Assembly (NCBI RefSeq): GCF_013003985.1 | Contig: NZ_CP053073.1 | Coordinates: forward strand, 868,001 to 932,000 | Direction of reading: 5' to 3' | From: Usitatibacter palustris | Lineage (GTDB): Bacteria; Pseudomonadota; Gammaproteobacteria; Burkholderiales; Usitatibacteraceae | DNA length: 64,000 bases | Part shown: one piece after another, positions 1-64,000 of the stretch | How positions within the stretch are numbered: the first letter of the stretch is position 1 | How the letters are laid out: each line of letters opens with the position of its first letter | Notes under the pieces: model-generated | The model's database searches: none | The model's input: the letters and a program-made list of their open reading frames with translations, nothing else | Told to the model about the DNA's origin: nothing | Position numbers and translations under genes: made by a program

Positions 1-130
1 CGGGTCGCGAACCCGCGTGGCCCGCGTGCTCGTGGCTCTCGTCGCGCAGCGCGATCTCGATCGGCTGCAGCGTCGCGAGCCGCTCGCGAATCGCGTGCTC
101 GATATCCGTGGCGAGCGCGGCCGGGGCCAT
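1..130 (-). CDS. BolA-family protein, N-terminal part (runs off the window)
   Basis: Only the first 43 codons lie in the window, read from an ATG at 130 to the left edge. The translation contains IEIALRDESHEHAGHAG, the typical first strand and loop of BolA proteins, which work with monothiol glutaredoxins in iron-sulfur handling or stress-related morphology control. It starts two bases after the yciB stop codon, so the two genes are probably one transcript. Whether it is BolA or an IbaG-like paralogue cannot be decided without the rest. Confidence 0.8.
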   Translation of the reverse strand, partial: MAPAALATDIEHAIRERLATLQPIEIALRDESHEHAGHAGSRP

Positions 131-132
131 GT

Positions 133-693
133 TCAACCCTTCGCCTTGCCGGCCGCGGCTTCATCTTCATCGGGCAGGTACTTCGAGACCCACAGCGCCT
201 GCGCCACGACGAAGAGGAACATCAATCCCATTCCGCCGAACAGCTTGAAGTTGACCCAGGTATCGGTCGGGTAGTTGTAGGCGACCCACAGGTTCAGCAC
301 GGCCTGGAACAGGAAGAAGACGCCCCAGGCCACGCAGAGCTTGACCCACACGGCCTCGGGAAGTTCGAGGCCGCCTTCGGCCAGCACGGCCTTGATCAGG
401 TTCTTGCCGAACGCCAGCGAGCCGATCAACGCGATGCCGGTGACGCCATAAAGGACGGTGGGCTTCCACTTGATGAAGGTCTCGTCGCGCAGCAGGAGTG
501 TGGCGCCGCCGAAGATCACGATGATCCCCAGGCTCGTCCATTGCATCGTCGAAACCTTCTTCCCCCGGAATTTCACCCACGCGATCTGCACGACCGTGGT
601 GGCGATGGCTACCGCCGTTGCCTCGTAGATGCCGGCAACCTTGAAGGCCACGAAGAACAGGATGACCGGGAGGAGGTCGAAGAGGAATTTCAC
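133..693 (-). CDS. yciB: YciB/IspZ inner-membrane septation protein A
   Basis: A 186-residue, very hydrophobic protein with about five membrane segments, starting MKFLFDLLPVILFF, the usual YciB N-terminus. It contains the family motifs KWKPTVLYG and FKLFGGMGLMFLF. In other proteobacteria YciB is an inner-membrane protein linked to the elongation and division machinery and envelope integrity. Its length fits the family (about 180). The C-terminus ends in a short acidic and lysine tail. It lies just upstream of the BolA-family gene on the same strand. Confidence 0.93.
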   Translation of the reverse strand: MKFLFDLLPVILFFVAFKVAGIYEATAVAIATTVVQIAWVKFRGKKVSTMQWTSLGIIVIFGGATLLLRDETFIKWKPTVLYGVTGIALIGSLAFGKNLIKAVLAEGGLELPEAVWVKLCVAWGVFFLFQAVLNLWVAYNYPTDTWVNFKLFGGMGLMFLFVVAQALWVSKYLPDEDEAAAGKAKG

Positions 694-731
694 AAAAGCC
701 CGAATGAAATCAATCGGTAATTATCGCTGAT

Positions 732-1367
732 TCAGCGATCGACTGTCCATTTGAGGTGCCGCCGCTCGATTTGTTCACGGACCTGGGGGGCGATTCCCGG
801 CGCGAGGGCGAGGGCCATGGCCTCGGCGTAGAAACCGGCGCGCTCGTCCGGGAGGGCGCGTTCGAGCGCATCGAAGGCGAATCCCATCAGCGCCTCGTTC
901 TCCGACCGGATCGCGGTGATGGCGAAGTTGAGGTGCAGGATCCGCCAGGCCCGTTCGGGGTCGGAGCGCTCGAGGTCGGCGGCCAGCTTCGGGGCCACGT
1001 GGGCGATCACGGCCTGCATGAGGCCGAAGGCCGCGGAGAGCTCGCTTGCGGTCACGGCCGCATTCGACTTGTAGGCGAGCGCGTTGGCCACACGTTCTAT
1101 GGGAGGCAGGCCCACTTCATGGCGAATCGCCCAGAGGGCCACGCCTACGACCAGGTCGGCGGCTTCCCCCTCGTCGCTGCCGGCCTCGGAAATCACTGCT
1201 GCAACAAGGTCTTCGGCGTCCTCGACCGGTAACGGAGACAGGCCGCCGAACTGTCGGTCGAGCGTCTCGAGCATCTTCACTTTCGGAGCCAGGAGGGCAA
1301 AGCGCGCCACGAGTTCGCGCGTTGCGACCTGGCCATCATCTCCAAACGGGATCGGCTGGGGGCTCAT
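732..1367 (-). CDS. hypothetical protein, 211 aa
   Basis: I do not recognise the family. The product is mostly helical and acidic in composition, with no signal peptide or membrane segment, and ends in a basic RRHLKWTVDR. Codon use matches neighbouring genes and the frame is clean, so it is probably real. It is divergent from the PHP phosphatase gene with only 30 bases between start codons, and the AT-rich GAATTATATC lies there. It could also belong with yciB/bolA, being 38 bases upstream of yciB on the same strand. Confidence 0.7.
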   Translation of the reverse strand: MSPQPIPFGDDGQVATRELVARFALLAPKVKMLETLDRQFGGLSPLPVEDAEDLVAAVISEAGSDEGEAADLVVGVALWAIRHEVGLPPIERVANALAYKSNAAVTASELSAAFGLMQAVIAHVAPKLAADLERSDPERAWRILHLNFAITAIRSENEALMGFAFDALERALPDERAGFYAEAMALALAPGIAPQVREQIERRHLKWTVDR

Positions 1368-1377
1368 GGGCGAAAAT

Positions 1378-1387
1378 GATATAATTC
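1378..1387. promoter_or_regulatory. shared AT-rich -10 region between divergent genes
   Basis: The palindrome GATATAATTC gives TATAAT on the plus strand (1380-1385), about 12 bases before the ATG at 1398, and TATATC on the minus strand, about 10 bases before the ATG at 1367. No good -35 box is visible on either side. The positions imply very short 5' leaders. This rests on consensus matching only. Confidence 0.4.
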
Positions 1388-1397
1388 ATTCGGTTAC

Positions 1398-2234
1398 ATG
1401 AAAAACTTTGACTTGCATAATCATTCGACACGATCGGATGGTTTGCTGTCCCCCACGCAACTGATGGAGCTCGCGGCGCGCACCGGCGTGGACGCGATCG
1501 CCCTCACGGATCACGATACGACCGATGGACTCGTGGAAGCGCACGAGGCGGCCCGCCGCCTGGGCGTGACCCTCATCGACGGCGTGGAGATTTCCGTGAG
1601 CTGGGGCCCGACGACGATCCACGTCGTGGGACTCCGGATCGATCCGAAGGCACCGGAGCTGGTGGCGGGACTCGATTCGATTCGCGCCGGCCGCATCGAA
1701 CGCGCGAAGAAGATCGCGGAGGCACTCGAGCAATGCGGAGTGCCCGGCACGCTGGAGGGAGCGCTGGCCCTCGCGCAGAACGATGCAATGATCGGCCGCA
1801 CGCACTTTGCGCGGCACCTTGCGGAACGCGGAGCTGTGAAGGACATCCAGGCCGCGTTCGACAAATACCTGGCGAAGGGCAAGCGAGCCTTCGTGCCGCA
1901 CCAGTGGGCGAAGCACGAGGATGCGGTGAAATGGATTCGAGCGGCCGGGGGAGTCGCCGTGCTGGCGCACCCGGGACGCTATGACCTGAAGCCGTCGTTC
2001 CGGCACGCATTGCTGGAGGAATTCCGGAGCTTCGGTGGCGAAGCGATCGAGGTGGTGACGGGAAGTCACCGGCCGGAGGAATACGCCACATGGCGCCGCA
2101 TTGCGGAGGAATATGGATTCCTCGCATCGCGGGGGGCCGATTACCACGGGCCGGGCGAAAGCCCGTACGAGCCGGGAAGCCTGCCGCCGCTTCCTGCGAC
2201 GCTCACGCCCGTATGGTCCAAGTGGGCGCATTAG
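1398..2234 (+). CDS. rnm: PHP-domain 3',5'-nucleoside bisphosphate phosphatase / RNase AM-like
   Basis: A 278-residue PHP protein. The metal-binding motifs are in order: HNH at residues 7-9 (DLHNHSTRSDG), LTDHDTTDG near 37-45, VLAHPGRYDL and a final ADYHGPG. This is the YciV/TrpH family, which hydrolyses 3',5'-bisphosphonucleotides and trims 5' ends of rRNA. In E. coli rnm lies beside yciO and rluB; here yciO follows at once and rluB closes the operon. No Shine-Dalgarno sequence is visible before the ATG, and the leader looks only a few bases long. Confidence 0.9.
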   Translation: MKNFDLHNHSTRSDGLLSPTQLMELAARTGVDAIALTDHDTTDGLVEAHEAARRLGVTLIDGVEISVSWGPTTIHVVGLRIDPKAPELVAGLDSIRAGRIERAKKIAEALEQCGVPGTLEGALALAQNDAMIGRTHFARHLAERGAVKDIQAAFDKYLAKGKRAFVPHQWAKHEDAVKWIRAAGGVAVLAHPGRYDLKPSFRHALLEEFRSFGGEAIEVVTGSHRPEEYATWRRIAEEYGFLASRGADYHGPGESPYEPGSLPPLPATLTPVWSKWAH

Positions 2235-2288
2235 CCGCCCGTTAGACAGGGGCCCAGGTGCGCTCGCGCGCACGGCCTACAAGGGGAG

Positions 2289-2927
2289 ATGGCGCAGTTC
2301 TTTTCTGTGCACCCGGACAACCCGCAACCTCGGTTGATCCGGGCGGCGGTCGCAATCGTCCGGGAAGGCGGCGTGATCGCCTACCCGACGGACTCCTGCT
2401 ATGCGCTCGGTTGCCACATCGGCGACAAGCAGGCGATGGAGCGGATCCGAGCCATCCGCAACGTAGACGAAAGGCATCACCTCACGCTGGTGTGCCGGGA
2501 CATATCCCAGATCGGGCAATTCGCGAAGGTGGACAACATTCAGTACCGCCTCATCAAGGCCAATACGCCGGGCAGCTACACGTTCATCCTGCGCGCCTCG
2601 CGCGAGGTGCCGCGCCGCCTGCTGCACCCGCGCCATACGATCGGCGTTCGCATCCCGCATCACGCGGTGGTGACGTCGCTGCTCGAGGAGCTCGGTGAGC
2701 CCTTGTTGTCGTCCACGCTGATCCTTCCCGAACACGGCATCGCGCTCAATGACGCGGAAGAGATCCGCCGCCATCTCGAGCACAAGGTGGACGCGATCAT
2801 CGACGCGGGTCCGTGCGGCCTCAACGTCACCACGGTGATCGACCTCTCGGGCGACGCGCCGGCCCTGGTTCGCGAAGGCAAGGGCGACATCCGTCCTTTC
2901 GGATTCGGGAAGGCGGCGCTGCACTGA
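2289..2927 (+). CDS. YciO-type Sua5/YrdC-family protein
   Basis: A 212-residue YrdC-fold protein (FSVHPDNPQPRLIRAA, GGVIAYPTDSCYALGC, NTPGSYTFIL, TIGVRIPHH). The family includes threonylcarbamoyl-AMP synthases of the t6A tRNA pathway. The N-terminus and the lack of a C-terminal Sua5 domain place it in the YciO subgroup, whose role is less certain than TsaC. GGGGAG lies 5 bases before the ATG. Its stop overlaps the start of the next gene (TGATG), so translation is probably coupled. Confidence 0.9.
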   Translation: MAQFFSVHPDNPQPRLIRAAVAIVREGGVIAYPTDSCYALGCHIGDKQAMERIRAIRNVDERHHLTLVCRDISQIGQFAKVDNIQYRLIKANTPGSYTFILRASREVPRRLLHPRHTIGVRIPHHAVVTSLLEELGEPLLSSTLILPEHGIALNDAEEIRRHLEHKVDAIIDAGPCGLNVTTVIDLSGDAPALVREGKGDIRPFGFGKAALH

Positions 2928-3577
2928 TGGACATCTACAACTTCCTCACCGTGGTCTCGGTATACGCGATCCCCGTGATCCTTGCGATCACGCTGCACGA
3001 AGCCTCGCACGGCTACGTAGCGCGCCACTTCGGCGACACCACTGCCTACATGATGGGCCGGGTCACGCTCAACCCGCTCAAGCACATCGATTGGCTGGGC
3101 ACGGTGGCGCTTCCGTTGCTCACGTTGTTTCTCTCGGGATTCATGTTCGGCTGGGCGAAGCCCGTGCCGGTGAACGAGCGGAACCTGCGATCGCCCAAGC
3201 GCGACATGATGTGGGTCGCGGCGGCCGGTCCCGGTGCGAACGTCGTCATGGCAGTCGGCTGGGCCATCGTGATGAAGGTATTGCTGGAGTTGCCCGCAAA
3301 CGGCGTCAGCACGTTCTGGGTCGCTGTATCCGAGGCCGGGATTGTGGTGAATGTCGTGTTCGCGATCCTCAATCTCTTTCCCCTGCTGCCACTCGACGGC
3401 GGACGCATCGTCGCGAGCCTGCTCCCCGATCCGCTCTCGTATCGCTATGCGCGCCTCGAGCCGTACGGGATATTCGTCCTGCTCGCGCTGGTCGCGACCG
3501 GGGCACTGAGCTTCATCCTCAATCCCCTGGTACGCGGGGCGCTCAACCAGATCAACAAGGTGATGGGTCTTCGCTGA
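2927..3577 (+). CDS. site-2 protease family (M50) membrane protein
   Basis: A 216-residue polytopic protein. HEASH at residues 24-28 is the zinc-binding HExxH of M50 proteases, and NLFPLLPLDGGR supplies the conserved NPxPxLDGG-like third ligand. It has no PDZ domain, unlike RseP at 49.9 kb, so it is the short Rip3/FtsH-neighbour type of unknown substrate. It overlaps yciO at its start and trpS at its end (both TGATG), so it is translated in the middle of this operon. Confidence 0.9.
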   Translation: MDIYNFLTVVSVYAIPVILAITLHEASHGYVARHFGDTTAYMMGRVTLNPLKHIDWLGTVALPLLTLFLSGFMFGWAKPVPVNERNLRSPKRDMMWVAAAGPGANVVMAVGWAIVMKVLLELPANGVSTFWVAVSEAGIVVNVVFAILNLFPLLPLDGGRIVASLLPDPLSYRYARLEPYGIFVLLALVATGALSFILNPLVRGALNQINKVMGLR

Positions 3578-4785
3578 TGTTCCAGGATCGCGTACTTTCC
3601 GGCATGCGCCCCACGGGCGCGATGCACCTCGGCCACTACCACGGCGCCCTCAAGAACTGGGTGAAGCTGCAGAACGAGCACCCGTGCCTGTTCTTCGCGG
3701 CCGACTGGCATGCGCTCACCACGCACTACGAGACGCCCGAGGTGATCGAAGAGACGGTGTGGGAGATGTTCGTCGACTGGCTCTGCGTCGGCATCGATCC
3801 GTCCAAGTCCACGCTTTTCGTGCAGTCGAAGGTGCCGCAGCACGCGGAGCTCACGCTGCTGCTGTCATTCTTCCAGCCGCTCTCATGGCTCGAGCGCGTG
3901 CCGACGTACAAGGACCAGATCGAGAAACTCGGCGAGCGCGGCAGGGACCTCACGACCTACGGCTTCCTCGGCTATCCGCTCATGCAGGCGGCCGACATCC
4001 TCATCTATCGCGCCACCCAGGTTCCGGTGGGCGAGGACCAGGTGTCGCACATCGAGCTCACGCGCGAGATCGCGCGGCGCTTCAACCACCTCTTCGGCAA
4101 GGAGAAGGGTTTCGAGGAGAAGGCCGAAGCCGCGGTGAAGAAGATGGGCCCGAAGAAGGCCAAGCTCTATCGCGAGCTGCGCACGAAATTCCAGCAGGCG
4201 GGCGATGAAGCGGCGTTGGCGAGTGCGCGCACGCTCGTGGGCGATGTCCAGAACCTCACGCTCGGCGACAAGGAGCGGCTCTACGGTTACCTCGAAGGCG
4301 GCGGCCGCGTGATCCTCGTCGAACCGGAGGCCATCCTCACGGAAACGCCGAAGTTGCTGGGGCTCGACGGCGAGAAGATGTCGAAGAGCTACGGCAACAC
4401 GATCATGCTTCGCGAGAAGCCCGAGGACGTCACGAAGAAGATCCGCACGATGCCCACGGATCCCGCGCGTGTGCGCCGCACCGACCCGGGCGATCCGGAG
4501 AAGTGCCCCGTGTGGAACCTGCACCAGGTTTACTCCGACCAGCGCACGAAGGATTGGGTCGTGAAGGGCTGCAAGAGTGCCAGCATCGGGTGCCTGGACT
4601 GCAAGCAGCCGGTGATCGACGCGATCAACGCGGAGTTGAAACCCATTCGCGAGCGCGCCGCGCAGTACGAGGAAGATCCGACGCTCGTCCGCAACATCGT
4701 GCAGGACGGATGCGAGAAAGCCTCCGACCTCGCCGACGAAACCATGCGCGACGTTCGCGAAGCCATGGGTCTCAACTACGCATGA
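3577..4785 (+). CDS. trpS: tryptophanyl-tRNA synthetase
   Basis: A 402-residue class I aminoacyl-tRNA synthetase that charges tRNA-Trp in the cytoplasm. The HIGH motif is HLGH at 17-20 and KMSKS is at 267-271. At 402 residues it is longer than the E. coli type (about 334); the extra length is a charged insertion at roughly 172-236 plus a cysteine-containing stretch after 310 (CPVW, GCKSASIGCLDC). Such long forms are usual in betaproteobacteria as far as I know. It overlaps the protease gene by one base and the next gene by ATGA. Confidence 0.96.
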   Translation: MFQDRVLSGMRPTGAMHLGHYHGALKNWVKLQNEHPCLFFAADWHALTTHYETPEVIEETVWEMFVDWLCVGIDPSKSTLFVQSKVPQHAELTLLLSFFQPLSWLERVPTYKDQIEKLGERGRDLTTYGFLGYPLMQAADILIYRATQVPVGEDQVSHIELTREIARRFNHLFGKEKGFEEKAEAAVKKMGPKKAKLYRELRTKFQQAGDEAALASARTLVGDVQNLTLGDKERLYGYLEGGGRVILVEPEAILTETPKLLGLDGEKMSKSYGNTIMLREKPEDVTKKIRTMPTDPARVRRTDPGDPEKCPVWNLHQVYSDQRTKDWVVKGCKSASIGCLDCKQPVIDAINAELKPIRERAAQYEEDPTLVRNIVQDGCEKASDLADETMRDVREAMGLNYA

Positions 4786-4793
4786 GGATCTCC

Positions 4794-5657
4794 ATGAGAA
4801 CCGCCATTGCCCTGATGCTTGCCGCGTTCTCGTTGCCGCTCGCGGCGGCCACGCCGATCCCGCCGGGCAAGTGGAGCTTCGTGTGGAAGGATGCGAAGGG
4901 ACAACCCGACCGTCCGATCCGCGTCTACACCTATCGCCCGCGTGCCTGCGACACGACGTGTCCCATCCAGATCGTGCTGCACGGCATGTCGCGCAACGCT
5001 TCGAAGTATCGCGACGACTGGGAGCTGATCGCCGATCGCTACAAGATCCTGATCGTGGCGCCCGAGTTCTCGACGCAGTACTGGCCCAAGGCCGCGAAGT
5101 ACAACCTGGGCGACGTCGCCGAGCAGACGAATCCCGAGAAGTGGACGTTCTCCGCGATCGAGCATCTCTTCGACGAGGTGCGCGACGGCCAGAAGGACTA
5201 CCGCATCTTCGGCCACTCCGCGGGCGGGCAATTCGTGCAGCGCATGGTGCTCTTCCGTCCCGACGCGCGGATCTCCGTCGCGATGGCCGGCAACCCGGGC
5301 TGGTACACGATGCCCGAGTGGCGCGCGGACAAGACCGAGGCGCGCTTTCCCTATGCCGCGGCCGGCAATCCCGCGATCACCGAGGCCAAGGTGCGCCAGG
5401 CGCTCGCGAAGCGCGTCATCCTGTTCCTCGGCGAGAACGACACCGATCCGGATGACGAGAACCTCAACAATTCGGACGGTGCCAAGAAGCAGGGTGCGAA
5501 TCGCTACGATCGCGGCGAGAATTTCTTCAAGGCAGCGACGACGCTGGCCGGCGAGCTCGGCGTGAAGTTCGCCTGGGAGCTGGTCGAAGTGCCTGCCACT
5601 GCGCATGACGGCGCCGCGATGTCGAAGGCCGCCGCCGAAACGGTGTACGGAAAATGA
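4794..5657 (+). CDS. exported alpha/beta hydrolase, esterase/depolymerase-like
   Basis: About 287 residues with a signal peptide (MRTAIALMLAAFSLPLAAA). IVLHGMSRNASKYRDDW is the oxyanion region, FGHSAGGQF the nucleophile elbow (GHSAG) and PATAHDG the likely catalytic His. It resembles PHB-depolymerase/feruloyl-esterase-like secreted hydrolases; the substrate is unknown. An upstream ATG at 4782 overlaps the trpS stop, but GAGGA at 4784-4788 is well spaced for 4794, so I chose the latter. It is an odd guest between trpS and scpA. Confidence 0.82.
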   Translation: MRTAIALMLAAFSLPLAAATPIPPGKWSFVWKDAKGQPDRPIRVYTYRPRACDTTCPIQIVLHGMSRNASKYRDDWELIADRYKILIVAPEFSTQYWPKAAKYNLGDVAEQTNPEKWTFSAIEHLFDEVRDGQKDYRIFGHSAGGQFVQRMVLFRPDARISVAMAGNPGWYTMPEWRADKTEARFPYAAAGNPAITEAKVRQALAKRVILFLGENDTDPDDENLNNSDGAKKQGANRYDRGENFFKAATTLAGELGVKFAWELVEVPATAHDGAAMSKAAAETVYGK

Positions 5658-6508
5658 CGATCCACCAGGCCGCCAACGATTCGGTCGAGCTCGACCAGCC
5701 CACGCTCGATCTGGTGATGCCGGTCGCGCGAATCCGCGGCGAGCCGCTCGCGGAGATGCCTTCCGATCTCTACATCCCGCCCGAAGCGCTCTCGGTCTTC
5801 CTCGAGGCGTTCGAAGGCCCGCTCGACCTCCTGCTCTACCTCATCCGCAAGCATTCGCTCGACATCCTCGACATCCCGATGGCCGATCTCACGCGCCAGT
5901 ACATGGCGTACGTGGAGATGATGCGCGCGGGCCAGCTCGAGCTCGCCGCTGAATACCTGCTGATGGCCGCACTGCTGATCGAGATCAAGTCGCGCATGCT
6001 GCTGCCGCGCCCGAAGCGCGAGAACGAAGTCGAGCCCGAGGATCCGCGTGCCGAGCTCGTGCGTCGCCTGCTCGAGTACGAACGCATGAAGAAGGCCGCC
6101 GCGGACATCGGCGAGCTGCCGGTGGCCGGCCGCGACTTCTCACTCGTCGAGGTCTACATCGACCAGACGGTGGCGCTGCAACTGCCCAACGTCGCGGTCG
6201 CGGATCTCTCGGAGGCGTGGCGCGCGATCCTCGCCCGCGCGAAGATGATCCGCCACCACAAGATCACGCGCGAGCAGCTCTCCGTTCGCGCGCACATGAG
6301 CCGGATGCTGCGCGTGCTGCAGACCGGCACCTTCACCGAGTTCTCGCATCTCTTCGAGCCCGAGCAGGGCGTGCCGGTGCTCGTCGTGAGCTTCCTCGCA
6401 CTCCTGGAGCTTGCGCGCGAGAGCCTGGTCGAGATCACGCAGCAAAGCCCCTTCGATCCCATCTACGTGAAGCTCAAGAGCGAGCGCACGCCCCTCACCA
6501 TCACCTGA
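5654..6508 (+). CDS. scpA: segregation and condensation protein ScpA (kleisin)
   Basis: A 284-residue ScpA. The N-terminal SMC-binding region includes FEGPLDLLLYLIRKHSLDI, followed by LAAEYLLMAALLIEIKSRMLLP, both hallmarks of the family; the C-terminal winged helix carries VVSFLALLELARE. It bridges the heads of SMC, whose gene lies at 29.4 kb, and binds ScpB. It overlaps the hydrolase stop by ATGA. There is an N-terminal extension of about 45 residues before the conserved start. Confidence 0.95.
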   Translation: MTIHQAANDSVELDQPTLDLVMPVARIRGEPLAEMPSDLYIPPEALSVFLEAFEGPLDLLLYLIRKHSLDILDIPMADLTRQYMAYVEMMRAGQLELAAEYLLMAALLIEIKSRMLLPRPKRENEVEPEDPRAELVRRLLEYERMKKAAADIGELPVAGRDFSLVEVYIDQTVALQLPNVAVADLSEAWRAILARAKMIRHHKITREQLSVRAHMSRMLRVLQTGTFTEFSHLFEPEQGVPVLVVSFLALLELARESLVEITQQSPFDPIYVKLKSERTPLTIT

Positions 6509-6516
6509 AGACGGAC

Positions 6517-7197
6517 ATGAACGACCTCGTCCCCGAAAATCCCGACGCCGCTCCGCCTCCCGAGAGCACCGTCGACCTCGTGCACGTGAAGCGCGTGCTC
6601 GAAGCCGCCCTGCTTTCCGCGGGCGAACCCCTCAACGTCCAGCAGTTGAAGCGCCTCTTCGGAGGCGAAGTCGACTCCGAGAACATCCGCAAGGTGCTCG
6701 ACGAGCTGAAGGACGAGTGGGCCGATCGCTCGATCGAGCTCACGAGCGTGTCCTCCGGCTGGCGCTTCCGCGTGAAGCCCGAGTTCCAGCCCTTCATCGA
6801 CCGCATCTCGGGCGACAAGGCGCCGCGTTATTCGCGCGCCGTGCTCGAGACGCTCGCGATCATCGCCTACCGCCAGCCCGCCACGCGCGGGGACATCGAG
6901 GATGTCCGTGGCGTGGCGGTGTCGCCCCCCACGCTGAACGCCCTGGTGGAACGCGGCTGGATCGACATCGTCGGCCACCGCGAGACGCCGGGTCGCCCCG
7001 CGCTCTTCGCCACCACGAAGAAGTTCCTCGATGACCTGAACCTTCGCTCGCTCGACGAGCTGCCGGCCCTGGACGAGCTCCAGTCGGCGCTCGAATCGGT
7101 CGCTCCCGCGATCGACGCGAGTCCCACCCCCACGGGCACACAGGTTTCACTGCTGCCCGACGACACGACGACGGAGCCCGAACACCATGCGGGATAG
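6517..7197 (+). CDS. scpB: segregation and condensation protein ScpB
   Basis: A 226-residue ScpB with two winged-helix domains. The motifs VLEAALLSAGEPLNVQQL, SGWRFRVKPEF and LETLAIIAYRQPATRGDIE are typical. It dimerises on ScpA and regulates the SMC condensin. The tail after about residue 185 is Pro/Thr-rich and probably disordered. It starts 8 bases after scpA and overlaps rluB by 11 bases. Confidence 0.95.
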   Translation: MNDLVPENPDAAPPPESTVDLVHVKRVLEAALLSAGEPLNVQQLKRLFGGEVDSENIRKVLDELKDEWADRSIELTSVSSGWRFRVKPEFQPFIDRISGDKAPRYSRAVLETLAIIAYRQPATRGDIEDVRGVAVSPPTLNALVERGWIDIVGHRETPGRPALFATTKKFLDDLNLRSLDELPALDELQSALESVAPAIDASPTPTGTQVSLLPDDTTTEPEHHAG

Positions 7198-8902
7198 ATC
7201 CAATTCCAACCAGAACCTCCAGTGGCCCGGCGGCATCGTGCCCGAATGGGCCAAGGGCTCGAACAACCCGAACAATCGCCGCCGCAACAAGCAACGCGGC
7301 AAGGGCGGTAATCGCGGCGGTGGTGGCGGCGGCGGTGGCGGCCAGGGCGGCGGCAAGCGTGAACGCCTGCAGAAAGTCATGGCGCAATCGGGCCACGGCT
7401 CGCGTCGCAACATCGAGATCCTGATCGCGCAGGGCCACATCACCATCAACGGCCAGGTCGCGAAGTTGGGCGACCTCGTGGGCCCCGGCGACAAGGTGAA
7501 GCTCGACAGCCACGCGATCACGCTGCGCTTCGGCGAAACGCTTCCGCAGGTGCTCCTCTATCACAAGCCCGAAGGCGAGATCGTCACGCGCGACGACCCG
7601 CAGGGCCGCGCCACGGTCTTCGAAAAACTGCCGCGCGTGCAGGGCGGTCGCTGGGTGTCGGTCGGAAGGCTGGACCTCAACACCGGCGGCCTGCTCATCT
7701 TCACGACCGACGGCGAGCTCGCCAACCGGCTCATGCATCCGCGCTTCGAAGTCGAGCGCGAGTACGCGGTGCGGCTGCTGGGCGAGATGACCGACGAATG
7801 CCGCGAGAAGCTGCTCGCGGGCATCGACATCGAGGGCGACCTCTGCAAGTTCGAATCGGTCGAGGACCGCGGCGGCGACGGCGCCAACAAGTGGTACCAC
7901 GTCGTCATCAAGGAAGGCCGCAACCGCGAAGTGCGCAAGATGTGCGAAGCCGTGGGCCTCACGGTGAGCCGCCTGCTGCGCGTGCGTTACGGTCCCGTTC
8001 ACATGCCCGCGTTCCTGAAGCGCGGGATGATGCGCCCGCTCGAGGAGCAGGAAGTCGAAACGCTGCTCGCGTTCGCCGGCATGAACAACGCCGCGGAGTC
8101 CGAAGCGGGTGAGACGCAGGAAGACGACGAGGAGGACAAGTTCATCCCGCGCGCGATCGAAGTCGAAGCCGATCTCGATCCCGAGGATCCGCCGCAGCCG
8201 ATCGATCCGCGCCAGGCGCAGCCGCACCAGCATCACGGCAATCACCAGCAGCAGCCGCGCAACCCGAACCAGCCGCCACGCAATCGCGGACAGGGTGGCC
8301 AGGGCGGCCAAGGCGGCGGCCAGGGCGAAGCCGGCAATCGCCAGGGCAAGGGCGGCGGCAAGCGCGGCAAGCATCGCAACAAGCCGCACGGACAGGGCGG
8401 GCAACCGGGCCCGCAGGGACAGGGACGCCAGGGCCAGCCCCGCGGCCAGCAGGGTCAGCAGAATCGCCCGCGCCACCAGGCTCCGCAGGTCCAGGCTCCG
8501 GAGATCGAACCCGGCAACCGGGCCGAGCCGGCGCCGCCCCCGCCGGTGGAGACGCCTCCCACCATCCTCAGGGCCGATCCGGGCCAATACATCGACAACG
8601 GCTTCGATTCGGGCAGCCAGAAGCTTCGCGGCGACGATCGCGGCAACCGGTCTCCGCAAGGCGGCCAGGGTCAAGGCCACGGCCGGGGCCAGGGTCAGGG
8701 CCAGCAGCCGGGCAATCCGGGCCAGAAGAAGCGCGGTCCGCGCGGCAAGCAGCGCCACCGCGGCGCGCGCGGCGGCGACGAGCAACCGCGCTACATCCCG
8801 CCCAAGGGCGATGAGCAGCCGCGCTACGTGGAACCGGCGAAGAAGGAAAACGATCGAGGCGACGAGCAGCCGCTCACCAACGAGAACCGCCGCGTCTGGT
8901 AG
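7187..8902 (+). CDS. rluB: 23S rRNA pseudouridine synthase RluB with long disordered tail
   Basis: 571 residues. An Arg/Gly N-terminus (30-56, including an unbroken run of nine Gly) precedes an S4 RNA-binding domain (about 57-105) and an RsuA/RluB catalytic domain with GRLDLNTGGLLIF, catalytic Asp163. The core ends near residue 298. The remaining ~270 residues are Gly/Gln/Asn/Pro/Arg-rich low complexity with repeated GQ/GGQ steps and the motif DEQPRY repeated near the end. RluB modifies U2605 of 23S rRNA. Long tails occur in betaproteobacterial RluB, but this one is nearly half the protein. It is the last gene of the operon. Confidence 0.93.
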   Translation: MRDRSNSNQNLQWPGGIVPEWAKGSNNPNNRRRNKQRGKGGNRGGGGGGGGGQGGGKRERLQKVMAQSGHGSRRNIEILIAQGHITINGQVAKLGDLVGPGDKVKLDSHAITLRFGETLPQVLLYHKPEGEIVTRDDPQGRATVFEKLPRVQGGRWVSVGRLDLNTGGLLIFTTDGELANRLMHPRFEVEREYAVRLLGEMTDECREKLLAGIDIEGDLCKFESVEDRGGDGANKWYHVVIKEGRNREVRKMCEAVGLTVSRLLRVRYGPVHMPAFLKRGMMRPLEEQEVETLLAFAGMNNAAESEAGETQEDDEEDKFIPRAIEVEADLDPEDPPQPIDPRQAQPHQHHGNHQQQPRNPNQPPRNRGQGGQGGQGGGQGEAGNRQGKGGGKRGKHRNKPHGQGGQPGPQGQGRQGQPRGQQGQQNRPRHQAPQVQAPEIEPGNRAEPAPPPPVETPPTILRADPGQYIDNGFDSGSQKLRGDDRGNRSPQGGQGQGHGRGQGQGQQPGNPGQKKRGPRGKQRHRGARGGDEQPRYIPPKGDEQPRYVEPAKKENDRGDEQPLTNENRRVW

Positions 8903-8903
8903 G

Positions 8904-8932
8904 AAATAAGTGGGGTCTGACCCCACTTATTT
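8904..8932. repeat. short palindromic element (mini copy), likely bidirectional terminator
   Basis: Perfect 14-bp arms (AAATAAGTGGGGTC and its complement) flank a single central base. The arms equal the outer ends of the 104-105-bp palindromes at 40196 and 62675, so this looks like a copy without the inner part. It lies between the converging rluB and hypothetical genes, one base after the rluB stop and overlapping the minus-strand stop by two bases. As RNA it would form a strong hairpin followed by U-rich sequence in both directions. Confidence 0.85.
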
Positions 8933-9506
8933 ACCAGGAAGAGTAGGACTTGAGCTTCTTGATGCGCACGTAGCCGTCCTCGATGACGACGTCGATCGTG
9001 CTGTTGGCCTTCTCCGTCCCGGAGCGCTCGAGGATCTTCCACTTCTCGGTGGAGTCGCACTGCAGCGCCATGTCGGTGAGGTAGGTCTCGGTCGCCTTGC
9101 AGTTGCGCTCGACCTTGTAGTGGTCGACCGCGTGCAGCGCGTTGACGAGGATGTCCGACCACTTCTTGCGGTCGAGGATCTGGCGGGGCCGGCTCGCGCT
9201 GATCAGCTCCACTTGCACTTCCTTCGACAGGAACGTGACCGCCGTGAGCGGGTCCTTCGAGGACATTGCGATGTCGTGGCGGCGGATCGTTTCCTTGGCA
9301 TTGGCCTCCGAGATCGCGCTCGCCCGCAGCGGCACGTTGGTCTTCGAGACCGGCTTCGAGGTGCATGGCTCCTTCTGGATCATGCGGGTCTCGTGGTCGT
9401 CGACGCAGAGGTACTCCCGGTCGGACTTGGGCTCCTGGGCCCAGGCGGTGCAGGCGCCGGCCAGCGCCGCGAAGGCCGCGACGCGAAAGTAGTTCGACAA
9501 GCTCAT
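8931..9506 (-). CDS. hypothetical exported protein, 191 aa
   Basis: Not recognised. It has a signal peptide (about residues 1-23, ending CTAWAQ) and then a soluble region with four further Cys (EYLCVDD, KEPCTSK, ERNCKAT, ALQCDS), compatible with two disulfides in the periplasm. The middle is helical and rich in Lys and Glu. Its start overlaps the stop of the LysR gene (ATGA), so it is probably co-transcribed with it. Its stop codon is formed partly by the palindromic element at 8904-8932. Confidence 0.75.
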   Translation of the reverse strand: MSLSNYFRVAAFAALAGACTAWAQEPKSDREYLCVDDHETRMIQKEPCTSKPVSKTNVPLRASAISEANAKETIRRHDIAMSSKDPLTAVTFLSKEVQVELISASRPRQILDRKKWSDILVNALHAVDHYKVERNCKATETYLTDMALQCDSTEKWKILERSGTEKANSTIDVVIEDGYVRIKKLKSYSSW

Positions 9507-10396
9507 CTCCCTGATTTGTGGTTCTTGAGTTCGGATTTTACCCAGTCCCGGAACGCCTTGACCTTCGGGTCGTCGTCGAGCTCCTTGGGCCACACGAGGC
9601 TGTAGAACTCGCCCGTCTTGATGGTGAGCGGAAAGAGCTGCACGAGCGCGCCGCGCTCGATGTCCTCGCCCACGAGCGAGCGGCGGGTGAGGGCCACGCC
9701 TTCGCCGCGAATCGCGGCCTGGATCGAATGCGAGGCGTCGTTGAAGGCCGGCCCGCCGAGCTTGCCTTCGATGGGCATGCCCGCGGCCTCGAACCACTCC
9801 ACCCAGTAATCGCGATCCTCGCGGATCAGGCGAACGCCCAGCAATTCCTTCGCGGTCTTCGGCAGGCGCCCGCGGTTCATCTTGGGGCTCGCCACCGGGA
9901 AGCATTCATCCTCGAGGATCTTCTCGCTCATGAGCGGCGGCCACGGCCCCTTGCCGAAGCGGATCGCGATGTCCACGTCGTCCACGGCGAAATTCGCGAG
10001 CGCGTTCGTGGCCATCACGTTGATCTCGATCTGCGGCTGCGCATCCATGAAGCGGATGAGCCGCGGCATGAGCCAGCGCGAAGCGAAGGAGGGCAGCACG
10101 CTCACCGTGAGGCGATTGGTGCGCCGGGCGCCGCGCATCTGGTCGGCGGCCTGCGCGATCTCGCCCAGCGCGCCGCGAATGCGTTCGGCGAACGCGCGCC
10201 CGGCGGTGGTGAGTGACACGCGCTTGCCATGCCGGTGAAACAGCGGTGTCCCAAGATGTTCCTCGAGGGCGCGCACCTGGTGGCTCACCGCGCCGTGGGT
10301 GAGGTGCAGCTCCTCGGCGGCGCGGCTGAAGCTCTCCAGGCGTGCGGCCGCTTCGAACGGGCGCAGCGTGGCGAGGGGCGGAAGGCGTTGCGGCAT
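9503..10396 (-). CDS. LysR-family regulator, GcvA-like
   Basis: 297 residues. The N-terminal winged HTH (FEAAARLESFSRAAEELHLTHGAVSHQVRALEEHLG, conserved around residues 15-50) has the HGAVS recognition-helix form typical of GcvA-type LysR proteins. The effector-binding domain begins near residue 95 with LTVSVLPSFASRWLMPRL. The target is not evident; it is divergent from the small-membrane-protein/DUF2917/isochorismatase-like group with 94 bases between, where a shared regulated promoter would be expected. Confidence 0.9.
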   Translation of the reverse strand: MPQRLPPLATLRPFEAAARLESFSRAAEELHLTHGAVSHQVRALEEHLGTPLFHRHGKRVSLTTAGRAFAERIRGALGEIAQAADQMRGARRTNRLTVSVLPSFASRWLMPRLIRFMDAQPQIEINVMATNALANFAVDDVDIAIRFGKGPWPPLMSEKILEDECFPVASPKMNRGRLPKTAKELLGVRLIREDRDYWVEWFEAAGMPIEGKLGGPAFNDASHSIQAAIRGEGVALTRRSLVGEDIERGALVQLFPLTIKTGEFYSLVWPKELDDDPKVKAFRDWVKSELKNHKSGR

Positions 10397-10490
10397 GTGT
10401 GAAGCATATTAGCAAACGAGGTCAAAATCCATCGTTTGGCCGGGAGGAGGGGGAGTGCCAATAATGCTCACACTTGCTGAGGAGGTACCC

Positions 10491-10685
10491 ATGAACGTGA
10501 ATGACCCGATCGACCTGCGTGACCCCGATTGCGTTCCCCGCGCACGGCGGCGCGTGCCGGTGTGGATCCCGATTGCCTTGATCGTGGCGGTGCTGGGTGC
10601 GGCGAGCGCGGCGAGCGTCTTCGTGAAGGACACGCGCACGGTCGCCGAGCGCCACGGCACCGTGTTGCAGAACATCGCGCTGTGA
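10491..10685 (+). CDS. small single-pass membrane protein, 64 aa
   Basis: The first ~25 residues are charged (DPIDLRDPDCVPRARRR), then one membrane segment (about VWIPIALIVAVLGAASA), then a short outside tail. Positive residues before the segment suggest the N-terminus stays in the cytoplasm. GAGGAGGT a few bases before the ATG at 10491 decides the start over ATGs at 10455 and 10464. No family recognised. The stop codon overlaps a possible GTG of the DUF2917 gene. Confidence 0.65.
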   Translation: MNVNDPIDLRDPDCVPRARRRVPVWIPIALIVAVLGAASAASVFVKDTRTVAERHGTVLQNIAL

Positions 10686-10690
10686 ACGCC

Positions 10691-10903
10691 ATGGACGTCT
10701 CGCTGGCCCCGGGCCAGTTCGTGACGCTCGAGCACGGACGCGGCGTCGAGATCTGCGTGGCGCAGGGCCGGCTCTGGATCACGGAGGAATCGCGGCTCGA
10801 CGACATCTGGCTGAGCGCGGGCGAGAGTGCGAGCCTGCACGGCGACGGTCGCGCGCTGATCGAGGCCGTCGACGCCTCGCGCGTGCACATCGAAAAGAAC
10901 TGA
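10691..10903 (+). CDS. DUF2917-domain protein
   Basis: About 70 residues with the DUF2917 pattern: LAPGQFVTLEHGRGVEICVAQG, RLWITEESRLDDIWLSAGES. This is a small beta-rich cupin-like fold of unknown function, common in betaproteobacteria. An alternative GTG at 10682 would add three residues and overlap the previous gene's stop. It sits in a three-gene plus-strand group with the small membrane protein and the isochorismatase-like gene. Confidence 0.82.
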   Translation: MDVSLAPGQFVTLEHGRGVEICVAQGRLWITEESRLDDIWLSAGESASLHGDGRALIEAVDASRVHIEKN

Positions 10904-10912
10904 GGAGACTCC

Positions 10913-11491
10913 ATGGTGGCCCGCCTTCCCGCGTTGTTGCTGATCGGCATGCAGAACGACCATTTCCCGGGCGGCCTCGCGCCGCTCGAAGGCATCGAGG
11001 CGGTGGCCCCGAAGGCCGCGGCGCTCCTCGCGCAGTTTCGCGAGAACGACTGGCCGCGCTTCCACGTGCAGCACGTCTCGATTCGACCGGGCGCGAACCA
11101 TTGCGTGGCCGGGTGCTGCGGCGTGGAGTTCCACGACTCGCTCGCCCCGCTGCCCGACGAGCCGGTCATCGTGAAGCATGTCGCCAACTGCTTTCGCGAT
11201 ACGACGCTGCACGACGACCTCTGGGAACGCGACGTGGGCGAGCTGGTGGTTGCCGGCGCCTGCACCCACCTGTGCGTGGATGCCGCCGTCCGCCATGCGG
11301 TCGACTTCGGGTTCGCGTGCAACGTGATCGAGGACGCGTGCATCGCGCGCTCGGTGTCCCATGGCGGGCGCACCGTTTCCGCCACCGACGTCCACGCCGC
11401 GCACCTGGCCACGCTCGCCGGCAGCTATGCGCGCGTGCTGAGCCTCGAAGCCTGGCTCGCGCGCCGCCATCCCGAGGCGCTCGCCGCCTGA
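10913..11491 (+). CDS. isochorismatase-like cysteine hydrolase lacking the catalytic Asp
   Basis: 192 residues with the isochorismatase/nicotinamidase fold. Of the usual Asp-Lys-Cys triad, Lys88 (VIVKHVANCF) and Cys121 (GACTHLCVDAAV) are present, but the first motif reads LLLIGMQNDHFPGG, with Gly12 where the family has Asp (IDxQND). The codon is GGC, one base from GAC. The GVAT loop is also altered (GACT). The protein may be inactive, altered in chemistry, or carry a recent mutation. GAGGAG precedes the ATG. Confidence 0.88.
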   Translation: MVARLPALLLIGMQNDHFPGGLAPLEGIEAVAPKAAALLAQFRENDWPRFHVQHVSIRPGANHCVAGCCGVEFHDSLAPLPDEPVIVKHVANCFRDTTLHDDLWERDVGELVVAGACTHLCVDAAVRHAVDFGFACNVIEDACIARSVSHGGRTVSATDVHAAHLATLAGSYARVLSLEAWLARRHPEALAA

Positions 11492-11532
11492 AGGATCTCG
11501 GTACTATCCCGGTTCGCCCCCGGGAGGTACCC

Positions 11533-11958
11533 ATGGCCGAACCGAAGACGAGACCGACGAAGGAGAGCGTGGCGAAGTTCATCGCCGGGCTCGAGAACGA
11601 GCAACGCCGCAAGGACGCGAAGGCGGTCCTGGCGCTCTACCGGAAAGTCACGGGCGAGACGCCGGTCATGTGGGGTCCGTCCATCATCGGCTTTGGAACC
11701 TACAAGTGCATGACCGGCGGCAAGGAGATCGATTGGCCGCGCGCCGGATTCGCGCCGCGCAGGACCGGCCTCGTCCTCTACCTCGTGGCGGAGATCCTGG
11801 CCTCGGACCCGCTCATGAAGAAGCTCGGCAAGTACAAGACGGGCGCGGTTTGCCTGTACATCAACCACCTCGCGGACGTGGATGAACGCGTGCTCGCGAC
11901 GCTGGTCGAAAAATCCCAGGCCTGGATGCGCAAGAAGCACCCCGCGTGGGACAGCGCC
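11533..11958 (+). CDS. DUF1801-domain protein; 3' end unresolved (frame open to 12864)
   Basis: The first ~140 codons encode a full DUF1801 domain (KFIAGLENEQRRKDAKAV, MWGPSIIGFGTYKC, DWPRAGFAPRRTGLVLYL, KTGAVCLYINHLADVDE), a small fold of unknown function related to YdhG. The domain ends near 11950, but the frame has no stop until 12862-12864, crossing the next two genes out of frame. T7 then C5 at 11959-11970 lies just where the stop should be: one extra base there would end the protein at 12065, one base fewer would fuse it to DUF1428. Frameshift or lost stop is likely. Confidence 0.7.
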
Positions 11959-12037
11959 TTTTTTTCCCCCACCCTGTCGAATTTCGGCCCCGCCGTTCGA
12001 CTACAGGGCACGAACACCAAAACTCGAGGAGAGACGC

Positions 12038-12397
12038 ATGGCTGCCTACATCGATGGATTCGTGATCGCGGTTCCGAAGAAGAACGTCGAGACCTATCGC
12101 AAGATCGCGAAGGTCGCGAGCAAGGTCTGGATGGACGCCGGTGCGCTGCAGTACATCGAGGCCGTGGGCGACGACCTCGCCACGAACCACGGAACGCCGT
12201 TCACCAAGCTCGCGCGGACGAAGCCCACCGAGACGGTGGTGTTTTCCTACGTCGTCTACAAGTCGCGCGCCCATCGCGACCGCGTCAACGCGAAGGTCAT
12301 GAAGGACAAGCGCATGCTGAAGTTGATGGAGGCTCCCATGCCCTTCGACGGCAAGCGCATGTCGATGGGCGGCTTCAAGATCATCGTGAAGGCCTAG
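12038..12397 (+). CDS. DUF1428-domain protein (YbaA-like)
   Basis: 119 residues: MAAYIDGFVIAVPKKNVE and APMPFDGKRMSMGGFKII are diagnostic of DUF1428, a ferredoxin-like dimeric alpha/beta barrel fold of unknown function. It has its own GAGGAG about 9 bases before the ATG, so it is an independent gene even though the DUF1801 frame runs over it. The YCII gene starts 10 bases downstream. DUF1801, DUF1428 and YCII genes often cluster. Confidence 0.92.
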   Translation: MAAYIDGFVIAVPKKNVETYRKIAKVASKVWMDAGALQYIEAVGDDLATNHGTPFTKLARTKPTETVVFSYVVYKSRAHRDRVNAKVMKDKRMLKLMEAPMPFDGKRMSMGGFKIIVKA

Positions 12398-12406
12398 GAG
12401 GCGACG

Positions 12407-12769
12407 ATGCGATGCCTCGTGATGGTGAAGGCCACGAAGAATTCGGAGGCCGGCCTCCTGCCCAGCCAGGAGCTGCTCACGGCGATGGGCAAGTTCAACG
12501 AGCAACTGGTGAAGGCCGGGATCATGCAATCGGGCGATGGCCTGCGGCCCAGCTCGAAGGGCGCGCGCGTTCGCTTCAGCGGCGACAAGCGCCAGGTGTT
12601 CGACGGCCCGTTCGCCGAAACCAAGGAGCTGGTCGCGGGCTTCTGGGTGTGGAAGGTGAAGTCGCTCGCGGAGGCGATCGAGTGGGTGAAGAAATGCCCC
12701 AACCCGATGCCCGGCGAGGACTCCGACATCGAGATTCGCCCGATGTACGAGGCCGAGGATTTCGCCTGA
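12407..12769 (+). CDS. YCII-related (DGPF) protein
   Basis: 120 residues. MRCLVMVKATKNSEAG, VFDGPFAETKELVAGFWVW and IEIRPMYEAEDF are the hallmarks of the DGPF/YCII family, small dimeric ferredoxin-like proteins often encoded next to ECF sigma factors; none is encoded here. The function is unknown. It is the last gene of the DUF1801/DUF1428/YCII group and converges on the ChaC gene with no gap (stops at 12769 and 12770). Confidence 0.93.
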   Translation: MRCLVMVKATKNSEAGLLPSQELLTAMGKFNEQLVKAGIMQSGDGLRPSSKGARVRFSGDKRQVFDGPFAETKELVAGFWVWKVKSLAEAIEWVKKCPNPMPGEDSDIEIRPMYEAEDFA

Positions 12770-13432
12770 CTAAGCGGTGCCCATCTTCGCGCGCACGAGC
12801 CCCGCAAGGTGCTCGACGCGGGCGTCGCGAATCCCGTGGGCGCGCAGCGTTTCGGTGGTCTTGAAGAGATAGTCGTGGGCCGGCCCGTAGCGGCCGGCCG
12901 CGCTCGCGAGCGCCTGCACCATGATGTCCTCGGGAATCGCGCCGGAGTAACCCGTGCACGTGCGATTCACCGTGAAGACCAGCGCGCGAATCGTTTCATC
13001 ACCCACGCTGCAGTTGAGCCACTTGGGGCGGTACGAGCCGTAGTTCATCTCGCGCTTCCAGATGCGGCCCATTTCCTCCTGCACGCGATCGGGCGCGATC
13101 CGATAGATGAGCCCGCGGCAGCTGCCGCCGCATTCGAGCGTGAGCACGAGCCCGGGGTTCTCCGGCGTGCCGCGATTGATGCGCGACCACACGCGAAACG
13201 ATCGGTGATAGCCACGCACCGTGGCGACATGGCGCGCGTCGAAGGAGAAGCTCGGGTTCCACATGAGCGAGCCGTACGCGAAGATCCAGAACGGCGTGCC
13301 GGGCGTCCAGGGCTCGAGCGCGGCGCGCAGGCTTGCGAGCAGTTCCGTGGGCGTGAGCGGTGTGGCGGCCTCGGGCGGAGGCGCGTAGCCGCCGTGGGGC
13401 GCGTTCAGGGGGCGAGACGGCGAATTCGCCAC
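12770..13432 (-). CDS. chaC: ChaC-like gamma-glutamylcyclotransferase
   Basis: About 220 residues, ChaC/GCG family, which cleaves glutathione to 5-oxoproline and Cys-Gly in the cytosol. [10 protein letters not shown] (YGSL at 53-56) is the substrate loop; Glu128 in [10 protein letters not shown] is the catalytic acid; LVFTVNR follows. No ATG exists in a suitable place; I chose GTG at 13432, which overlaps the end of pdxH by 28 bases, since the domain starts only ~45 residues later. It follows pdxH on the same strand. Confidence 0.88.
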
Positions 13433-14037
13433 TCGGGGCCTTCGCGATCGTAAATGATGCGGTCGTGCAGCCGGCTCTGCCGCCCCTGCCAGAACTCGAA
13501 GTGCGAAGCCACGAGGCGGTAGCCGCCCCAGTGCGGCGGCCGCGGCGGGTTCTCGCCGTGCTCGCGAGCGAGCTCCTGCAGGCGCTGCTCGAGCCACGCG
13601 CGGCTCTCGATCGGTTCGCTCTGCGGGCTTGCCCACGCGCCGATGCGCGCGCCCAGCGGCCGGCTGGAGTAGTACGCGTCCGAGACCGCGGCCTCCACCT
13701 TCGTGATCGCCCCCTCGATGCGCACCTGGCGCTCGAGCTCTTTCCACATGAAGGTGAGCGCCCCGGCGTCATTGGCGGCGAGCTCGCGCCCCTTGCGGCT
13801 CGCGTAGTTGGTGAAGAATACGAAGCCCGTCGCGTCCGTTTCCTTCAGCAACACGATCCGCCCACTGGGCTGACCTTCGCCATCCACCGTCGAAAGGTGC
13901 ATCGCGGTCGGCTCGGGCACTTGCGCCTGGATCGCTTCGGCCATCCACGCGTCGAACTGCCGCATCGGGTCGCGATCGACTTCGCGCTCGTCGAGCGAGC
14001 GCAGCGAGTATTCCTTGCGCAGGTCGTTGAGGTTCAT
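13405..14037 (-). CDS. pdxH: pyridoxamine 5'-phosphate oxidase
   Basis: 210 residues. PdxH oxidises PNP/PMP to pyridoxal phosphate with FMN. Family signatures are [25 protein letters not shown]-like ([15 protein letters not shown]), [28 protein letters not shown] and the C-terminal [13 protein letters not shown]...WRIRRLAP. Its start overlaps the VOC gene stop by 4 bases (ATGA), so it is part of a VOC-pdxH-chaC transcript. Confidence 0.96.
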
Positions 14038-14420
14038 GCCGGGTAGTTCGAGACCTCGAGCAGGTTGCCGTCGGGATCGCGGAAGTAGACCGACATCATC
14101 GCGCCGAGCGCGCCGGTCTTCTCCACCGGCCCCTGGGCGATTGCCACGCCGCAGGCCTTCAGGTGGGCGGCGACCTGGTCGAGCGGCGTCGCGGCGATGA
14201 AGCACATGTCGATGGCACCGGGCGTGGGCTTGAGGGCCTTGGGCTCGAACTCGCGCCCGGCCTGGTGCAAATTGATCTTCTGGCGCCCGAAGGCGAGGCC
14301 GGTGCGGCCCCCCGCGAAGGTGACGCGTTCCATCCCCAGCACGCGCGAGTAGAACTCGCAGGTGCGGTCGATGTCGGCGACGGTGAGGACGACGTGGTCG
14401 ATGCGGTCGATGGCGATCAT
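14034..14420 (-). CDS. VOC-family (glyoxalase/bleomycin-resistance fold) protein
   Basis: 128 residues with two beta-alpha-beta-beta-beta modules: [24 protein letters not shown] at the start and [15 protein letters not shown] at the end. His9, His52 (INLHQAG) and the late Glu (LLEVSN) are possible metal ligands. It resembles VOC virulence-type proteins or glyoxalase I-like enzymes; the substrate cannot be told. First gene of the VOC-pdxH-chaC group. Confidence 0.88.
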
Positions 14421-14475
14421 TCGAAAACCGGGCTCCGTTTTTCGCTATCCTACTTGCAGACGGAGGAGAACAGAA

Positions 14476-15264
14476 ATGGACAGAGTCAGGGATTCCGACC
14501 CGGTCATGGCGATTCGCTCCGCGAAGGGGCACGTCACGAAGGAAGAATGGCAGGTGCGCACCGACCTCGCGGCGGCCTACCGCCTCGTGGCGAAGTGCGG
14601 CTGGGACGACCTCGTGTTCACGCACCTCTCGGCGCGCGTGCCCGGGCCGCATCACCACTTCCTGATCAACCCGTACGGAATGATGTTCGGCGAGATCACC
14701 GCTTCGAGCCTCGTGAAGATCGATCTCGAGGGCAACAAGGCGATGCCCTCGCCCTTCGACATCAATCCCGCGGGCTTCACGATCCACTCCGCGGTCCACG
14801 AGGCACGCGAGGATGCGCACTGCGTGATGCACCTGCACACCGTGGACGGCGTGGCGGTGTCGTGCCAGAAGGGCGGGCTGCTCGCGATCTCGCAGCAATC
14901 GCTCTTCCCGCTCTCGAACCTCGCGTACCACGACTACGAGGGCGTGGCGCTCAATCCCGAGGAGAAGAAGCGCCTGGTCGCCGATCTCGGCAAGAACCAC
15001 AACATGATCCTGCGCAACCACGGGCTGCTCACGTGCGCGCGCACGGTGCCCGACGCGTTCCTGCTGATGTACATCCTGCAGAAGTCGTGCGAAGTGCAGG
15101 TGCGTGCGCAGGCCGGCGGCGGCGAGCTGATCCCGATTCCCAAGCCCATCCTCGAGGGCATCCAGAAGGCCTCGGAAACCGTCACGCGCCAGTCGGGCGG
15201 AATGCTCGCGTGGCCGGGGTTGCTGCGGATGCTCGACCGGGAGCAACCCGGCTGGCGTCACTGA
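14476..15264 (+). CDS. class II aldolase/adducin family protein
   Basis: 262 residues. [38 protein letters not shown] (zinc His pair) and [21 protein letters not shown] are the class II aldolase/adducin core. Zinc-dependent aldolases of this fold act on fuculose- or ribulose-phosphates, but this adducin-like branch has no assigned substrate. GGAGGAG lies 7 bases before the ATG, and TATCCT near 14449 could be a -10 box. The BASS transporter gene starts one base after its stop. Confidence 0.9.
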
Positions 15265-15265
15265 G

Positions 15266-16129
15266 GTGCAGGGCGATGTCCTGACCCTGGTCCTCCTCCC
15301 GGCGGGCCTGATGTTCATCATGTTCTCGCTGGGGATCGGGCTTACCGTCGCCGACTTCCGCCGCGTGTTCGCCAATCCGCGCGCGTTCGCGGTCGGCGCC
15401 CTGTGCCACTTCGTGCTGCTGCCGCTCGTGGCCTTCGCGCTTCTCAAGCTCTGGGGACTTTCGGGCGCGCTCGCCGTGGGATTCATGATCGTGGCTGCGT
15501 GTCCCACCGGGACGACCTCGAACATGCTCACGTACTACGCCCGTGGCGATGTGGCGCTGGCGCTCTCGTTCACGGCGTTCGCGGGGCTGGTCTCGATCGT
15601 GACGGTGCCGTTCATCGTCGGCGCGTCGATCGGCCATTTCATCGGCGAGGCGCGCGACGTCGCGTTTCCCGCCGGCACGATGATGGGCCAGATCTTCATC
15701 GTCATCGGCGTGCCGGTGATCGTGGGCATGCTGGTGCGCGCCAGGTGGCCGGGCTTCGTCTCGCGCTGGCAAGCGCGCCTGGGCCTTGTCGCGGCGATCG
15801 TGTTCGTGGTGATCGTCGCCGCGAGCATCTTCAAGCACCGCGCGTTGTTCGCCACTCACCTCGCGTCACTCGCGCCGATCGTCCTGTCGATCAACGCGAT
15901 CCTGCTGGTGCTCGGCTATGGCCTGTCGCGCGCCATCGGGGTCGAGCGCCGCCAGGCGGTCACGGTGGCGATCGAATCGAGCGTGCAGAACGTGACGCTC
16001 GCCATCGTGATCGCCTCCACGATCCTCCGCGACGACGCGATGATGCTGCCTGGGGCGATCTACGGCGTGCTGATGTACTTCACCGGGATCGCGTTCATCT
16101 TCATCGCGCGTCGCTGGGTGGGTCCCTAG
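15266..16129 (+). CDS. bile acid:sodium symporter (BASS) family transporter
   Basis: 287 residues, about nine membrane segments. [50 protein letters not shown] and [19 protein letters not shown]-like sequence are typical of BASS carriers, which take up organic anions with sodium. It begins with GTG one base after the aldolase stop, so the aldolase and transporter are probably co-translated. It converges on the di-haem oxidoreductase gene with a 4-base stop-codon overlap. Confidence 0.9.
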
Positions 16130-17508
16130 AGAGATCGCAGGAAGTTCAGCAGGTCCTGCTTCGTGCGTTCGCCCAGGTCGTTGAAGCGATCGATCGTGTC
16201 ATTGGCTTCCGACGCATCGCCGCCGCGGTCACTGCCGCTGCGATGCGCGGCGATCGCCTCCATCAGGTCCGAGGTCCTTCCGTCGTGCAGGAAGAAGATC
16301 CGCTGGCCCAGGCCCCACAGAGGCGCGGTGCGGAATTCCGAAGGTCCCGCCTGGCCCTGCGTGATGCCGTCGGCGAGCCCTGGTCCCATGTCGTGCACGA
16401 GCAGGTCCGAGAACAGGTTGACGGACTTGTTGCGCAAGGCGGCGACCGACGAGTTGCCCGTGCGCATCGAAGGCGTGTGGCACATCGCGCAGCCCACGCT
16501 CGTGAACGCATTGCGCCCGTTCGCGATCGAGTCCGACCCCCCGGGTGAAATCGTCGAGGGCGTGGGCGGTGCCAGGAAGCGCTGGAACACCGCGAATTTC
16601 TCGATGGCCCCCACGGCATCGAGCGGCGTCGTTGCATTCGTGTTCAGGAAGTCGTTGGGCACCGGCGCGAACTGGCAGGCGGGCGACTCGTCACGCTCGA
16701 CCTGGAAGAGCTCGTTGGTGATGCCCATCTCGACGTTGTAGGCCTCGCCGGAGAACAGCAGCAGCGACTGGTTCTGCGCTTTCCATCCGAAGCGCGCGAT
16801 CGTGCCGTCGTTGCCGTTGTTGTTCGCCTGGCCTGACACCGTGCGTCCCGAGAGCGAGAAGTTGGCTTTCCCGCGAACGCCGCGCGCGCGCTTGGCGGTC
16901 AGGTCCGACGCCTGGTTGGCGAGGATCACGCTGTCGGGAATCTGCTCGATCAGCCCCGCGCCGAACACCGGCGAGGGAATCCGGAAGACCACGTTGCGAT
17001 TGGAAACCTGGCGCTCGAAGTCGGGCTGCGCGAGCCGGCATCCCGGCGCCGCGGGACTTCCCGCGATCGTGAACAGCGCGTGCACGCCGCCGTCGGCGGA
17101 ACCGTCGGCGTTGCGCACGAAGCGCGCTTCGCGGATCGGCCCGTTGGAACGAATGAACGACGGGACGCGGTTGGTCATGCCGTTGAGGTTCGCGAACGCG
17201 ACCTGCGGATTCACGGCGGGGCTGGTGCCACCGATCGCGGGTTGCGAATGGCAGCCACCGCAGCCGTCGAGGTTCATCGTCGGGCCGAGGCCTTCGTCAA
17301 TCTCTTCGGCCTCTTCGAAGTCCGCCTTGCCCGCGAGGAAGAAGGCGATCTCCTTCGGACTCAGTCCCGGCAGGGCTCCTCCCGCGCCCGACGAACCACC
17401 GCGAACGCCCGGATCACGCGCGCGAAATTGGGATGCGACATCGGTTGTGTGGAGCAAGCTGGTGCCGACCAGGACGGCGATCGGGACGACAAAGGCGCTT
17501 TTCCGCAT
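16126..17508 (-). CDS. periplasmic di-haem oxidoreductase (DHOR/DUF1111 family)
   Basis: 460 residues with a signal peptide (MRKSAFVVPIAVLVGTSLLH). Two c-type haem sites, CGGCH at 83-87 and CAMCH at 340-344, and APLWGLGQRIFFLHDGRTSDLMEAI match the DHOR family, distant relatives of MauG/cytochrome c peroxidases. The reaction is unknown; a periplasmic redox role is inferred. A start 20 codons upstream is possible, but GAGAGGAG and the signal peptide support 17508. The 220 bases upstream (17509-17728) show no gene and no clear promoter. Confidence 0.9.
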   Translation of the reverse strand: MRKSAFVVPIAVLVGTSLLHTTDVASQFRARDPGVRGGSSGAGGALPGLSPKEIAFFLAGKADFEEAEEIDEGLGPTMNLDGCGGCHSQPAIGGTSPAVNPQVAFANLNGMTNRVPSFIRSNGPIREARFVRNADGSADGGVHALFTIAGSPAAPGCRLAQPDFERQVSNRNVVFRIPSPVFGAGLIEQIPDSVILANQASDLTAKRARGVRGKANFSLSGRTVSGQANNNGNDGTIARFGWKAQNQSLLLFSGEAYNVEMGITNELFQVERDESPACQFAPVPNDFLNTNATTPLDAVGAIEKFAVFQRFLAPPTPSTISPGGSDSIANGRNAFTSVGCAMCHTPSMRTGNSSVAALRNKSVNLFSDLLVHDMGPGLADGITQGQAGPSEFRTAPLWGLGQRIFFLHDGRTSDLMEAIAAHRSGSDRGGDASEANDTIDRFNDLGERTKQDLLNFLRSL

Positions 17509-17728
17509 GGTTCGCGACTCCTCTCGCGTGCGTGCGCCGGATGGTTGTCGGTGACTTCGGTAAAACATGCACGCATCGACCGTGCCATCCGTCGGAATCG
17601 TGGGTAATCAAGGAGTTGGTTGTAAAGATTTCCGCGCGTTTGTCTGGCGGAGGAGACGCCGTTCGCGCGCTACGAGGTCAACGTATTGAATTCCAACGAA
17701 TGCCTGCAGTCGCTGGAATGTGACGCCG

Positions 17729-18595
17729 CTAGTGCGCGAGATCCTCGCGACGCAGCGTGAACACCTTTCCCGTCCCTCCGACCGTGCGGGGCCACTGGAA
17801 AGGTAGCTTCGGGAAGGCCTTCACCAGCGCTCGCTTGTTGTGCCCCATCTCCACCACGAGCAGGCCGCGCGGATTCAGGTGGCGACGCACTTCACGAAGG
17901 ATCGTGCGCGTGTGATCGAGGCCGTCGCAGCCACTCGCGAGGGCCATCGCCGGCTCCGCGCGGTATTCCTCCGGCAACGCGCGCATCGACGAAGCCTTCA
18001 CGTAGGGCGGATTGGAAACGATCAGGTCGTACGTGCGATCGCCCAGCGCGGCGAACATGTTCGAGCGAATCAGCTTGATGCGCTTGGTGAGCTTGTAGTC
18101 GGCGACATTGCGCTTCGCCACTTCGAGCGCGTCCGACGAAAGATCCACCGCATCGACCTTCACCTTCGGGCGCTTGTCGGCGAGCAGGATGGCGAGGCAG
18201 CCCGAGCCGGTGCACAGGTCCAGGCAATCGGAGATGCCGGGCTTCGCGAAGAGGTCCTGCCCCCACTCGCGCAAGAGCAATTCCGCGATGAACGAACGCG
18301 GCACGATCGCGCGCTCGTCGACGTAGAACTTGTAGGGACCGAGCCAGGCTTCGTTGAGCAAATACGCAGCGGGTTTGCGCGTGGCGATGCGCTTGGAGAC
18401 AAGGGCGCGGTACGTGCGAGCCTTGGCCGCGCTCACGACGATGTGCTCGTCCATTTCCGCATAGGGAACGCCGAGGGTGTGCAGGAGGAGCCACACGCTT
18501 TCGTCGAGCGCATTCACGGTGCCGTGGCCGAAGGAAACGCCAGCAGCTTCCATGCGCGCGACGGCCTCCTCGAGCAGGTCGCGGGCCGTCGTCAT
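17729..18595 (-). CDS. prmB: ribosomal protein L3 (uL3) glutamine N5-methyltransferase
   Basis: 288 residues. PrmB methylates Gln150 of ribosomal protein L3. The SAM site is [16 protein letters not shown], the catalytic NPPY at about 195-198 ([13 protein letters not shown]), and [27 protein letters not shown]-like sequence before it separates PrmB from PrmC. Its start overlaps the dapE stop (ATGA). dapE-prmB linkage is common in betaproteobacteria. Confidence 0.95.
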
Positions 18596-19728
18596 TTCGC
18601 GATCAGCAGGCCTTCGAGCGCGAGGCGGTAGACCTCGGTGAGCGGCTCGAGCTCGTCGAGCGCCACGGCTTCGTTGACCTTGTGGATCGAGCGGTTCACC
18701 GGGCCGAACTCCGCGACTTGCGGACAGATGTCGAAGATGAAGCGCCCGTCGGAAGTACCGCCCGCGCAATCGACCTTCGGCGTGACGCCCGAGACCTGCT
18801 TCACCACGCCGGCGAGCACGTCGATCAGGCGGCCGCGCTCGGTGAGGAAGGGCTTGCCGCCCAGCGTCCACGCGAGGTCGAACTCGAGGCCGTGTCGCTC
18901 GAGGACCTGCTGCACGCGCGCCTTCAGCGAATCGGGCGTGCTCTCGGTCGAGAAGCGGAAGTTGAAGTCGACCTGCATGTGGCCGGGCGTGATGTTCTGC
19001 GCGCCGGTACCCGCGTGGATATTGGAAACCTGGAAGGACGTCGGCGGAAAGAATTCGTTGCCGCGATCCCACTCGGTTGCCGCCATCTCCGCGATCGCGG
19101 GCGCGGCGAGGTGCACGGGATTCTTCACGTTGTGCGGATACGCCACGTGCCCCTGCACGCCGTGGACTACGAGGCGGCCGGTAAGCGTGCCGCGGCGGCC
19201 TCGGCGGATCGTGTCGCCGAAGACCTGCGTGGAGGAAGGCTCGCCGACGATGCAGTAGTCGAGTGTTTCGCCGCGCGCCTTCAGCGCCTCGACGACGCGC
19301 ACGGTGCCATCGACCGCGACACCTTCCTCATCCGAGGTGATGAGCAGCGCGACCGAACCCGGATGCGACGGATGCGCCGCGACAAAGCGCTCGCACGCGA
19401 CGACGAACGCGGCGATGGAGGCTTTCATGTCGGCGGTGCCGCGGCCGTAGAGCTTGCCCTCGCGCACGGTGGGCACGAAGGGATCGGAGTGCCACTTCTC
19501 GAGCGGTCCGGGCGGGACGACGTCGGTGTGGCCCGCGAGCACCACCAGCGGCTTCGCGGTGCCGCGGCGAATCCACAGATTGGTGACGTCGCCGCAGGCG
19601 AACACCTCGGGCTTGAAGCCCAGGGGGGTCAGGCGATCGATCAGGAGTTGCTGGCAGCCCTCGTCGGCCGGGGTGACCGACTTACGTGCGATCAGCGCTT
19701 TGGCCAGCTCCAGCGTTTCGTTCTTCAA
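18592..19728 (-). CDS. dapE: succinyl-diaminopimelate desuccinylase
   Basis: 378 residues, M20 metallohydrolase that removes succinate from N-succinyl-LL-diaminopimelate in the lysine/peptidoglycan pathway. [23 protein letters not shown] and LLITSDEEG carry the zinc ligands and catalytic Glu; [19 protein letters not shown] and [11 protein letters not shown] are DapE-specific. It is separated from dapD/dapC by pilU and two Mpo1-like genes; the short Mpo1-like gene overlaps its first 47 bases. Confidence 0.96.
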
Positions 19729-20023
19729 AGGCGATCTTTCCGGTGAGCAGTTGCCAATACATCACCCAGTCGCCCATGAAGCTGTACAACGGGTGCTTGA
19801 AGGTGGCGGGACGGTTTTTCTCGTAGGCGAAGTGCCCGACCCACGCGAAACCATAGCCCGCGATGGGCACGAAGTAGAAGAGCCACCACTTCTGCGTGGT
19901 GATCGCGGTGATCGTGAGGCCGACGACGAGGCTGGTGCCGATGAAGTGCAGCTTGCGGCACGTCGGATTGCGGTGTTCGCCGAGGTAGAAGGGGTAGAAG
20001 TCCCAGAAGCTCGCGTAGCTCAC
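19682..20023 (-). CDS. short Mpo1-like (DUF962) membrane protein
   Basis: 113 residues. [23 protein letters not shown] and [23 protein letters not shown] are the conserved DUF962 His-containing segments; two or three membrane helices lie between. DUF962 includes yeast Mpo1, an iron-dependent 2-hydroxy-fatty-acid dioxygenase. It overlaps the next paralogue by ATGA and dapE by 47 bases, a long overlap supported by the coding sequence on both sides. Confidence 0.88.
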
Positions 20024-20571
20024 AGCGCCTCCTCATGGATCGGAATCGGCCGCCCGTCACGACGCGCGACGGTGGGGCCCACGCGCTCCTCGATGTAGCG
20101 GCGCAGCTGCGGCTTCGCGCCCAGCAGGAAGAACGCTTCGGCACACACGAAGAGCGGCCCGATGAGCAGCTGCTTCACGTCGTCGAAGAACGCGGGCTTC
20201 ATTCCCTCGAACTTGTGGCCGATGAACTGGATGATCCAGCCGACGATGAAGATCCCCGCGGCGAGTGCCAGCGTGGCGCCGGTGGGCAGGCGGTGCGTGA
20301 TCTCGCTCGACATCGCGAGCATGACGAACATCGTGGCCACCATCGCCACGCCGAGCGTGAGGTCCAGCCACAGGTAGTACGCGCAGCCGGCCACGCAAAC
20401 GAGGGCCGCGATCGTCACGGGAAAACCGAGGTCGAGCGGCAGCGACATCGTGGCGAGTGCCAGGACGATCGCGAACACGATCATCGGCACGCCGACGAAG
20501 TGCGTGGCAATGTTTCGGCGGTCGCGGTGGTAGGCCGCGTACTGGGTCAGGTTTTCGGCGAGCTTCTTCAA
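20020..20571 (-). CDS. Mpo1/YGL010w-type DUF962 membrane protein
   Basis: 183 residues, the longer Mpo1 form: LTQYAAYHRDRRNIATHFVGVPMI, then four membrane helices, with IIQFIGHKFEGMKPAFFDDVKQLLIGPLF carrying the second His group. The yeast enzyme uses these His residues to bind Fe(II) for alpha-oxidation of 2-hydroxy fatty acids; a similar role here is inferred. It sits directly before the shorter DUF962 gene, making a tandem pair, and overlaps the pilU stop by 4 bases. Confidence 0.88.
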   Translation of the reverse strand: MKKLAENLTQYAAYHRDRRNIATHFVGVPMIVFAIVLALATMSLPLDLGFPVTIAALVCVAGCAYYLWLDLTLGVAMVATMFVMLAMSSEITHRLPTGATLALAAGIFIVGWIIQFIGHKFEGMKPAFFDDVKQLLIGPLFVCAEAFFLLGAKPQLRRYIEERVGPTVARRDGRPIPIHEEAL

Positions 20572-21731
20572 TGGCCCAGCGTCTGTTCCGGCTCTTCCGA
20601 GATCTTGAAGTCGCCGAACGAGGTCGAGCCCGGCCGCGAGGGCTGCTTCGCCTTCTCGGCCATCGCCGGCATGATCCCGGAGTTACCGAGCAGCAAGCCG
20701 AGGTTGGTGGCGGAGTCGGCGTTGGCGAGCGCTTCCTCGGTGGAGATCTTGTTCTGGCGCACGAGGCGGAAAAGGTCCTGCTCGAAGGTCTGCGAGCCGG
20801 GCGACATGCTTTTCTCCATCGCTTCCTTGATCTCGCCCACTTCGCCCTTCTCGATCTGCTCCTGCACGTTGCGCGTGTTGAGCAGCACTTCCATCGCCGG
20901 CGTGCGGCCGCCGTCGATCGTCTTGATCAGGCGCTGCGAGATGACCGCTTTCAAGGACACCGCGAGATCCTGCAGCAGCATCGGGCGCACTTCGAGCGGG
21001 AAGAAGCTGATCACGCGGTTCATGGCCTGGTAGGCGTTGTTCGCGTGCAGCGTCGAGAGGCAAAGGTGGCCCGAGAGCGCATACGTGAGGGCCATGCGCA
21101 TCGTTTCCTGGTCGCGGATTTCGCCGATCAGGATGCAATCGGGCGCCTGGCGCATGGCGTTGCGCAGCGCTTCGTGGAAGGCGGTGGTGTCGTTGCCGAC
21201 TTCACGCTGGTTGATGATCGACTTCTGCGGCGTGAAGACGTATTCGATCGGGTCCTCGATCGTGAGGATGTGGCCGGCCGCGGACTTGTTGCGGAAGTCG
21301 AGCATCGAGGCGAGCGTGGTGGACTTGCCCGAGCCGGTCGCGCCGACCACGAGGATCAGGCCGCGCTTTTCCATGACGAGCGAGGAGAGCACCGGGGGCA
21401 GGTTCAGCGAGGCGATCGCCGGGATCTCCGCGGTGACGAAACGGATCACGCCGCCCACCGAGCCCTTCTGCCAGAACATGTTCACGCGGAAGTTTCCAAG
21501 GCCCAGCATCGGCTTGGCGAAGTTGAGCTCCTTGTCCCTCTCGAGGATCTCGATCTGCGCCGGCGTGAGCATCTCGTAGCAGATCTTCTTCGTCGTCTCC
21601 GCGTCCATGGATTGCGGATTCACCGGCATGATCTGGCCGGCGATCTTGATGGACAGCGGGGAACCCGCGGAAATGAAGATGTCCGAGGCTTTCTTCTCGG
21701 CCATCAACTGCAGGAGCTTCTCGATGAACAT
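20568..21731 (-). CDS. pilU: type IV pilus retraction ATPase PilU
   Basis: 387 residues. Walker A GATGSGKST at 130-138, Asp-box TIEDPIEYVF, Walker B ILIGEIRDQETM and His box STLHANNAYQAMNR are the PilT/PilU core; the N-terminus (MFIEKLLQLMAEKKASDIFISAG) and extended C-terminus suit PilU. PilU assists PilT in pilus retraction at the inner membrane. No pilT or other pilus gene is near; it lies between dapD and the Mpo1-like pair. Confidence 0.93.
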   Translation of the reverse strand: MFIEKLLQLMAEKKASDIFISAGSPLSIKIAGQIMPVNPQSMDAETTKKICYEMLTPAQIEILERDKELNFAKPMLGLGNFRVNMFWQKGSVGGVIRFVTAEIPAIASLNLPPVLSSLVMEKRGLILVVGATGSGKSTTLASMLDFRNKSAAGHILTIEDPIEYVFTPQKSIINQREVGNDTTAFHEALRNAMRQAPDCILIGEIRDQETMRMALTYALSGHLCLSTLHANNAYQAMNRVISFFPLEVRPMLLQDLAVSLKAVISQRLIKTIDGGRTPAMEVLLNTRNVQEQIEKGEVGEIKEAMEKSMSPGSQTFEQDLFRLVRQNKISTEEALANADSATNLGLLLGNSGIMPAMAEKAKQPSRPGSTSFGDFKISEEPEQTLGH

Positions 21732-21755
21732 TGCGTGCGTCTCCCGTTGTGCTGC

Positions 21756-22570
<815 letters not shown>

Positions 22571-22574
<4 letters not shown>

Positions 22575-23788
22575 CTCACGGCTCCTGCGTGTGCGGGTGC
22601 CCATTGGCGGGCGAAATCTCGAATCCTCCGGCCGGCTTCGACGGCGTCGTCGACGGTGGAGACCAGGGCGATGCGGATGTGGCCCCTCCCGGGGTTCACG
22701 CCGTGTGCATCGCGGGACAAATAGCTGCCGGGCAGCACGGTGACGTGCGCTTGCTCGAAGAGCTCGCGCGCGAATGCTTCGTCGTCACCGGGCACGGCAG
22801 CCCAGAAATAGAACGCCGCCTCGGGCATCGCGAGCGGCAGCACGGGATTCACGAGCTCGTAGAACGCCGCGAACTTCTCGCGATAGAGGCGCCGGTTCTC
22901 GGCGACGTGGCGTTCGTCCTTCCACGCGGCGGCCGAGGCGAGCTGCACGGTGTTGCTGAGCGCCGTGCCGTGATAGGTGCGATACAGCGCGAAGTCCTCG
23001 AGGAGTGCCGCATCGCCCGCGGCGAATCCCGAGCGCAGGCCCGGCGCGTTCGAGCGCTTCGAGAGCGAGCCCACCGCGACCAGGCGCTCGAAGGTGTCGC
23101 GGCCCAGCTGGTAGGCGGCGGCGAGGGCGCCCAGCGGCGGCGCGGACTCGTCGAAGTAGATTTCGCTGTAGCACTCGTCGGAGACGATCGTGAAGCCGTA
23201 GCGGTCGGAGAGCGCGAACAGCTCGCGCCACTCGTCGAGCGGCATCACGCGGCCGTTCGGGTTGTTGGGCGAGCAGGTGAAGAGGAGCCGCGTGCGCTTC
23301 CACACGTCCTCGGGGACGCCCGCCCAGTCGGGACGGAAGCCGCGCGAGGCGAGCGCGTTCACGTAGTACGGTGTGGCACCTCCGAGCAGCGTCGCGCCTT
23401 CGTAGATTTGGTAGAACGGATTCGGGCAAAGCACCAGCGAATCCCGATCGTCGTGATCGAGCGTGGCCTGCGCGAAGGAGAAGAGCGCCTCGCGGCTGCC
23501 CGCGACCGGAAGCACTTGCGTGGCCGCATCGATCGCTACGCCATGGCGCTTCGCGAGCCACGCGGCCACCGCTTCGCGCAGCTCGGGCAAGCCGCGCGTG
23601 AGCGGATACCGCGAGAGGCCGGCGGCGTTTGCCGCAAGGGCGTCCTTCAGGAACGCGGGTGTGGGGTGCTGCGGCTCGCCGATGGAGATGTTGATCGGCG
23701 CGAGGTCCGCGGGCGGACGCGCGCCGGCCAGCAACACGCGGAGCTTTTCGAAGGGGTAGGGCTGGAGTAGACGCAGGCGCCGATTCAC
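22571..23788 (-). CDS. dapC: succinyldiaminopimelate transaminase
   Basis: 405 residues, class I PLP aminotransferase: [15 protein letters not shown] at the N-terminus (a DapC signature), [27 protein letters not shown] and the PLP lysine in [17 protein letters not shown]. It makes N-succinyl-LL-DAP from the keto form, using glutamate. The start is GTG at 23788, giving the standard N-terminus [20 protein letters not shown] ends only 7 bases upstream, so the message may be leaderless. Heads the dapC-dapD-pilU-DUF962x2-dapE-prmB chain. Confidence 0.95.
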
Positions 23789-23794
23789 CCCGTG

Positions 23795-23800
23795 ATTATA
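23795..23800 (-). promoter_or_regulatory. candidate -10 box before dapC
   Basis: TATAAT on the minus strand, with six bases between it and the GTG start at 23788. The expected transcription start would fall on or next to the start codon. No convincing -35 hexamer is seen 16-18 bases upstream. Offered on consensus match and position only. Confidence 0.4.
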
Positions 23801-23847
23801 GGGAATGAACCGGCGTGTTGCGTCGGGAGCGAAGGCGGCAGAGCTGC

Positions 23848-24915
23848 TTAAGTCCTGGGGCCACCGTCCGCGTCGTCCTTCATCAATCCGAAGCGGACGA
23901 AGGGGAGCTTCAGCCACCAACGCAAGCCGCCGCGGCGACGCACTTCCGCGTCGCGGGCGGCGAGCGCCGCCTGGGCCTCCGCAATGCGCGCATCGCGTTG
24001 CGCGAGCGCGGTGTCGCTCGTGGCCTGCGCCCAGGCTCGCTCGGCGCGCAGCGATTCCACGGCCGCGCGCAGTTGCGCCGCGTCGGCATCGCGTTGCGCG
24101 AGCTGCACGGTGAGCGCCTGGCCGTGGGCAGCCGACTGCTCGAGCCACTTCATGACCTTCTCGTAGTCCTTGTGGACCCAGTCGTCGAGGTCGGAGAACA
24201 CCGAGACCGCCGGCGGCAGGGCGATGGACACACGCCTGCGGCTTGCGATCACCACGAAATAGAGCGGGGCGCCGAGAGCCGGAGAGGCCTCCTGCGGATG
24301 CGCTTCGGAGACTTCGAACAACTCGCCCGAATGCGCCGTGCCGTTTTCCGGCGCGATCACCGAAAAGAAACTCGGACGCTGGCCGTACCAGCTCACCTCG
24401 GGGAAGCGATCGCCGACGAGCTTCGCGAGCTCGGCGCGGTAGAGCTCCTTCACGTGGAACTCGTTCTTGAAGTTCCGGCGGTCGCTGTACTCGCTCTTGT
24501 TGGGGCACGACATCACCAGCACGCCGTCGGGCTTCAACACGCGTGCGAGCTCGTCCATGAAGGCTTCCTGCGTGTCGATGTGCTCGATCGTCTCGAACGT
24601 GACCGCGACATCGAAGCTCGCGTCGGGCCAGGGCAGCTTCGCGCAGCTCGCGTTGGCGAACTCGAGGTTGGAAACCTTCGCGTACGCGGCGCGGGCGTGC
24701 GCGATCGCCTGCTCGGAAATGTCCGCACCTGTCACGTGCTCGGCACCGCGCGCGAGCAGCGCCGAGCCATAGCCTTCGCCGCAAGCCATGTCGAGCACGC
24801 GCTTGCCCGCGACCCAGCGCGAGGCGAAGTGGTAGCGATGCCAGTGCTCGACCCAGATCTCGCCCTTCACTCCGGGAATGAAGCGCTCGCCGGTGAACTC
24901 GAGTTCGTCGTTCAT
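23848..24915 (-). CDS. SAM-dependent methyltransferase with coiled-coil tail
   Basis: 355 residues. A class I methyltransferase domain (VLDMACGEGYGSALLARG near 40-57, DVAVTFETIEHID, LKPDGVLVMSCPNK) fills the first ~230 residues. From about 265 to 330 there is a predicted coiled coil rich in Gln/Ala/Arg (AQLRAAVESLRAERAWAQ, IAEAQAALAARDAEV), then a basic hydrophobic end (RWWLKLPFVRFGL). This architecture is typical of methyltransferases in surface-glycan clusters. It overlaps the double glycosyltransferase gene by ATGA. Confidence 0.86.
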   Translation of the reverse strand: MNDELEFTGERFIPGVKGEIWVEHWHRYHFASRWVAGKRVLDMACGEGYGSALLARGAEHVTGADISEQAIAHARAAYAKVSNLEFANASCAKLPWPDASFDVAVTFETIEHIDTQEAFMDELARVLKPDGVLVMSCPNKSEYSDRRNFKNEFHVKELYRAELAKLVGDRFPEVSWYGQRPSFFSVIAPENGTAHSGELFEVSEAHPQEASPALGAPLYFVVIASRRRVSIALPPAVSVFSDLDDWVHKDYEKVMKWLEQSAAHGQALTVQLAQRDADAAQLRAAVESLRAERAWAQATSDTALAQRDARIAEAQAALAARDAEVRRRGGLRWWLKLPFVRFGLMKDDADGGPRT

Positions 24916-26744
24916 CGCACGATCCGGCGGCGGCGCAGCCATTCCTTCGCGGGCTGGCGCCAGGAAGCGATGCTCGCGAGCCATTTGTGCGAGCCCACAA
25001 AACGGCGGAGGTCGTTCCGAGTGACCATCATCACCGCCTGGCTGCGCACGTACGCGTCGGCCATCTCGGAGATCGCACGCGGCGACAACGTGAGGGCGAG
25101 CGCGCGCTGGCGCTCGAGCGCATCTTCGTAGGCGCGATCGAGCAGCGCCTGGCGCTCCGCCGCGACGCGCGCGGCGGCGGGCACGCGGTACTTCGAGGTC
25201 GTTTTCTCCACGAGCACGAAGTCGTTCTCCAGCGTGTAGCGCGTCCACAGGTTCCAGTCTTCGAGCTGGTCCATGTCCTCGGCGAATCCGCCGAGCTTCT
25301 CGAAGAGGCTGCGATGGAAGAGCACGGCTTGGATCGGGAGATAGTTGTGATGCCACAGGATCAGGCGGTCGAAGCGCTGCTGGTGGCGGGTGACGTGCAG
25401 CACCTCTTCATACACGGCACGCGAGGCATCGACGAACTCTGTGTGGGTTTCCCACGCGAGCGAGTACGCGCCCTTGAGGCCGGTGCGCTGCACCGATTCC
25501 ACCAGCACCTCGACGTGATCGGCGAAGAACAGATCGTCGTCGTCGAGGAAGTTGAGCCACTCGCCGCGCGCTTCGGCCATGGCGAGGTTGCCCGCGTGTG
25601 CGCGGCCGACGCGCTCGCCGGTGGCCTTGTAGCGGATGTTGAGGCGATCGCGGAACTCGTCGACCACCGCGCGCGAGAACGCGGGGCCATCCTCGATCAC
25701 CACGACTTCGAGGTTGGGCCACGTCTGGTTCGCGCAGGAGGCGAGCGCCTCGCGCAACAGCGCCTGGCGATTGACCGTGCGAATGAGGATCGACACGAGC
25801 GGCGTCGCGCGTACCGGCACGTCGCGCCACGAACGCAGCTCGTGGAAAGCGCCTTCGCGGCGGATTTCGTAGCCCCACCCCGCGAAGTGCGGGCGGAAGT
25901 GCTCGTTGGCCTTCACGCGCGTGAGCAGAAAATGCGGCGCGTGCCAGAGGTAGCGCAGGTACGCGGCGAGCAGGCTTCGGCGTCGCCCCGGATAGGAACG
26001 GCGTCTCGTGAGCTCCGCGAACAGCATCGCGAAACCCTCGGCGATGCGGCCGGGGCTCCCGAAGCGCGCGCGCAGGCTCAGGCTCGCGAACACGCCGCCC
26101 GCGGCTTGCCGGGGCTTCACTTCGTCGGGCGTCGAATACGTGCGGTGGACGATGCCCGCGCGCGGGACATAGCGCAGCTTCCAGCCCTTCGCACGCAGCC
26201 GCCACGAAAGATCCACGTCCTCGCCATACATGAAGAAGTGTTCGTCGTAGCCGTTCGCGTCGTCGTAGGCCGCACGGCGATAAAGCGTTGCGGCGCCGCT
26301 TGTCCACGGCGTTTCCATCGTCACCGGGTCATAGGCCTTGGGATGCTCATACGGAATCTGGCGCAGCTCCCACGCGGCGACGTTGGCCGGGTCGGTGGCG
26401 ACGTGCCCGAGCAGGATCGCGATCGCGCCCGGCTCGAGGATGCAATCCTGGTTGAGCACGAAGAAGAGCGGCGCCGTTCCGCGCGCGGCGTTCGCGTTGT
26501 GGCCGCAGCCGAACCCCACGTTCGCCCCCGAATGCTGCACGTCGATGCGCGTGAAGGCGCCGCCCGGCTGCAGCTCCGGCAGCGCTTTCAGGCGGGCAGT
26601 CACTTCGGGATCCGGACTGTTGTCGTGGATGAGGACGTTCAGGCGCGCGGGCGGATCGAGCGGCTCGGCGAGGCTCGACAGGAGCTGGCGCAGGAGAGCG
26701 AAGTCGGGCTGGTACGCGACGATGCTCAGGTCAATTTCGCGCAT
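24912..26744 (-). CDS. bifunctional glycosyltransferase with two GT2 domains
   Basis: 610 residues. Domain 1 (about 1-260) is a rhamnosyltransferase-like GT2: [38 protein letters not shown], and FFMYGEDVDLSWRLRAKGW. Domain 2 (about 313-540) is a second GT2: LVSILIRTVNRQALLREAL, VVVIEDG, NFLDDDDLFFADHVE. Two fused transferases suggest consecutive sugar additions on a cell-surface glycan. Soluble or peripheral; no membrane segment. Middle gene of the three-gene glycan block. Confidence 0.88.
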   Translation of the reverse strand: MREIDLSIVAYQPDFALLRQLLSSLAEPLDPPARLNVLIHDNSPDPEVTARLKALPELQPGGAFTRIDVQHSGANVGFGCGHNANAARGTAPLFFVLNQDCILEPGAIAILLGHVATDPANVAAWELRQIPYEHPKAYDPVTMETPWTSGAATLYRRAAYDDANGYDEHFFMYGEDVDLSWRLRAKGWKLRYVPRAGIVHRTYSTPDEVKPRQAAGGVFASLSLRARFGSPGRIAEGFAMLFAELTRRRSYPGRRRSLLAAYLRYLWHAPHFLLTRVKANEHFRPHFAGWGYEIRREGAFHELRSWRDVPVRATPLVSILIRTVNRQALLREALASCANQTWPNLEVVVIEDGPAFSRAVVDEFRDRLNIRYKATGERVGRAHAGNLAMAEARGEWLNFLDDDDLFFADHVEVLVESVQRTGLKGAYSLAWETHTEFVDASRAVYEEVLHVTRHQQRFDRLILWHHNYLPIQAVLFHRSLFEKLGGFAEDMDQLEDWNLWTRYTLENDFVLVEKTTSKYRVPAAARVAAERQALLDRAYEDALERQRALALTLSPRAISEMADAYVRSQAVMMVTRNDLRRFVGSHKWLASIASWRQPAKEWLRRRRIVR

Positions 26745-28188
26745 CGAGGGTCTTCTTGAGCAGGTAGCGGCGCACGAGGTCGGGCAGGCGGTCGAACGCG
26801 TCCTTGTGGATCTGCAGCTGCACGATCTCCTGCCCGAGGCAGCGGCGTTCCTCGACTTCGATCTCGAGGCTCGCGGAGAGCGTCTTCACGTCCGCTTCGA
26901 GCTTCGCGATCCATTCGCGCGCTTCGGACTGGAACTGCGCGAAGCGGCCGCGCTCGTCCTCCAGTGCGGCGGCGAGCTGCGCGTACTCGTCAGATAAACG
27001 AATGAGCTCCGTGCGGAAGAGCGAGCCGTCGAGGTTCGCGGTCACGAGGTGCTCGAGGTCGCGGGCATCCGCGTCGGCCGGCGCTGCCGGGTCGATCGCG
27101 AAACGCCGGTAGAGCGCTTCGAGGGATCGGGCCATGTCTTCGAGGGGCGGAAGGCGCGCCGGATCCTGGCGCGACAGCGTCGATTGTACGCGCGCGATCT
27201 CGTCGCCTTCGAAGAGGCGCCGCAGCTCGCGCGCGATGGTGGCGGCGTCGGCATCCGCGGGCAGCAGCCAGCCCCCGCCGTGGCGCTCGATGCGCTCGGC
27301 AAGCGCGCCCTGCCGCGTGGCCAGGACCGGCAGCCCGGCCGCCCAGGCGTCGGACAACGCATAGCTGAAGCTCTCGGGCACGCGATTGGGAAACAGGACG
27401 AGTCGCGCGCCATAGGCTTCGAGGAGCCCGGTCGCATCCGCATCGGCCCAGGCGCCGTGGATGAAGAGGCGCCCCGGCACGCGCCATCCGGGAAACAGTT
27501 GCCGGTCGAGGTAGCCGACGACGACGATGCCGATGTCGCTGCCCTCGAGGTGCGCGGGGAGCTCCTCGAGGATGTCGCTGCCCTTGTGCGGACCGATCGC
27601 ACCCGTCACCGCGACGACGTGCTTCGGTCGCCGCGCCGCGAACTCGGCGCGGGGCGCGAGCGCGCGCGGTCCGGCATGGATCGATCCGTTCGGGACGACG
27701 CTCACCTCGAGCCCCGGGAAGTGTTCCCGTGCCAGCCCGGCGATGAAGTCCGAGGGCGCCAGCACGGCGGCGGCATCGCGCAGCACCGGCTCCATCTCCG
27801 CGAGCCACGCCGGATCGGGCTGCAGCGGATCGCCTTCCTCGAAGGCATCGGCGCGCAGGAAGAGCACGTCGTGCAGCGTCACGATCGTGCGGGCGGCGAG
27901 GTCGAGCGCGAGGCGTGCGGCAATGGCGCGCGAAGGGCGAGCCGTGGAATGCAGGTGGATGACGCCGACGCGCCGGGCGCGAAGGGCGTCGGAGGCTTTC
28001 GCGAGGCGGCTGCGATCGAGAACGTAAGTGCGCGAATCAGCGGGGTTCTCGAGGACATCGGCCGACGCCCCGGCATGCCAGAACCAATGCGGCCGGGCGA
28101 CCGACCGTGCGACCGAACGCACGTGCCGGTCCACGCCCCCGCCGTGCAGCGCGGTTACGTGGACGACTGCTGGAGCGTCGGCCCCCAT
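26731..28188 (-). CDS. GT4-family glycosyltransferase with coiled-coil C-terminus
   Basis: 485 residues. [20 protein letters not shown] and SVVPNGSIH begin a GT-B fold; [33 protein letters not shown] is the GT4 donor-binding motif (acidic Glu in PESFSY). After ~395 comes a coiled coil ([38 protein letters not shown]) and a basic end. The ATG at 28188 lies inside the 3' end of queF (34-base overlap), but the N-terminus fits the family and no other start does. It overlaps the double-GT2 gene by 14 bases. Confidence 0.85.
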
Positions 28189-28550
28189 TTCCTCGCGTCG
28201 CCGTGCTCGGCCGTGACGGTGGTGTAGATCCCGCCACGGACCAGGAAGCGCGCGGTGAGGCGCATGTAGCGCGGGCTGGTCGCGCGCACGAGGTCGTCGA
28301 GGATCTCGTTGGTGACGGCCTCGTGGAAGCGCCCTTCGTTGCGGAACGACCAGATGTAGAGCTTGAGGCTCTTCAACTCCACGCACTTCTTGTTGGGGAC
28401 GTAATCGAGGTCGAGCTCGGCGAAGTCCGGCTGGCCCGTCTTCGGGCACAGGCACGTGAACTCCGGCATCTCCATGTGGATCGCGTAGTCGCGGCCCGGC
28501 GCCGGATTGGGGAACGTCTCGAGGTCTTTGTTGGGTTTTGCCTTGGGCAT
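28155..28550 (-). CDS. queF: NADPH-dependent 7-cyano-7-deazaguanine (preQ0) reductase, short type
   Basis: 131 residues, type I Que[15 protein letters not shown] holds catalytic Cys35 and Asp42, and [21 protein letters not shown] is the QueF NADPH-binding signature. It reduces preQ0 to preQ1 for queuosine in tRNA wobble positions. I chose 28550 because GGAAA lies about 9 bases upstream; an ATG at 28574 would add eight residues. A queuosine-precursor transporter gene lies at 59.2 kb. Confidence 0.95.
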
Positions 28551-28622
28551 TCGCGTATTTCCTTCGGCCTGCATGATAATCGAGCGTTGGCATGAGCGGG
28601 CCGAGCCCGGGAGAGATTAGGA

Positions 28623-29342
28623 ATGTCCGATGCGAAGATGATCGTCCACGACCCGACAGGGCTCACCCCGGACGTGGATGCGAAGTACCCGCCCTGGAAG
28701 TACGTCGCGCGGCTACCGAGCGTGAGCTTCCTCGACAGCATCGGCGCACCCAACCTGGAGAACTTCTACGTCGTCGGCGAAGCCTGGGCGAGCGTGCTCG
28801 GGCGATTCATGCCGGCCGGGTCCACCGTCATCGACATTGGCTGCGGTTGCGGTCGCACCGCGCGCTTCCTCCTGCTTCGCCCCGACATCCGCTACATCGG
28901 CTTCGATGTCTTCAAGCCGGCGATCGAATGGGCCGACCGTTACCTGTCGCCGCTCACCGACGGGCGCTTCCGCTTCGAGCATTTCGACGCCTACTCGGCG
29001 CACTACAACCCGCGGGGCGCCATGCAGGCGGCCGAGGTGCGCTTCCCGGCGCCGGACGCGAGCGCGGATGTAGCCTTCGCCGCCTCACTCTTCACCCACC
29101 TCCTCGAACCCGACGCGAATCACTACCTCAAGGAGTCCGCGCGGGTGCTTCGGCCCGGCGGCGTGCTGGTCGCGAGCGTCCACATCGAGCCCAAGCCCGG
29201 CGAGAAATTCTCGGGCCGCGAGGATCGCATCGACGTCGAACCCGCGTACTTCCAGGCGATGGCCGAGCGCGCCGGATTGCGCCTTCGGGAGCGGTTGGGC
29301 GACGTTTGCGGGCAGGAGACTTTTGCATTCGAGCGGCGCTGA
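28623..29342 (+). CDS. class I SAM-dependent methyltransferase
   Basis: 239 residues. SAM motif I at about 69-77 (VIDIGCGCGRTARFLL), IRYIGFDVFKPAIEWA, a post-motif ADVAFAASLFTHLLEPD and LRPGGVLVASVH. The methyl acceptor is unknown; the N-terminus (PPWKYVARLPSVSFLDSIG) is unlike the other methyltransferase in this window. It is divergent from queF and followed by a terminator-like hairpin at 29383. Confidence 0.88.
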   Translation: MSDAKMIVHDPTGLTPDVDAKYPPWKYVARLPSVSFLDSIGAPNLENFYVVGEAWASVLGRFMPAGSTVIDIGCGCGRTARFLLLRPDIRYIGFDVFKPAIEWADRYLSPLTDGRFRFEHFDAYSAHYNPRGAMQAAEVRFPAPDASADVAFAASLFTHLLEPDANHYLKESARVLRPGGVLVASVHIEPKPGEKFSGREDRIDVEPAYFQAMAERAGLRLRERLGDVCGQETFAFERR

Positions 29343-29382
29343 CCTTCCTGTAGAATTCCCGGCACAAGCACCTCCCCCATTC

Positions 29383-29414
29383 AACCCCACCGGCCCCCGG
29401 CCTGGTGGGGTTTT
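29383..29414 (+). terminator. rho-independent terminator after the methyltransferase gene
   Basis: AACCCCACC (29383-29391) pairs with GGTGGGGTT (29404-29412), giving a 9-bp stem with a 12-base G/C-rich loop, followed by TT. It lies between the methyltransferase stop and smc. The T run is short, so termination may be partial and the site may also separate the smc operon. Confidence 0.7.
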
Positions 29415-29431
29415 GCATAAGAATCACGGCC

Positions 29432-32400
29432 TTGCGACTCACTTCCATCAAGCTTTCCGGCTTCAAGTCCTTCGTCGACCCCACGTCCGTCGCGGTGCCC
29501 GGCCAACTCGTCGGCGTCGTCGGGCCCAACGGATGCGGCAAATCCAACGTGATCGACGCGGTGCGCTGGGTGCTCGGGGAGTCGTCCGCGAAGCAACTTC
29601 GCGGCGAGCACATGCACGACGTGATCTTCAACGGCAGCTCCGACCGCAAGCCCGTGGGCCGCGCTTCCGTCGAGCTGGTGTTCGACAATTCGCTGGGCCG
29701 CGTCGGCGGCGCCTGGGCGCAATACGCCGAGATCAGCGTGAAGCGCGTCCTGTCGCGCGATGGCGACTCCAGTTACTACATCAACGGCCAGCACGTGCGC
29801 CGCCGCGACATCCAGGACATCTTCCTGGGCACGGGCCTGGGCCCGCGCGCCTACTCGATCATCGAGCAGGGAATGATCTCGCGCGTGATCACCTCGAAGC
29901 CCGAGGAGCTGCGCGTGTTCCTCGAGGAGGCCGCGGGCGTGTCGAAGTACCGCGAGCGCCGCCGCGAGACCGAGCTGCGCCTCGAAGACACCCGGGAGAA
30001 CCTCTCGCGCGTCGGCGACATCGTCGCGGAGCTCGAGCTGCAGCTCGCCCGCCTCACCGAACAAGCGGAAGTGGCCGCGCGCTACCAGGACCTGCAGTCG
30101 CAGCTCGCACTCAACCAGAACCTGCTGTCGTTCACGCGCCTGCGCGAAGCCGAGCAATCGAAGAACCGCTACGCCAACGACATCCAGAAGGCCACCGTCA
30201 ACCTCGAAGCCGAGATGGCGAAGCTGCGCGAAGGCGAACGCGCGCTCGAGGAGCTGCGCAGCCGCCACTATCAGCAGACCGATCATCTCTCCGGATTGCA
30301 GGGCCAGCTGTACGCCGCCAATGCGGATGTGCAGTCGCTCGAGCAGGAGATCGCGTTCCTCGGCGAGAACCGCCGGCGCATGGGCGCGCAGCTCGAAGGG
30401 CTCGCGACCGAAATCGGCGAGGTCGAGCGCCGCATCAATGAGGCGCAGCAGGAACGCACGCGCTGGGAGGGCGAGATCGCCCGTGCCCAGTCGGCGATCG
30501 GCGAGCGTACGGCCGACGTCACGAAGGCCCAGCAGGCGCTCGCGCCGGCCGAGGAAGTGGCGCGCAACGCCAACGCCGCGGTCAAGGGCACCGAAGCCGA
30601 GATGTCCGCCGCCGAGCAGGCGCAGGGCGTCGAGGAGACGCGCGAATCGCACGCGCTCAAGATCCTGTCGCAACTCGAAGGCCGCAAGAATCGCCTGAAG
30701 CAGGAAAACATGGCGCTGGTCTTCCCCGAGCCCGAGAAGCTCGCGGCGATCGAATCCGAGCGCAAGGGCCTCACCGACCGCATCGTGTCGCTCGGCAACG
30801 CGCAGAAGGATGCCGAAGCGAAGGTGCCGTCCCTCGAAGAGCAGCGCCGCACGTCGATCGCACTCCTCCAGGAAAAGACGCGCGAGGTGGCCAGCCTCGA
30901 AGCCGCATTGAAGGCGCTGCAGGCGCAGCAAGCCAAGCTCGACACCAATTCACGCCTCGCGGAGTGGGTGGGCCAACACGCGCTCGATCGCGCTGAGCGC
31001 CTCTGGCAGGCGATGCACGTGGATGCCGGCTGGGACGATGCCGTCGAAGCCGCGCTCGGGGTGCGCCTGAACGCCGCGAAGCTTCCCGATGACTCGGGCC
31101 TGTCCGCACTGCTGCGCGATGCGCCGCCTGGCAACTTCGCGGTCTTCATCGAGCGCGGAGCCCCGGAAGCCGCCGGTCCGCAGTCGCACCTCAAGGCGCT
31201 GGCGACCGTGGTCTCGAGCACGCGACCCGGCGTCACCGCTTATCTCAAGGACGCGCTCGCCAACGTCTTCATCCTCCCCGAGGGCGAGGATGGGCTCGCG
31301 ACGGCGCGCGTTCTGCCGCCCGGTGGACTGCTCGTCTCCAAGGCCGGCCATCTGTTCAGCCGCCAGGGCGTGGTATTCCACGGCCCGCAGTCGGAACTGC
31401 ACGGCGTGCTGCAGCGCCAGCGCGAGATCGAGGACCTGCAGGGCAAGATCCCCGCGGAAACGCGCGCCCGGTCCGATGCCGACGAGCGCGTGAAGGGCCT
31501 CGAGATCGAATTGAAGGAAGGCCAGGACGTCGCGCGCCGCCTGCGCGAGGACCTCGCGCAGGCCCGCCAGGAAGACCACGACCTCGAAGTCGAGTACCTC
31601 AAGCTCTCGCAGAGCTCGCAGCAGTCGGAGAAGCGCCGCGAAGCGATTCGCGTGGAGCTCGCCGACATCGAGAAGGAAGAGGAAACCGAGAAGCTCGAGA
31701 TGTCGGAAGCGCAGCACGCGCTCCAGCAGGGCTCGCAGAAGATCGAGGAGATCGTGCAGCGGCTGCAGGTCCTCGAAGAAGCGGCCAAGCAGGCTCAGGC
31801 CGGCTTCGAGGGCGCGCGCACCGCGATCCTCGCCGCCGAACGCGCGGTCCAGGAAGCGCAGTTCCACGAGCGCAGCTGCCACGAGAAGGTCGCCTCGGCG
31901 GGTGCCCTCGCCGTGTCGCTGGGCGAGCGCCTGCAGGCGCTCGCGACCAACCGCGGCAACATCAGCTCGGAGCTGGGCAAGCTCGAAGAAGGCAGCGTGC
32001 GCGAACGCCTCCAGGGCGCGCTCCAGGTGAAGAGCGAACGCGAGAAGGTGCTCGCCGACGCGCGCCTGGGCCTCGAACAGATCAGCGACGAACTGCGCGC
32101 GCTCGAAGAGGGCCGCATGTCCGTCGAGCAGAACCTGAATCCCCTGCGCGAGCGCATCACGGAGCTGCGCGTGAAGGAGCAGGAAGCGTCGACGCACGTC
32201 GAGCAGTACTCGCAGCAGCTGGCCGAAGCGGGTGCGAGCCGCGAGGAACTCGCGGTGCAGATCGAGAAGCGCACGCGCTCCTCGTCCATGCAAGCAGAAA
32301 TCACGCGCCTCAATGAAGAAATCACGGCGCTGGGTCCCGTGAACCTCGCCGCGCTCTCCGAGCTCCAGGCCTCCAGCGAACGCAAGGGCTTCCTCGATGC

Positions 32401-32953
32401 GCAGTCGGCGGACCTGATGCAGGCGGTCGAAACGCTCGAGGCGGCGATCAAGCGCATCGACCGCGAGACCCGCGACCTCCTGCAGGGCACGTTCGATGCG
32501 GTGAACGCGCACTTCCAGGAAATGTTCCCGGCGCTCTTCGGCGGCGGCCAGGCGAGCCTCAAGCTCACCGGCGAGGAGATCCTCGACGCGGGCCTGCAGG
32601 TGTTCGCGCAGCCCCCGGGCAAGAAGAACAGCTCGATCCAGCTCCTCTCCGGCGGCGAGAAGGCGCTCACCGCCATCGCGCTCATCTTCTCGCTCTTCAA
32701 GCTCAATCCGGCGCCCTTCTGCCTGCTCGACGAGGTGGACGCGCCGCTCGACGACCCGAACACCGAGCGCTTCTGCGAGCTCGTGCGCCAGATGTCGGGG
32801 CAGACGCAGTTCCTCTTCATCACGCACAACAAGATCACGATGGAGCTCGCGAGCCAGCTCGTGGGTGTCACGATGCAGGAACCGGGCGTCTCGCGCGTCG
32901 TCGAAGTCGACATCGAGGCGGCGATGGAATTCGCAAGAAAACAAGCCGCGTAA
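29432..32953 (+). CDS. smc: chromosome segregation ATPase SMC
   Basis: About 1173 residues. Walker A GPNGCGKS at 31-38, long coiled coil, hinge about 510-652 (WVGQHALDRAERLW to VFHGPQSE), second coiled coil, signature LLSGGEKALTAIAL near 1070 and Walker B FCLLDEVDAPLDD near 1096. With ScpA/ScpB (5.7-7.2 kb) it forms the condensin that compacts and separates chromosomes. The TTG at 29432 gives the usual N-terminus (LRLTSIKLSGFKSF); a GTG at 29405 would fall inside the terminator hairpin and adds unrelated residues. Confidence 0.95.
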   Translation: MRLTSIKLSGFKSFVDPTSVAVPGQLVGVVGPNGCGKSNVIDAVRWVLGESSAKQLRGEHMHDVIFNGSSDRKPVGRASVELVFDNSLGRVGGAWAQYAEISVKRVLSRDGDSSYYINGQHVRRRDIQDIFLGTGLGPRAYSIIEQGMISRVITSKPEELRVFLEEAAGVSKYRERRRETELRLEDTRENLSRVGDIVAELELQLARLTEQAEVAARYQDLQSQLALNQNLLSFTRLREAEQSKNRYANDIQKATVNLEAEMAKLREGERALEELRSRHYQQTDHLSGLQGQLYAANADVQSLEQEIAFLGENRRRMGAQLEGLATEIGEVERRINEAQQERTRWEGEIARAQSAIGERTADVTKAQQALAPAEEVARNANAAVKGTEAEMSAAEQAQGVEETRESHALKILSQLEGRKNRLKQENMALVFPEPEKLAAIESERKGLTDRIVSLGNAQKDAEAKVPSLEEQRRTSIALLQEKTREVASLEAALKALQAQQAKLDTNSRLAEWVGQHALDRAERLWQAMHVDAGWDDAVEAALGVRLNAAKLPDDSGLSALLRDAPPGNFAVFIERGAPEAAGPQSHLKALATVVSSTRPGVTAYLKDALANVFILPEGEDGLATARVLPPGGLLVSKAGHLFSRQGVVFHGPQSELHGVLQRQREIEDLQGKIPAETRARSDADERVKGLEIELKEGQDVARRLREDLAQARQEDHDLEVEYLKLSQSSQQSEKRREAIRVELADIEKEEETEKLEMSEAQHALQQGSQKIEEIVQRLQVLEEAAKQAQAGFEGARTAILAAERAVQEAQFHERSCHEKVASAGALAVSLGERLQALATNRGNISSELGKLEEGSVRERLQGALQVKSEREKVLADARLGLEQISDELRALEEGRMSVEQNLNPLRERITELRVKEQEASTHVEQYSQQLAEAGASREELAVQIEKRTRSSSMQAEITRLNEEITALGPVNLAALSELQASSERKGFLDAQSADLMQAVETLEAAIKRIDRETRDLLQGTFDAVNAHFQEMFPALFGGGQASLKLTGEEILDAGLQVFAQPPGKKNSSIQLLSGGEKALTAIALIFSLFKLNPAPFCLLDEVDAPLDDPNTERFCELVRQMSGQTQFLFITHNKITMELASQLVGVTMQEPGVSRVVEVDIEAAMEFARKQAA

Positions 32954-32962
32954 GAGGGATCA

Positions 32963-36928
<3,966 letters not shown>

Positions 36929-36938
36929 GGACGTCTCG

Positions 36939-37481
36939 ATGAAAGCATCCGAAGCGCAAGCACTCCTTGATGGCGCGGACCTGATCTGCTCCGCGGAGGA
37001 AGTTCACATTGCCGTCGCGCGGCTCGCGCAGGAGATCAGCGCCGAGCTGAAGGGGGAATTCCCGGTGGTGCTGTCGGTGATGGGCGGGGCCGCGGTCTTC
37101 ACCGGCCAGCTCCTGCCGCTGCTCGCCTTTCCCCTCGAGTTCGGCGCGATCGAAGTGACCCGCTACGGCAACACCACGCAGGGCCGCGAAATCACCTGGC
37201 GCCTTGCCCCGCGCGACAACGTGCGCGGCCGCAAGGTGCTCGTGGTCGACGACATCCTCGACGAGGGCATCACGCTCGCCGCGATTCACGCGAAGCTCCT
37301 CGAGATGGGCGCGGAAAAGGTGTGGAGCGCCGTGTTCGCCGACAAGGCGATCGCGAAGGAAAAACCCATCCACGCGGACTTCGTCGGCGTGACCGTTCCC
37401 GATCGCTACGTCTTCGGGTTTGGTATGGACGCCTATGGCCTGTGGAGAAACCTTCCCGCGATCTACGCGCTCAAGGGCTGA
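36939..37481 (+). CDS. hpt: hypoxanthine-guanine phosphoribosyltransferase
   Basis: 180 residues. The PRPP-binding motif is KVLVVDDILDEG (about 99-110), with VTRYGNTTQGREITW and DFVGVTVPDRYVFGFGMD typical of HPRT. It salvages hypoxanthine and guanine to IMP and GMP. It lies 10 bases after galU and 6 bases before a purine-nucleoside phosphorylase-type gene, so a purine-salvage pair is likely. Confidence 0.92.
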   Translation: MKASEAQALLDGADLICSAEEVHIAVARLAQEISAELKGEFPVVLSVMGGAAVFTGQLLPLLAFPLEFGAIEVTRYGNTTQGREITWRLAPRDNVRGRKVLVVDDILDEGITLAAIHAKLLEMGAEKVWSAVFADKAIAKEKPIHADFVGVTVPDRYVFGFGMDAYGLWRNLPAIYALKG

Positions 37482-37487
37482 GCCCGC

Positions 37488-38237
37488 ATGATCGCCATCA
37501 TCGGGGGCTCGGGCCTCACGCAACTCGAGAACCTCGCGATCACCGCCAAGCAGATCGTGCGCACGCCCTACGGCGAGCCTTCAGGCCCGATCACCTTCGG
37601 GCGCATCGGTGCGGTGGATGTCGCATTCCTCGCGCGCCACGGCTACGGCCACACGCTCGCTCCCCACGAGATCAACTACCGCGCCAACCTGTGGGCGCTG
37701 CATTCGAAGGGCGTGAAGCGAGTGATCGCCGTGTGCACCGTGGGCGGCATCCATGCGCAGCTCGGTGCAGGCGCGATCGCGGTGCCCGACCAGATCATCG
37801 ACTACACCTGGGGCCGCAAGTCGACGTACTTCGAAGGCTCGGAGCAGCCGGTGACGCACGTGGACTTCACCACGCCGTTCTGCGAGACCACGCGGCAGAT
37901 GGTGATCGCCGGCGCGAAGGATGCCGGCGTGGCCCTGGTTGCGGGCGGCACCTACGGCGCGACGCAGGGTCCTCGCCTCGAGACGAAGGCCGAGATCGAC
38001 CGCCTCGAGCGCGACGGCGCGACGATGGTGGGGATGACCGTCATGCCTGAAGCGGCACTCGCCCGTGAGCTGAGCATCTCCTATGCGGCGCTTGCGGTGG
38101 TGGTCAATCCCGCGGCGGGCCGGGGTACCAGCGCCAAGGGCATCGACATGGACGACATCGCGCGGATCATCGAGACCACGATGGCCAAGGTGCGGCTGGT
38201 CGTGGCGAAGGCGGTGGAGCTCCATGTCCGCTCGTGA
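37488..38237 (+). CDS. S-methyl-5'-thioinosine/thioadenosine phosphorylase family
   Basis: 249 residues of the MTAP/PNP family: [37 protein letters not shown]-type phosphate site, [20 protein letters not shown] and [18 protein letters not shown]. Many proteobacteria have the 5'-methylthioinosine-specific form; sequence by eye cannot separate it from MTA phosphorylase. It would release a purine base that the adjacent phosphoribosyltransferase can salvage. Confidence 0.9.
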
Positions 38238-38757
38238 AGTGCTGCGGATGGGGGACCCGGTGCTGGCGCAGGTCGCCAGGCCCGTCGAGAAATTCGGCAC
38301 GCCCGAGCTTGCCGAGCTGGTCCAGGACATGAAGGACACGATGGCCGCGAAGAATGGCGCCGGCCTCGCCGCGCCGCAGATCGGCGTGTCGCAGCGCGTG
38401 GTGATCTTCGGCGTGGGCAGCAACCCGCGCTACCCCGACGCCGAGGAAGTCCCGTTCACCGTGCTCGTCAATCCGAAGATCGAGTTCCTCACGAAGGAGA
38501 TCGAGGAGGGCTGGGAAGGCTGCCTCTCGGTCCCGGGCATGCGCGGCGTGGTCCCGCGGTTCACGAAGCTTCGCTACACGGGCTTCGACGAGCACGGCGC
38601 GCCGATCGACCGCATCGCCGAGGGCTTCCACGCGATCGTGGTGCAGCACGAGTGCGACCATCTCGATGGCATCCTGTATCCGATGCGCATGACGGACATG
38701 AGCCGGTTCGGCTTCACCGACGTGCTGTTTCCCGACATGGAGGTCGTAGATGACTAG
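38224..38757 (+). CDS. def: peptide deformylase
   Basis: 177 residues. All three motifs are intact: [21 protein letters not shown] (metal Cys) and HECDHLDG (HExxH). Def removes the N-formyl group from nascent proteins. It overlaps the phosphorylase gene by 14 bases and the DUF4124 gene by 8. Not linked to fmt here, an orphan def possibly one of several in the genome. Confidence 0.95.
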
Positions 38758-39307
38758 AACCCTTGCAATAGTTGCCGCCCTGGCGGCCCTGCCTGCTTCG
38801 GCGCAGCTCTACAAATGCCAGGGACCCGACGGCAAGGTCGTCTACAGCGACCAGCGCTGCGAATCGAAATCGACGACCGCGAACGTCCCGGGCGCGACCA
38901 ACAACGCGAACCGGCCAACGCTTCCGGCGGCGGGTGCGGACAAGGCGGCAGACAAGGCCGCGCCCGAGAAGGGTGTGGGCGTCACCCCCGGCACGACCGG
39001 CCAGGCCCTTCCCGAAGTGCCCATGGCAGCCCCGGCCGCCGCCCCGGCCGAGGCCAAGCCTGCCGGCCTGACCTCCGCCCAGCAGGAGCGGATCCGCGAC
39101 CTGCAGCAGACGGCGTCCCGAACCGGGGCCACTGCGGAACAAAAGACGGGCGCGCAACTCGAAATCGACAACATCCGCCGGGGCCGCGAGTCGCGTCTAA
39201 GTTCGGACGATCGCAGCCGGCGCGACTCCCTCACGGTGGACCTGGGAAGCGTCGATGCGAAAAAGCGCGCCGCCGCATTGCGGGAGTTGCGAAGCCTCTA
39301 TTACTGA
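38750..39307 (+). CDS. DUF4124-domain exported protein
   Basis: 185 residues. A signal peptide ([19 protein letters not shown]) leads into the DUF4124 core [18 protein letters not shown], a small beta domain with two Cys. The middle is Ala/Pro-rich and disordered; the C-terminus is a charged helix ([13 protein letters not shown]). Periplasmic, function unknown. Confidence 0.87.
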
Positions 39308-39316
39308 GGAGGGCCC

Positions 39317-39688
39317 ATGAACGCTGAAGTCCAAGTACCGGCACCGGACCTGTCCGCCGACACCCGCTACACCCACATCATGTACGCGCTGCACCTGCTC
39401 GCGCCGTTCACGGCGTGGATCCTCGCCGTGGTGGCGATCATCATGGGCATCGTCAAGAGCGACGACATTCGCGGCACCTACCTCGAGTCGCACGTCAGGT
39501 GGCTCTCGCGCACGTTCTGGTTCGGCCTGCTGTGGATCGTGGTCGCCTGCGTGCTCACCTGGATCCTGATCATCTCGCTGGTGGGGATCCTGGTGGCGTG
39601 GATTCCGGGTCTCGCGCTCTTCGTCTGGTACATCTACCGCGTGATCAAGGGCTGGCTCACGCTCAACGACGGCAAGCCGATCGCATGA
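39317..39688 (+). CDS. DUF4870-like small membrane protein
   Basis: 123 residues with three membrane segments (LLAPFTAWILAVVAIIMG; FWFGLLWIVVACVLTWILI; GILVAWIPGLALFVWYIY) and the sequence TYLESHVRWLSRTFWF, which fits DUF4870/Tic20-like small proteins. GAGGAGG lies before the ATG. Function unknown. Its stop overlaps the next gene's ATG (ATGA). Confidence 0.8.
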   Translation: MNAEVQVPAPDLSADTRYTHIMYALHLLAPFTAWILAVVAIIMGIVKSDDIRGTYLESHVRWLSRTFWFGLLWIVVACVLTWILIISLVGILVAWIPGLALFVWYIYRVIKGWLTLNDGKPIA

Positions 39689-40197
39689 CGCGTCGCTGGC
39701 TCGCGGCCGTCGGCCTGCTGTTCGCGGCGACGTTCGCCTTGGCGCAGTACCAAGGCCCGGGCGGCGGCGGCCGAGGGGACAAGTCGCGCATTCCTCCGGG
39801 GAAGACGCGCGAGGATCCCACCAACCCCCGGCTGCGCGGCGTTCCCGATCCGATGATCGCCATCGAGCGCGAGCTGCCGTCGCTCGCGACGGACCTGAAC
39901 CTCGCACCCGAGCAGAAGGGACTGTGGCGCGCGTTCGAGCGATCCGTGCGTGATGTCGCGGAGCTCTCTCGCCAGCGCACGAAGAAGCTCACGGCGGAGC
40001 GGCCGCTCGACGCGCCCGCACCTGCGGCGGCGGCCATCCTTTCGGCGCTCGCCGACGATGACCGCATCCGTTCCGAAGCGATGGTCGATGTGATGACCTG
40101 CCTCAAGGCCGTGCAGGAAACGATGACGCCGACGCAGCGCTCGATGTTCGACCGGCGCGTGCATCTCGCGCTGTCGGAGCCGCTCGGGATGCAGTAA
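39685..40197 (+). CDS. exported Spy/CpxP-like (LTXXQ) protein
   Basis: 170 residues. A signal peptide (MTRRWLAAVGLLFAATFALAQ), a Gly-rich linker, then a helical domain with LNLAPEQKGLWRAFE and MTPTQRSMFDRRV, echoing the LTxxQ repeats of Spy/CpxP periplasmic chaperones. The call is moderate because the motifs are degenerate. Its TAA stop uses the first two bases of the palindromic element at 40196. Confidence 0.75.
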   Translation: MTRRWLAAVGLLFAATFALAQYQGPGGGGRGDKSRIPPGKTREDPTNPRLRGVPDPMIAIERELPSLATDLNLAPEQKGLWRAFERSVRDVAELSRQRTKKLTAERPLDAPAPAAAAILSALADDDRIRSEAMVDVMTCLKAVQETMTPTQRSMFDRRVHLALSEPLGMQ

Positions 40198-40299
40198 ATA
40201 AGTGGGGTCAGACTCGACTTAATTTGATTCTGGGGATAACTGGAGCCCGACCCAGTTGTCCCCAGAATCAAATTAAGTCGAGTCTGACCCCACTTATTT
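40196..40299. repeat. 104-bp palindromic element between convergent genes
   Basis: Two 48-bp arms, identical except for one base, flank an 8-base loop (AGCCCGAC). The outer end is AAATAAGTGGGGTC, followed by an A/T-rich inner part. It fills exactly the gap between the Spy-like gene (stop codon overlaps by 2 bases) and glnD (stop abuts at 40300). A copy lies at 62675-62779 and a short form at 8904-8932. As RNA it would fold into a very long hairpin with U-rich ends, so it can act as a two-way terminator. It resembles REP/MITE-type dispersed repeats; no transposase is nearby. Confidence 0.92.
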
Positions 40300-42903
40300 C
40301 TAGGCGGAGACGATCTTCTCGAGGGAGGCCGCGATCCGCGCGCGGCCTTCGGGCGTTCCCAGCGCGGCGCCATTCATCACGAACGCATCCTCGGCGCGCG
40401 CGCCCAGCGTGGTGACGCGCGCGTCGATGAGGTTGAGCTCCTGCAGGTGCAGCTCGCGTGCGAGTGCGAGCAGCAGGCCCGGGCGGTCCGCGCAGCTCAC
40501 CGTGATCATCCAGCGGCCGGGGCGGCGATCCGGAGTGATCGTCACCTTCGGTTCGATCGGGAAGTGCTTCACCCAGCGTGAGACGCGTCCCGGGGAGGAA
40601 GACTCGGGCGGCCCTCCCGCGGCGATGCGCGCGACGAGGCCCGATTCGATCTTCTGCATGAGGTCGCGGTAATGCTCGCCAGTGGCGCGCGAGCGGGGCA
40701 GCACCTGGAAGCTGTCGAGCGCGAACCCGTGCGAGGTCGTGTAGATCTTCGCGGCGGCGACGTCGAACTGCATGCGCTCGAAGAAGCTGGTGATGCGCGC
40801 GAACACGCCGGGTTGGTCGGCGGCGTAGACCATCACCTGCAGGCCTTCCCCGATCGGCGACAGGCGCGCTCGCACGATCGGTGCATCCGGCGTCACGCGC
40901 GACCAGAGCGTGCGCGTGTGCCAGCCGATCTCGTTCGCCTCGAAGCGCTGGAAGTAGTGGTCGTCGAGCTGCTTCCAGAAATTCTCGTGGCGCCCCGGAT
41001 CGGGCACGTACTGCTGGAAGATCCGCAGCGCCTCGTCCTTCTTGCCCGCGACCCACGAATCCGCGAAGTCGGCTTCGCCGCGAAGCACGCGGCGCGTGAT
41101 CTTGAAGAGGTCCTCGAGCAGCTTGCCCTTCCACGCATTCCACACCGCGGGACTCGTGCCGCGGATGTCGGCGACGGTGAGGATGTAGATCGCGGTGAGC
41201 GTGCGTTCGTCCTTCACGAGGGTCGCGAACTGCGAGATCACTTCCGGGTCCGAGATGTCCTGCTTCTGCGCGGTGGCCGACATGACGAGGTGCTGCTCGA
41301 CGAGCCACGTGACCAGATCGATGTCGGGCTTCGAGAGGCCGTGTTCCTTGCAGAACCGCGCCGCGTCGCGCATGCCGAGCGTCGAGTGATCGCCGCCGCG
41401 CCCCTTCGCGATGTCATGGAAGAGGGCGGCGAGGTAGAGGACTTCGGGCCGGGCGAACTCCTGCATGAGCTGCGACAGGAACGGGTACTCGTGGTCGAAC
41501 TTCCTCCGCGCGAAGCGCCGCAGGTTCCGCAGCACCATGAGGATGTGCTCGTCCACGGTGTAGACGTGGAAGAGGTCGTGCTGCATCTGGCCCACGATGC
41601 GGCCGAACGCGGGAAGGTAGCGGCCGAGCACGCCGTAGCGGCTCATCCGGCGTAGCGTCCACGTCAGGCGGTCGGAGCGCAGGATCTCCATGAAGAGCCG
41701 GCGGTTCTCGGGCTCCTCGCGGAATGACCGGTCGATGCGCGGCAAGGCCCTGGAGAGCGCGCGCAGCGTGTTGGCGGCGAGGCCCGCGATCTTGCGATCG
41801 TCCTGCAGCTTGCGGAATGTCTCGAAGATCTTGCCGGGCGAACGCTCGAAGAGGTCTTCGTCGCGAAGGGCCAGCGTGAAATTCGCGACCTCGAAGTCCT
41901 CGTCGATCTGCGTGACCTTGCGCTCGGACGCGGGCGTCACGTGGTCGAACAGGTTCGCGAGCAGGATCTGGTTGAAGCGCCAGATCGCCTTGGCCGCGAG
42001 GTAGTAGCGGCGCATCAGCAGGTCCGAGGGCGCCATCGCGCCCTTGCCCTTCAGCTTGAGCTGGCGCGCGATCTCGATCTGGTGATCGAAGACGATGCGG
42101 TCCTCGCGCCGGCCCGCGAGGTAGTGCAAGCGGATGCGAAGGTCGGTCTGCACGCGCTCGTTGATCGTGATGCTGGCCGCTTCGCGCGGCGTGATGATGC
42201 CCGCGGCCGCGAGCTCCTTCCACGATTGCCCCAGGCCCGCCGCGCGCGCGAGCCACAGCACCATCTGCAGGTCGCGCAGCCCTCCGGGGCTCTCCTTGAT
42301 GTTGGGCTCGAGGTTGTAGGCCGCATCCTGGAAGCGTTCATGGCGGCGCTTCTGCTCCTGGAACTTCGCCTCGAAGAACGCGCGCACGCTGCGCTGCTCG
42401 CGCAATCGCGTGTCGAGCGTGCGCATCAGCTCGGGATCACCCGCGATCTGGCGCGATTCGATCAGGCTCGTATCGACCGTCACGTCCTTCGCGGCTTCCT
42501 CGACGCATTCGGCGATCGTGCGCACGCTGTGGCCCGGCTCGAGGCCGCAATCCCAGAGCATGCCCACGAAGCGTTCGACCGCCGCGTCGGCCGTGCGGCC
42601 GTCGGGCAGCAGGACGAGGACATCGACGTCCGAGTGCGGAAAAAGCATGCCGCGGCCGTAGCCACCCACCCCGACGAGCGAGAGCGTGGGATCCGAGATG
42701 CATTCGGACCAGATGCGTTGCAGCAGGAGGTCAACGAAGGTGGCGTGCGCGGCGAGCAGGCGCTGCGGGTCGCCCCGGCGGAAGAATTTTTCGCGCAGCT
42801 CTTCGCGGCGCGCCTTGATCCAGCCACGCAGCTCGACCGGGGTGCTGCCCGCGCCGGTGCGCGGGGTGCGCGCCCGGGCGGGGGCGGCCGCCGAATCGCT
42901 CAT
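40300..42903 (-). CDS. glnD: PII uridylyltransferase / uridylyl-removing enzyme
   Basis: 867 residues. Nucleotidyltransferase domain with GGYGRGMLFPHSDVDVLVLL (about 79-98), a GlnD-specific linker (SPGGLRDLQMVLWLAR), HD hydrolase domain with ALFHDIAKGRGGDH near 490-503, and two C-terminal ACT domains (about 684 and 791 onward). It senses glutamine and uridylylates or deuridylylates PII proteins. It follows map by 16 bases on the same strand. Its TAG stop abuts the palindromic element. Confidence 0.96.
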   Translation of the reverse strand: MSDSAAAPARARTPRTGAGSTPVELRGWIKARREELREKFFRRGDPQRLLAAHATFVDLLLQRIWSECISDPTLSLVGVGGYGRGMLFPHSDVDVLVLLPDGRTADAAVERFVGMLWDCGLEPGHSVRTIAECVEEAAKDVTVDTSLIESRQIAGDPELMRTLDTRLREQRSVRAFFEAKFQEQKRRHERFQDAAYNLEPNIKESPGGLRDLQMVLWLARAAGLGQSWKELAAAGIITPREAASITINERVQTDLRIRLHYLAGRREDRIVFDHQIEIARQLKLKGKGAMAPSDLLMRRYYLAAKAIWRFNQILLANLFDHVTPASERKVTQIDEDFEVANFTLALRDEDLFERSPGKIFETFRKLQDDRKIAGLAANTLRALSRALPRIDRSFREEPENRRLFMEILRSDRLTWTLRRMSRYGVLGRYLPAFGRIVGQMQHDLFHVYTVDEHILMVLRNLRRFARRKFDHEYPFLSQLMQEFARPEVLYLAALFHDIAKGRGGDHSTLGMRDAARFCKEHGLSKPDIDLVTWLVEQHLVMSATAQKQDISDPEVISQFATLVKDERTLTAIYILTVADIRGTSPAVWNAWKGKLLEDLFKITRRVLRGEADFADSWVAGKKDEALRIFQQYVPDPGRHENFWKQLDDHYFQRFEANEIGWHTRTLWSRVTPDAPIVRARLSPIGEGLQVMVYAADQPGVFARITSFFERMQFDVAAAKIYTTSHGFALDSFQVLPRSRATGEHYRDLMQKIESGLVARIAAGGPPESSSPGRVSRWVKHFPIEPKVTITPDRRPGRWMITVSCADRPGLLLALARELHLQELNLIDARVTTLGARAEDAFVMNGAALGTPEGRARIAASLEKIVSA

Positions 42904-42919
42904 GGAACCGGGGGGTGAC

Positions 42920-43741
42920 TCAGGCGGTGATCGCCGAGCCCGTGCCGACGAAGGCCGGCGGCGGGGGCGAGCCCGCGGACACCGTGAGGACCTCGAAGCC
43001 GTCCTCGGTGACCGCGCACGTGTGCTCCCACTGCGCCGAAAGGCTGTGGTCGCGCGTGACGATGGTCCAGCCGTCGCCGAGCTGGCGGATATCGCGCTTG
43101 CCGGCGTTCACCATCGGCTCGACGGTGAAGATCATGCCCTTCTTGAGCTCCACGCCCTGGCCGGCGCGGCCGTAATGGAGCACCTGGGGCTCTTCGTGGA
43201 AGCGCTTGCCGATGCCGTGGCCGCAGAACTCGCGAACGATGCTGTAGCCCTTGCCCTCGGCGTGCTTCTGGATCGCGGCACCCACGTCGCCCAGCGTGGC
43301 GCCCGGGCGCAGCAGCGCGATGCCCTGCCACATGGCCTCGTAGGTGGTCTCGCAAAGGCGCTTGGCCTGGATGGACGGTTCGCCCACGTAGAACATGCGG
43401 CTCGTGTCCCCGTGCCAGCCGTCCTTGATCACCGTGATGTCGATGTTCACGATGTCGCCGGCCTTGAGGACCTTGTCGCCGGGGATGCCGTGGCAGACCT
43501 GGTGGTTCACCGAGGTGCAGATCGAGGCCGGGTAGGGCCGATGGCCGGGCGGGGCGTAATTGAGGGTGGCGGGCACCGTCCCCTGCACCTTGACCATGTA
43601 GTCGTGGCAGAGGGTGTCGAGCTGGAGGGTGGTGACGCCCGGCTTGACATGAGGGGTCACGAAATCGAGCACTTCGGCCGCGAGGCGGCCGGCGATGCGC
43701 ATCTTCGCGAGCTCTTCGGGCGTCTTGAAAGTGATGGCCAA
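42920..43741 (-). CDS. map: type I methionine aminopeptidase
   Basis: 273 residues. YAPPGHRPYPASICTSVN, VNIDITVIKDGWHGDTSRMF, VREFCGHGIGKRFHEEP and MIFTVEPMV carry the five metal ligands. Map removes initiator Met. The only sensible start is TTG at 43741 (LAITFKTPEELAKMRIAGR), with AGGA about 10 bases upstream; a GTG at 43855 would run through the rpsB promoter. Divergent from rpsB. Confidence 0.95.
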   Translation of the reverse strand: MAITFKTPEELAKMRIAGRLAAEVLDFVTPHVKPGVTTLQLDTLCHDYMVKVQGTVPATLNYAPPGHRPYPASICTSVNHQVCHGIPGDKVLKAGDIVNIDITVIKDGWHGDTSRMFYVGEPSIQAKRLCETTYEAMWQGIALLRPGATLGDVGAAIQKHAEGKGYSIVREFCGHGIGKRFHEEPQVLHYGRAGQGVELKKGMIFTVEPMVNAGKRDIRQLGDGWTIVTRDHSLSAQWEHTCAVTEDGFEVLTVSAGSPPPPAFVGTGSAITA

Positions 43742-43768
43742 GGTCGTACGTTCCTGGAGGGTCTGCGA

Positions 43769-43774
43769 ATTATA
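43769..43774 (-). promoter_or_regulatory. candidate -10 box for map-glnD
   Basis: TATAAT on the minus strand, 28 bases before the TTG start of map, which leaves a leader of about 20 bases. No clear -35 hexamer is visible upstream. It is back to back with the rpsB promoter. Confidence 0.45.
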
Positions 43775-43806
43775 CCGCCGGGGTCCCCTGCGGGAGGCAG
43801 AACTGT

Positions 43807-43836
43807 TTGAAAAATGGGGTGTTTTTCGGCTATAAT
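43807..43836 (+). promoter_or_regulatory. sigma-70 promoter of rpsB
   Basis: TTGAAA (43807-43812) and TATAAT (43831-43836) separated by 18 bases, the best promoter match in the window. Transcription should start near 43843, leaving a leader of about 150 bases before rpsB. It would drive the long rpsB-to-TrmH operon. Confidence 0.8.
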
Positions 43837-43842
43837 CTTGGG

Positions 43843-43993
43843 CTAGCTGGGGCACGAAGGGTTGTCCTTCAAGACCGGCTAAATCCGCACCCCGCCCTAA
43901 GGCTAAGGTGCTCTGAGTTCGATCGAACGACAGGGTCGAGTTCCGGGGCTAACAGGCGGGGGAGGTACAACCTTAACCGTGAAGGAGTAGTAC
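43843..43993 (+). promoter_or_regulatory. rpsB 5' leader, probable S2-responsive regulatory RNA
   Basis: About 150 untranslated bases between the promoter and the rpsB start. It contains the 12-bp palindrome GTTCGATCGAAC (43917-43928), GC-rich blocks (GGGGCACGAAGG, CACCCCGCCC, CAGGCGGGGGAGG) that can pair, and AAGGAG 8 bases before the ATG. In gammaproteobacteria S2 represses rpsB-tsf through a structured leader; a similar role here is inferred from position and length. Confidence 0.5.
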
Positions 43994-44740
43994 ATGTCTG
44001 TGACCATGCGCCAGATGCTGGAGGCCGGCGTCCACTTCGGCCACCAAACGCGCTTCTGGAACCCGAAGATGGATCCGTATATCTTCGGCGCCCGCAACAA
44101 GATCCACATCATCAACCTCGAGAAGTCGCTTCCGATGTACCAGGAAGCGCTCAAGTACGTGCGTCAAGTGACCTCGAACAAGGGCAAGATCCTGTTCGTC
44201 GGCACCAAGCGCCAGGCCCGCGAGATCGTGAAGGAAGAAGCCATCCGCGCCGGCGCCCCGTACGTCGACTACCGCTGGCTCGGCGGCATGCTCACGAACT
44301 TCAAGACCGTGAAAGCGTCCATCAAGCGTCTGCAGGACATGGACCAGATGGTCGTCGACAACACGATCGAGAAGCTCTCCAAGAAGGAACAGCTCAACTT
44401 CACGCGCGAACGCGAGAAGCTCGAACGCTCGCTTGGCGGCATCAAGGACATGGGCGGCGTGCCCGATGCGCTCTTCGTGATCGACGTGGGCTTCCACAAG
44501 ATCGCGGTGACGGAAGCCAAGAAGCTCGGCATTCCCATCGTCGGCGTGGTCGATACCAACAATTCGCTCGACGGCATCAACTACATCATCCCGGGCAACG
44601 ACGACTCGACGCGCGCCATCCGCCTGTACGCCCGCGGCGTGGCCGATGCGATCCTCGAGGGTCGCAGCCAGGTCATCACCGAAATGGTCGCACCCGCCTC
44701 CGAAGACTTCGTCGAAGTCGAAGAGGCCGAAAAGGCTTAA
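43994..44740 (+). CDS. rpsB: 30S ribosomal protein S2
   Basis: 248 residues. [54 protein letters not shown] and [19 protein letters not shown] are S2 signatures. It joins the small subunit late and helps S1 bind. First gene of the long operon; preceded by a structured leader and followed by a terminator/attenuator before tsf. Slightly acidic C-terminal tail (EVEEAEKA). Confidence 0.98.
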
Positions 44741-44765
44741 CGGGTCCCGTGAGGGATCCCGACAA

Positions 44766-44793
44766 GAAAAAGGGGCGGTCTTGCCCCTTTTTC
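44766..44793 (+). terminator. intrinsic terminator/attenuator between rpsB and tsf
   Basis: GAAAAAGGGGC (44766-44776) pairs perfectly with GCCCCTTTTTC (44783-44793) across a 6-base loop, an 11-bp stem ending in a T run. A second, bulged hairpin (CGGGTCCC/GGGATCCCG) lies just upstream at about 44741-44761. As tsf and the rest of the operon lie downstream with no obvious new promoter, this is likely a partial terminator that lowers distal expression relative to S2. Confidence 0.75.
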
Positions 44794-44821
44794 GCATGTG
44801 AATCGGAATTGGAGAACGGCA

Positions 44822-45703
44822 ATGGCGGAAATCACCGCAGGATTGGTCAAGGAACTGCGCGAGCTCACCGGGCTCGGCATGATGGAATGCAAGAAGGCGC
44901 TGGAAGAAGCCGGCGGTGACATCAAGAAGGCCGAGGAGCTGCTGCGCATCAAGAGCGGCGCGAAGGCGAGCAAGGCCGCCGGGCGTGTCGCGGCCGATGG
45001 CGCGATCGGTTCGTACCTGTCGCCCGATGCCAAGCTCGGCGCCCTGGTCGAGGTGAACGCCGAGACCGACTTCGTCGCGAAGAACCCGGATTTCGAAAGC
45101 TTCACCAAGGACGTGGCGAAGCTCGTGGCCGAAAAGAGCCCGGCCGATGTCGCTGCACTGTCGGCACTCTCGATTGGCGGCGAGACCGTCGAATCGCTGC
45201 GCCAGAAGCTCGTGCAGAAGATCGGCGAGAACATCAACGTGCGCCGCTTCGAGCGCATCCAGTCCAACGGCAAGGTGATCTCGTACATCCACCCGGGCGC
45301 CAAGGTCGCGGTGCTGGTGGACCTCGAGGGTGACGAGGCCGTGGCGAAGGATGTCGCGATGCACATTGCCTTCGCGAAGCCCCAGTTCTTCACGAAGGAC
45401 CAGGTGAACCCTGACGTCGTCGCCGCCGAGCGCAAGGTGATCGAGGCGCGCGCGGCCGAATCCGGGAAGCCGCCGGAAATCGTCGCGAAGATGGTCGAGG
45501 GCGGCATCAACAAGTTCGTGGGCGAAATCACGCTGCTCGGCCAGCCGTTCGTGAAGGACGACAAGCAGACCGTGCAGAAGATGCTCGACGCGAACAAGGC
45601 GAAGCTCCACGGCTACCGCTACCTCGTGGTGGGCCAGGGCATCGAGAAGAAGCAGACCGACTTCGCGGCCGAAGTGGCGGCGATGTCCAAGGGAAACGGC
45701 TGA
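44822..45703 (+). CDS. tsf: translation elongation factor Ts
   Basis: 293 residues. [33 protein letters not shown] is the conserved EF-Ts N-terminus, and [13 protein letters not shown] the second signature. EF-Ts recycles EF-Tu-GDP. I took ATG 44822, preceded by GGAG, rather than the in-frame ATG at 44798. pyrH follows after two bases. Confidence 0.98.
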
Positions 45704-45705
45704 GC

Positions 45706-46422
45706 ATGTCGACGCCGGCCTACTCGCGCGTCCTCCTCAAGCTCAGCGGCGAAGCGCTGATGGGCGACGATGCCTTCGGCATCAACCGGGCGACGGTCGA
45801 GAAGATCGTCGCGCAGGTGAAGGAGGTCGCGGAGATGGGCGTGCAGATCGCCATCGTGATCGGCGGCGGCAACATCTTCCGCGGGGTCTCGCAAGGGGCC
45901 GCCGGGATGGACCGCGCGAATGCCGACTACATGGGCATGCTGGCCACGGTCATCAACGCGATCGCCCTGGGCGACGCGATGAACCGCGGCGGCCTGATCG
46001 CGCGCGTGCAATCCGCGCTCAGCATCGAGCCCGTGGTCGAGCCCTACATCCGCGGCAAGGCCATTCGCTACCTCGAAGAAGGCAAGGTCGTGATCTTCGC
46101 GGCCGGCACCGGCAACCCGTTCTTCACGACGGACACCGCCGCCGCACTGCGCGGCCGCGAGGTCGAGGCGCAGATCGTGCTGAAGGCCACGAAGGTCGAC
46201 GGCGTGTACACGGCCGACCCGATGAAGGACAAGACGGCGACGCGTTATCACAAGATCACCTTCGACGAGGCGTTCGTGAAGAACCTGAAGGTGATGGACG
46301 CGACGGCGCTGGCACTTTGCCGCGACCAGAAGCTGCCGATCAACGTCTTCTCGATCTTCAAAGAGGGCGGCCTGAAGCGCGTGATCATGGGTGAGGACGA
46401 AGGTACCTTGGTTCATAACTGA
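45706..46422 (+). CDS. pyrH: UMP kinase
   Basis: 238 residues of the amino-acid-kinase fold: [62 protein letters not shown] and [13 protein letters not shown]. PyrH phosphorylates UMP, is activated by GTP and inhibited by UTP. It lies between tsf and frr, the standard bacterial order. Confidence 0.98.
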
Positions 46423-46441
46423 GGCGACGAGGAGGGTGGAG

Positions 46442-47008
46442 ATGGCTGGTTCGATTGCCGAGATCAAGAAGCAGGCGACCGAGAAGATGGCGAAGTCGGT
46501 CGACACGCTCAAGCACGACCTCGCCAAGGTCCGCACGGGGCGGGCGCACGCGGGGCTGCTCGATCACCTGCGCGTGGACTACTACGGCACCGAGATGCCG
46601 ATCAACCAGGTGGCCAACATCACGCTCTCGGATGCGCGCACGATCTCCGTGCAGCCCTGGGAAAAGAAGATGGTCCAGATCGTCGAGAAGGCGATCCGCG
46701 ACTCCGACCTCGGCGTGAACCCCGCCACCTCCGGCGACATGATCCGCGTGCCCATGCCTGCGCTCACGGAAGAGCGCCGCAAGGAGCTCACGAAGATCGT
46801 GAAGCACGAGGGCGAGAACGCGAAGGTCGCGGTACGCAACATCCGCCGCGACGCGAACACCCACCTCAAGGCCCTGCTCAAGGAGAGCGAGGTCTCCGAG
46901 GACGAGGAGAAGCGCGCGCAGGACGAGGTCCAGAAGATGACCGACAAGTCGATCGCGGACATCGACAAGCTCGTCGGCGACAAGGAAAAGGAACTGATGG
47001 CCGTCTAA
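46442..47008 (+). CDS. frr: ribosome recycling factor
   Basis: 188 residues. [71 protein letters not shown] and the helical C-terminus match RRF, which splits post-termination ribosomes with EF-G. GGAGGGTGGAG lies right before the ATG, deciding 46442 over 46391. Confidence 0.98.
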
Positions 47009-47029
47009 GGCCATCGCCGGACCGCCCCG

Positions 47030-47797
47030 ATGGCCGAGTTCGAAAGCTCCACGCAGGCAGTGCCCGAAACGGGCGTGGTGCCGCGCCACGTCGCGATCAT
47101 CATGGACGGCAACGGCCGCTGGGCGAAGAAGCGATTCCTGCCGCGCGTCGCCGGTCACCGCAAGGGCGTGGAAACGGTGCGCGACGTGGTCAAGTCGTGC
47201 ATCAAGAGCGGCGTGGAGTACCTCACGCTCTTCGCGTTCTCCAGCGAGAACTGGCGCCGCCCGCCCGAGGAAGTCTCCTTCCTCATGCAGCTCTTCCTGC
47301 GTTCGCTCGAGAACGAGGTCGAGAAACTCCATTCGAACGGCATCCGCTTCAAGGTGATCGGCGAGATCGACGCGTTCGACCCGCGCATCGTGGAACTCAT
47401 CCGCCGCGCCGAAACGCTCACGCAGGACAACCGCCGCCTCACGCTCACCGTCGCCGCGAACTATGGCGGCCGCTGGGACGTCCTCAACGCCGCCAACCGC
47501 GCGCGCCAGGACGATCCGCACGCACCCATCACGGAAGAGCGCCTCGCGCCCTACCTCTCGATGAGCTACGCGCCCGAGCCCGACCTCTTCATCCGCACAG
47601 GCGGCGAGCAGCGCGTGTCCAATTTCCTGCTGTGGCAGCTCGCCTACACCGAGTTCTATTTCACCGATGCGCTGTGGCCCGATTTCGGCGCCGAGGCGCT
47701 CGAGACGGCGTTCAACTCGTACCGGCGGCGCGAACGGCGCTTCGGCCGGACCAGCGAACAGCTCGCGGAAGACGAGCCGATGCCGCGGGTTGGCTGA
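47030..47797 (+). CDS. uppS: undecaprenyl diphosphate synthase
   Basis: 255 residues. The cis-prenyltransferase signature is [12 protein letters not shown] (catalytic Asp26), with [11 protein letters not shown] and [28 protein letters not shown]. It makes the C55 lipid carrier for peptidoglycan and O-antigen. First of three lipid genes (uppS-cdsA-dxr) in the operon. Confidence 0.97.
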
Positions 47798-47809
47798 GCG
47801 GCGCCCGCG

Positions 47810-48631
47810 ATGCTGCGCACGCGCGTCATCACCGCCGTTGCCGTGCTGCCCGTCGTCCTGGGCATGCTCGCCTGGGCGCCGCACTGGCTCTGGGCCGGAT
47901 TCGCCGCGCTGATCGCGCTCGTCGGCTGCTGGGAGTGGTCGCGCATGTGCGGGCTCGCCACCACCGCGCAACGCGGATTCCTCGTCTTCTCCGGCACGAT
48001 CGCCGGCACGCTCGTCGCGCTCTACGTTGTCTCCCCCGGCCAGCTCTACCCGGCCGTCGCGCTGGCACTGCTGTGGCTCGCCGCGGCGTTCTGGGTAGTC
48101 GCCGTGCCGGTGTGGCTCGCGAAGAAGCTTCGCCCCGCGCCCTGGACGCTCGCGTTCGCCGGCTGGATCACGCTGTGGCCGATGTGGGTCGCGCTCGTGG
48201 ATCTCCGCGATCGCGGCCGCTGGCTGCTGCTCGCCGCCGCGCTCATCGTGTGGATCGCCGACATCGCCGCGTACTTCGCGGGACGCCGCTTCGGCAAGAA
48301 CAAGCTCGCACCCGCGATCAGCCCGGGCAAGACCTGGGAAGGCGTCTACGGCGCGCTCGCGGGTGTGCTCGCCTACGGCCTCGTGCTGCTCGTGTGGTCC
48401 ACGGGCAGCGTCGCCCCGACCTCGTGGTGGATCGTCTTCCTCACCGCGCTCCTCGCGCTGACCGCGGCCTCGATCATCGGTGATCTCTATGAATCGTGGA
48501 TCAAGCGCGGCGCGGGCGTGAAGGATTCGAGCAACCTGCTGCCGGGCCATGGCGGCGTGCTTGATCGCATCGATGCGCTTTGCTCGACGCTGCCGCTCGC
48601 CGCGTTGCTAGTGTCGTACAAGGGCGTTTGA
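47810..48631 (+). CDS. cdsA: phosphatidate cytidylyltransferase
   Basis: 273 residues, about eight membrane segments. The C-terminal CdsA signature is SWIKRGAGVKDSSNLLPGHGGVLDRIDAL (conserved KRxxxxKD and GHGGxxDRxD). It makes CDP-diacylglycerol for phospholipids. It is followed by a 34-base gap filled by the dispersed repeat at 48639-48670. Confidence 0.96.
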   Translation: MLRTRVITAVAVLPVVLGMLAWAPHWLWAGFAALIALVGCWEWSRMCGLATTAQRGFLVFSGTIAGTLVALYVVSPGQLYPAVALALLWLAAAFWVVAVPVWLAKKLRPAPWTLAFAGWITLWPMWVALVDLRDRGRWLLLAAALIVWIADIAAYFAGRRFGKNKLAPAISPGKTWEGVYGALAGVLAYGLVLLVWSTGSVAPTSWWIVFLTALLALTAASIIGDLYESWIKRGAGVKDSSNLLPGHGGVLDRIDALCSTLPLAALLVSYKGV

Positions 48632-48638
48632 GATCATG

Positions 48639-48670
48639 TCCGCAGATAAACGCCGATAAACGCAGATGAA
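48639..48670 (+). repeat. dispersed 32-bp repeat at the cdsA-dxr junction
   Basis: TCCGCAGATAAACGC followed by CGATAAACGCAGATGAA; identical but for one base to 59005-59036, and inverted at 59114-59144. The ATG of dxr is inside the repeat (ACGCAGATGAA). No Shine-Dalgarno sequence is seen in it. The unit is built from a repeated GATAAACGC step. Confidence 0.9.
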
Positions 48671-49895
48671 AAAAAGACTGGCGATACTCGGCTCCACCGG
48701 CTCCATCGGCGCGAACACGCTCGATGTGGTGGCGCGCCACCCCGATCGCTACGAAGTCGTGGCACTCGCCGCCGGAAAGAACGACGCGAAGCTCCTCGCG
48801 CAGTGCGCGGAGCACAAACCGAAGTACGCAGTGCTCGCCGACGAGCAGGGCGCGGAGCGCCTGCGCGCGGCCCTGAAGGAACGCGGCCTCGACACCGAAG
48901 TGCTGCAAGGCCCCGACAAGCTCGAGCGCGTCGCGACACTTCCCGAGGTCGATGCCGTGATGGCGGCGATCGTCGGTGCGGCCGGGTTGCCCTCGACCAT
49001 CGCGGCCGCGCGCGCGGGCAAGCAGGTGCTGCTCGCCAACAAGGAAGCGCTGGTCATGTCCGGCCCGCTCTTCATGCGCGCGGTGGCCGAAGGTGGGGCG
49101 ACGCTGCTCCCGGTCGACAGCGAACACTCGGCGATCTTCCAATCGCTCCCGCGGGGATTCGCGTGCGGGCGCGCGGGCGAGATCGAGCGTGCCGGCGTGC
49201 GCCGCATCCTCCTCACCGCTTCCGGCGGTCCGTTCCGCACCACGCCGCCCGAGCGCCTCACGCACGTGACGCCCGAACAGGCGTGCGCGCATCCGAACTG
49301 GGTGATGGGCCGCAAGATCTCGGTCGATTCGGCCACGATGATGAACAAGGGCCTCGAAGTGATCGAGGCGCACTGGCTCTTCGCGAGCCCGCTCGCCGCC
49401 ATCGAAGTCGTGATCCATCCGCAGAGCGTGATCCACTCGATGGTCGAATATCACGACGGCTCGGTCGTGGCGCAGCTGGGCGCGCCCGACATGCGCACGC
49501 CGATCGCCTGCGCGCTCGCCTGGCCCGAACGCATCGCCTCGGGTGCCGAGCCGCTCGATTTCGCCACGGTGGGCCGCCTCGATTTCGAACCGCTCGACCC
49601 GGCGCGCTTTCCCTGCGTCGGCCTCGCCGCCGAAGCCATCGCGCAAGGCGGCACGGCACCGGCGGCGCTCAACGCCGCGAACGAGATCGCGGTCGAGGCT
49701 TTCCTCAACCGCCGCCTTAAATTCACCGACATCGCCCGCGTGATCGAGAACGCACTGGCCGAAGTCGCGGTCGAAGAGCTGCACGATCTGGACCAGGTCT
49801 ACGCCGCCGATCTCGAAGCACGCGCCTTTGCCACCCGTTCCATCGCCCGGCTCGCTCGCGGCGACGTTCTCGCCGCCGGACTACCCGTCAAATGA
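48666..49895 (+). CDS. dxr: 1-deoxy-D-xylulose 5-phosphate reductoisomerase
   Basis: 409 residues. [24 protein letters not shown] (NADPH site), [48 protein letters not shown] and [16 protein letters not shown] are family signatures. Dxr makes MEP, the committed step of the isoprenoid pathway feeding UppS. Its ATG lies in the dispersed repeat with no clear ribosome-binding site. Ends with ATGA overlap to rseP. Confidence 0.97.
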
Positions 49896-51265
49896 CCACC
49901 GCCTTCGTCACGATCATCGCGTTCCTCGTCACCGTCGGCGTGCTCGTCGTCGTGCACGAGTACGGCCACTACCTCGCCGCACGCCTGATGGGCGTGAAGA
50001 TCCTGCGGTTCTCCGTGGGCTTCGGCAAGACGCTCTGGAAGCGCGAGCTCGGACCCGATCGCACCGAGTGGGTGCTCGCGGCCATTCCGCTCGGCGGCTA
50101 CGTGAAGATGCTCGACGAGCGCGAGGTGGACGTGCCCGCGCACGAGATTCCCCGCGCCTTCAACCAGAAGAGCGTCGCGGCACGGATCTTCATCGTCCTC
50201 GCCGGCCCCGCGGCCAATTTCCTGCTGGCGTTCGTCCTCTACTGGGCGCTGTTCATCGCCGGCATGCCGGGCATCAAGCCCGTGCTCGGCGATGCCCTGC
50301 CCAACACGGCGGCGGCCCAGGCGGGCTTCAAGAGCGGCGACACGGTTCGCGCCATCGGCGACGAGCCCGTGTACACGTGGATCGACGTGCGCTGGTACCT
50401 GCTCAAGGAAGCGGTGCGCCGCGGCACGGTGACGGTCCAGGTCGAAGGCCCGGACGGCAGCTCGCGCGGCGTGCGCAGCCTCGACCTGGGCGGCCTCACC
50501 GCCGACGACCTCGACCAGGATTTCCTCGTGAAGCTCGGCCTTCGCCCCTACCAGCCGCAGGTGAGCGCGACGATCGGCCGCGTGGTGAAGGGCGGCGCGG
50601 CGGAGCGCGCGGGGCTGCGCGAAGGCGACCGCATCGTCGGCATCGACGGCCGCAAGGTCGATACGTGGATCGCGTTCACCACCGAAGTCCGCGCCAGCGC
50701 GGGCAAGACGCTGCGGCTCGAGGTCGAGCGCGGCGCGCATCGCTTCGAGCTCACCGCCGTGCCCGAGGCCGTGGGCGAGGGCGCGGCACGCGCCGGTCGC
50801 CTGGGCGTCGAAGCGGGCCCGGAGCTCAAGCGCGAGTACGACCGCATGACCACGACCGTGCGCTATGGGCCGGTGGAATCGGCCACGCGCGCCGTCGCGA
50901 AGGTGTGGGATCTCTCCGTTTTCAGCCTGAAGATGCTCGGCCGCATGATCGTGGGCGACGTCTCGTGGAAAAACCTCTCGGGTCCGATCACGATCGCCGA
51001 CTATGCGGGCCAATCGGCGCAACTGGGCTGGATCTCGTTCCTGGGCTTCCTCGCCCTCGTGAGCGTGAGCCTCGGCGTCCTCAACCTCCTGCCCATTCCG
51101 CTGCTGGATGGGGGGCACCTGGTGTATTATTTGGCCGAAATCGCGAAGGGCAGCCCCGTCTCCGAGCGCACCATGGAAATCGGGCAGCGCGTAGGCATCG
51201 CGGTCCTCCTGGGCCTCACATTCTTCGCCTTCTACAACGACCTGAACCGACTGTTCTTCGGCTGA
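49892..51265 (+). CDS. rseP: RIP metalloprotease RseP
   Basis: 457 residues. HEYGH at 22-26 is the zinc site in the first membrane segment, [10 protein letters not shown] follows, a PDZ region (about 115-310, including [19 protein letters not shown]), and the C-terminal [16 protein letters not shown] segment. RseP cuts anti-sigma factor RseA and signal-peptide remnants. It precedes bamA, as in most proteobacteria, tying envelope stress to outer-membrane assembly. Confidence 0.96.
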
Positions 51266-51273
51266 ACCCCTTG

Positions 51274-53565
51274 ATGCTTCCCCGGCTCTTCCAGTCCCTC
51301 GCGTTCTTTGCCGGGATGCTCGCAGCAGCGCTGCCGGCGCAGGCCGTGCAGCCGTTCACGATCCGCGACATCCGCGTCGAAGGCGTGCAGCGCACCGAAG
51401 CGGGCACGGTCTTCACGTACCTGCCGCTCAAGGTCGGTGACCGCATCGACGACGAAAAGTCCGCGCGTGCGATCAAGGCGCTCTATGCAACCGGTTTCTA
51501 CTCCGACGTTCGCCTCGAAGCCGACGGCGATGTCCTCATCGTCTTCGTGCAGGAGCGGCCCGCGATCGCGCAGATCGACATCGAGGGCGCGAAGGAATTC
51601 ACGAAGGACAACCTCAAGGACGGCCTGAAGCAGGCGGGCATCGCCGAGGCGAAGATCTACGACAAGTCGCTGCTCGACCGCGCCGAGAAGGAAATCAAGC
51701 GCCAGTACACGAGCCGCGGCTACTACGGCGCGAAGGTGACCACGACCGTCACGCCGCTCGAACGCAACCGCGTGTCGCTGCGGTTCGACATCGAGGAAGG
51801 CGACGTCACCAAGATCGCCGACATCAACATCATCGGCGCGAAGGATTTCAGCGAGCGCGAGCTCCTGCGCACGATGAAGCTCACCACGCCCGGCTGGCTC
51901 ACGTGGTGGACGAAGGACGACCAGTATTCCAAGCAGCAGCTCACGGCCGATCTCGAGTCGCTGCGCTCGCACTACCTCAACAAGGGCTACCTCGAGTTCA
52001 ACATCGAGTCGACCCAGGTCTCGATCACGCCCGATCGCGAGAAGATCTACATCACGATCGTGATTACCGAAGGTCCGGTCTACCGCCTGGGCGACATCAA
52101 GCTCGCCGGCGACCTCATCGTGAAGGAAGAAGAGCTCCGCGCACTCCTGCTCGCCAAGCCGGGCGACACCTTCTCGCGCGAGAAAATCGTCGATTCGAGC
52201 AAGCGAATCACCGACCGCCTCGGCAATGACGGCTACTCGTTCGCGAACGTGAACCCGGTGCCCGAAGTCGATCGCGAGAAGCGCCTGGCGGTGTTCACGT
52301 TCTTCGTCGATCCGGGCCGGCGCGTGTATGTGCGCCGCGTGAACGTCGCGGGCAACCAGAAGACGCAGGACGAGGTCGTGCGCCGCGAGATGCGCCAGCT
52401 CGAAAGCTCGTGGTATTCGCTCGAGAAGATCTCGCGCTCCAAGGAGCGGCTGCAGCGCACCGGCTACTTCCAGGAAGTGAACATCGAGACCCCGGCCGTT
52501 CCGGGCACGAGCGACCAGGTGGACGTGAACGTCAACGTCACCGAGCGCAACACCGGCCAGTTCACCTTCGGCCTGGGCTACTCCGGCGCCGAAGGCGTGA
52601 CGCTGCAGGCCTCGGTGTCGCAGTCGAACATCCTGGGCACGGGCAACCTGCTCGCCTTCCAGGTGAACAACGGCGAAGTGAACAAGGTCTACTCGTTCAC
52701 GTACATGAACCCGTACTGGACGGCCGACGGCGTGGCGCGCGGCTTCGACTTCTTCCGCCGCGACGTGAACACCCAGAGCCTCTCGGTCGCGGACTACCGC
52801 ACCTATTCGACCGGCGCGGGCATGCGCTTCGGCGTCCCGATCTCCGAGTACGACGGCTTCCAGCTGGGCTTCACGTACGAAATCACGAAGCTCGCGATCG
52901 ACGCGTTCAGCCCGATCCGCTACCAGCAGTTCGTGAACGAGTTCGGCGAGAAGTCGGACACGTTCCGCACCAACTTCGCCTTCGCGCGCGACACCCGAGA
53001 CAGCCTGATCTGGCCCACGCGCGGCACGTACAACGAATTCGCCCTCGAAGTCGGCCTGCCGCCCGCGGACCTCACGTACTACCGCGCGACCTTCCAGACC
53101 CAGTACCTGTGGACGCCCGAGCGCTTCCCCTGGCTCACGTTCTTCGCCAACGCCGAATTCGGCCTGGCCGACGGGTACAAGGACAAGCCGTTGCCGTTCT
53201 TCAAGAACTTCTACGCCGGCGGCACGGGCAGCATCCGCGGCTTCGAGTCGGCGAGCCTGGGCCCCAAGGACATCAACGGCGACAACCTCGGCGGCGACCG
53301 GCGCTTCGTGGCGAACTTCGAAGTGCTCTTCCCGATGCCGGGCAACAAGGAAAAGAATGTTCGCCTGGGGGCCTTCATGGACATGGGCAACGTCTGGGGT
53401 CCGGGCGAAAAGATCAGGACCCAGGACCTGCGGGCATCGGTCGGCGCGGCGGTGGCATGGGATTCGCCCATGGGCCCGCTGCGGTTCTCGCTGGGCTACC
53501 CGATCAAGAAGCAGGAAGGGGACCTGACGGAAAGGTTCCAGTTCCAGCTGGGCAAGATATTCTAG
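51274..53565 (+). CDS. bamA: outer-membrane protein assembly factor BamA
   Basis: 763 residues. Signal peptide (about 1-24, ending LPAQA), five POTRA domains (FTIRDIRVEGVQRTEAGTVF begins the first), and a 16-strand barrel with NTGQFTFGLGYSGAEGVTLQASVSQ-like start, GTGSIRGFESASLGP (the VRGF/IRGF loop-6 motif) and final Phe (FQFQLGKIF). BamA folds outer-membrane barrels. The ATG at 51274 follows the rseP stop by 8 bases. Confidence 0.97.
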   Translation: MLPRLFQSLAFFAGMLAAALPAQAVQPFTIRDIRVEGVQRTEAGTVFTYLPLKVGDRIDDEKSARAIKALYATGFYSDVRLEADGDVLIVFVQERPAIAQIDIEGAKEFTKDNLKDGLKQAGIAEAKIYDKSLLDRAEKEIKRQYTSRGYYGAKVTTTVTPLERNRVSLRFDIEEGDVTKIADINIIGAKDFSERELLRTMKLTTPGWLTWWTKDDQYSKQQLTADLESLRSHYLNKGYLEFNIESTQVSITPDREKIYITIVITEGPVYRLGDIKLAGDLIVKEEELRALLLAKPGDTFSREKIVDSSKRITDRLGNDGYSFANVNPVPEVDREKRLAVFTFFVDPGRRVYVRRVNVAGNQKTQDEVVRREMRQLESSWYSLEKISRSKERLQRTGYFQEVNIETPAVPGTSDQVDVNVNVTERNTGQFTFGLGYSGAEGVTLQASVSQSNILGTGNLLAFQVNNGEVNKVYSFTYMNPYWTADGVARGFDFFRRDVNTQSLSVADYRTYSTGAGMRFGVPISEYDGFQLGFTYEITKLAIDAFSPIRYQQFVNEFGEKSDTFRTNFAFARDTRDSLIWPTRGTYNEFALEVGLPPADLTYYRATFQTQYLWTPERFPWLTFFANAEFGLADGYKDKPLPFFKNFYAGGTGSIRGFESASLGPKDINGDNLGGDRRFVANFEVLFPMPGNKEKNVRLGAFMDMGNVWGPGEKIRTQDLRASVGAAVAWDSPMGPLRFSLGYPIKKQEGDLTERFQFQLGKIF

Positions 53566-53599
53566 GGGCCATGGACGCCCCCGGACTGCGAGGCACGTG

Positions 53600-54088
53600 A
53601 TGAGACTGGCGATCCTGTGGATGGCGGCGCTCCTGGCGCTGCCGGTGGTCGCGGTGGAGATGAAGATCGGTTTCGTGAACACCGAGCGCGTGTTCCGCGA
53701 GGCCACGCCCGCCAAGCGCGCGCAGCAGAAGCTCGAGCGCGAATTCGCCGCACGCAACGCCGAGCTCTCCAAGATAGAAAAGCAGGGCCGGGACCTCCAG
53801 ACGGAGCTCGAGCGCGAGACCGTGACGCTCTCCGAGAGCGCGCGCCGCGAGAAGGAACGCACCCTCGCCGACATCAGCCGCAACTTCCAGCGCATGCAGC
53901 GCGAGATCCGCGAGGACCTCAACCTGCGCCGCAACGAGGAGCTCGCGAGCGTCCAGGAACGCGCCACGCGCGTGATCAACCAGATCGCCGAGCAGGAAAA
54001 GTTCGACCTTGTCGTGCAGGAGGCCGTGTTCGCGAGCACCCGCATCGACATCACCGACAAAGTCATCCGGGCGCTCTCGGACAAGTGA
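53600..54088 (+). CDS. skp: OmpH/Skp-family periplasmic chaperone
   Basis: 162 residues. A signal peptide (MRLAILWMAALLALPVVAV) is followed by KIGFVNTERVFREATPAKRAQQKLEREF and a long charged coiled coil, ending FDLVVQEAVFASTRIDITDKVIRAL. Skp holds unfolded outer-membrane proteins in the periplasm. A GTG three bases upstream is an alternative start. Located between bamA and lpxD as is usual. Confidence 0.94.
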   Translation: MRLAILWMAALLALPVVAVEMKIGFVNTERVFREATPAKRAQQKLEREFAARNAELSKIEKQGRDLQTELERETVTLSESARREKERTLADISRNFQRMQREIREDLNLRRNEELASVQERATRVINQIAEQEKFDLVVQEAVFASTRIDITDKVIRALSDK

Positions 54089-54094
54089 TCCGCC

Positions 54095-55111
54095 TTGGCC
54101 GCGCCGCCCTCCCTCAGCCTTCGCGACATCGTCGCGCGCCTCGGCGGTGAAGCCGTCGGCGAGGCCGCCGCGCCCCTGACGGGCGTGGCCACGCTCGAAT
54201 CCGCCGGTCCCTCGCAGATCGCATTTCTCGCGAACCTGCGCTATCGCAGCCAGCTTGCCGCCACGAAGGCCGGTGCCGTGATCCTCGGCCCGGACGAGCG
54301 CGAAGCGACCAGCCTTCCGCGCATCGTCACGCCCAATCCGTACGCCTACTACGCCCGCACCGTCGCGCTCTTCAACCCTGCGCCGGCGGTCGTTCCCGGC
54401 ATCCATCCCACCGCGCAGATCGACGCTTCCGCGCGCGTGGCGAAAAGCGCGGAGGTTGGCGCCTTCGTCGTGATCGGTCGCGGCGCGAAGGTCGGCGAGC
54501 GTGCGGTCATCGGCGCCGGCTGCATCCTCGGCGAGGACGTGACCGTGGGCGAAGACACACGCCTGCATCCGCGCGTGACGATCTACGAAGGCTGCAGCCT
54601 CGGCGCGCGCGGCATCGTGCATTCGGGCGTGGTGATCGGTGCCGATGGGTTCGGCATGGCGCCCGACGCGGGCCGCTGGGTGAAGATTCCGCAGGTGGGC
54701 GCGGTGCGCATCGGCGACGACGTCGAAGTCGGCGCCAACACCACGATCGACCGCGGCGCGCTCGACGACACGGTGATCGAAGAGGGCGTGAAGCTCGACA
54801 ACCAGATCCAGGTCGGCCACAACTGCGTGATCGGCGCGCATACGGTGATCGCGGGCTGCGTCGGGATCGCGGGCAGCGTGCGCATCGGCAAGCGCTGCCT
54901 CATCGGCGGCAAGGCGGGCATCACGGGCCACCTGCAGATCTGCGACGGCGTGACGGTGTCGGCGATGACGCTCATCACGAAGTCGATCACCAAGCCCGGC
55001 GTCTACACGTCGGTTGCGCCGTTCATGCCACACGCAGACTGGTTGAAGTACGCCGCGCGCATTCGCCACGGCGCAAGGGGGGAGAGTGACCGTGAGCACG
55101 ATGACCATTGA
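54095..55111 (+). CDS. lpxD: UDP-3-O-acylglucosamine N-acyltransferase
   Basis: 338 residues. N-terminal uridine-binding domain ([23 protein letters not shown]), then hexapeptide left-handed beta-helix with the catalytic His in [18 protein letters not shown], and a C-terminal helix. It adds the second acyl chain in lipid A. The start is TTG at 54095, six bases after skp. Its last 20 bases overlap the start of fabZ. Confidence 0.96.
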
Positions 55112-55538
55112 GGAGATCAAGCAGTATCTCCCGCACCGATATCCGTTCCTGCTGATCGACCGCGTCACCGAGATGGATCCCGGGAAGCGCATCGTCGCGG
55201 TGAAGAACGTGACGATGAACGAGCCCTTCTTCCAGGGGCACTTTCCCCACTACGCGGTGATGCCCGGCGTATTGATCATCGAGGCGATGGCCCAGGCCGC
55301 GGCCGTGCTCTCGCTCAAGTCCGCCGGCATCAAGAACGACGGCAAGAACGTCTACTACTTCGTCGGCATCGACGGCGCGCGCTTCAAGAAGCCCGTGGTC
55401 CCCGGCGACACGCTGATGATCGAAGTCGAGCAGGTGCGCGAATCGCGCGGCATGGTGAAGTTCAAGGCGGTCGCGAAGGTCGAAGGGCAGGTGGCTTCGG
55501 AAGCGGAGCTGCTTTGCGCGCTGAGGAGCCTGGAGTAA
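55092..55538 (+). CDS. fabZ: 3-hydroxyacyl-ACP dehydratase FabZ
   Basis: About 148 residues. [41 protein letters not shown] (catalytic His and Glu) are FabZ hallmarks. It dehydrates hydroxyacyl-ACP in fatty acid synthesis and competes with LpxA/LpxD for hydroxyacyl-ACP. AAGGGGGGAG at 55075-55084 spaces best to the GTG at 55092; GTG 55086 and ATG 55101 are alternatives. Confidence 0.95.
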
Positions 55539-55548
55539 CGAACGTAAC

Positions 55549-55647
55549 TGTCATCCTGAGGGTCGCAGACCCGAAGGACCTGCTTGAGTGTTTTAATTGT
55601 TAAACCCCTCAAGCAGGTCCTTCGTCGCTTCGCTCCTCAGGATGACA
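55549..55647. repeat. 99-bp inverted-repeat element between fabZ and lpxA
   Basis: Outer arms TGTCATCCTGAG / CTCAGGATGACA (12 bp) and inner arms of 17 bp (CGAAGGACCTGCTTGAG and complement at 55572-55588 and 55608-55624) around an A/T-rich loop. The arms are separated by unmatched segments that can form side hairpins. Similar 'GTCATCCTGAG...GAAGGACCTGC' repeats are scattered in many bacterial genomes, from general knowledge. Inside an operon, it may act as a partial terminator or RNA-processing site. Confidence 0.85.
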
Positions 55648-55657
55648 TTGCGATATT

Positions 55658-55717
55658 GATGACACCGTTCTAGATGACACCGTTCTAGATGACACCGTTC
55701 TAGATGACACCGTTCTA
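55658..55717 (+). repeat. four perfect 15-bp tandem repeats abutting the lpxA start
   Basis: The unit GATGACACCGTTCTA occurs four times without change or gap. Each copy encodes ATG-ACA-CCG-TTC followed by a stop (TAG in copies 1-3, TAA in copy 4). The last stop overlaps the lpxA ATG as TAATG at 55716-55720. No Shine-Dalgarno-like purine run exists in this stretch. This is the immediate upstream region for lpxA translation. Confidence 0.97.
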
Positions 55718-56494
55718 ATGGCCACCATCCACCCCACCGCCATCGTTCACCCCAAGGCGCGCCTTGGAAAAGACGTTTCCATCGGCCCGTACTCGGTCGT
55801 CGATTGCGACGTGGAGGTCGGCGACCGCACGGCGATCGGCGCGCACACGGTGATCACCGGCCACACGACGATCGGCCGCGAGAACAAGATCTTCCATTTC
55901 TGCTCGATCGGCGAAGCCAACCAGGACAAGAAGTACGCGGGCGAGCCCACGCGCCTGGAGATCGGCGACCGCAACACGATTCGCGAGTACTGCTCGCTCA
56001 ACCGCGGCACGACGCAGGACACGGGCGTCACGCGCATCGGCAGCGACAACTGGATCATGGCCTACTGCCACGTCGCGCACGATTGCGTCGTGGGCAACCA
56101 CACGACCTTCGCCAACCACGCCACGCTCGCGGGCCACGTGCACGTGGGCGACTGGACCGTGCTCGGCGGCTTCACCGGCGTGCACCAGTTCGTGAAGATC
56201 GGCGCTCACGTCATGACGGGTGTCTCGAGTGTGGTGCTCCTGGACATCCCGACATACGTGATGGTGGGCGGCAACCCGCTGGCACCCTACGGCATCAACG
56301 CCGAGGGCCTCAAGCGCCGCGGCTTCTCGCCGACCGCGCTCTCCGCGTTGAAGCAGGCGTACAAGACGCTCTACAAGTCCGGCCTCACGTTCGCCGAAGC
56401 GCGCGCCGAGCTCGAGAAGCAGGCCGCGGTCGCCCCCGAGGTCCGGGTGCTGGTCGACTTCCTCGGGACCGCCACGCGCGGCATCGTGCGCTAA
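55718..56494 (+). CDS. lpxA: UDP-N-acetylglucosamine acyltransferase
   Basis: 258 residues. Left-handed beta-helix (IHPTAIVHPKARLGKDVSIGPYSVV), GENNKIF-like REN KIFHFCSIG, and the catalytic His region GGFTGVHQFVKIGAHVMTG, then a helical C-terminus (RRGFSPTALSALKQAYKTLYKSG). First step of lipid A synthesis. Unlike other genes here it has no visible ribosome-binding site; its ATG overlaps the last mini-ORF of the 15-bp repeats. Confidence 0.97.
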   Translation: MATIHPTAIVHPKARLGKDVSIGPYSVVDCDVEVGDRTAIGAHTVITGHTTIGRENKIFHFCSIGEANQDKKYAGEPTRLEIGDRNTIREYCSLNRGTTQDTGVTRIGSDNWIMAYCHVAHDCVVGNHTTFANHATLAGHVHVGDWTVLGGFTGVHQFVKIGAHVMTGVSSVVLLDIPTYVMVGGNPLAPYGINAEGLKRRGFSPTALSALKQAYKTLYKSGLTFAEARAELEKQAAVAPEVRVLVDFLGTATRGIVR

Positions 56495-56507
56495 GGCCCA
56501 TCGAACA

Positions 56508-57641
56508 ATGACTCGCGTCGCGATCGTCGCAGGCGAAGCTTCCGGCGACCTCCTCGGCGCTGCGCTCATCCGCGCGGTTCGTTCTCGCAATCCGGACGTC
56601 CAGTTCTACGGCATCTGCGGCCCGAAGATGATGGCCGAGGGCGCGACCACGCTTTTCCCGATGGAGAAGCTTGCCGTGCGCGGCTACGTGGAAGTACTCA
56701 AGCATTTCCGCGAGATCCACGGCATTCGTTCGCAGCTCGCACGGCGCCTGCTCGCCGACAAGCCCGACCTCTTCATCGGCGTCGACGCGCCCGACTTCAA
56801 CCTGGCGCTCGAGGCGAAGCTCAAGGCCGCGGGCACGCGCACCGTGCATTTCGTGAGCCCGTCGATCTGGGCGTGGCGGGCGAACCGCATCCACGGCATC
56901 AAGCGCGCGGTCGACCGCATGCTCGCGATCTTCCCGTTCGAGGAAGCGATCTACGAGAAGGCGGGCATTCCGGTGAGCTACGTGGGCCATCCGCTGGCCG
57001 ATACGATGCCGGTGAACCCGGATCGCACCGAAGCGCGCGCGCAGTTGCGCCTTCCGTCCTTCGCAGTGCCGGTCGCGTTGCTGCCGGGCAGCCGCATGAG
57101 CGAGCTCGAGGCACATGCGGACCTCGTGATCGACACCGCGAGCAAGCTCGCCGAGACGCGGCCCGACGTGCGCTTCTTCGTGCCGCTCGCCACGCGCGAG
57201 ACGCGCGACTATTTCGAGACGCGCCTGCACATCAAGGGCGCGCAGGAGCTCCCGCTCACGATCCTCTTCGGCCACGCGCGCCTGGCACTCACCGCCGCCG
57301 ATGTCGCGCTTGTCGCGAGCGGCACCGCCACGCTCGAAGCCGCGCTCGCAGGCTGCCCGATGGTCATCACCTATCGCATGCCCAAGCTCACCTACTGGCT
57401 GATGAAACGCAAAGCCCTGTTGCCTTACGTGGGCCTGCCCAACATCCTCGCCGGCGAATTCCTCGTCCCCGAGCTGCTGCAGGACGACGCGACGCCCGTG
57501 AACCTCGCGCAAGCGCTGGGCAACTGGCTCGACCACAAGGACGCGCGCGAGAAGCTGCGCGATCGCTTCGCGGACATGCACCGCAGCCTCGCGCAGGGCC
57601 ACGACGAACGCCTCGCGCTCGCGCTGCAACCCTACCTGTGA
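56508..57641 (+). CDS. lpxB: lipid-A-disaccharide synthase
   Basis: 377 residues, GT19 family: [62 protein letters not shown] and [12 protein letters not shown]. It joins UDP-diacylglucosamine and lipid X. It starts 13 bases after lpxA; its TGA overlaps the GTG of rnhB. Confidence 0.97.
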
Positions 57642-58228
57642 GCGCGTGCCTGCGCCTTTGCGGTGTCGACGAAGCGGGCCGCGGCCCGTTGGCGGGCAGC
57701 GTGTACGCGGCGGCGGTCATCCTCGATCCGGATCACCCCATCGACGGCGTGGCCGATTCCAAGACGCTCACCGCGGAAGTACGCGAGGAGCTGGCGGTGG
57801 AAATCCGCGCGCACGCCATCGCCTGGGCGATCGCTTCGGCGAGCGTCGAGGAAATCGACCGCATCAACATCCTCCAGGCCACGCTCGCCGCGATGCGCCG
57901 TGCGGTCGAGGCGCTGCCCTTCGCACCCGATGAGGTGTGCTTCGACGGCCTCTACCATCCGCCGCTCGCGATGACCTGCCGCGCGATCGTGAAGGGCGAC
58001 AGCCTCGTGCCCGCGATCTCCGCCGCCTCGATCCTCGCGAAGACCGCGCGCGACGCGGAGATGCGCCAGCTCGAGGACCGCTTCCCCGGCTACGGCTTCG
58101 CGAAGCACAAGGGCTATTGCACGCCCGAGCACATGCTCGCCATTGCGATGCTCGGTCCCTGCGAGATCCATCGCCGCAGCTTCGACCCGGTGCGCACCTT
58201 GCTGCAGCAGGCGAGCCTCCCGTTCTGA
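57638..58228 (+). CDS. rnhB: ribonuclease HII
   Basis: 196 residues. [22 protein letters not shown] holds the catalytic [43 protein letters not shown] and [15 protein letters not shown] follow. It removes ribonucleotides from DNA. Start is GTG at 57638, overlapping the lpxB stop (GTGA). Overlaps the TrmH-family gene by one base. Confidence 0.96.
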
Positions 58229-59025
58229 TGAAGGCCATCACCTCGCGCGACAACGCCGGCTACAAGGCGATGGCGAAGCTCGTCGCCAGCACCGCGGAAC
58301 GCAAGCGCCGCGCGCTTTCGGTGCTCGAGGGCGCGCACCTCGTTGCCGCGTTCCTCGATTCGGGCCGCGAGCTCGACTCGCTGATGGTGAGCCGTTCGGC
58401 GCTCGAACGCGCCGAGGTCGCCGCGCTCGCCGACCGCGCGCACCCGGCCGCCGTCACGGTGATTTCGGACGCGCTCTTTGACGCGCTCTCGACGCTCGAC
58501 TCGGCCACGGGCGTGATTGCCGCCGCACCCACGCCCGAAGGCGTGGCGGTCCCTGCGAATGCAAGCCTCGTCGTGCTGCTCGAGGACGTGCAGGATCCGG
58601 GCAACGTCGGCACGCTTTTGCGCAGTGCCGCGGCCGTCGGCGCGGGCCACGTGATGCTCTCGAAGACCTGCGCCTTCGCCTGGTCGCTCAAGGTGATCCG
58701 CGCGGGCGTGGGGGCGCACTTCGCGCTCAACATCGTCGAGGACGCGGACCTCGCGGCCTGGCTCGCGGCGTTTCGCGGCAAGTCGGTGGCACTCGCGGGC
58801 GGCGCGAAGGAATCGATCTACGACCTGGACCTCACAGGCCCCCTCGCGATCATCGTCGGCAACGAAGGCGCGGGCGTGAGCGAATCGCTGATGCGCGCCG
58901 CCACGAAGCGCGCTCGCATTCCGATGCCGGGACGCATGGAATCGCTCAACGCCGGAGTCGCGGGTTCGGTTGCCCTCTTCGAGGCGCTGAGGCAAAGGCA
59001 ATCATCCGCAGATAAACGCGGATAA
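58228..59025 (+). CDS. TrmH/SpoU-family RNA 2'-O-methyltransferase; C-terminus encoded by a repeat
   Basis: 265 residues. ITSRDNAGYKAMAKLVAS (substrate-binding domain), VLLEDVQDPGNVGTLLRSAAAVGA, LAIIVGNEGAGVSESL and IPMPGRMESLNAGVAGSVALFEALRQRQ are the SpoU motifs 1-3 forming the trefoil-knot SAM site. The target RNA is unknown (RlmB-like rRNA is possible). The domain ends at 'ALRQRQ'; the last residues (SSADKRG) and stop come from the dispersed repeat at 59005, suggesting the original end was overwritten. Confidence 0.93.
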   Translation: MKAITSRDNAGYKAMAKLVASTAERKRRALSVLEGAHLVAAFLDSGRELDSLMVSRSALERAEVAALADRAHPAAVTVISDALFDALSTLDSATGVIAAAPTPEGVAVPANASLVVLLEDVQDPGNVGTLLRSAAAVGAGHVMLSKTCAFAWSLKVIRAGVGAHFALNIVEDADLAAWLAAFRGKSVALAGGAKESIYDLDLTGPLAIIVGNEGAGVSESLMRAATKRARIPMPGRMESLNAGVAGSVALFEALRQRQSSADKRG

Positions 59026-59144
59026 ACGCAGATGAAAGGCGATGGAAGAATGGAGCTCATCGATTCTGCGTTCGGCTTCGAGTCATCCATGTACCATTTG
59101 CCCGTCGTTGCCCTTATCTGCGTTTATCCGCGTTTATCTGCGGA
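59005..59144. repeat. MITE-like element with 31-bp terminal inverted repeats
   Basis: A direct copy of the 32-bp repeat (59005-59036) and an inverted copy (59114-59144) flank 77 bases of unique sequence (59037-59113) that contains no gene. The inner ends (AAAGGC / GCCCTT) also partly pair. It starts inside the 3' end of the TrmH-family gene. No target-site duplication is clear. It could fold into a long hairpin and end transcription of the rpsB operon. Confidence 0.88.
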
Positions 59145-59187
59145 TCCAACGCCTTAACAAGTAACAAACGAGTCGGAGACCACCTCG

Positions 59188-59910
59188 ATGAAAACTCCAG
59201 AAGCCGCTGCACCGCCACGCCAGTACAAGTACTTCGAGTTCGTGATGGTGGCGTTCGTCACCATCCTCGTCTGCTCCAACCTGATCGGCCCGGCGAAGGC
59301 CTCGCAGCTCGACCTGCCATTGGTCGGCGTGATCACGTTCGGCGCGGGCGTGCTGTTCTTCCCGATCTCGTACGTGTTCGGCGACATCCTCACCGAGGTG
59401 TACGGCTACAAGCGCTCGCGCCGCGTCATCTGGGCGGGCTTCGCCGCGCTCGCGTTCGCGTCGTTCATGGCCTGGGTGGTGGTCTCGCTGCCGCCCGCGC
59501 CGTTCTGGAAGAACCAGGCGGCCTACGAGGTGGCCTTCGGCAACGCCTGGCGCGTCGCACTCGCCTCGATGTTTGCCTACATGTGCGGGGAGTTCGTGAA
59601 CTCGTTCACGCTCGCGAAGATGAAGATCCTCACCGCGGGCAAGTGGCTCTGGTCACGCACCATCGGCTCGACGATCGTCGGCGAGGCGGTGGATTCGGCG
59701 CTGTTCTATCCGCTCGCCTTCTGGGGCACCGGCATCATTCCCGACGACAAGCTGCCGCTGGTGATGGCGTCGCAGTTCGTCACGAAAGTGGCCGTCGAGG
59801 TCGTCTTCACGCCCGCGACCTACGCCATCGTGAAGTTCCTGAAGCGCGCCGAGGGCGAGGACTACTACGACCGCGAGACCAACTTCACGCCGTTCTCGCT
59901 GAAGGTGTGA
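59188..59910 (+). CDS. yhhQ: queuosine-precursor transporter (YhhQ/DUF165)
   Basis: 240 residues, six membrane segments. YKYFEFVMVAFVTILVCSNLIG, FFPISYVFGDILTEVYGYKRSRRVIW and STIVGEAVDSALFYPLAFWG are DUF165/QPTR signatures. YhhQ imports preQ0/preQ1 across the inner membrane. With QueF (28.2 kb) the cell can use both imported and home-made preQ0. Transcribed alone after the repeat element. Confidence 0.93.
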   Translation: MKTPEAAAPPRQYKYFEFVMVAFVTILVCSNLIGPAKASQLDLPLVGVITFGAGVLFFPISYVFGDILTEVYGYKRSRRVIWAGFAALAFASFMAWVVVSLPPAPFWKNQAAYEVAFGNAWRVALASMFAYMCGEFVNSFTLAKMKILTAGKWLWSRTIGSTIVGEAVDSALFYPLAFWGTGIIPDDKLPLVMASQFVTKVAVEVVFTPATYAIVKFLKRAEGEDYYDRETNFTPFSLKV

Positions 59911-60309
59911 TCAGCGGATGACGACCTTGCCCTCGACGACCTTCACCTGGTCGCCTTCGCGGATGTTGTCGGCCTCGGCCTGGATCACGACGCGAAAGCG
60001 GCCGTCGTCCAGGCGCACGATGATCTCGTAGCTCACGACCGGCGGCTTCTCGTTCTCCTGCGCGTCGTTGGAGGAGCCCACCGTGGGCTTGCCCGCTCCC
60101 TTGCCCAGCGGAATCGTCGCGACGAATCCCGAGGGCTTGGACTTGTCCACCTCCGTGGGGCGCGTTTCCTTCTCGACGCGCTTCACGCTGCGCACCACGC
60201 CGCATTCGGCGCACTTCACCAGCACGGACGACTCGGGCGGCTTGTCGGAAGGGCTCTGTGCCCAGGCGAGCGGGGCGGCGAGCAGCAGGCAGGTGGCAAT
60301 TCGTCTCAT
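59911..60309 (-). CDS. exported protein related to SlyB-type lipoproteins but without glycine zipper
   Basis: 132 residues. Signal peptide (MRRIATCLLLAAPLAWAQ), then CAECGVVRSVKRVEKE, and a C-terminal beta segment SYEIIVRLDDGRFRVVIQAEADNIREGDQVKVV. The first and last segments match the flanks of glycine-zipper (SlyB/Pcp-like) outer-membrane proteins, but the glycine zipper expected between them is replaced by a short charged linker. The Cys in the signal region lacks a lipobox consensus. Function unknown. Confidence 0.75.
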   Translation of the reverse strand: MRRIATCLLLAAPLAWAQSPSDKPPESSVLVKCAECGVVRSVKRVEKETRPTEVDKSKPSGFVATIPLGKGAGKPTVGSSNDAQENEKPPVVSYEIIVRLDDGRFRVVIQAEADNIREGDQVKVVEGKVVIR

Positions 60310-60408
60310 GATCCTTCTCCCAAGCTTCGTATGATGGTTTTGTCGCCATTCTAGCCTTGCGGCGCGACAGTCACCGGTCCTTCGAGCGCGCTCAGGCAAA
60401 ATGGCACC

Positions 60409-62673
60409 GTGCACCCCTCAGATGACAGGATCCGGACCGTGAAATCGCCCTCCGCCGCCCGGCGCGTCGCCGCGCTGGCACTGCTTGCCCTGTGCGCCGC
60501 AACCGCGCTCGCGCAAACCCCTCCGCCCGCCCGTCCGAAGATCGGCCTCGTGCTCGGTGGAGGCGGCGCCCGCGGCTCCGCGCACATGGGCATCCTCGAG
60601 GTGCTCGAGGAGAACCGCATCGTGGTCGATTGCGTCGCCGGCACCAGCATGGGGGCGCTCGTGGCGGGCGCGTACGTGGCCGGTGTTGCGCCTGCCGAGA
60701 TGAAGGAGCTCATCCGCAAGACCGACTGGGCCGCGATCTTCGACGACAGCGCCGGGCGCGACCTCGTGAACCTGCGCAGGAAGCAGCTCGACGACCGCTT
60801 CTTCTCGGGACTGGAATTCGGCGTGGGCAAGGACGGCATGCGCTACCGCGAAGGCGCGATCGCCGGCGAGAAGATCAAGCTCTTCTTCAACCAGCTCGTC
60901 CGCGTGGATCTGGGCGAGCGCTCCATCGAAGAGCTGCCGCTGCCGCTCACGCTGATCGCGACCGACATCGGCACGGGCGAGCGCGTGGCGATTCGCTCCG
61001 GGAACCTCACCTCGGCCATGCGCGCGAGCATGTCGGTGCCCGGTGCGCTGGCCCCCGTGACGCGCGAAGGCCGCAAGCTCGTCGACGGCGGGCTCGTGGA
61101 CAACGTACCCATCGGCGAAGTACGCGAGCGCTGCAACGCCGACGTAGTGATCGCCGTGAACGTGGGCTCGCCGATGATGAAGCCCGACGAAGTGACCGGC
61201 GTGCTGAGCGTGGTGGGGCAGATGGTGAACCTGCTCGCCGAGCAGAACGTCGCCCGTTCGCTCGAGCTGCTGCGCCCGCAGGACATCTACATCCGTCCCG
61301 AGCTCGGCGACCTCACGGCCGCGGACTTCGGCCGCCAGATGGAAGGTGCGGAGATGGGGCGCAAGGCCGCCCTGCAGGTCATCGACCGCCTGAAGAAACT
61401 TTCCTCGCCGCCGCACGTGTATCGCGATTGGCGCGCGAGCGTGCGCTTCACGGCGCCGGCGCAGTCGCCGACGATCGACGAAGTCCAGATCGGCGACACG
61501 CGCTTCGTGAACCCGGATTCCATCAAGGCGGGTGTGCGCTCGGAAGTCGGCAAGCCGCTCGATGCGAAGGCGCTTGCCCATGACCTCGTGTGGGTCTACA
61601 GCCAGGGCGACTTGCAGGGCCTCGACTACTCCGTAGCGCGCGAGCGCGACAAGACGATCCTGCGCATCACGCCCGTGGAGAAACCGTGGGGTCCGGACTA
61701 CGTGCGCTTCGGCCTCAACTTCGCCTCCGACTTCGAGAGCGAGGCCGACTACAACATCCGCGCCCTCTACCGTCAGACCTGGCTCAACAAGCTGGGCGGC
61801 GAGTGGCTCGTGGGCGCGCAGCTGGGCAGCGAGCAGCTCCTGGCCACCGAGCTGTACCAGCCGCTCGACTACCGGCAGCTCACGTTCGTGCGGCCCTACG
61901 TGAGCACGCAGATGTCCAAGTTCGGCCTCTACCTCGACGGCGATCGCGTGGCCGAATACCGGACCCGCGAATCGCACATCGGTCTGGACGCCGGGGTGAA
62001 CCTGGGCATCTACGGGCAGGCGAAGGCGGGCTACATCTGGCGCAAGGGGAAGTCGAAGCTCGACACGGGCCTCTCGATCTTCCCGAACGTGGGCGAGGAC
62101 GTGAGCGGCATCATGGCGAGCGTCAATCTCGACACGCAGGACCAGGCGTTCTTCCCGACGCGCGGCTATCGCGCCACGCTCGATTACTTCAACGCGCGCA
62201 AGACGGCCGTGAACGGCGTCGAGGACGACGACTTCAAGCCCTACTGGCGCACCGAGGGCGGCGGGGAGATTGCCCTCAGCAAGGGCGACTTCACGCTCGT
62301 CGCCGCGGCCCAGGCCGGCAAGGTCTCTTCCTCCGACGTTCCGTTGAGCGACATCTTCACGCTGGGCGGGCCGCGCCGTCTCTCGGGGTTCGCCAACGGC
62401 CAGATCCTGGGCTCGGAGTACACCTACGGACGCCTCGAAGGACAGTGGCGCCTCACCAAGCCGATGCCGCTGATCGGCCTCAACCTGATCGCCGGCGCGA
62501 TGATCGAAGCGGGGCGGATGAAGGATCCGATCAACGAGCCGAACCTGAAGGGCTGGCAGAACTCGTTCGGCGCATACATCGCGGCCAATACATTCTTCGG
62601 TCCGGTGTACCTCGGTTACGGCGACTCCACCAACGGCAAGAGCCGGATCTACCTGTTCATCGGAACGCCGTAA
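60409..62673 (+). CDS. patatin-like phospholipase fused to an outer-membrane beta-barrel
   Basis: 754 residues. Signal region (about 13-36), patatin domain with GGGGARGSAH (oxyanion), GTSMG (catalytic Ser80) and VDGGLVDNVP (Asp226), a POTRA-like domain (about 355-415), and a C-terminal barrel with DTQDQAFFPTRGYRATLDY and SEYTYGRLEGQWRL. This is the PlpD-type (type Vd) architecture, where the barrel anchors or exports the lipase. The usual C-terminal aromatic is near the end (YLFIGTP). Start GTG at 60409 or 60439. Confidence 0.9.
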   Translation: MHPSDDRIRTVKSPSAARRVAALALLALCAATALAQTPPPARPKIGLVLGGGGARGSAHMGILEVLEENRIVVDCVAGTSMGALVAGAYVAGVAPAEMKELIRKTDWAAIFDDSAGRDLVNLRRKQLDDRFFSGLEFGVGKDGMRYREGAIAGEKIKLFFNQLVRVDLGERSIEELPLPLTLIATDIGTGERVAIRSGNLTSAMRASMSVPGALAPVTREGRKLVDGGLVDNVPIGEVRERCNADVVIAVNVGSPMMKPDEVTGVLSVVGQMVNLLAEQNVARSLELLRPQDIYIRPELGDLTAADFGRQMEGAEMGRKAALQVIDRLKKLSSPPHVYRDWRASVRFTAPAQSPTIDEVQIGDTRFVNPDSIKAGVRSEVGKPLDAKALAHDLVWVYSQGDLQGLDYSVARERDKTILRITPVEKPWGPDYVRFGLNFASDFESEADYNIRALYRQTWLNKLGGEWLVGAQLGSEQLLATELYQPLDYRQLTFVRPYVSTQMSKFGLYLDGDRVAEYRTRESHIGLDAGVNLGIYGQAKAGYIWRKGKSKLDTGLSIFPNVGEDVSGIMASVNLDTQDQAFFPTRGYRATLDYFNARKTAVNGVEDDDFKPYWRTEGGGEIALSKGDFTLVAAAQAGKVSSSDVPLSDIFTLGGPRRLSGFANGQILGSEYTYGRLEGQWRLTKPMPLIGLNLIAGAMIEAGRMKDPINEPNLKGWQNSFGAYIAANTFFGPVYLGYGDSTNGKSRIYLFIGTP

Positions 62674-62674
62674 A

Positions 62675-62779
62675 AAATAAGTGGGGTCAGACTCGACTTA
62701 ATTTAATTCTGTGGATAACTGGGGTCAGGCTCCAGTTATCCACAGAATTAAATTAAGTCGAGTCTGACCCCACTTATTT
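62675..62779. repeat. 105-bp palindromic element, second full copy
   Basis: Two perfect 48-bp arms flank a 9-base loop (GGTCAGGCT). The outer 29 bases match the copy at 40196; the inner part differs in a few places (AATTCTGTGG here, GATTCTGGGG there), but both arms changed together, so the pairing is kept. It begins one base after the patatin gene stop, and the DUF2007 stop codon on the other strand (62774-62776) is inside it. Confidence 0.93.
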
Positions 62780-63073
62780 CCCGCAGGACCAGCACAGCTC
62801 GAACGAGCCGGGGTTCTCCTCGCCGCACGCGTCGCAATTCCACGGCGATGCGTTGGCGTTCAGCTTGAGGTAATCGTCGATCATCAGGCGCGCGCGCTCG
62901 GCGTGCCCGGGGTCCTCGACCCAGAGCTGCGGCGTGGCCTGGTCGGGCGGCAGTTCCCCGGCGATGCTCGAGGCGTTCGCGTTGAGGATGCGCGCGCGAA
63001 TCCCGCCGACCGCGAGGCGGTCGGCGAGAAGCTGCGCTTCGGGAAGGTTTGCGGCGGAGAAGACGCGCTTCAG
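62774..63073 (-). CDS. DUF2007 protein with C-terminal zinc ribbon, CTG start
   Basis: 99 residues. KRVFSAANLPEAQLLADRL, GIRARILNANASSIAGELP and PQLWVEDPGHAERA are the DUF2007 fold (putative signal-transducing domain); CDACG at 80-84 and CWSCG at 94-98 form a zinc ribbon. No ATG, GTG or TTG precedes the domain in frame. The only fitting start is CTG at 63073, which overlaps the stop of the upstream gene as CTGA, like the ATGA overlaps elsewhere in the window. The TAA stop is supplied by the palindromic element. Confidence 0.72.
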   Translation of the reverse strand: MKRVFSAANLPEAQLLADRLAVGGIRARILNANASSIAGELPPDQATPQLWVEDPGHAERARLMIDDYLKLNANASPWNCDACGEENPGSFELCWSCGK

Positions 63074-64000
63074 AAGCGAATCGCGACCGAGGCGGTGAAG
63101 CCTTCCTCGGACTGGCCTTCGCGCTTCGCGACGTTGTAGTACGCGATGCCCAGCGCGCCCCAGGAGAACTGGCCCGTCACGCCTACGTTGCTCGTGATGA
63201 AGCTCGTGTCCGGCTGGTAGCCCGGCAGGTCGTAGCCGTTGTTCGTGGCCATCGAGACCGGCGTCGCGCTCATGAAGCGCTCGTCGTCACGGCGTTCCTT
63301 GTCGACCGTCACGCGCACCCACGGCGTCCAGCGGCCGAGGGTGATCGAGGCGCGGCCACCGGCGCTCCACACCTCGGAGCGGCGCTTGAACGCGCCGTAG
63401 CGCAGGTTGGCCGAGCCCGCGCCGGTTTCCTCGAAGCCGTTCATGTCGACGTTCTGGATCATCACGCTCGCGACCGGGCCGATCGAGAACTTGTCGAGCT
63501 GGAAGTCGTAGCCACCGCCGACGTAGGCCGACGTGTTGGTTCCTTCGGTGCTGGCCGTCGTCGTGCGCACGACGTTGCCGATGTTGAACTGGCGGCGAAT
63601 GTCGTTCCATTCGATGTCGCCGTACGTGAGCGCGGCATCGAAGAACAGGCCGTCGAGGCGCACGCCGCCGAGGACCGAGATCGCGTTCTCGCGCGTGCGG
63701 TAGTTGCCGGCGCTGTTGCCGAAGCTCGCCTTCGCTTCGTTGCGGCCGGCGGCGAGGCCGAGGGTCAGCGTCTCCGAGGCGCGAACCGTCACGCCACCGG
63801 TGACGGCACGCACGTCGTTGCCCACACCCACGACGCCGCGGCTGGGATCGATGTCGTATTCGCCATCGACCGCTGAACCGAAGATCGTCCACTGGCCCTG
63901 AGCTGCCGCCTGGCCGGTGGTGATGCCGTCGCGCAGCGAGCGGACATGCGCGTTACGCGCACCGAGTGCCGATTCGGGCAGCAGCGTCATCTGCACCGGG
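63070..64000 (-). CDS. autotransporter-type outer-membrane beta-barrel, C-terminal part
   Basis: At least 310 residues, open at the right edge. Alternating-hydrophobicity strands (VRAVTGGVTVRASETLTLGLAAGRN, AISVLGGVRLDGLFFDAALTYGDI, TSAYVGGGYDFQLDKFSIGPVAS), and a final Phe (SVAIRF), match the C-terminal autotransporter domain. The passenger lies outside the window, so its role is unknown. It overlaps the DUF2007 start by 4 bases. Confidence 0.85.
   Translation of the reverse strand, partial: PVQMTLLPESALGARNAHVRSLRDGITTGQAAAQGQWTIFGSAVDGEYDIDPSRGVVGVGNDVRAVTGGVTVRASETLTLGLAAGRNEAKASFGNSAGNYRTRENAISVLGGVRLDGLFFDAALTYGDIEWNDIRRQFNIGNVVRTTTASTEGTNTSAYVGGGYDFQLDKFSIGPVASVMIQNVDMNGFEETGAGSANLRYGAFKRRSEVWSAGGRASITLGRWTPWVRVTVDKERRDDERFMSATPVSMATNNGYDLPGYQPDTSFITSNVGVTGQFSWGALGIAYYNVAKREGQSEEGFTASVAIRF

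Follow-up and report, generated by a model that had tools for sequence, protein, structure and literature searches.

Stop-flush palindromes of Usitatibacter palustris as probable non-autonomous relatives of a RAYT-type transposase element

The palindromes that lie flush with gene stop codons in the analysed stretch of Usitatibacter palustris DNA (the window, 64,000 nucleotides) are probably MITE-like, non-autonomous copies of the terminal inverted repeats (TIRs) of a RAYT/TIRYT-type transposase element, and their placement at stops would result from a compact genome combined with selection. We put the probability of this reading at about 0.7. It is based on ends shared with a transposase element, multi-copy spread, near absence from congeners, concerted change of the two arms and location at gene 3' ends. 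A stop-flush palindrome family is thereby linked to its likely mobiliser, and one compact genome with its congeners shows how mobile DNA may spread without breaking genes.

Palindromes in the window and their families in the genome

The original prediction placed three copies in the window, each between convergent genes, with three of the six flanking stop codons using element bases. All of this was confirmed, with exact agreement for the distances to the six stops (1, -2, -2, 0, 1 and -6; Table 1). The arms of the 104 bp copy (40196-40243 and 40252-40299, 48 nt each, with 8 nt in between) are 98% complementary, and the 48 nt arms of the 105 bp copy are 100% complementary. As single strands both long copies fold at about -88 kcal/mol (-88.3 kcal/mol, z -21, for 40196-40299). 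The AAATAA end had been proposed to offer a ready stop codon, and it is used as such, for example by the DUF2007 gene. Two further long inverted repeats in the window, 55549-55647 and 59004-59145 (TGTCATCCTGAGGGTCGCAGACCC.. and ATCCGCAGATAAACGCGGATAAACGCAGAT), are unrelated to the stop-flush palindromes.

Table 1. Window copies of the palindrome and the stop codons that flank them (distances in bp from gene end to element, negative values meaning overlap)
Feature	Position	Strand	Distance	Remark
Single-hairpin form, 29 bp, AAATAAGTGGGGTCTGACCCCACTTATTT	8904-8932	.		outer palindrome only
TAG stop, RluB-type pseudouridine synthase gene	8900-8902	+	+1	gene end 8902; 1 nt 5' of element
TAA stop, minus-strand ORF	8931-8933	-	-2	gene end 8931; overlaps final two element bases
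Family-A element, 104 bp	40196-40299	.		near-perfect palindrome
TAA stop, LTXXQ-family ORF	40195-40197	+	-2	gene end 40197; final two A are first two element bases
TAG stop, GlnD gene (40300-42903)	40300-40302	-	0	gene end 40300; abuts element directly
Family-A element, 105 bp	62675-62779	.		arms 62675-62722 and 62732-62779
TAA stop, patatin/Omp85 gene	62671-62673	+	+1	gene end 62673; 1 nt 5' of element
TAA stop, DUF2007 gene	62774-62776	-	-6	codon within element end (element TAA)

The repeat family itself is real. In the host genome, a single contig of 3.96 Mb (G000:C1), the exact sequence AAATAAGTGGGGTC has 25 matches and the reversed pattern none, so that AAATAAGTGGGGTC is not a chance sequence; the core GGGGTCAGAC occurs 73 times. 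Counts given here rest on pattern searches and selected genome stretches, and the analysis set consists of 72 elements in four related palindrome families with the core GGGGTCAGAC or GGGGAC[AT]GTCCCC. Family A measures about 104 bp, family B (AAAATAGAGGGGTCAGACCACTCTAT..) 62-71 bp, and family C is formed mostly by single 29-bp palindromes such as AAATTAATGGGGTCAGACCCCATTAATTT. Family D (GGGGAC[AT]GTCCCC) has 58 palindromic sites, often as two hairpins 24 bp apart. Two REP-like units in inverted orientation form one hairpin in these elements, the arrangement by which REPINs are defined. The ends of family A read AAATAAGTGGGG and bear no tetranucleotide tag GTAG at the foot of the palindrome. 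There are 37 family-A end matches in this genome, and relatives with two mismatches were found in just 2 of 40 other genomes searched. Given that hardly any other of the 41 genomes searched contains family A, its spread was probably recent. A literature search for the motif returned unrelated papers only.

Some copies deviate from the common structure. Two 165-bp elements, at G000:C1:1438352-1438516 with A-type ends and at 2742008-2742173 with B-type ends, share a different middle, CCCTGT(A/G)AAAAAA..GGTCCATTGGATCACC, which suggests that middles were exchanged or that another palindrome is nested. At G000:C1:1005515, 2226468, 2800044 and 799121 the first 2-7 bases of the unique flanks beyond the element are also palindromic (e.g. 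CTAGTGC..GCACTAG). Insertion into short palindromes already present was considered, but flank complementarity of at least 12 matches was seen in 9.7% of cases versus 1.9% in the shuffled expectation, a slight excess in too few cases (n=31).

A candidate mobiliser and the concerted evolution of arms

The genome contains three Y1_Tnp genes of RAYT type, each bounded by inverted repeats. Their products match PF01797 with 49-51 bits and conserve the HUH (HxH) and tyrosine motifs; their best NCBIfam match is NF047646, REP-associated tyrosine transposase, with 67-71 bits, under the cut-off of 80. Pfam finds only Y1_Tnp in these transposases, and no C-terminal helix-turn-helix (Bac_DnaA_C, HTH_23, HTH_28) was matched. 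One of the genes, at 1608670, is present in a single copy outside the window, within the element G000:C1:1608548-1609388. The inverted ends of this element (CAATAAGTGGGGTCAGACTCCACTTAAGTAACTTCTGTGGATAA, 44 nt of which 42 match) and the arms of the window elements are homologous. The other two genes, at 581689 and 2734584, are located between B-like ends (AAAGTAGAGGGGTCAGATCCCTCTAC) and between D ends, respectively, and the B-like and D palindromes that bound them also exist as dispersed copies. Relatives of these transposases, mostly from Burkholderiales, are usually also found between inverted repeats (GGGGTCAGA). From this comparison of ends, the window palindromes are best read as non-autonomous copies of the 1608548-1609388 element, and they are probably mobilised by a transposase gene located elsewhere in the genome. 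The family-D transposase frame (L027:1423-2121, G000:C1:2734584 region) enters its own right TIR, which encodes the last residues of the protein (KKGTVPISEKGTVPFI).

The two arms within one family-A copy evolve together. Among 16 family-A copies standard pairs make up 98.8% of the paired cells, and both-sided changes are present at eleven positions, 25 cells in all, next to just one G-U intermediate; it is this two-sided change, nearly without intermediates, that establishes the co-evolution. Strong selection on the structure would produce this, as would the copying of one arm onto the other, and the near absence of intermediates favours the latter. Hairpin-templated correction of arms is made testable by these two-sided changes.

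The sequence TTATCCACA, a perfect DnaA-box consensus, is present in 10 of the 16 family-A copies (in the window at 62710-62718 and its mirror) and at both ends of the 1608548-1609388 element (e.g. G000:C1:1608583-1608591). In the other six, 40196-40299 included, it is replaced by TTATCCCCA. Recognition as a DnaA box was considered and set aside: TTATCCACA is absent from the TIRs of about 20 related transposases, and Pfam detected no DnaA domain.

Placement of the palindromes at gene ends

Genes were called on selected stretches with a home-made codon-score caller, with corrections from Pfam or from orthologs at the sites checked; the caller erred in a few places (733213R, 3500797 and 2798877). 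When palindromes and stop distances were tabulated genome-wide, among the GGGGACWGTCCCC matches listed, at least one gene stop was located at -8 to +3 in 54 of the 72 elements. Convergent placement holds for the window copies, but many of the copies elsewhere in the genome have tandem genes as neighbours. These tandem copies keep the stop association: the upstream stop is within -8 to +3 of the element in 17 of 20 tandem pairs (P=4e-7), as against 7.4 expected from uniform placement in tandem pairs with room to test, a model that ignores downstream promoter and ribosome-site constraints. No tandem copy of the 20 lies 3 bp or less from the downstream start. Since tandem copies hug the upstream stop and not the downstream start, the gene-end association is real and extends beyond convergent pairs. 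Between convergent genes a flush position is for the most part to be expected, because element-free convergent neighbours already have a median spacer of 2 bp (n=15, selected stretches) and those in the window include spacers of 0, -4 and -38. The proposal that the placement is too regular for random intergenic insertion is therefore only partly right and was overstated for convergent pairs.

In families A, B and C the element's own stop ends 27 of 63 gene 3' ends, a further 21 have a stop at -4 to +3, and four genes enter the element in other frames. The excess of in-frame stops supplied by AAATAA or AAATAG (27 versus 4 in other frames) suggests selection for harmless insertions, although the 27 include native stops at about the same place, so that the frame test is not pure. 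Family D, whose ends lack a stop, has 26 of 40 stops at -4 to +3 and none at -5 to -8. Several proteins are shorter than their congener counterparts and are ended by the element stop (1438352R, 1531687L/R and 2418441R); the congener genes corresponding to 1438352 have a 4-bp tail-to-tail overlap. Because of this in-frame excess, the compact convergent spacers and the C-terminally truncated proteins, stop placement most likely results from the great compactness of the genome together with selection among insertions. The following sequence of events can be envisaged. The 1608548-1609388 transposase would move the palindromes in trans, possibly by a single-strand route as in IS200/IS605 relatives. 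Insertions within genes or near starts would be lost, while those at 3' ends would persist when they land at a native stop, or when the terminal AAATAA or AAATAG replaces that stop in frame. A transposition bias toward gene ends may contribute.

Such a bias could also be the whole cause, the transposase inserting beside stop codons or gene ends so that the mechanism of insertion itself sets the flush placement, either through a TGA/TAG/TAA-like target or through single strands exposed at transcript ends. The hugging of upstream stops by tandem copies belongs to several families and argues for this. Family D, despite having no stop in its ends, is mostly located 0-2 bp after TGA, TAG or TAA. 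Moreover, the stop before the element is kept at the same codon in congeners at 799121, 2284222, 1917221, 733213, 2869210 and 1547054. Elements thus placed 0-3 bp after congener-conserved stops, some of them in tandem spacers of 50-140 bp, are poorly explained by selection alone, and it is this placement in longer tandem spacers that keeps targeting in consideration. On the other hand, nearly random sequence flanks the A, B and C ends, where a G at -1, present in roughly half, is a weak signal and there is no consensus that could be a conserved target sequence; insertions several codons inside genes do occur, given an in-frame element stop; and the spacers between convergent genes are short in any case. 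A target duplication was not observed, empty sites being available only in congeners whose spacers are too diverged for rigorous comparison. We consider choice of target by the transposase rather unlikely. Of the idea that the element targets gene ends, then, the 3'-end association survives, while targeting is not established given the in-frame excess, the compact spacers and the truncated proteins. Transposition assays could distinguish targeted insertion from selection, a test for which the in-frame excess provides the handle.

A bolder version, which we find doubtful, is that TIRYT-type elements of several families and genera prefer stop codons and have evolved stop-tipped ends (AAATAA, AAATAG, TAATTGGGG) that make insertion harmless. 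If true, stop targeting and stop-tipped ends would be a self-taming strategy common to these families and genera. 

In the genome of Ramlibacter paludis (L113) a well-scoring ORF ends on the leading TAA of the element in 6 of 11 elements (TAATTGGGGTCAGA..), one of the six being an end of a transposase element. Judged from these reading frames, stop supply by element ends is not confined to one genus, because the Ramlibacter paludis elements also end ORFs.

It is improbable that the elements are retained for a function between genes, as bidirectional terminators or as stabilisers of mRNA 3' ends. Such roles have been proposed for REPs in other bacteria (Di Nocera et al. 2013, PMC3733652), and hairpins of -88 kcal/mol downstream of coding regions are very stable. 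The hairpin itself is the sole positive evidence for termination, however: a search for the intrinsic-terminator signature, a GC-rich stem followed by a T-tract, gave no match at 40196-40299, and in several convergent pairs that lack an element the spacer is 0 or negative, leaving no room for a hairpin. The two-way terminator originally proposed is thus unsupported. There is also no sign of need in the congeners. In five of them a palindrome is located at -7 to +10 of 21 of 143 sampled stops (about 14%), and orthologous junctions are no richer in palindromes than other stops (12 of 78 versus 9 of 65; Fisher P=0.82), so that the notion of hot junctions was rejected as well. Other palindromes do occur at the same orthologous congener stops (e.g. 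1917221, 2869210, 1009973 and 2759932). In two congeners (G005 and G002; L190 and L255) GTCATTCCCGCGAAGGCGGGAATCC palindromes lie directly after orthologous gene stops; they resemble the published CGTC REP type. Finally, that compactness makes any insertion between convergent genes stop-flush, leaving nothing further to explain, agrees with the 2 bp median spacer but is hardly probable, as tandem copies cluster at the stop instead of the start and the element stop is in frame far above one time in three.

Relation to known bacterial repeats

Bacterial MITEs such as NEMIS, RUP, ERIC and Nezha are short, non-coding, gene-adjacent elements with inverted repeats that are moved in trans. The palindromes described here are similar in that they have terminal inverted repeats in common with an autonomous transposase element, but their presumed mobiliser is an HUH/Y1 enzyme. 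IS200/IS605 elements have subterminal hairpins, no terminal inverted repeats and a fixed target tetranucleotide 5' of the left end, whereas here long TIRs are present and the flank is not fixed.

Like REPINs (Bertels and Rainey 2011, PMC3116915), the elements are non-autonomous, fold two palindromic units of inverted orientation into one hairpin, and are tied to a single-copy RAYT gene; unlike them, they lack the GTAG tag, have long TIR ends like those of the transposase element, and number tens of copies instead of hundreds. Besides the TIRtrons discussed below, subclass 2.1 of TnpA_REP as described by Quentin et al. 2018 (PMC6006769), who assigned subclasses with their own profiles and a tree, is among the closest known counterparts. 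According to Di Nocera et al. (PMC3733652), GTAG REPs lie mostly less than 20 bp from convergent ORF 3' ends, in tandem pairs are near the upstream stop, and often provide a TAG stop with their GTAG ends. The palindromes share the convergent 3'-end and upstream-stop placement and the supply of stops, but their terminal sequence is AAATAA or AAATAG. Stop supply by GTAG REPs is thus already published, and showing it for TIR families, in this genome as in Ramlibacter, is a modest novelty; a limited literature search did not find stop supply by TIR/TIRYT families reported with numbers and with several families per genome.

The same paper describes TIRtrons, or TIRYT (TIR-associated tyrosine transposases), with the TIR consensus GGGGWSAS, which is represented here by GGGGTCAG in families A and B and by GGGGACAG in D. 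Common to both systems are a RAYT-like Y1 gene between long inverted repeats carrying this motif, and TIRs that are also dispersed, singly and in pairs, some of them self-complementary. The present case differs in that a single genome holds four related families, that the 104-bp double palindromes are near-perfect, and that the elements show a systematic placement at stop codons that the available part of PMC3733652 reports for GTAG REPs and not for TIR families. By its arrangement the element appears to be of the TIRtron/TIRYT type, a new representative among known bacterial repeats and not a dedicated terminator.

Follow-up and report, generated by a model that had tools for sequence, protein, structure and literature searches.

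Results

Architecture of the locus

At its right-hand end the window, by which we mean the whole 64,000-nt stretch of Usitatibacter palustris DNA analysed here, carries two co-directed genes that form an overlapping pair with shared stop and start bases (Table 1): the 3' part of an autotransporter gene, and a short gene encoding a DUF2007 protein with a C-terminal zinc ribbon. The autotransporter gene ends ATT CGC TTC TGA, and the C of its TTC codon together with the TG of the stop (63072-63070) makes up a CTG, after which AAG CGC GTC TTC continues into the N-terminus of the DUF2007 protein. Both the CTGA overlap and the match of this CTG to the N-terminus of the family had been proposed in the initial annotation, and both are borne out; its boundary of 63076 needs correction, as it takes in one extra upstream codon (CTT). 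The autotransporter gene runs past the window edge (its open frame spans 638 codons in locus L033), and the DUF2007 gene is present as a single copy in the window genome. A patatin and Omp85-type gene (PF01734, PF01103; 60409-62673, forward strand) converges on it from the other side.

Table 1. Coordinates of the features discussed in the text (window positions unless a locus is named)
Feature	Position	Strand	Description and basis
DUF2007 and C-terminal zinc-ribbon gene	62774..63073	-	99 codons plus stop, CTG start; Pfam, orthologues
CTG, inferred start codon of the DUF2007 gene	63071..63073	-	Codon reading, orthologues
CTGA, 4-nt stop/start overlap	63070..63073	-	Sequence
Upstream gene, 3' part, autotransporter beta-domain	63070..64000	-	Ends ...AIRF-TGA; PF03797, 113 bits
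Nearest upstream in-frame stop, TGA	63287..63289	-	Codon-by-codon reading
Zinc-ribbon cysteines C80, C83, C94, C97	62783..62836	-	Sequence; short matches to RanBP2-type zinc fingers
105-bp palindromic multi-copy repeat	62675..62779	.	Contributes AAA, the final codon of the DUF2007 gene, and its TAA stop
CHASE2-SpoIIE phosphatase gene, CTG start in CTGA	L198:13825-15870	-	Genome position 3615870; PF05226, PF07228
miaA, apparent CTG start in CTGA with upstream gene	L265:9328-10269	-	Window genome; PF01715

The 71 codons that separate the in-frame TGA from the CTG include no ATG, GTG or TTG, which rules out an upstream standard start in the window; within the gene, the first such codon is an ATG at codon 64 (62884). 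As modelled by AlphaFold2 from two sequences (pLDDT 80.8, pTM 0.63), the first strand (residues 2-6) directly follows the CTG codon, whilst codon 64 falls within the last DUF2007 helix (residues 55-73), so that a protein started there would be left with no domain. The gene has no usable in-frame ATG, GTG or TTG and, as the initial annotation had argued, can only start with CTG and is easily missed. An upstream standard start is likewise ruled out in the same-genus genome G005, where a stop closes the frame just 12 codons before the CTG, and a sequencing error is ruled out by the identical junction in five genomes.

The predicted protein matches DUF2007 (PF09413) over residues 2-65 with 30.5 bits, above the gathering cut-off of 25.7, and the zinc-ribbon-like DUF7577 (PF24463) with 26.8 bits, just below its cut-off of 28; since this score falls short and four cysteines are present, we call the C-terminal segment zinc-ribbon-like only. 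It conforms to the RanBP2-type pattern W-x-C-x2-C-x3-N-x6-C-x2-C, and gave short Foldseek matches to NUP358/RanBP2 fingers. No useful PDB relative was found by sequence, and Foldseek with the model returned no match at E <= 0.001; the best, to the cytosolic domain of an E. coli rhomboid protease (2lep; E 0.098, TM 0.81 by target length), is too weak to assign a function from the fold. We infer zinc binding, and envisage the product as a DUF2007 protein of ~11 kDa that is probably cytosolic.

At its 3' end the gene runs into a palindrome with perfect arms of 48 nt, of which the window genome holds 15 further near-full-length copies (82-99% identity), with diverged relatives in G002 and G004. 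The window protein is shorter than its relatives, having lost its C-terminal tail to the repeat, a mild sign of relaxation.

Start codons among relatives

Searches recovered a DUF2007 protein in 25 of 28 genomes of the family and in 94 of 300 genomes sampled from the order. Of the 111 genomes with such a match, 109 entered our census with one gene each, two weak matches (G069, G274) having been dropped. The codon at the start position is ATG in 81, GTG in 14, CTG in seven and TTG in three; in the remaining four the alignment ends short of this position, and each has a standard start nearby. Every one of the seven CTG genes shares its CTGA with a long open frame that ends there and lacks a standard start in codons -12 to +6, and CTG starts are absent from the other 102. 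Where related genomes lack the overlap, the gene starts with ATG or GTG. In-frame standard codons are found far upstream, inside the upstream gene, in G004 (-86) and in G012 and G022 (-294). The window protein is 62-66% identical to those of same-genus genomes, and the start region in locus L031 is the same as in G003. With this degree of conservation, and with CTG in 7/109 genes and always in the same overlap, the CTGA start is more than chance.

Shine-Dalgarno (SD) pairing over the 22 nt that precede the CTG amounts to -1.8 to -5.5 kcal/mol in the seven genes, against medians of -5.6 for 52 ATGA overlap genes and -4.7 for 370 intragenic controls; the pairing lies within the range of the intragenic controls, and an SD is absent in 7/7.

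Selection on the CTG-started genes

Could the DUF2007 gene have lost its start upon deletion of the spacer, and now be an untranslated, decaying remnant? The lack of both a standard start and an SD, the replacement of the window copy's C-terminus by the repeat and the general weakness of CUG as a start (PMC13068326) would all fit such a history. The coding sequences argue otherwise: the frame is open in all seven CTG copies (one being cut by a contig end), all four cysteines are kept in the six complete copies, and the gene has been kept in five species of one genus. Values of dN/dS, which are rough because the pairs are saturated, come to 0.17-0.41 in seven within-genus pairs whose members both carry CTG, and to 0.08 for the CTG pair G012/G022 (two changes at codon positions 1 and 2, eight at position 3), next to 0.17-0.18 for the comparison pairs G001/G003 and G018/G016. 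Substitutions are concentrated at codon position 3 in 8/8 CTG pairs tested (Fisher p 8e-3 to 6e-7), a pattern that demonstrates purifying selection on the predicted CTG-started proteins. Decay is, to our minds, unlikely, and the CTG-started DUF2007 gene is well supported by comparison.

Origins of the CTGA junction

The initial annotation had named the start codons of orthologues as a check in advance, and the outcome speaks for it: five of the six genus genomes have CTG, and it turns up again, independently, in two genomes of the sister genus, only at CTGA overlaps. Comparison of the junctions shows at least two origins of the arrangement within the family, and the seven CTG cases represent only two secure ones. 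The first is associated with the autotransporter gene, which lies upstream in all six genus genomes and whose F-TGA end overlaps the CTG in five (G000, G002, G003, G004 and G005). In four genomes of the sister genus and one further genus (G007, G020, G010 and G008) the same gene lies upstream, a spacer separates it from the DUF2007 gene, and the start is ATG or GTG. The second origin, in G012 and G022 of the sister genus, places the CTG after a Kinase-PPPase (PF03618) gene ending RRVY-TGA; G018 and G016 have the same neighbour, with a TAT TGA end, a stop-to-start distance of 44-59 nt and an ATG. Several of the spacers carry a GC-rich hairpin of the terminator type.

In the sixth genome of the genus, G001, the autotransporter gene ends F-TAG, 302 nt before the ATG of the DUF2007 gene. 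Between the two, on the opposite strand, lies a 92-codon gene (L038:2166-2441, reverse strand) that has no Pfam match; its stop overlaps that of the autotransporter gene (CTAG), and homologues occur at other places in ten other genomes. G001 groups with the CTG genomes G003 and G005 in the autotransporter tree (99/98), which does not settle the order of the three, and with G003 in the short DUF2007 tree (88/92); the ancestral state in the genus is read from these small trees, and RpoB and GroEL, as species markers, are absent or in pieces in G001. Given this grouping, and the presence of the inserted gene's homologues elsewhere, the ATG of G001 looks regained, which as read from the sequences would be the simpler history and would require a working gene beforehand. 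Parallel deletions within the genus are a possible alternative.

A proposed route to initiation at CTG

Synthesising these findings, we consider it probable, on comparative grounds, that the DUF2007 gene is real, that it came to start at CTG after loss of a spacer, and that it is read by termination-reinitiation on CUG. Ancestrally, the gene would have been set off by a spacer and have started with ATG or GTG. The spacer would then have been lost, probably through a deletion that joined the TGA stop of the upstream gene to the TGA within an 'xTG A..' start; as any xTG followed by A contains TGA, a deletion between two TGAs would give a junction of the CTGA type. A single TGA would from then on serve both genes, the last base of the upstream final codon becoming the first position of the start codon. 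With Phe (TTY) or Tyr (TAY) as the final residue, the start codon receives C or T as its first base, which makes ATG and GTG impossible without a change to the upstream protein and leaves only CTG or TTG available whilst both proteins are kept. Since TTC makes up 93% of Phe codons (4,951 counted), the persistence of CTG over TTG needs no special cause and provides no evidence of selection for CTG.

We suggest that a ribosome terminating at the TGA steps back by one base and reinitiates on the CUG with initiator tRNA, such that the strict overlap would substitute for a good start codon and an SD site; where neither an SD nor a standard start is present, this is the most economical route. Output of the DUF2007 protein would then be low, and set by translation of the autotransporter. 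The deletion step, the reinitiation and the low output are the inferred parts of this scheme.

Independent 30S or leaderless initiation at the CTG, from a promoter inside the autotransporter gene, would dispense with coupling altogether, and CTG is cited as a functional start codon in E. coli, weaker and used at a reduced rate (PMC13068326). The absence of an SD, and the confinement of CTG to stop overlaps (7/7, and in none of the other 102 genes), make such uncoupled use quite unlikely. A -1 slippage at the upstream stop, fusing the upstream protein to DUF2007, is highly improbable, in that the junction contains no slippery heptamer, the two upstream partners are unrelated (an outer-membrane autotransporter and a Kinase-PPPase-type regulator), the DUF2007 protein is made on its own in relatives that have a spacer, and in a fusion the Phe on which outer-membrane barrels depend would no longer be C-terminal.

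Other CTGA junctions

The initial annotation had called a coupled restart on CTG rare, a description that has to be tempered, as the window genome has one further gene, and perhaps a second, that looks like a CTGA start. A junction scan with home-made gene calling covered 864 kb of this genome (the window and 40 further stretches, ~22% of the genome), and among 725 same-strand neighbours found 95 ATGA, 46 GTGA, 14 TTGA and 44 CTGA junctions. A standard start is available at the next codon in 18 of the 44, within +2 to +9 in another 18, and only elsewhere in -20 to +25 in seven; the one gene with none in this range is the DUF2007 gene. Two of the seven, CHASE2-SpoIIE and miaA, look from their sequences like CTG starts.

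The CHASE2-SpoIIE gene follows one for an MBL-fold hydrolase (PF12706), and has an in-frame CTG at a CTGA in 16 of the 17 family genomes that carry it (the exception being G024), eight of the 16 having no standard start in codons -40 to +21. Unlike the DUF2007 gene, it has an SD-like GGAG (-5.6 to -9.9, n=16). Outside the family, where 26 order loci were fetched of 34 matches, the MBL gene adjoins it in 18, with eight TTGA, four GTGA and three CTGA junctions and three without an in-frame NTGA overlap; in the three CTGA loci a standard start is available too. Within the family every junction has C, despite four-fold degeneracy of the upstream codon in 15/16; among 66 comparable four-fold columns in the MBL gene only one shows C throughout, which favours selection. 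This is weakened by G024, which also has C at the junction though its CHASE2 gene is out of that frame, and by C being the commonest last-codon base before TGA (67/168). The case for selection on this base, as drawn from the alignment, is suggestive only.

For miaA, the CTGA is confined to G000, one of 25 family loci (G003 and G001 have GTGA), and an in-frame ATG at -17 is a possible alternative start.

Discussion

A CTGA start that arose at least twice in one family looks like a real, overlooked way of starting a protein. The CTG of CHASE2-SpoIIE, kept across four genera though synonymous routes to ATG, GTG or TTG are mostly available, suggests that a weak start may itself be selected. Taking these together, it is conceivable, though we stop a little short of favouring the idea, that CTGA is a regular and overlooked class of start in this family, with CUG as a low-output start to which the terminating ribosome delivers itself.

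If true, genes of this class would escape gene finders restricted to ATG, GTG and TTG, which suggests that such programs, along with surveys of overlaps restricted to the same codons, miss a small class of real genes. The DUF2007 gene also offers a natural comparison of one gene in two settings, a spacer going with ATG or GTG and a stop overlap with CTG, through which a long-open point becomes testable, namely how far termination-reinitiation relaxes the choice of start codon; the last residue of an upstream protein can, on this reading, dictate the start codon of the next gene.

Gene pairs that overlap, and the coupling between them, are well documented (Huber et al. 2019, PMC6728339; review PMC12548453), and the string 'CTGA' is absent from the main text of the former; the part of PMC3887535 that bears on the origin of overlaps limits the 4-nt class to (A|G|T)TGA. 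Searches of PMC listed no paper recognised as dealing with starts at CTGA overlaps. Switches to CUG are very rare, with two among 61,358 reconstructed ancestral AUG starts reported in PMC5622118, and rare or flexible start codons are given for <0.3% of Listeria core ORFs in PMC13068326.

Measured against the DUF2007 family (PF09413), the window protein is above the Pfam cut-off across the whole domain and keeps the conserved N-terminus xKRV..A.NLPEA, but differs in its C-terminal RanBP2-like zinc ribbon and CTG start. With the 4-nt overlapping pairs that use termination-reinitiation (PMC6728339; PMC12548453), it has in common the shared NTGA and, by analogy, an expected dependence of downstream translation on upstream termination; it differs in its CTG start and in having no SD, a feature that is typical, though not universal, before the downstream start of coupled overlapping pairs. 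Bacterial genes with CUG or other rare starts share with it a near-cognate start read by initiator tRNA, but here the start appears twice in one gene family, and in both cases a stop overlap limits its first base to a pyrimidine.
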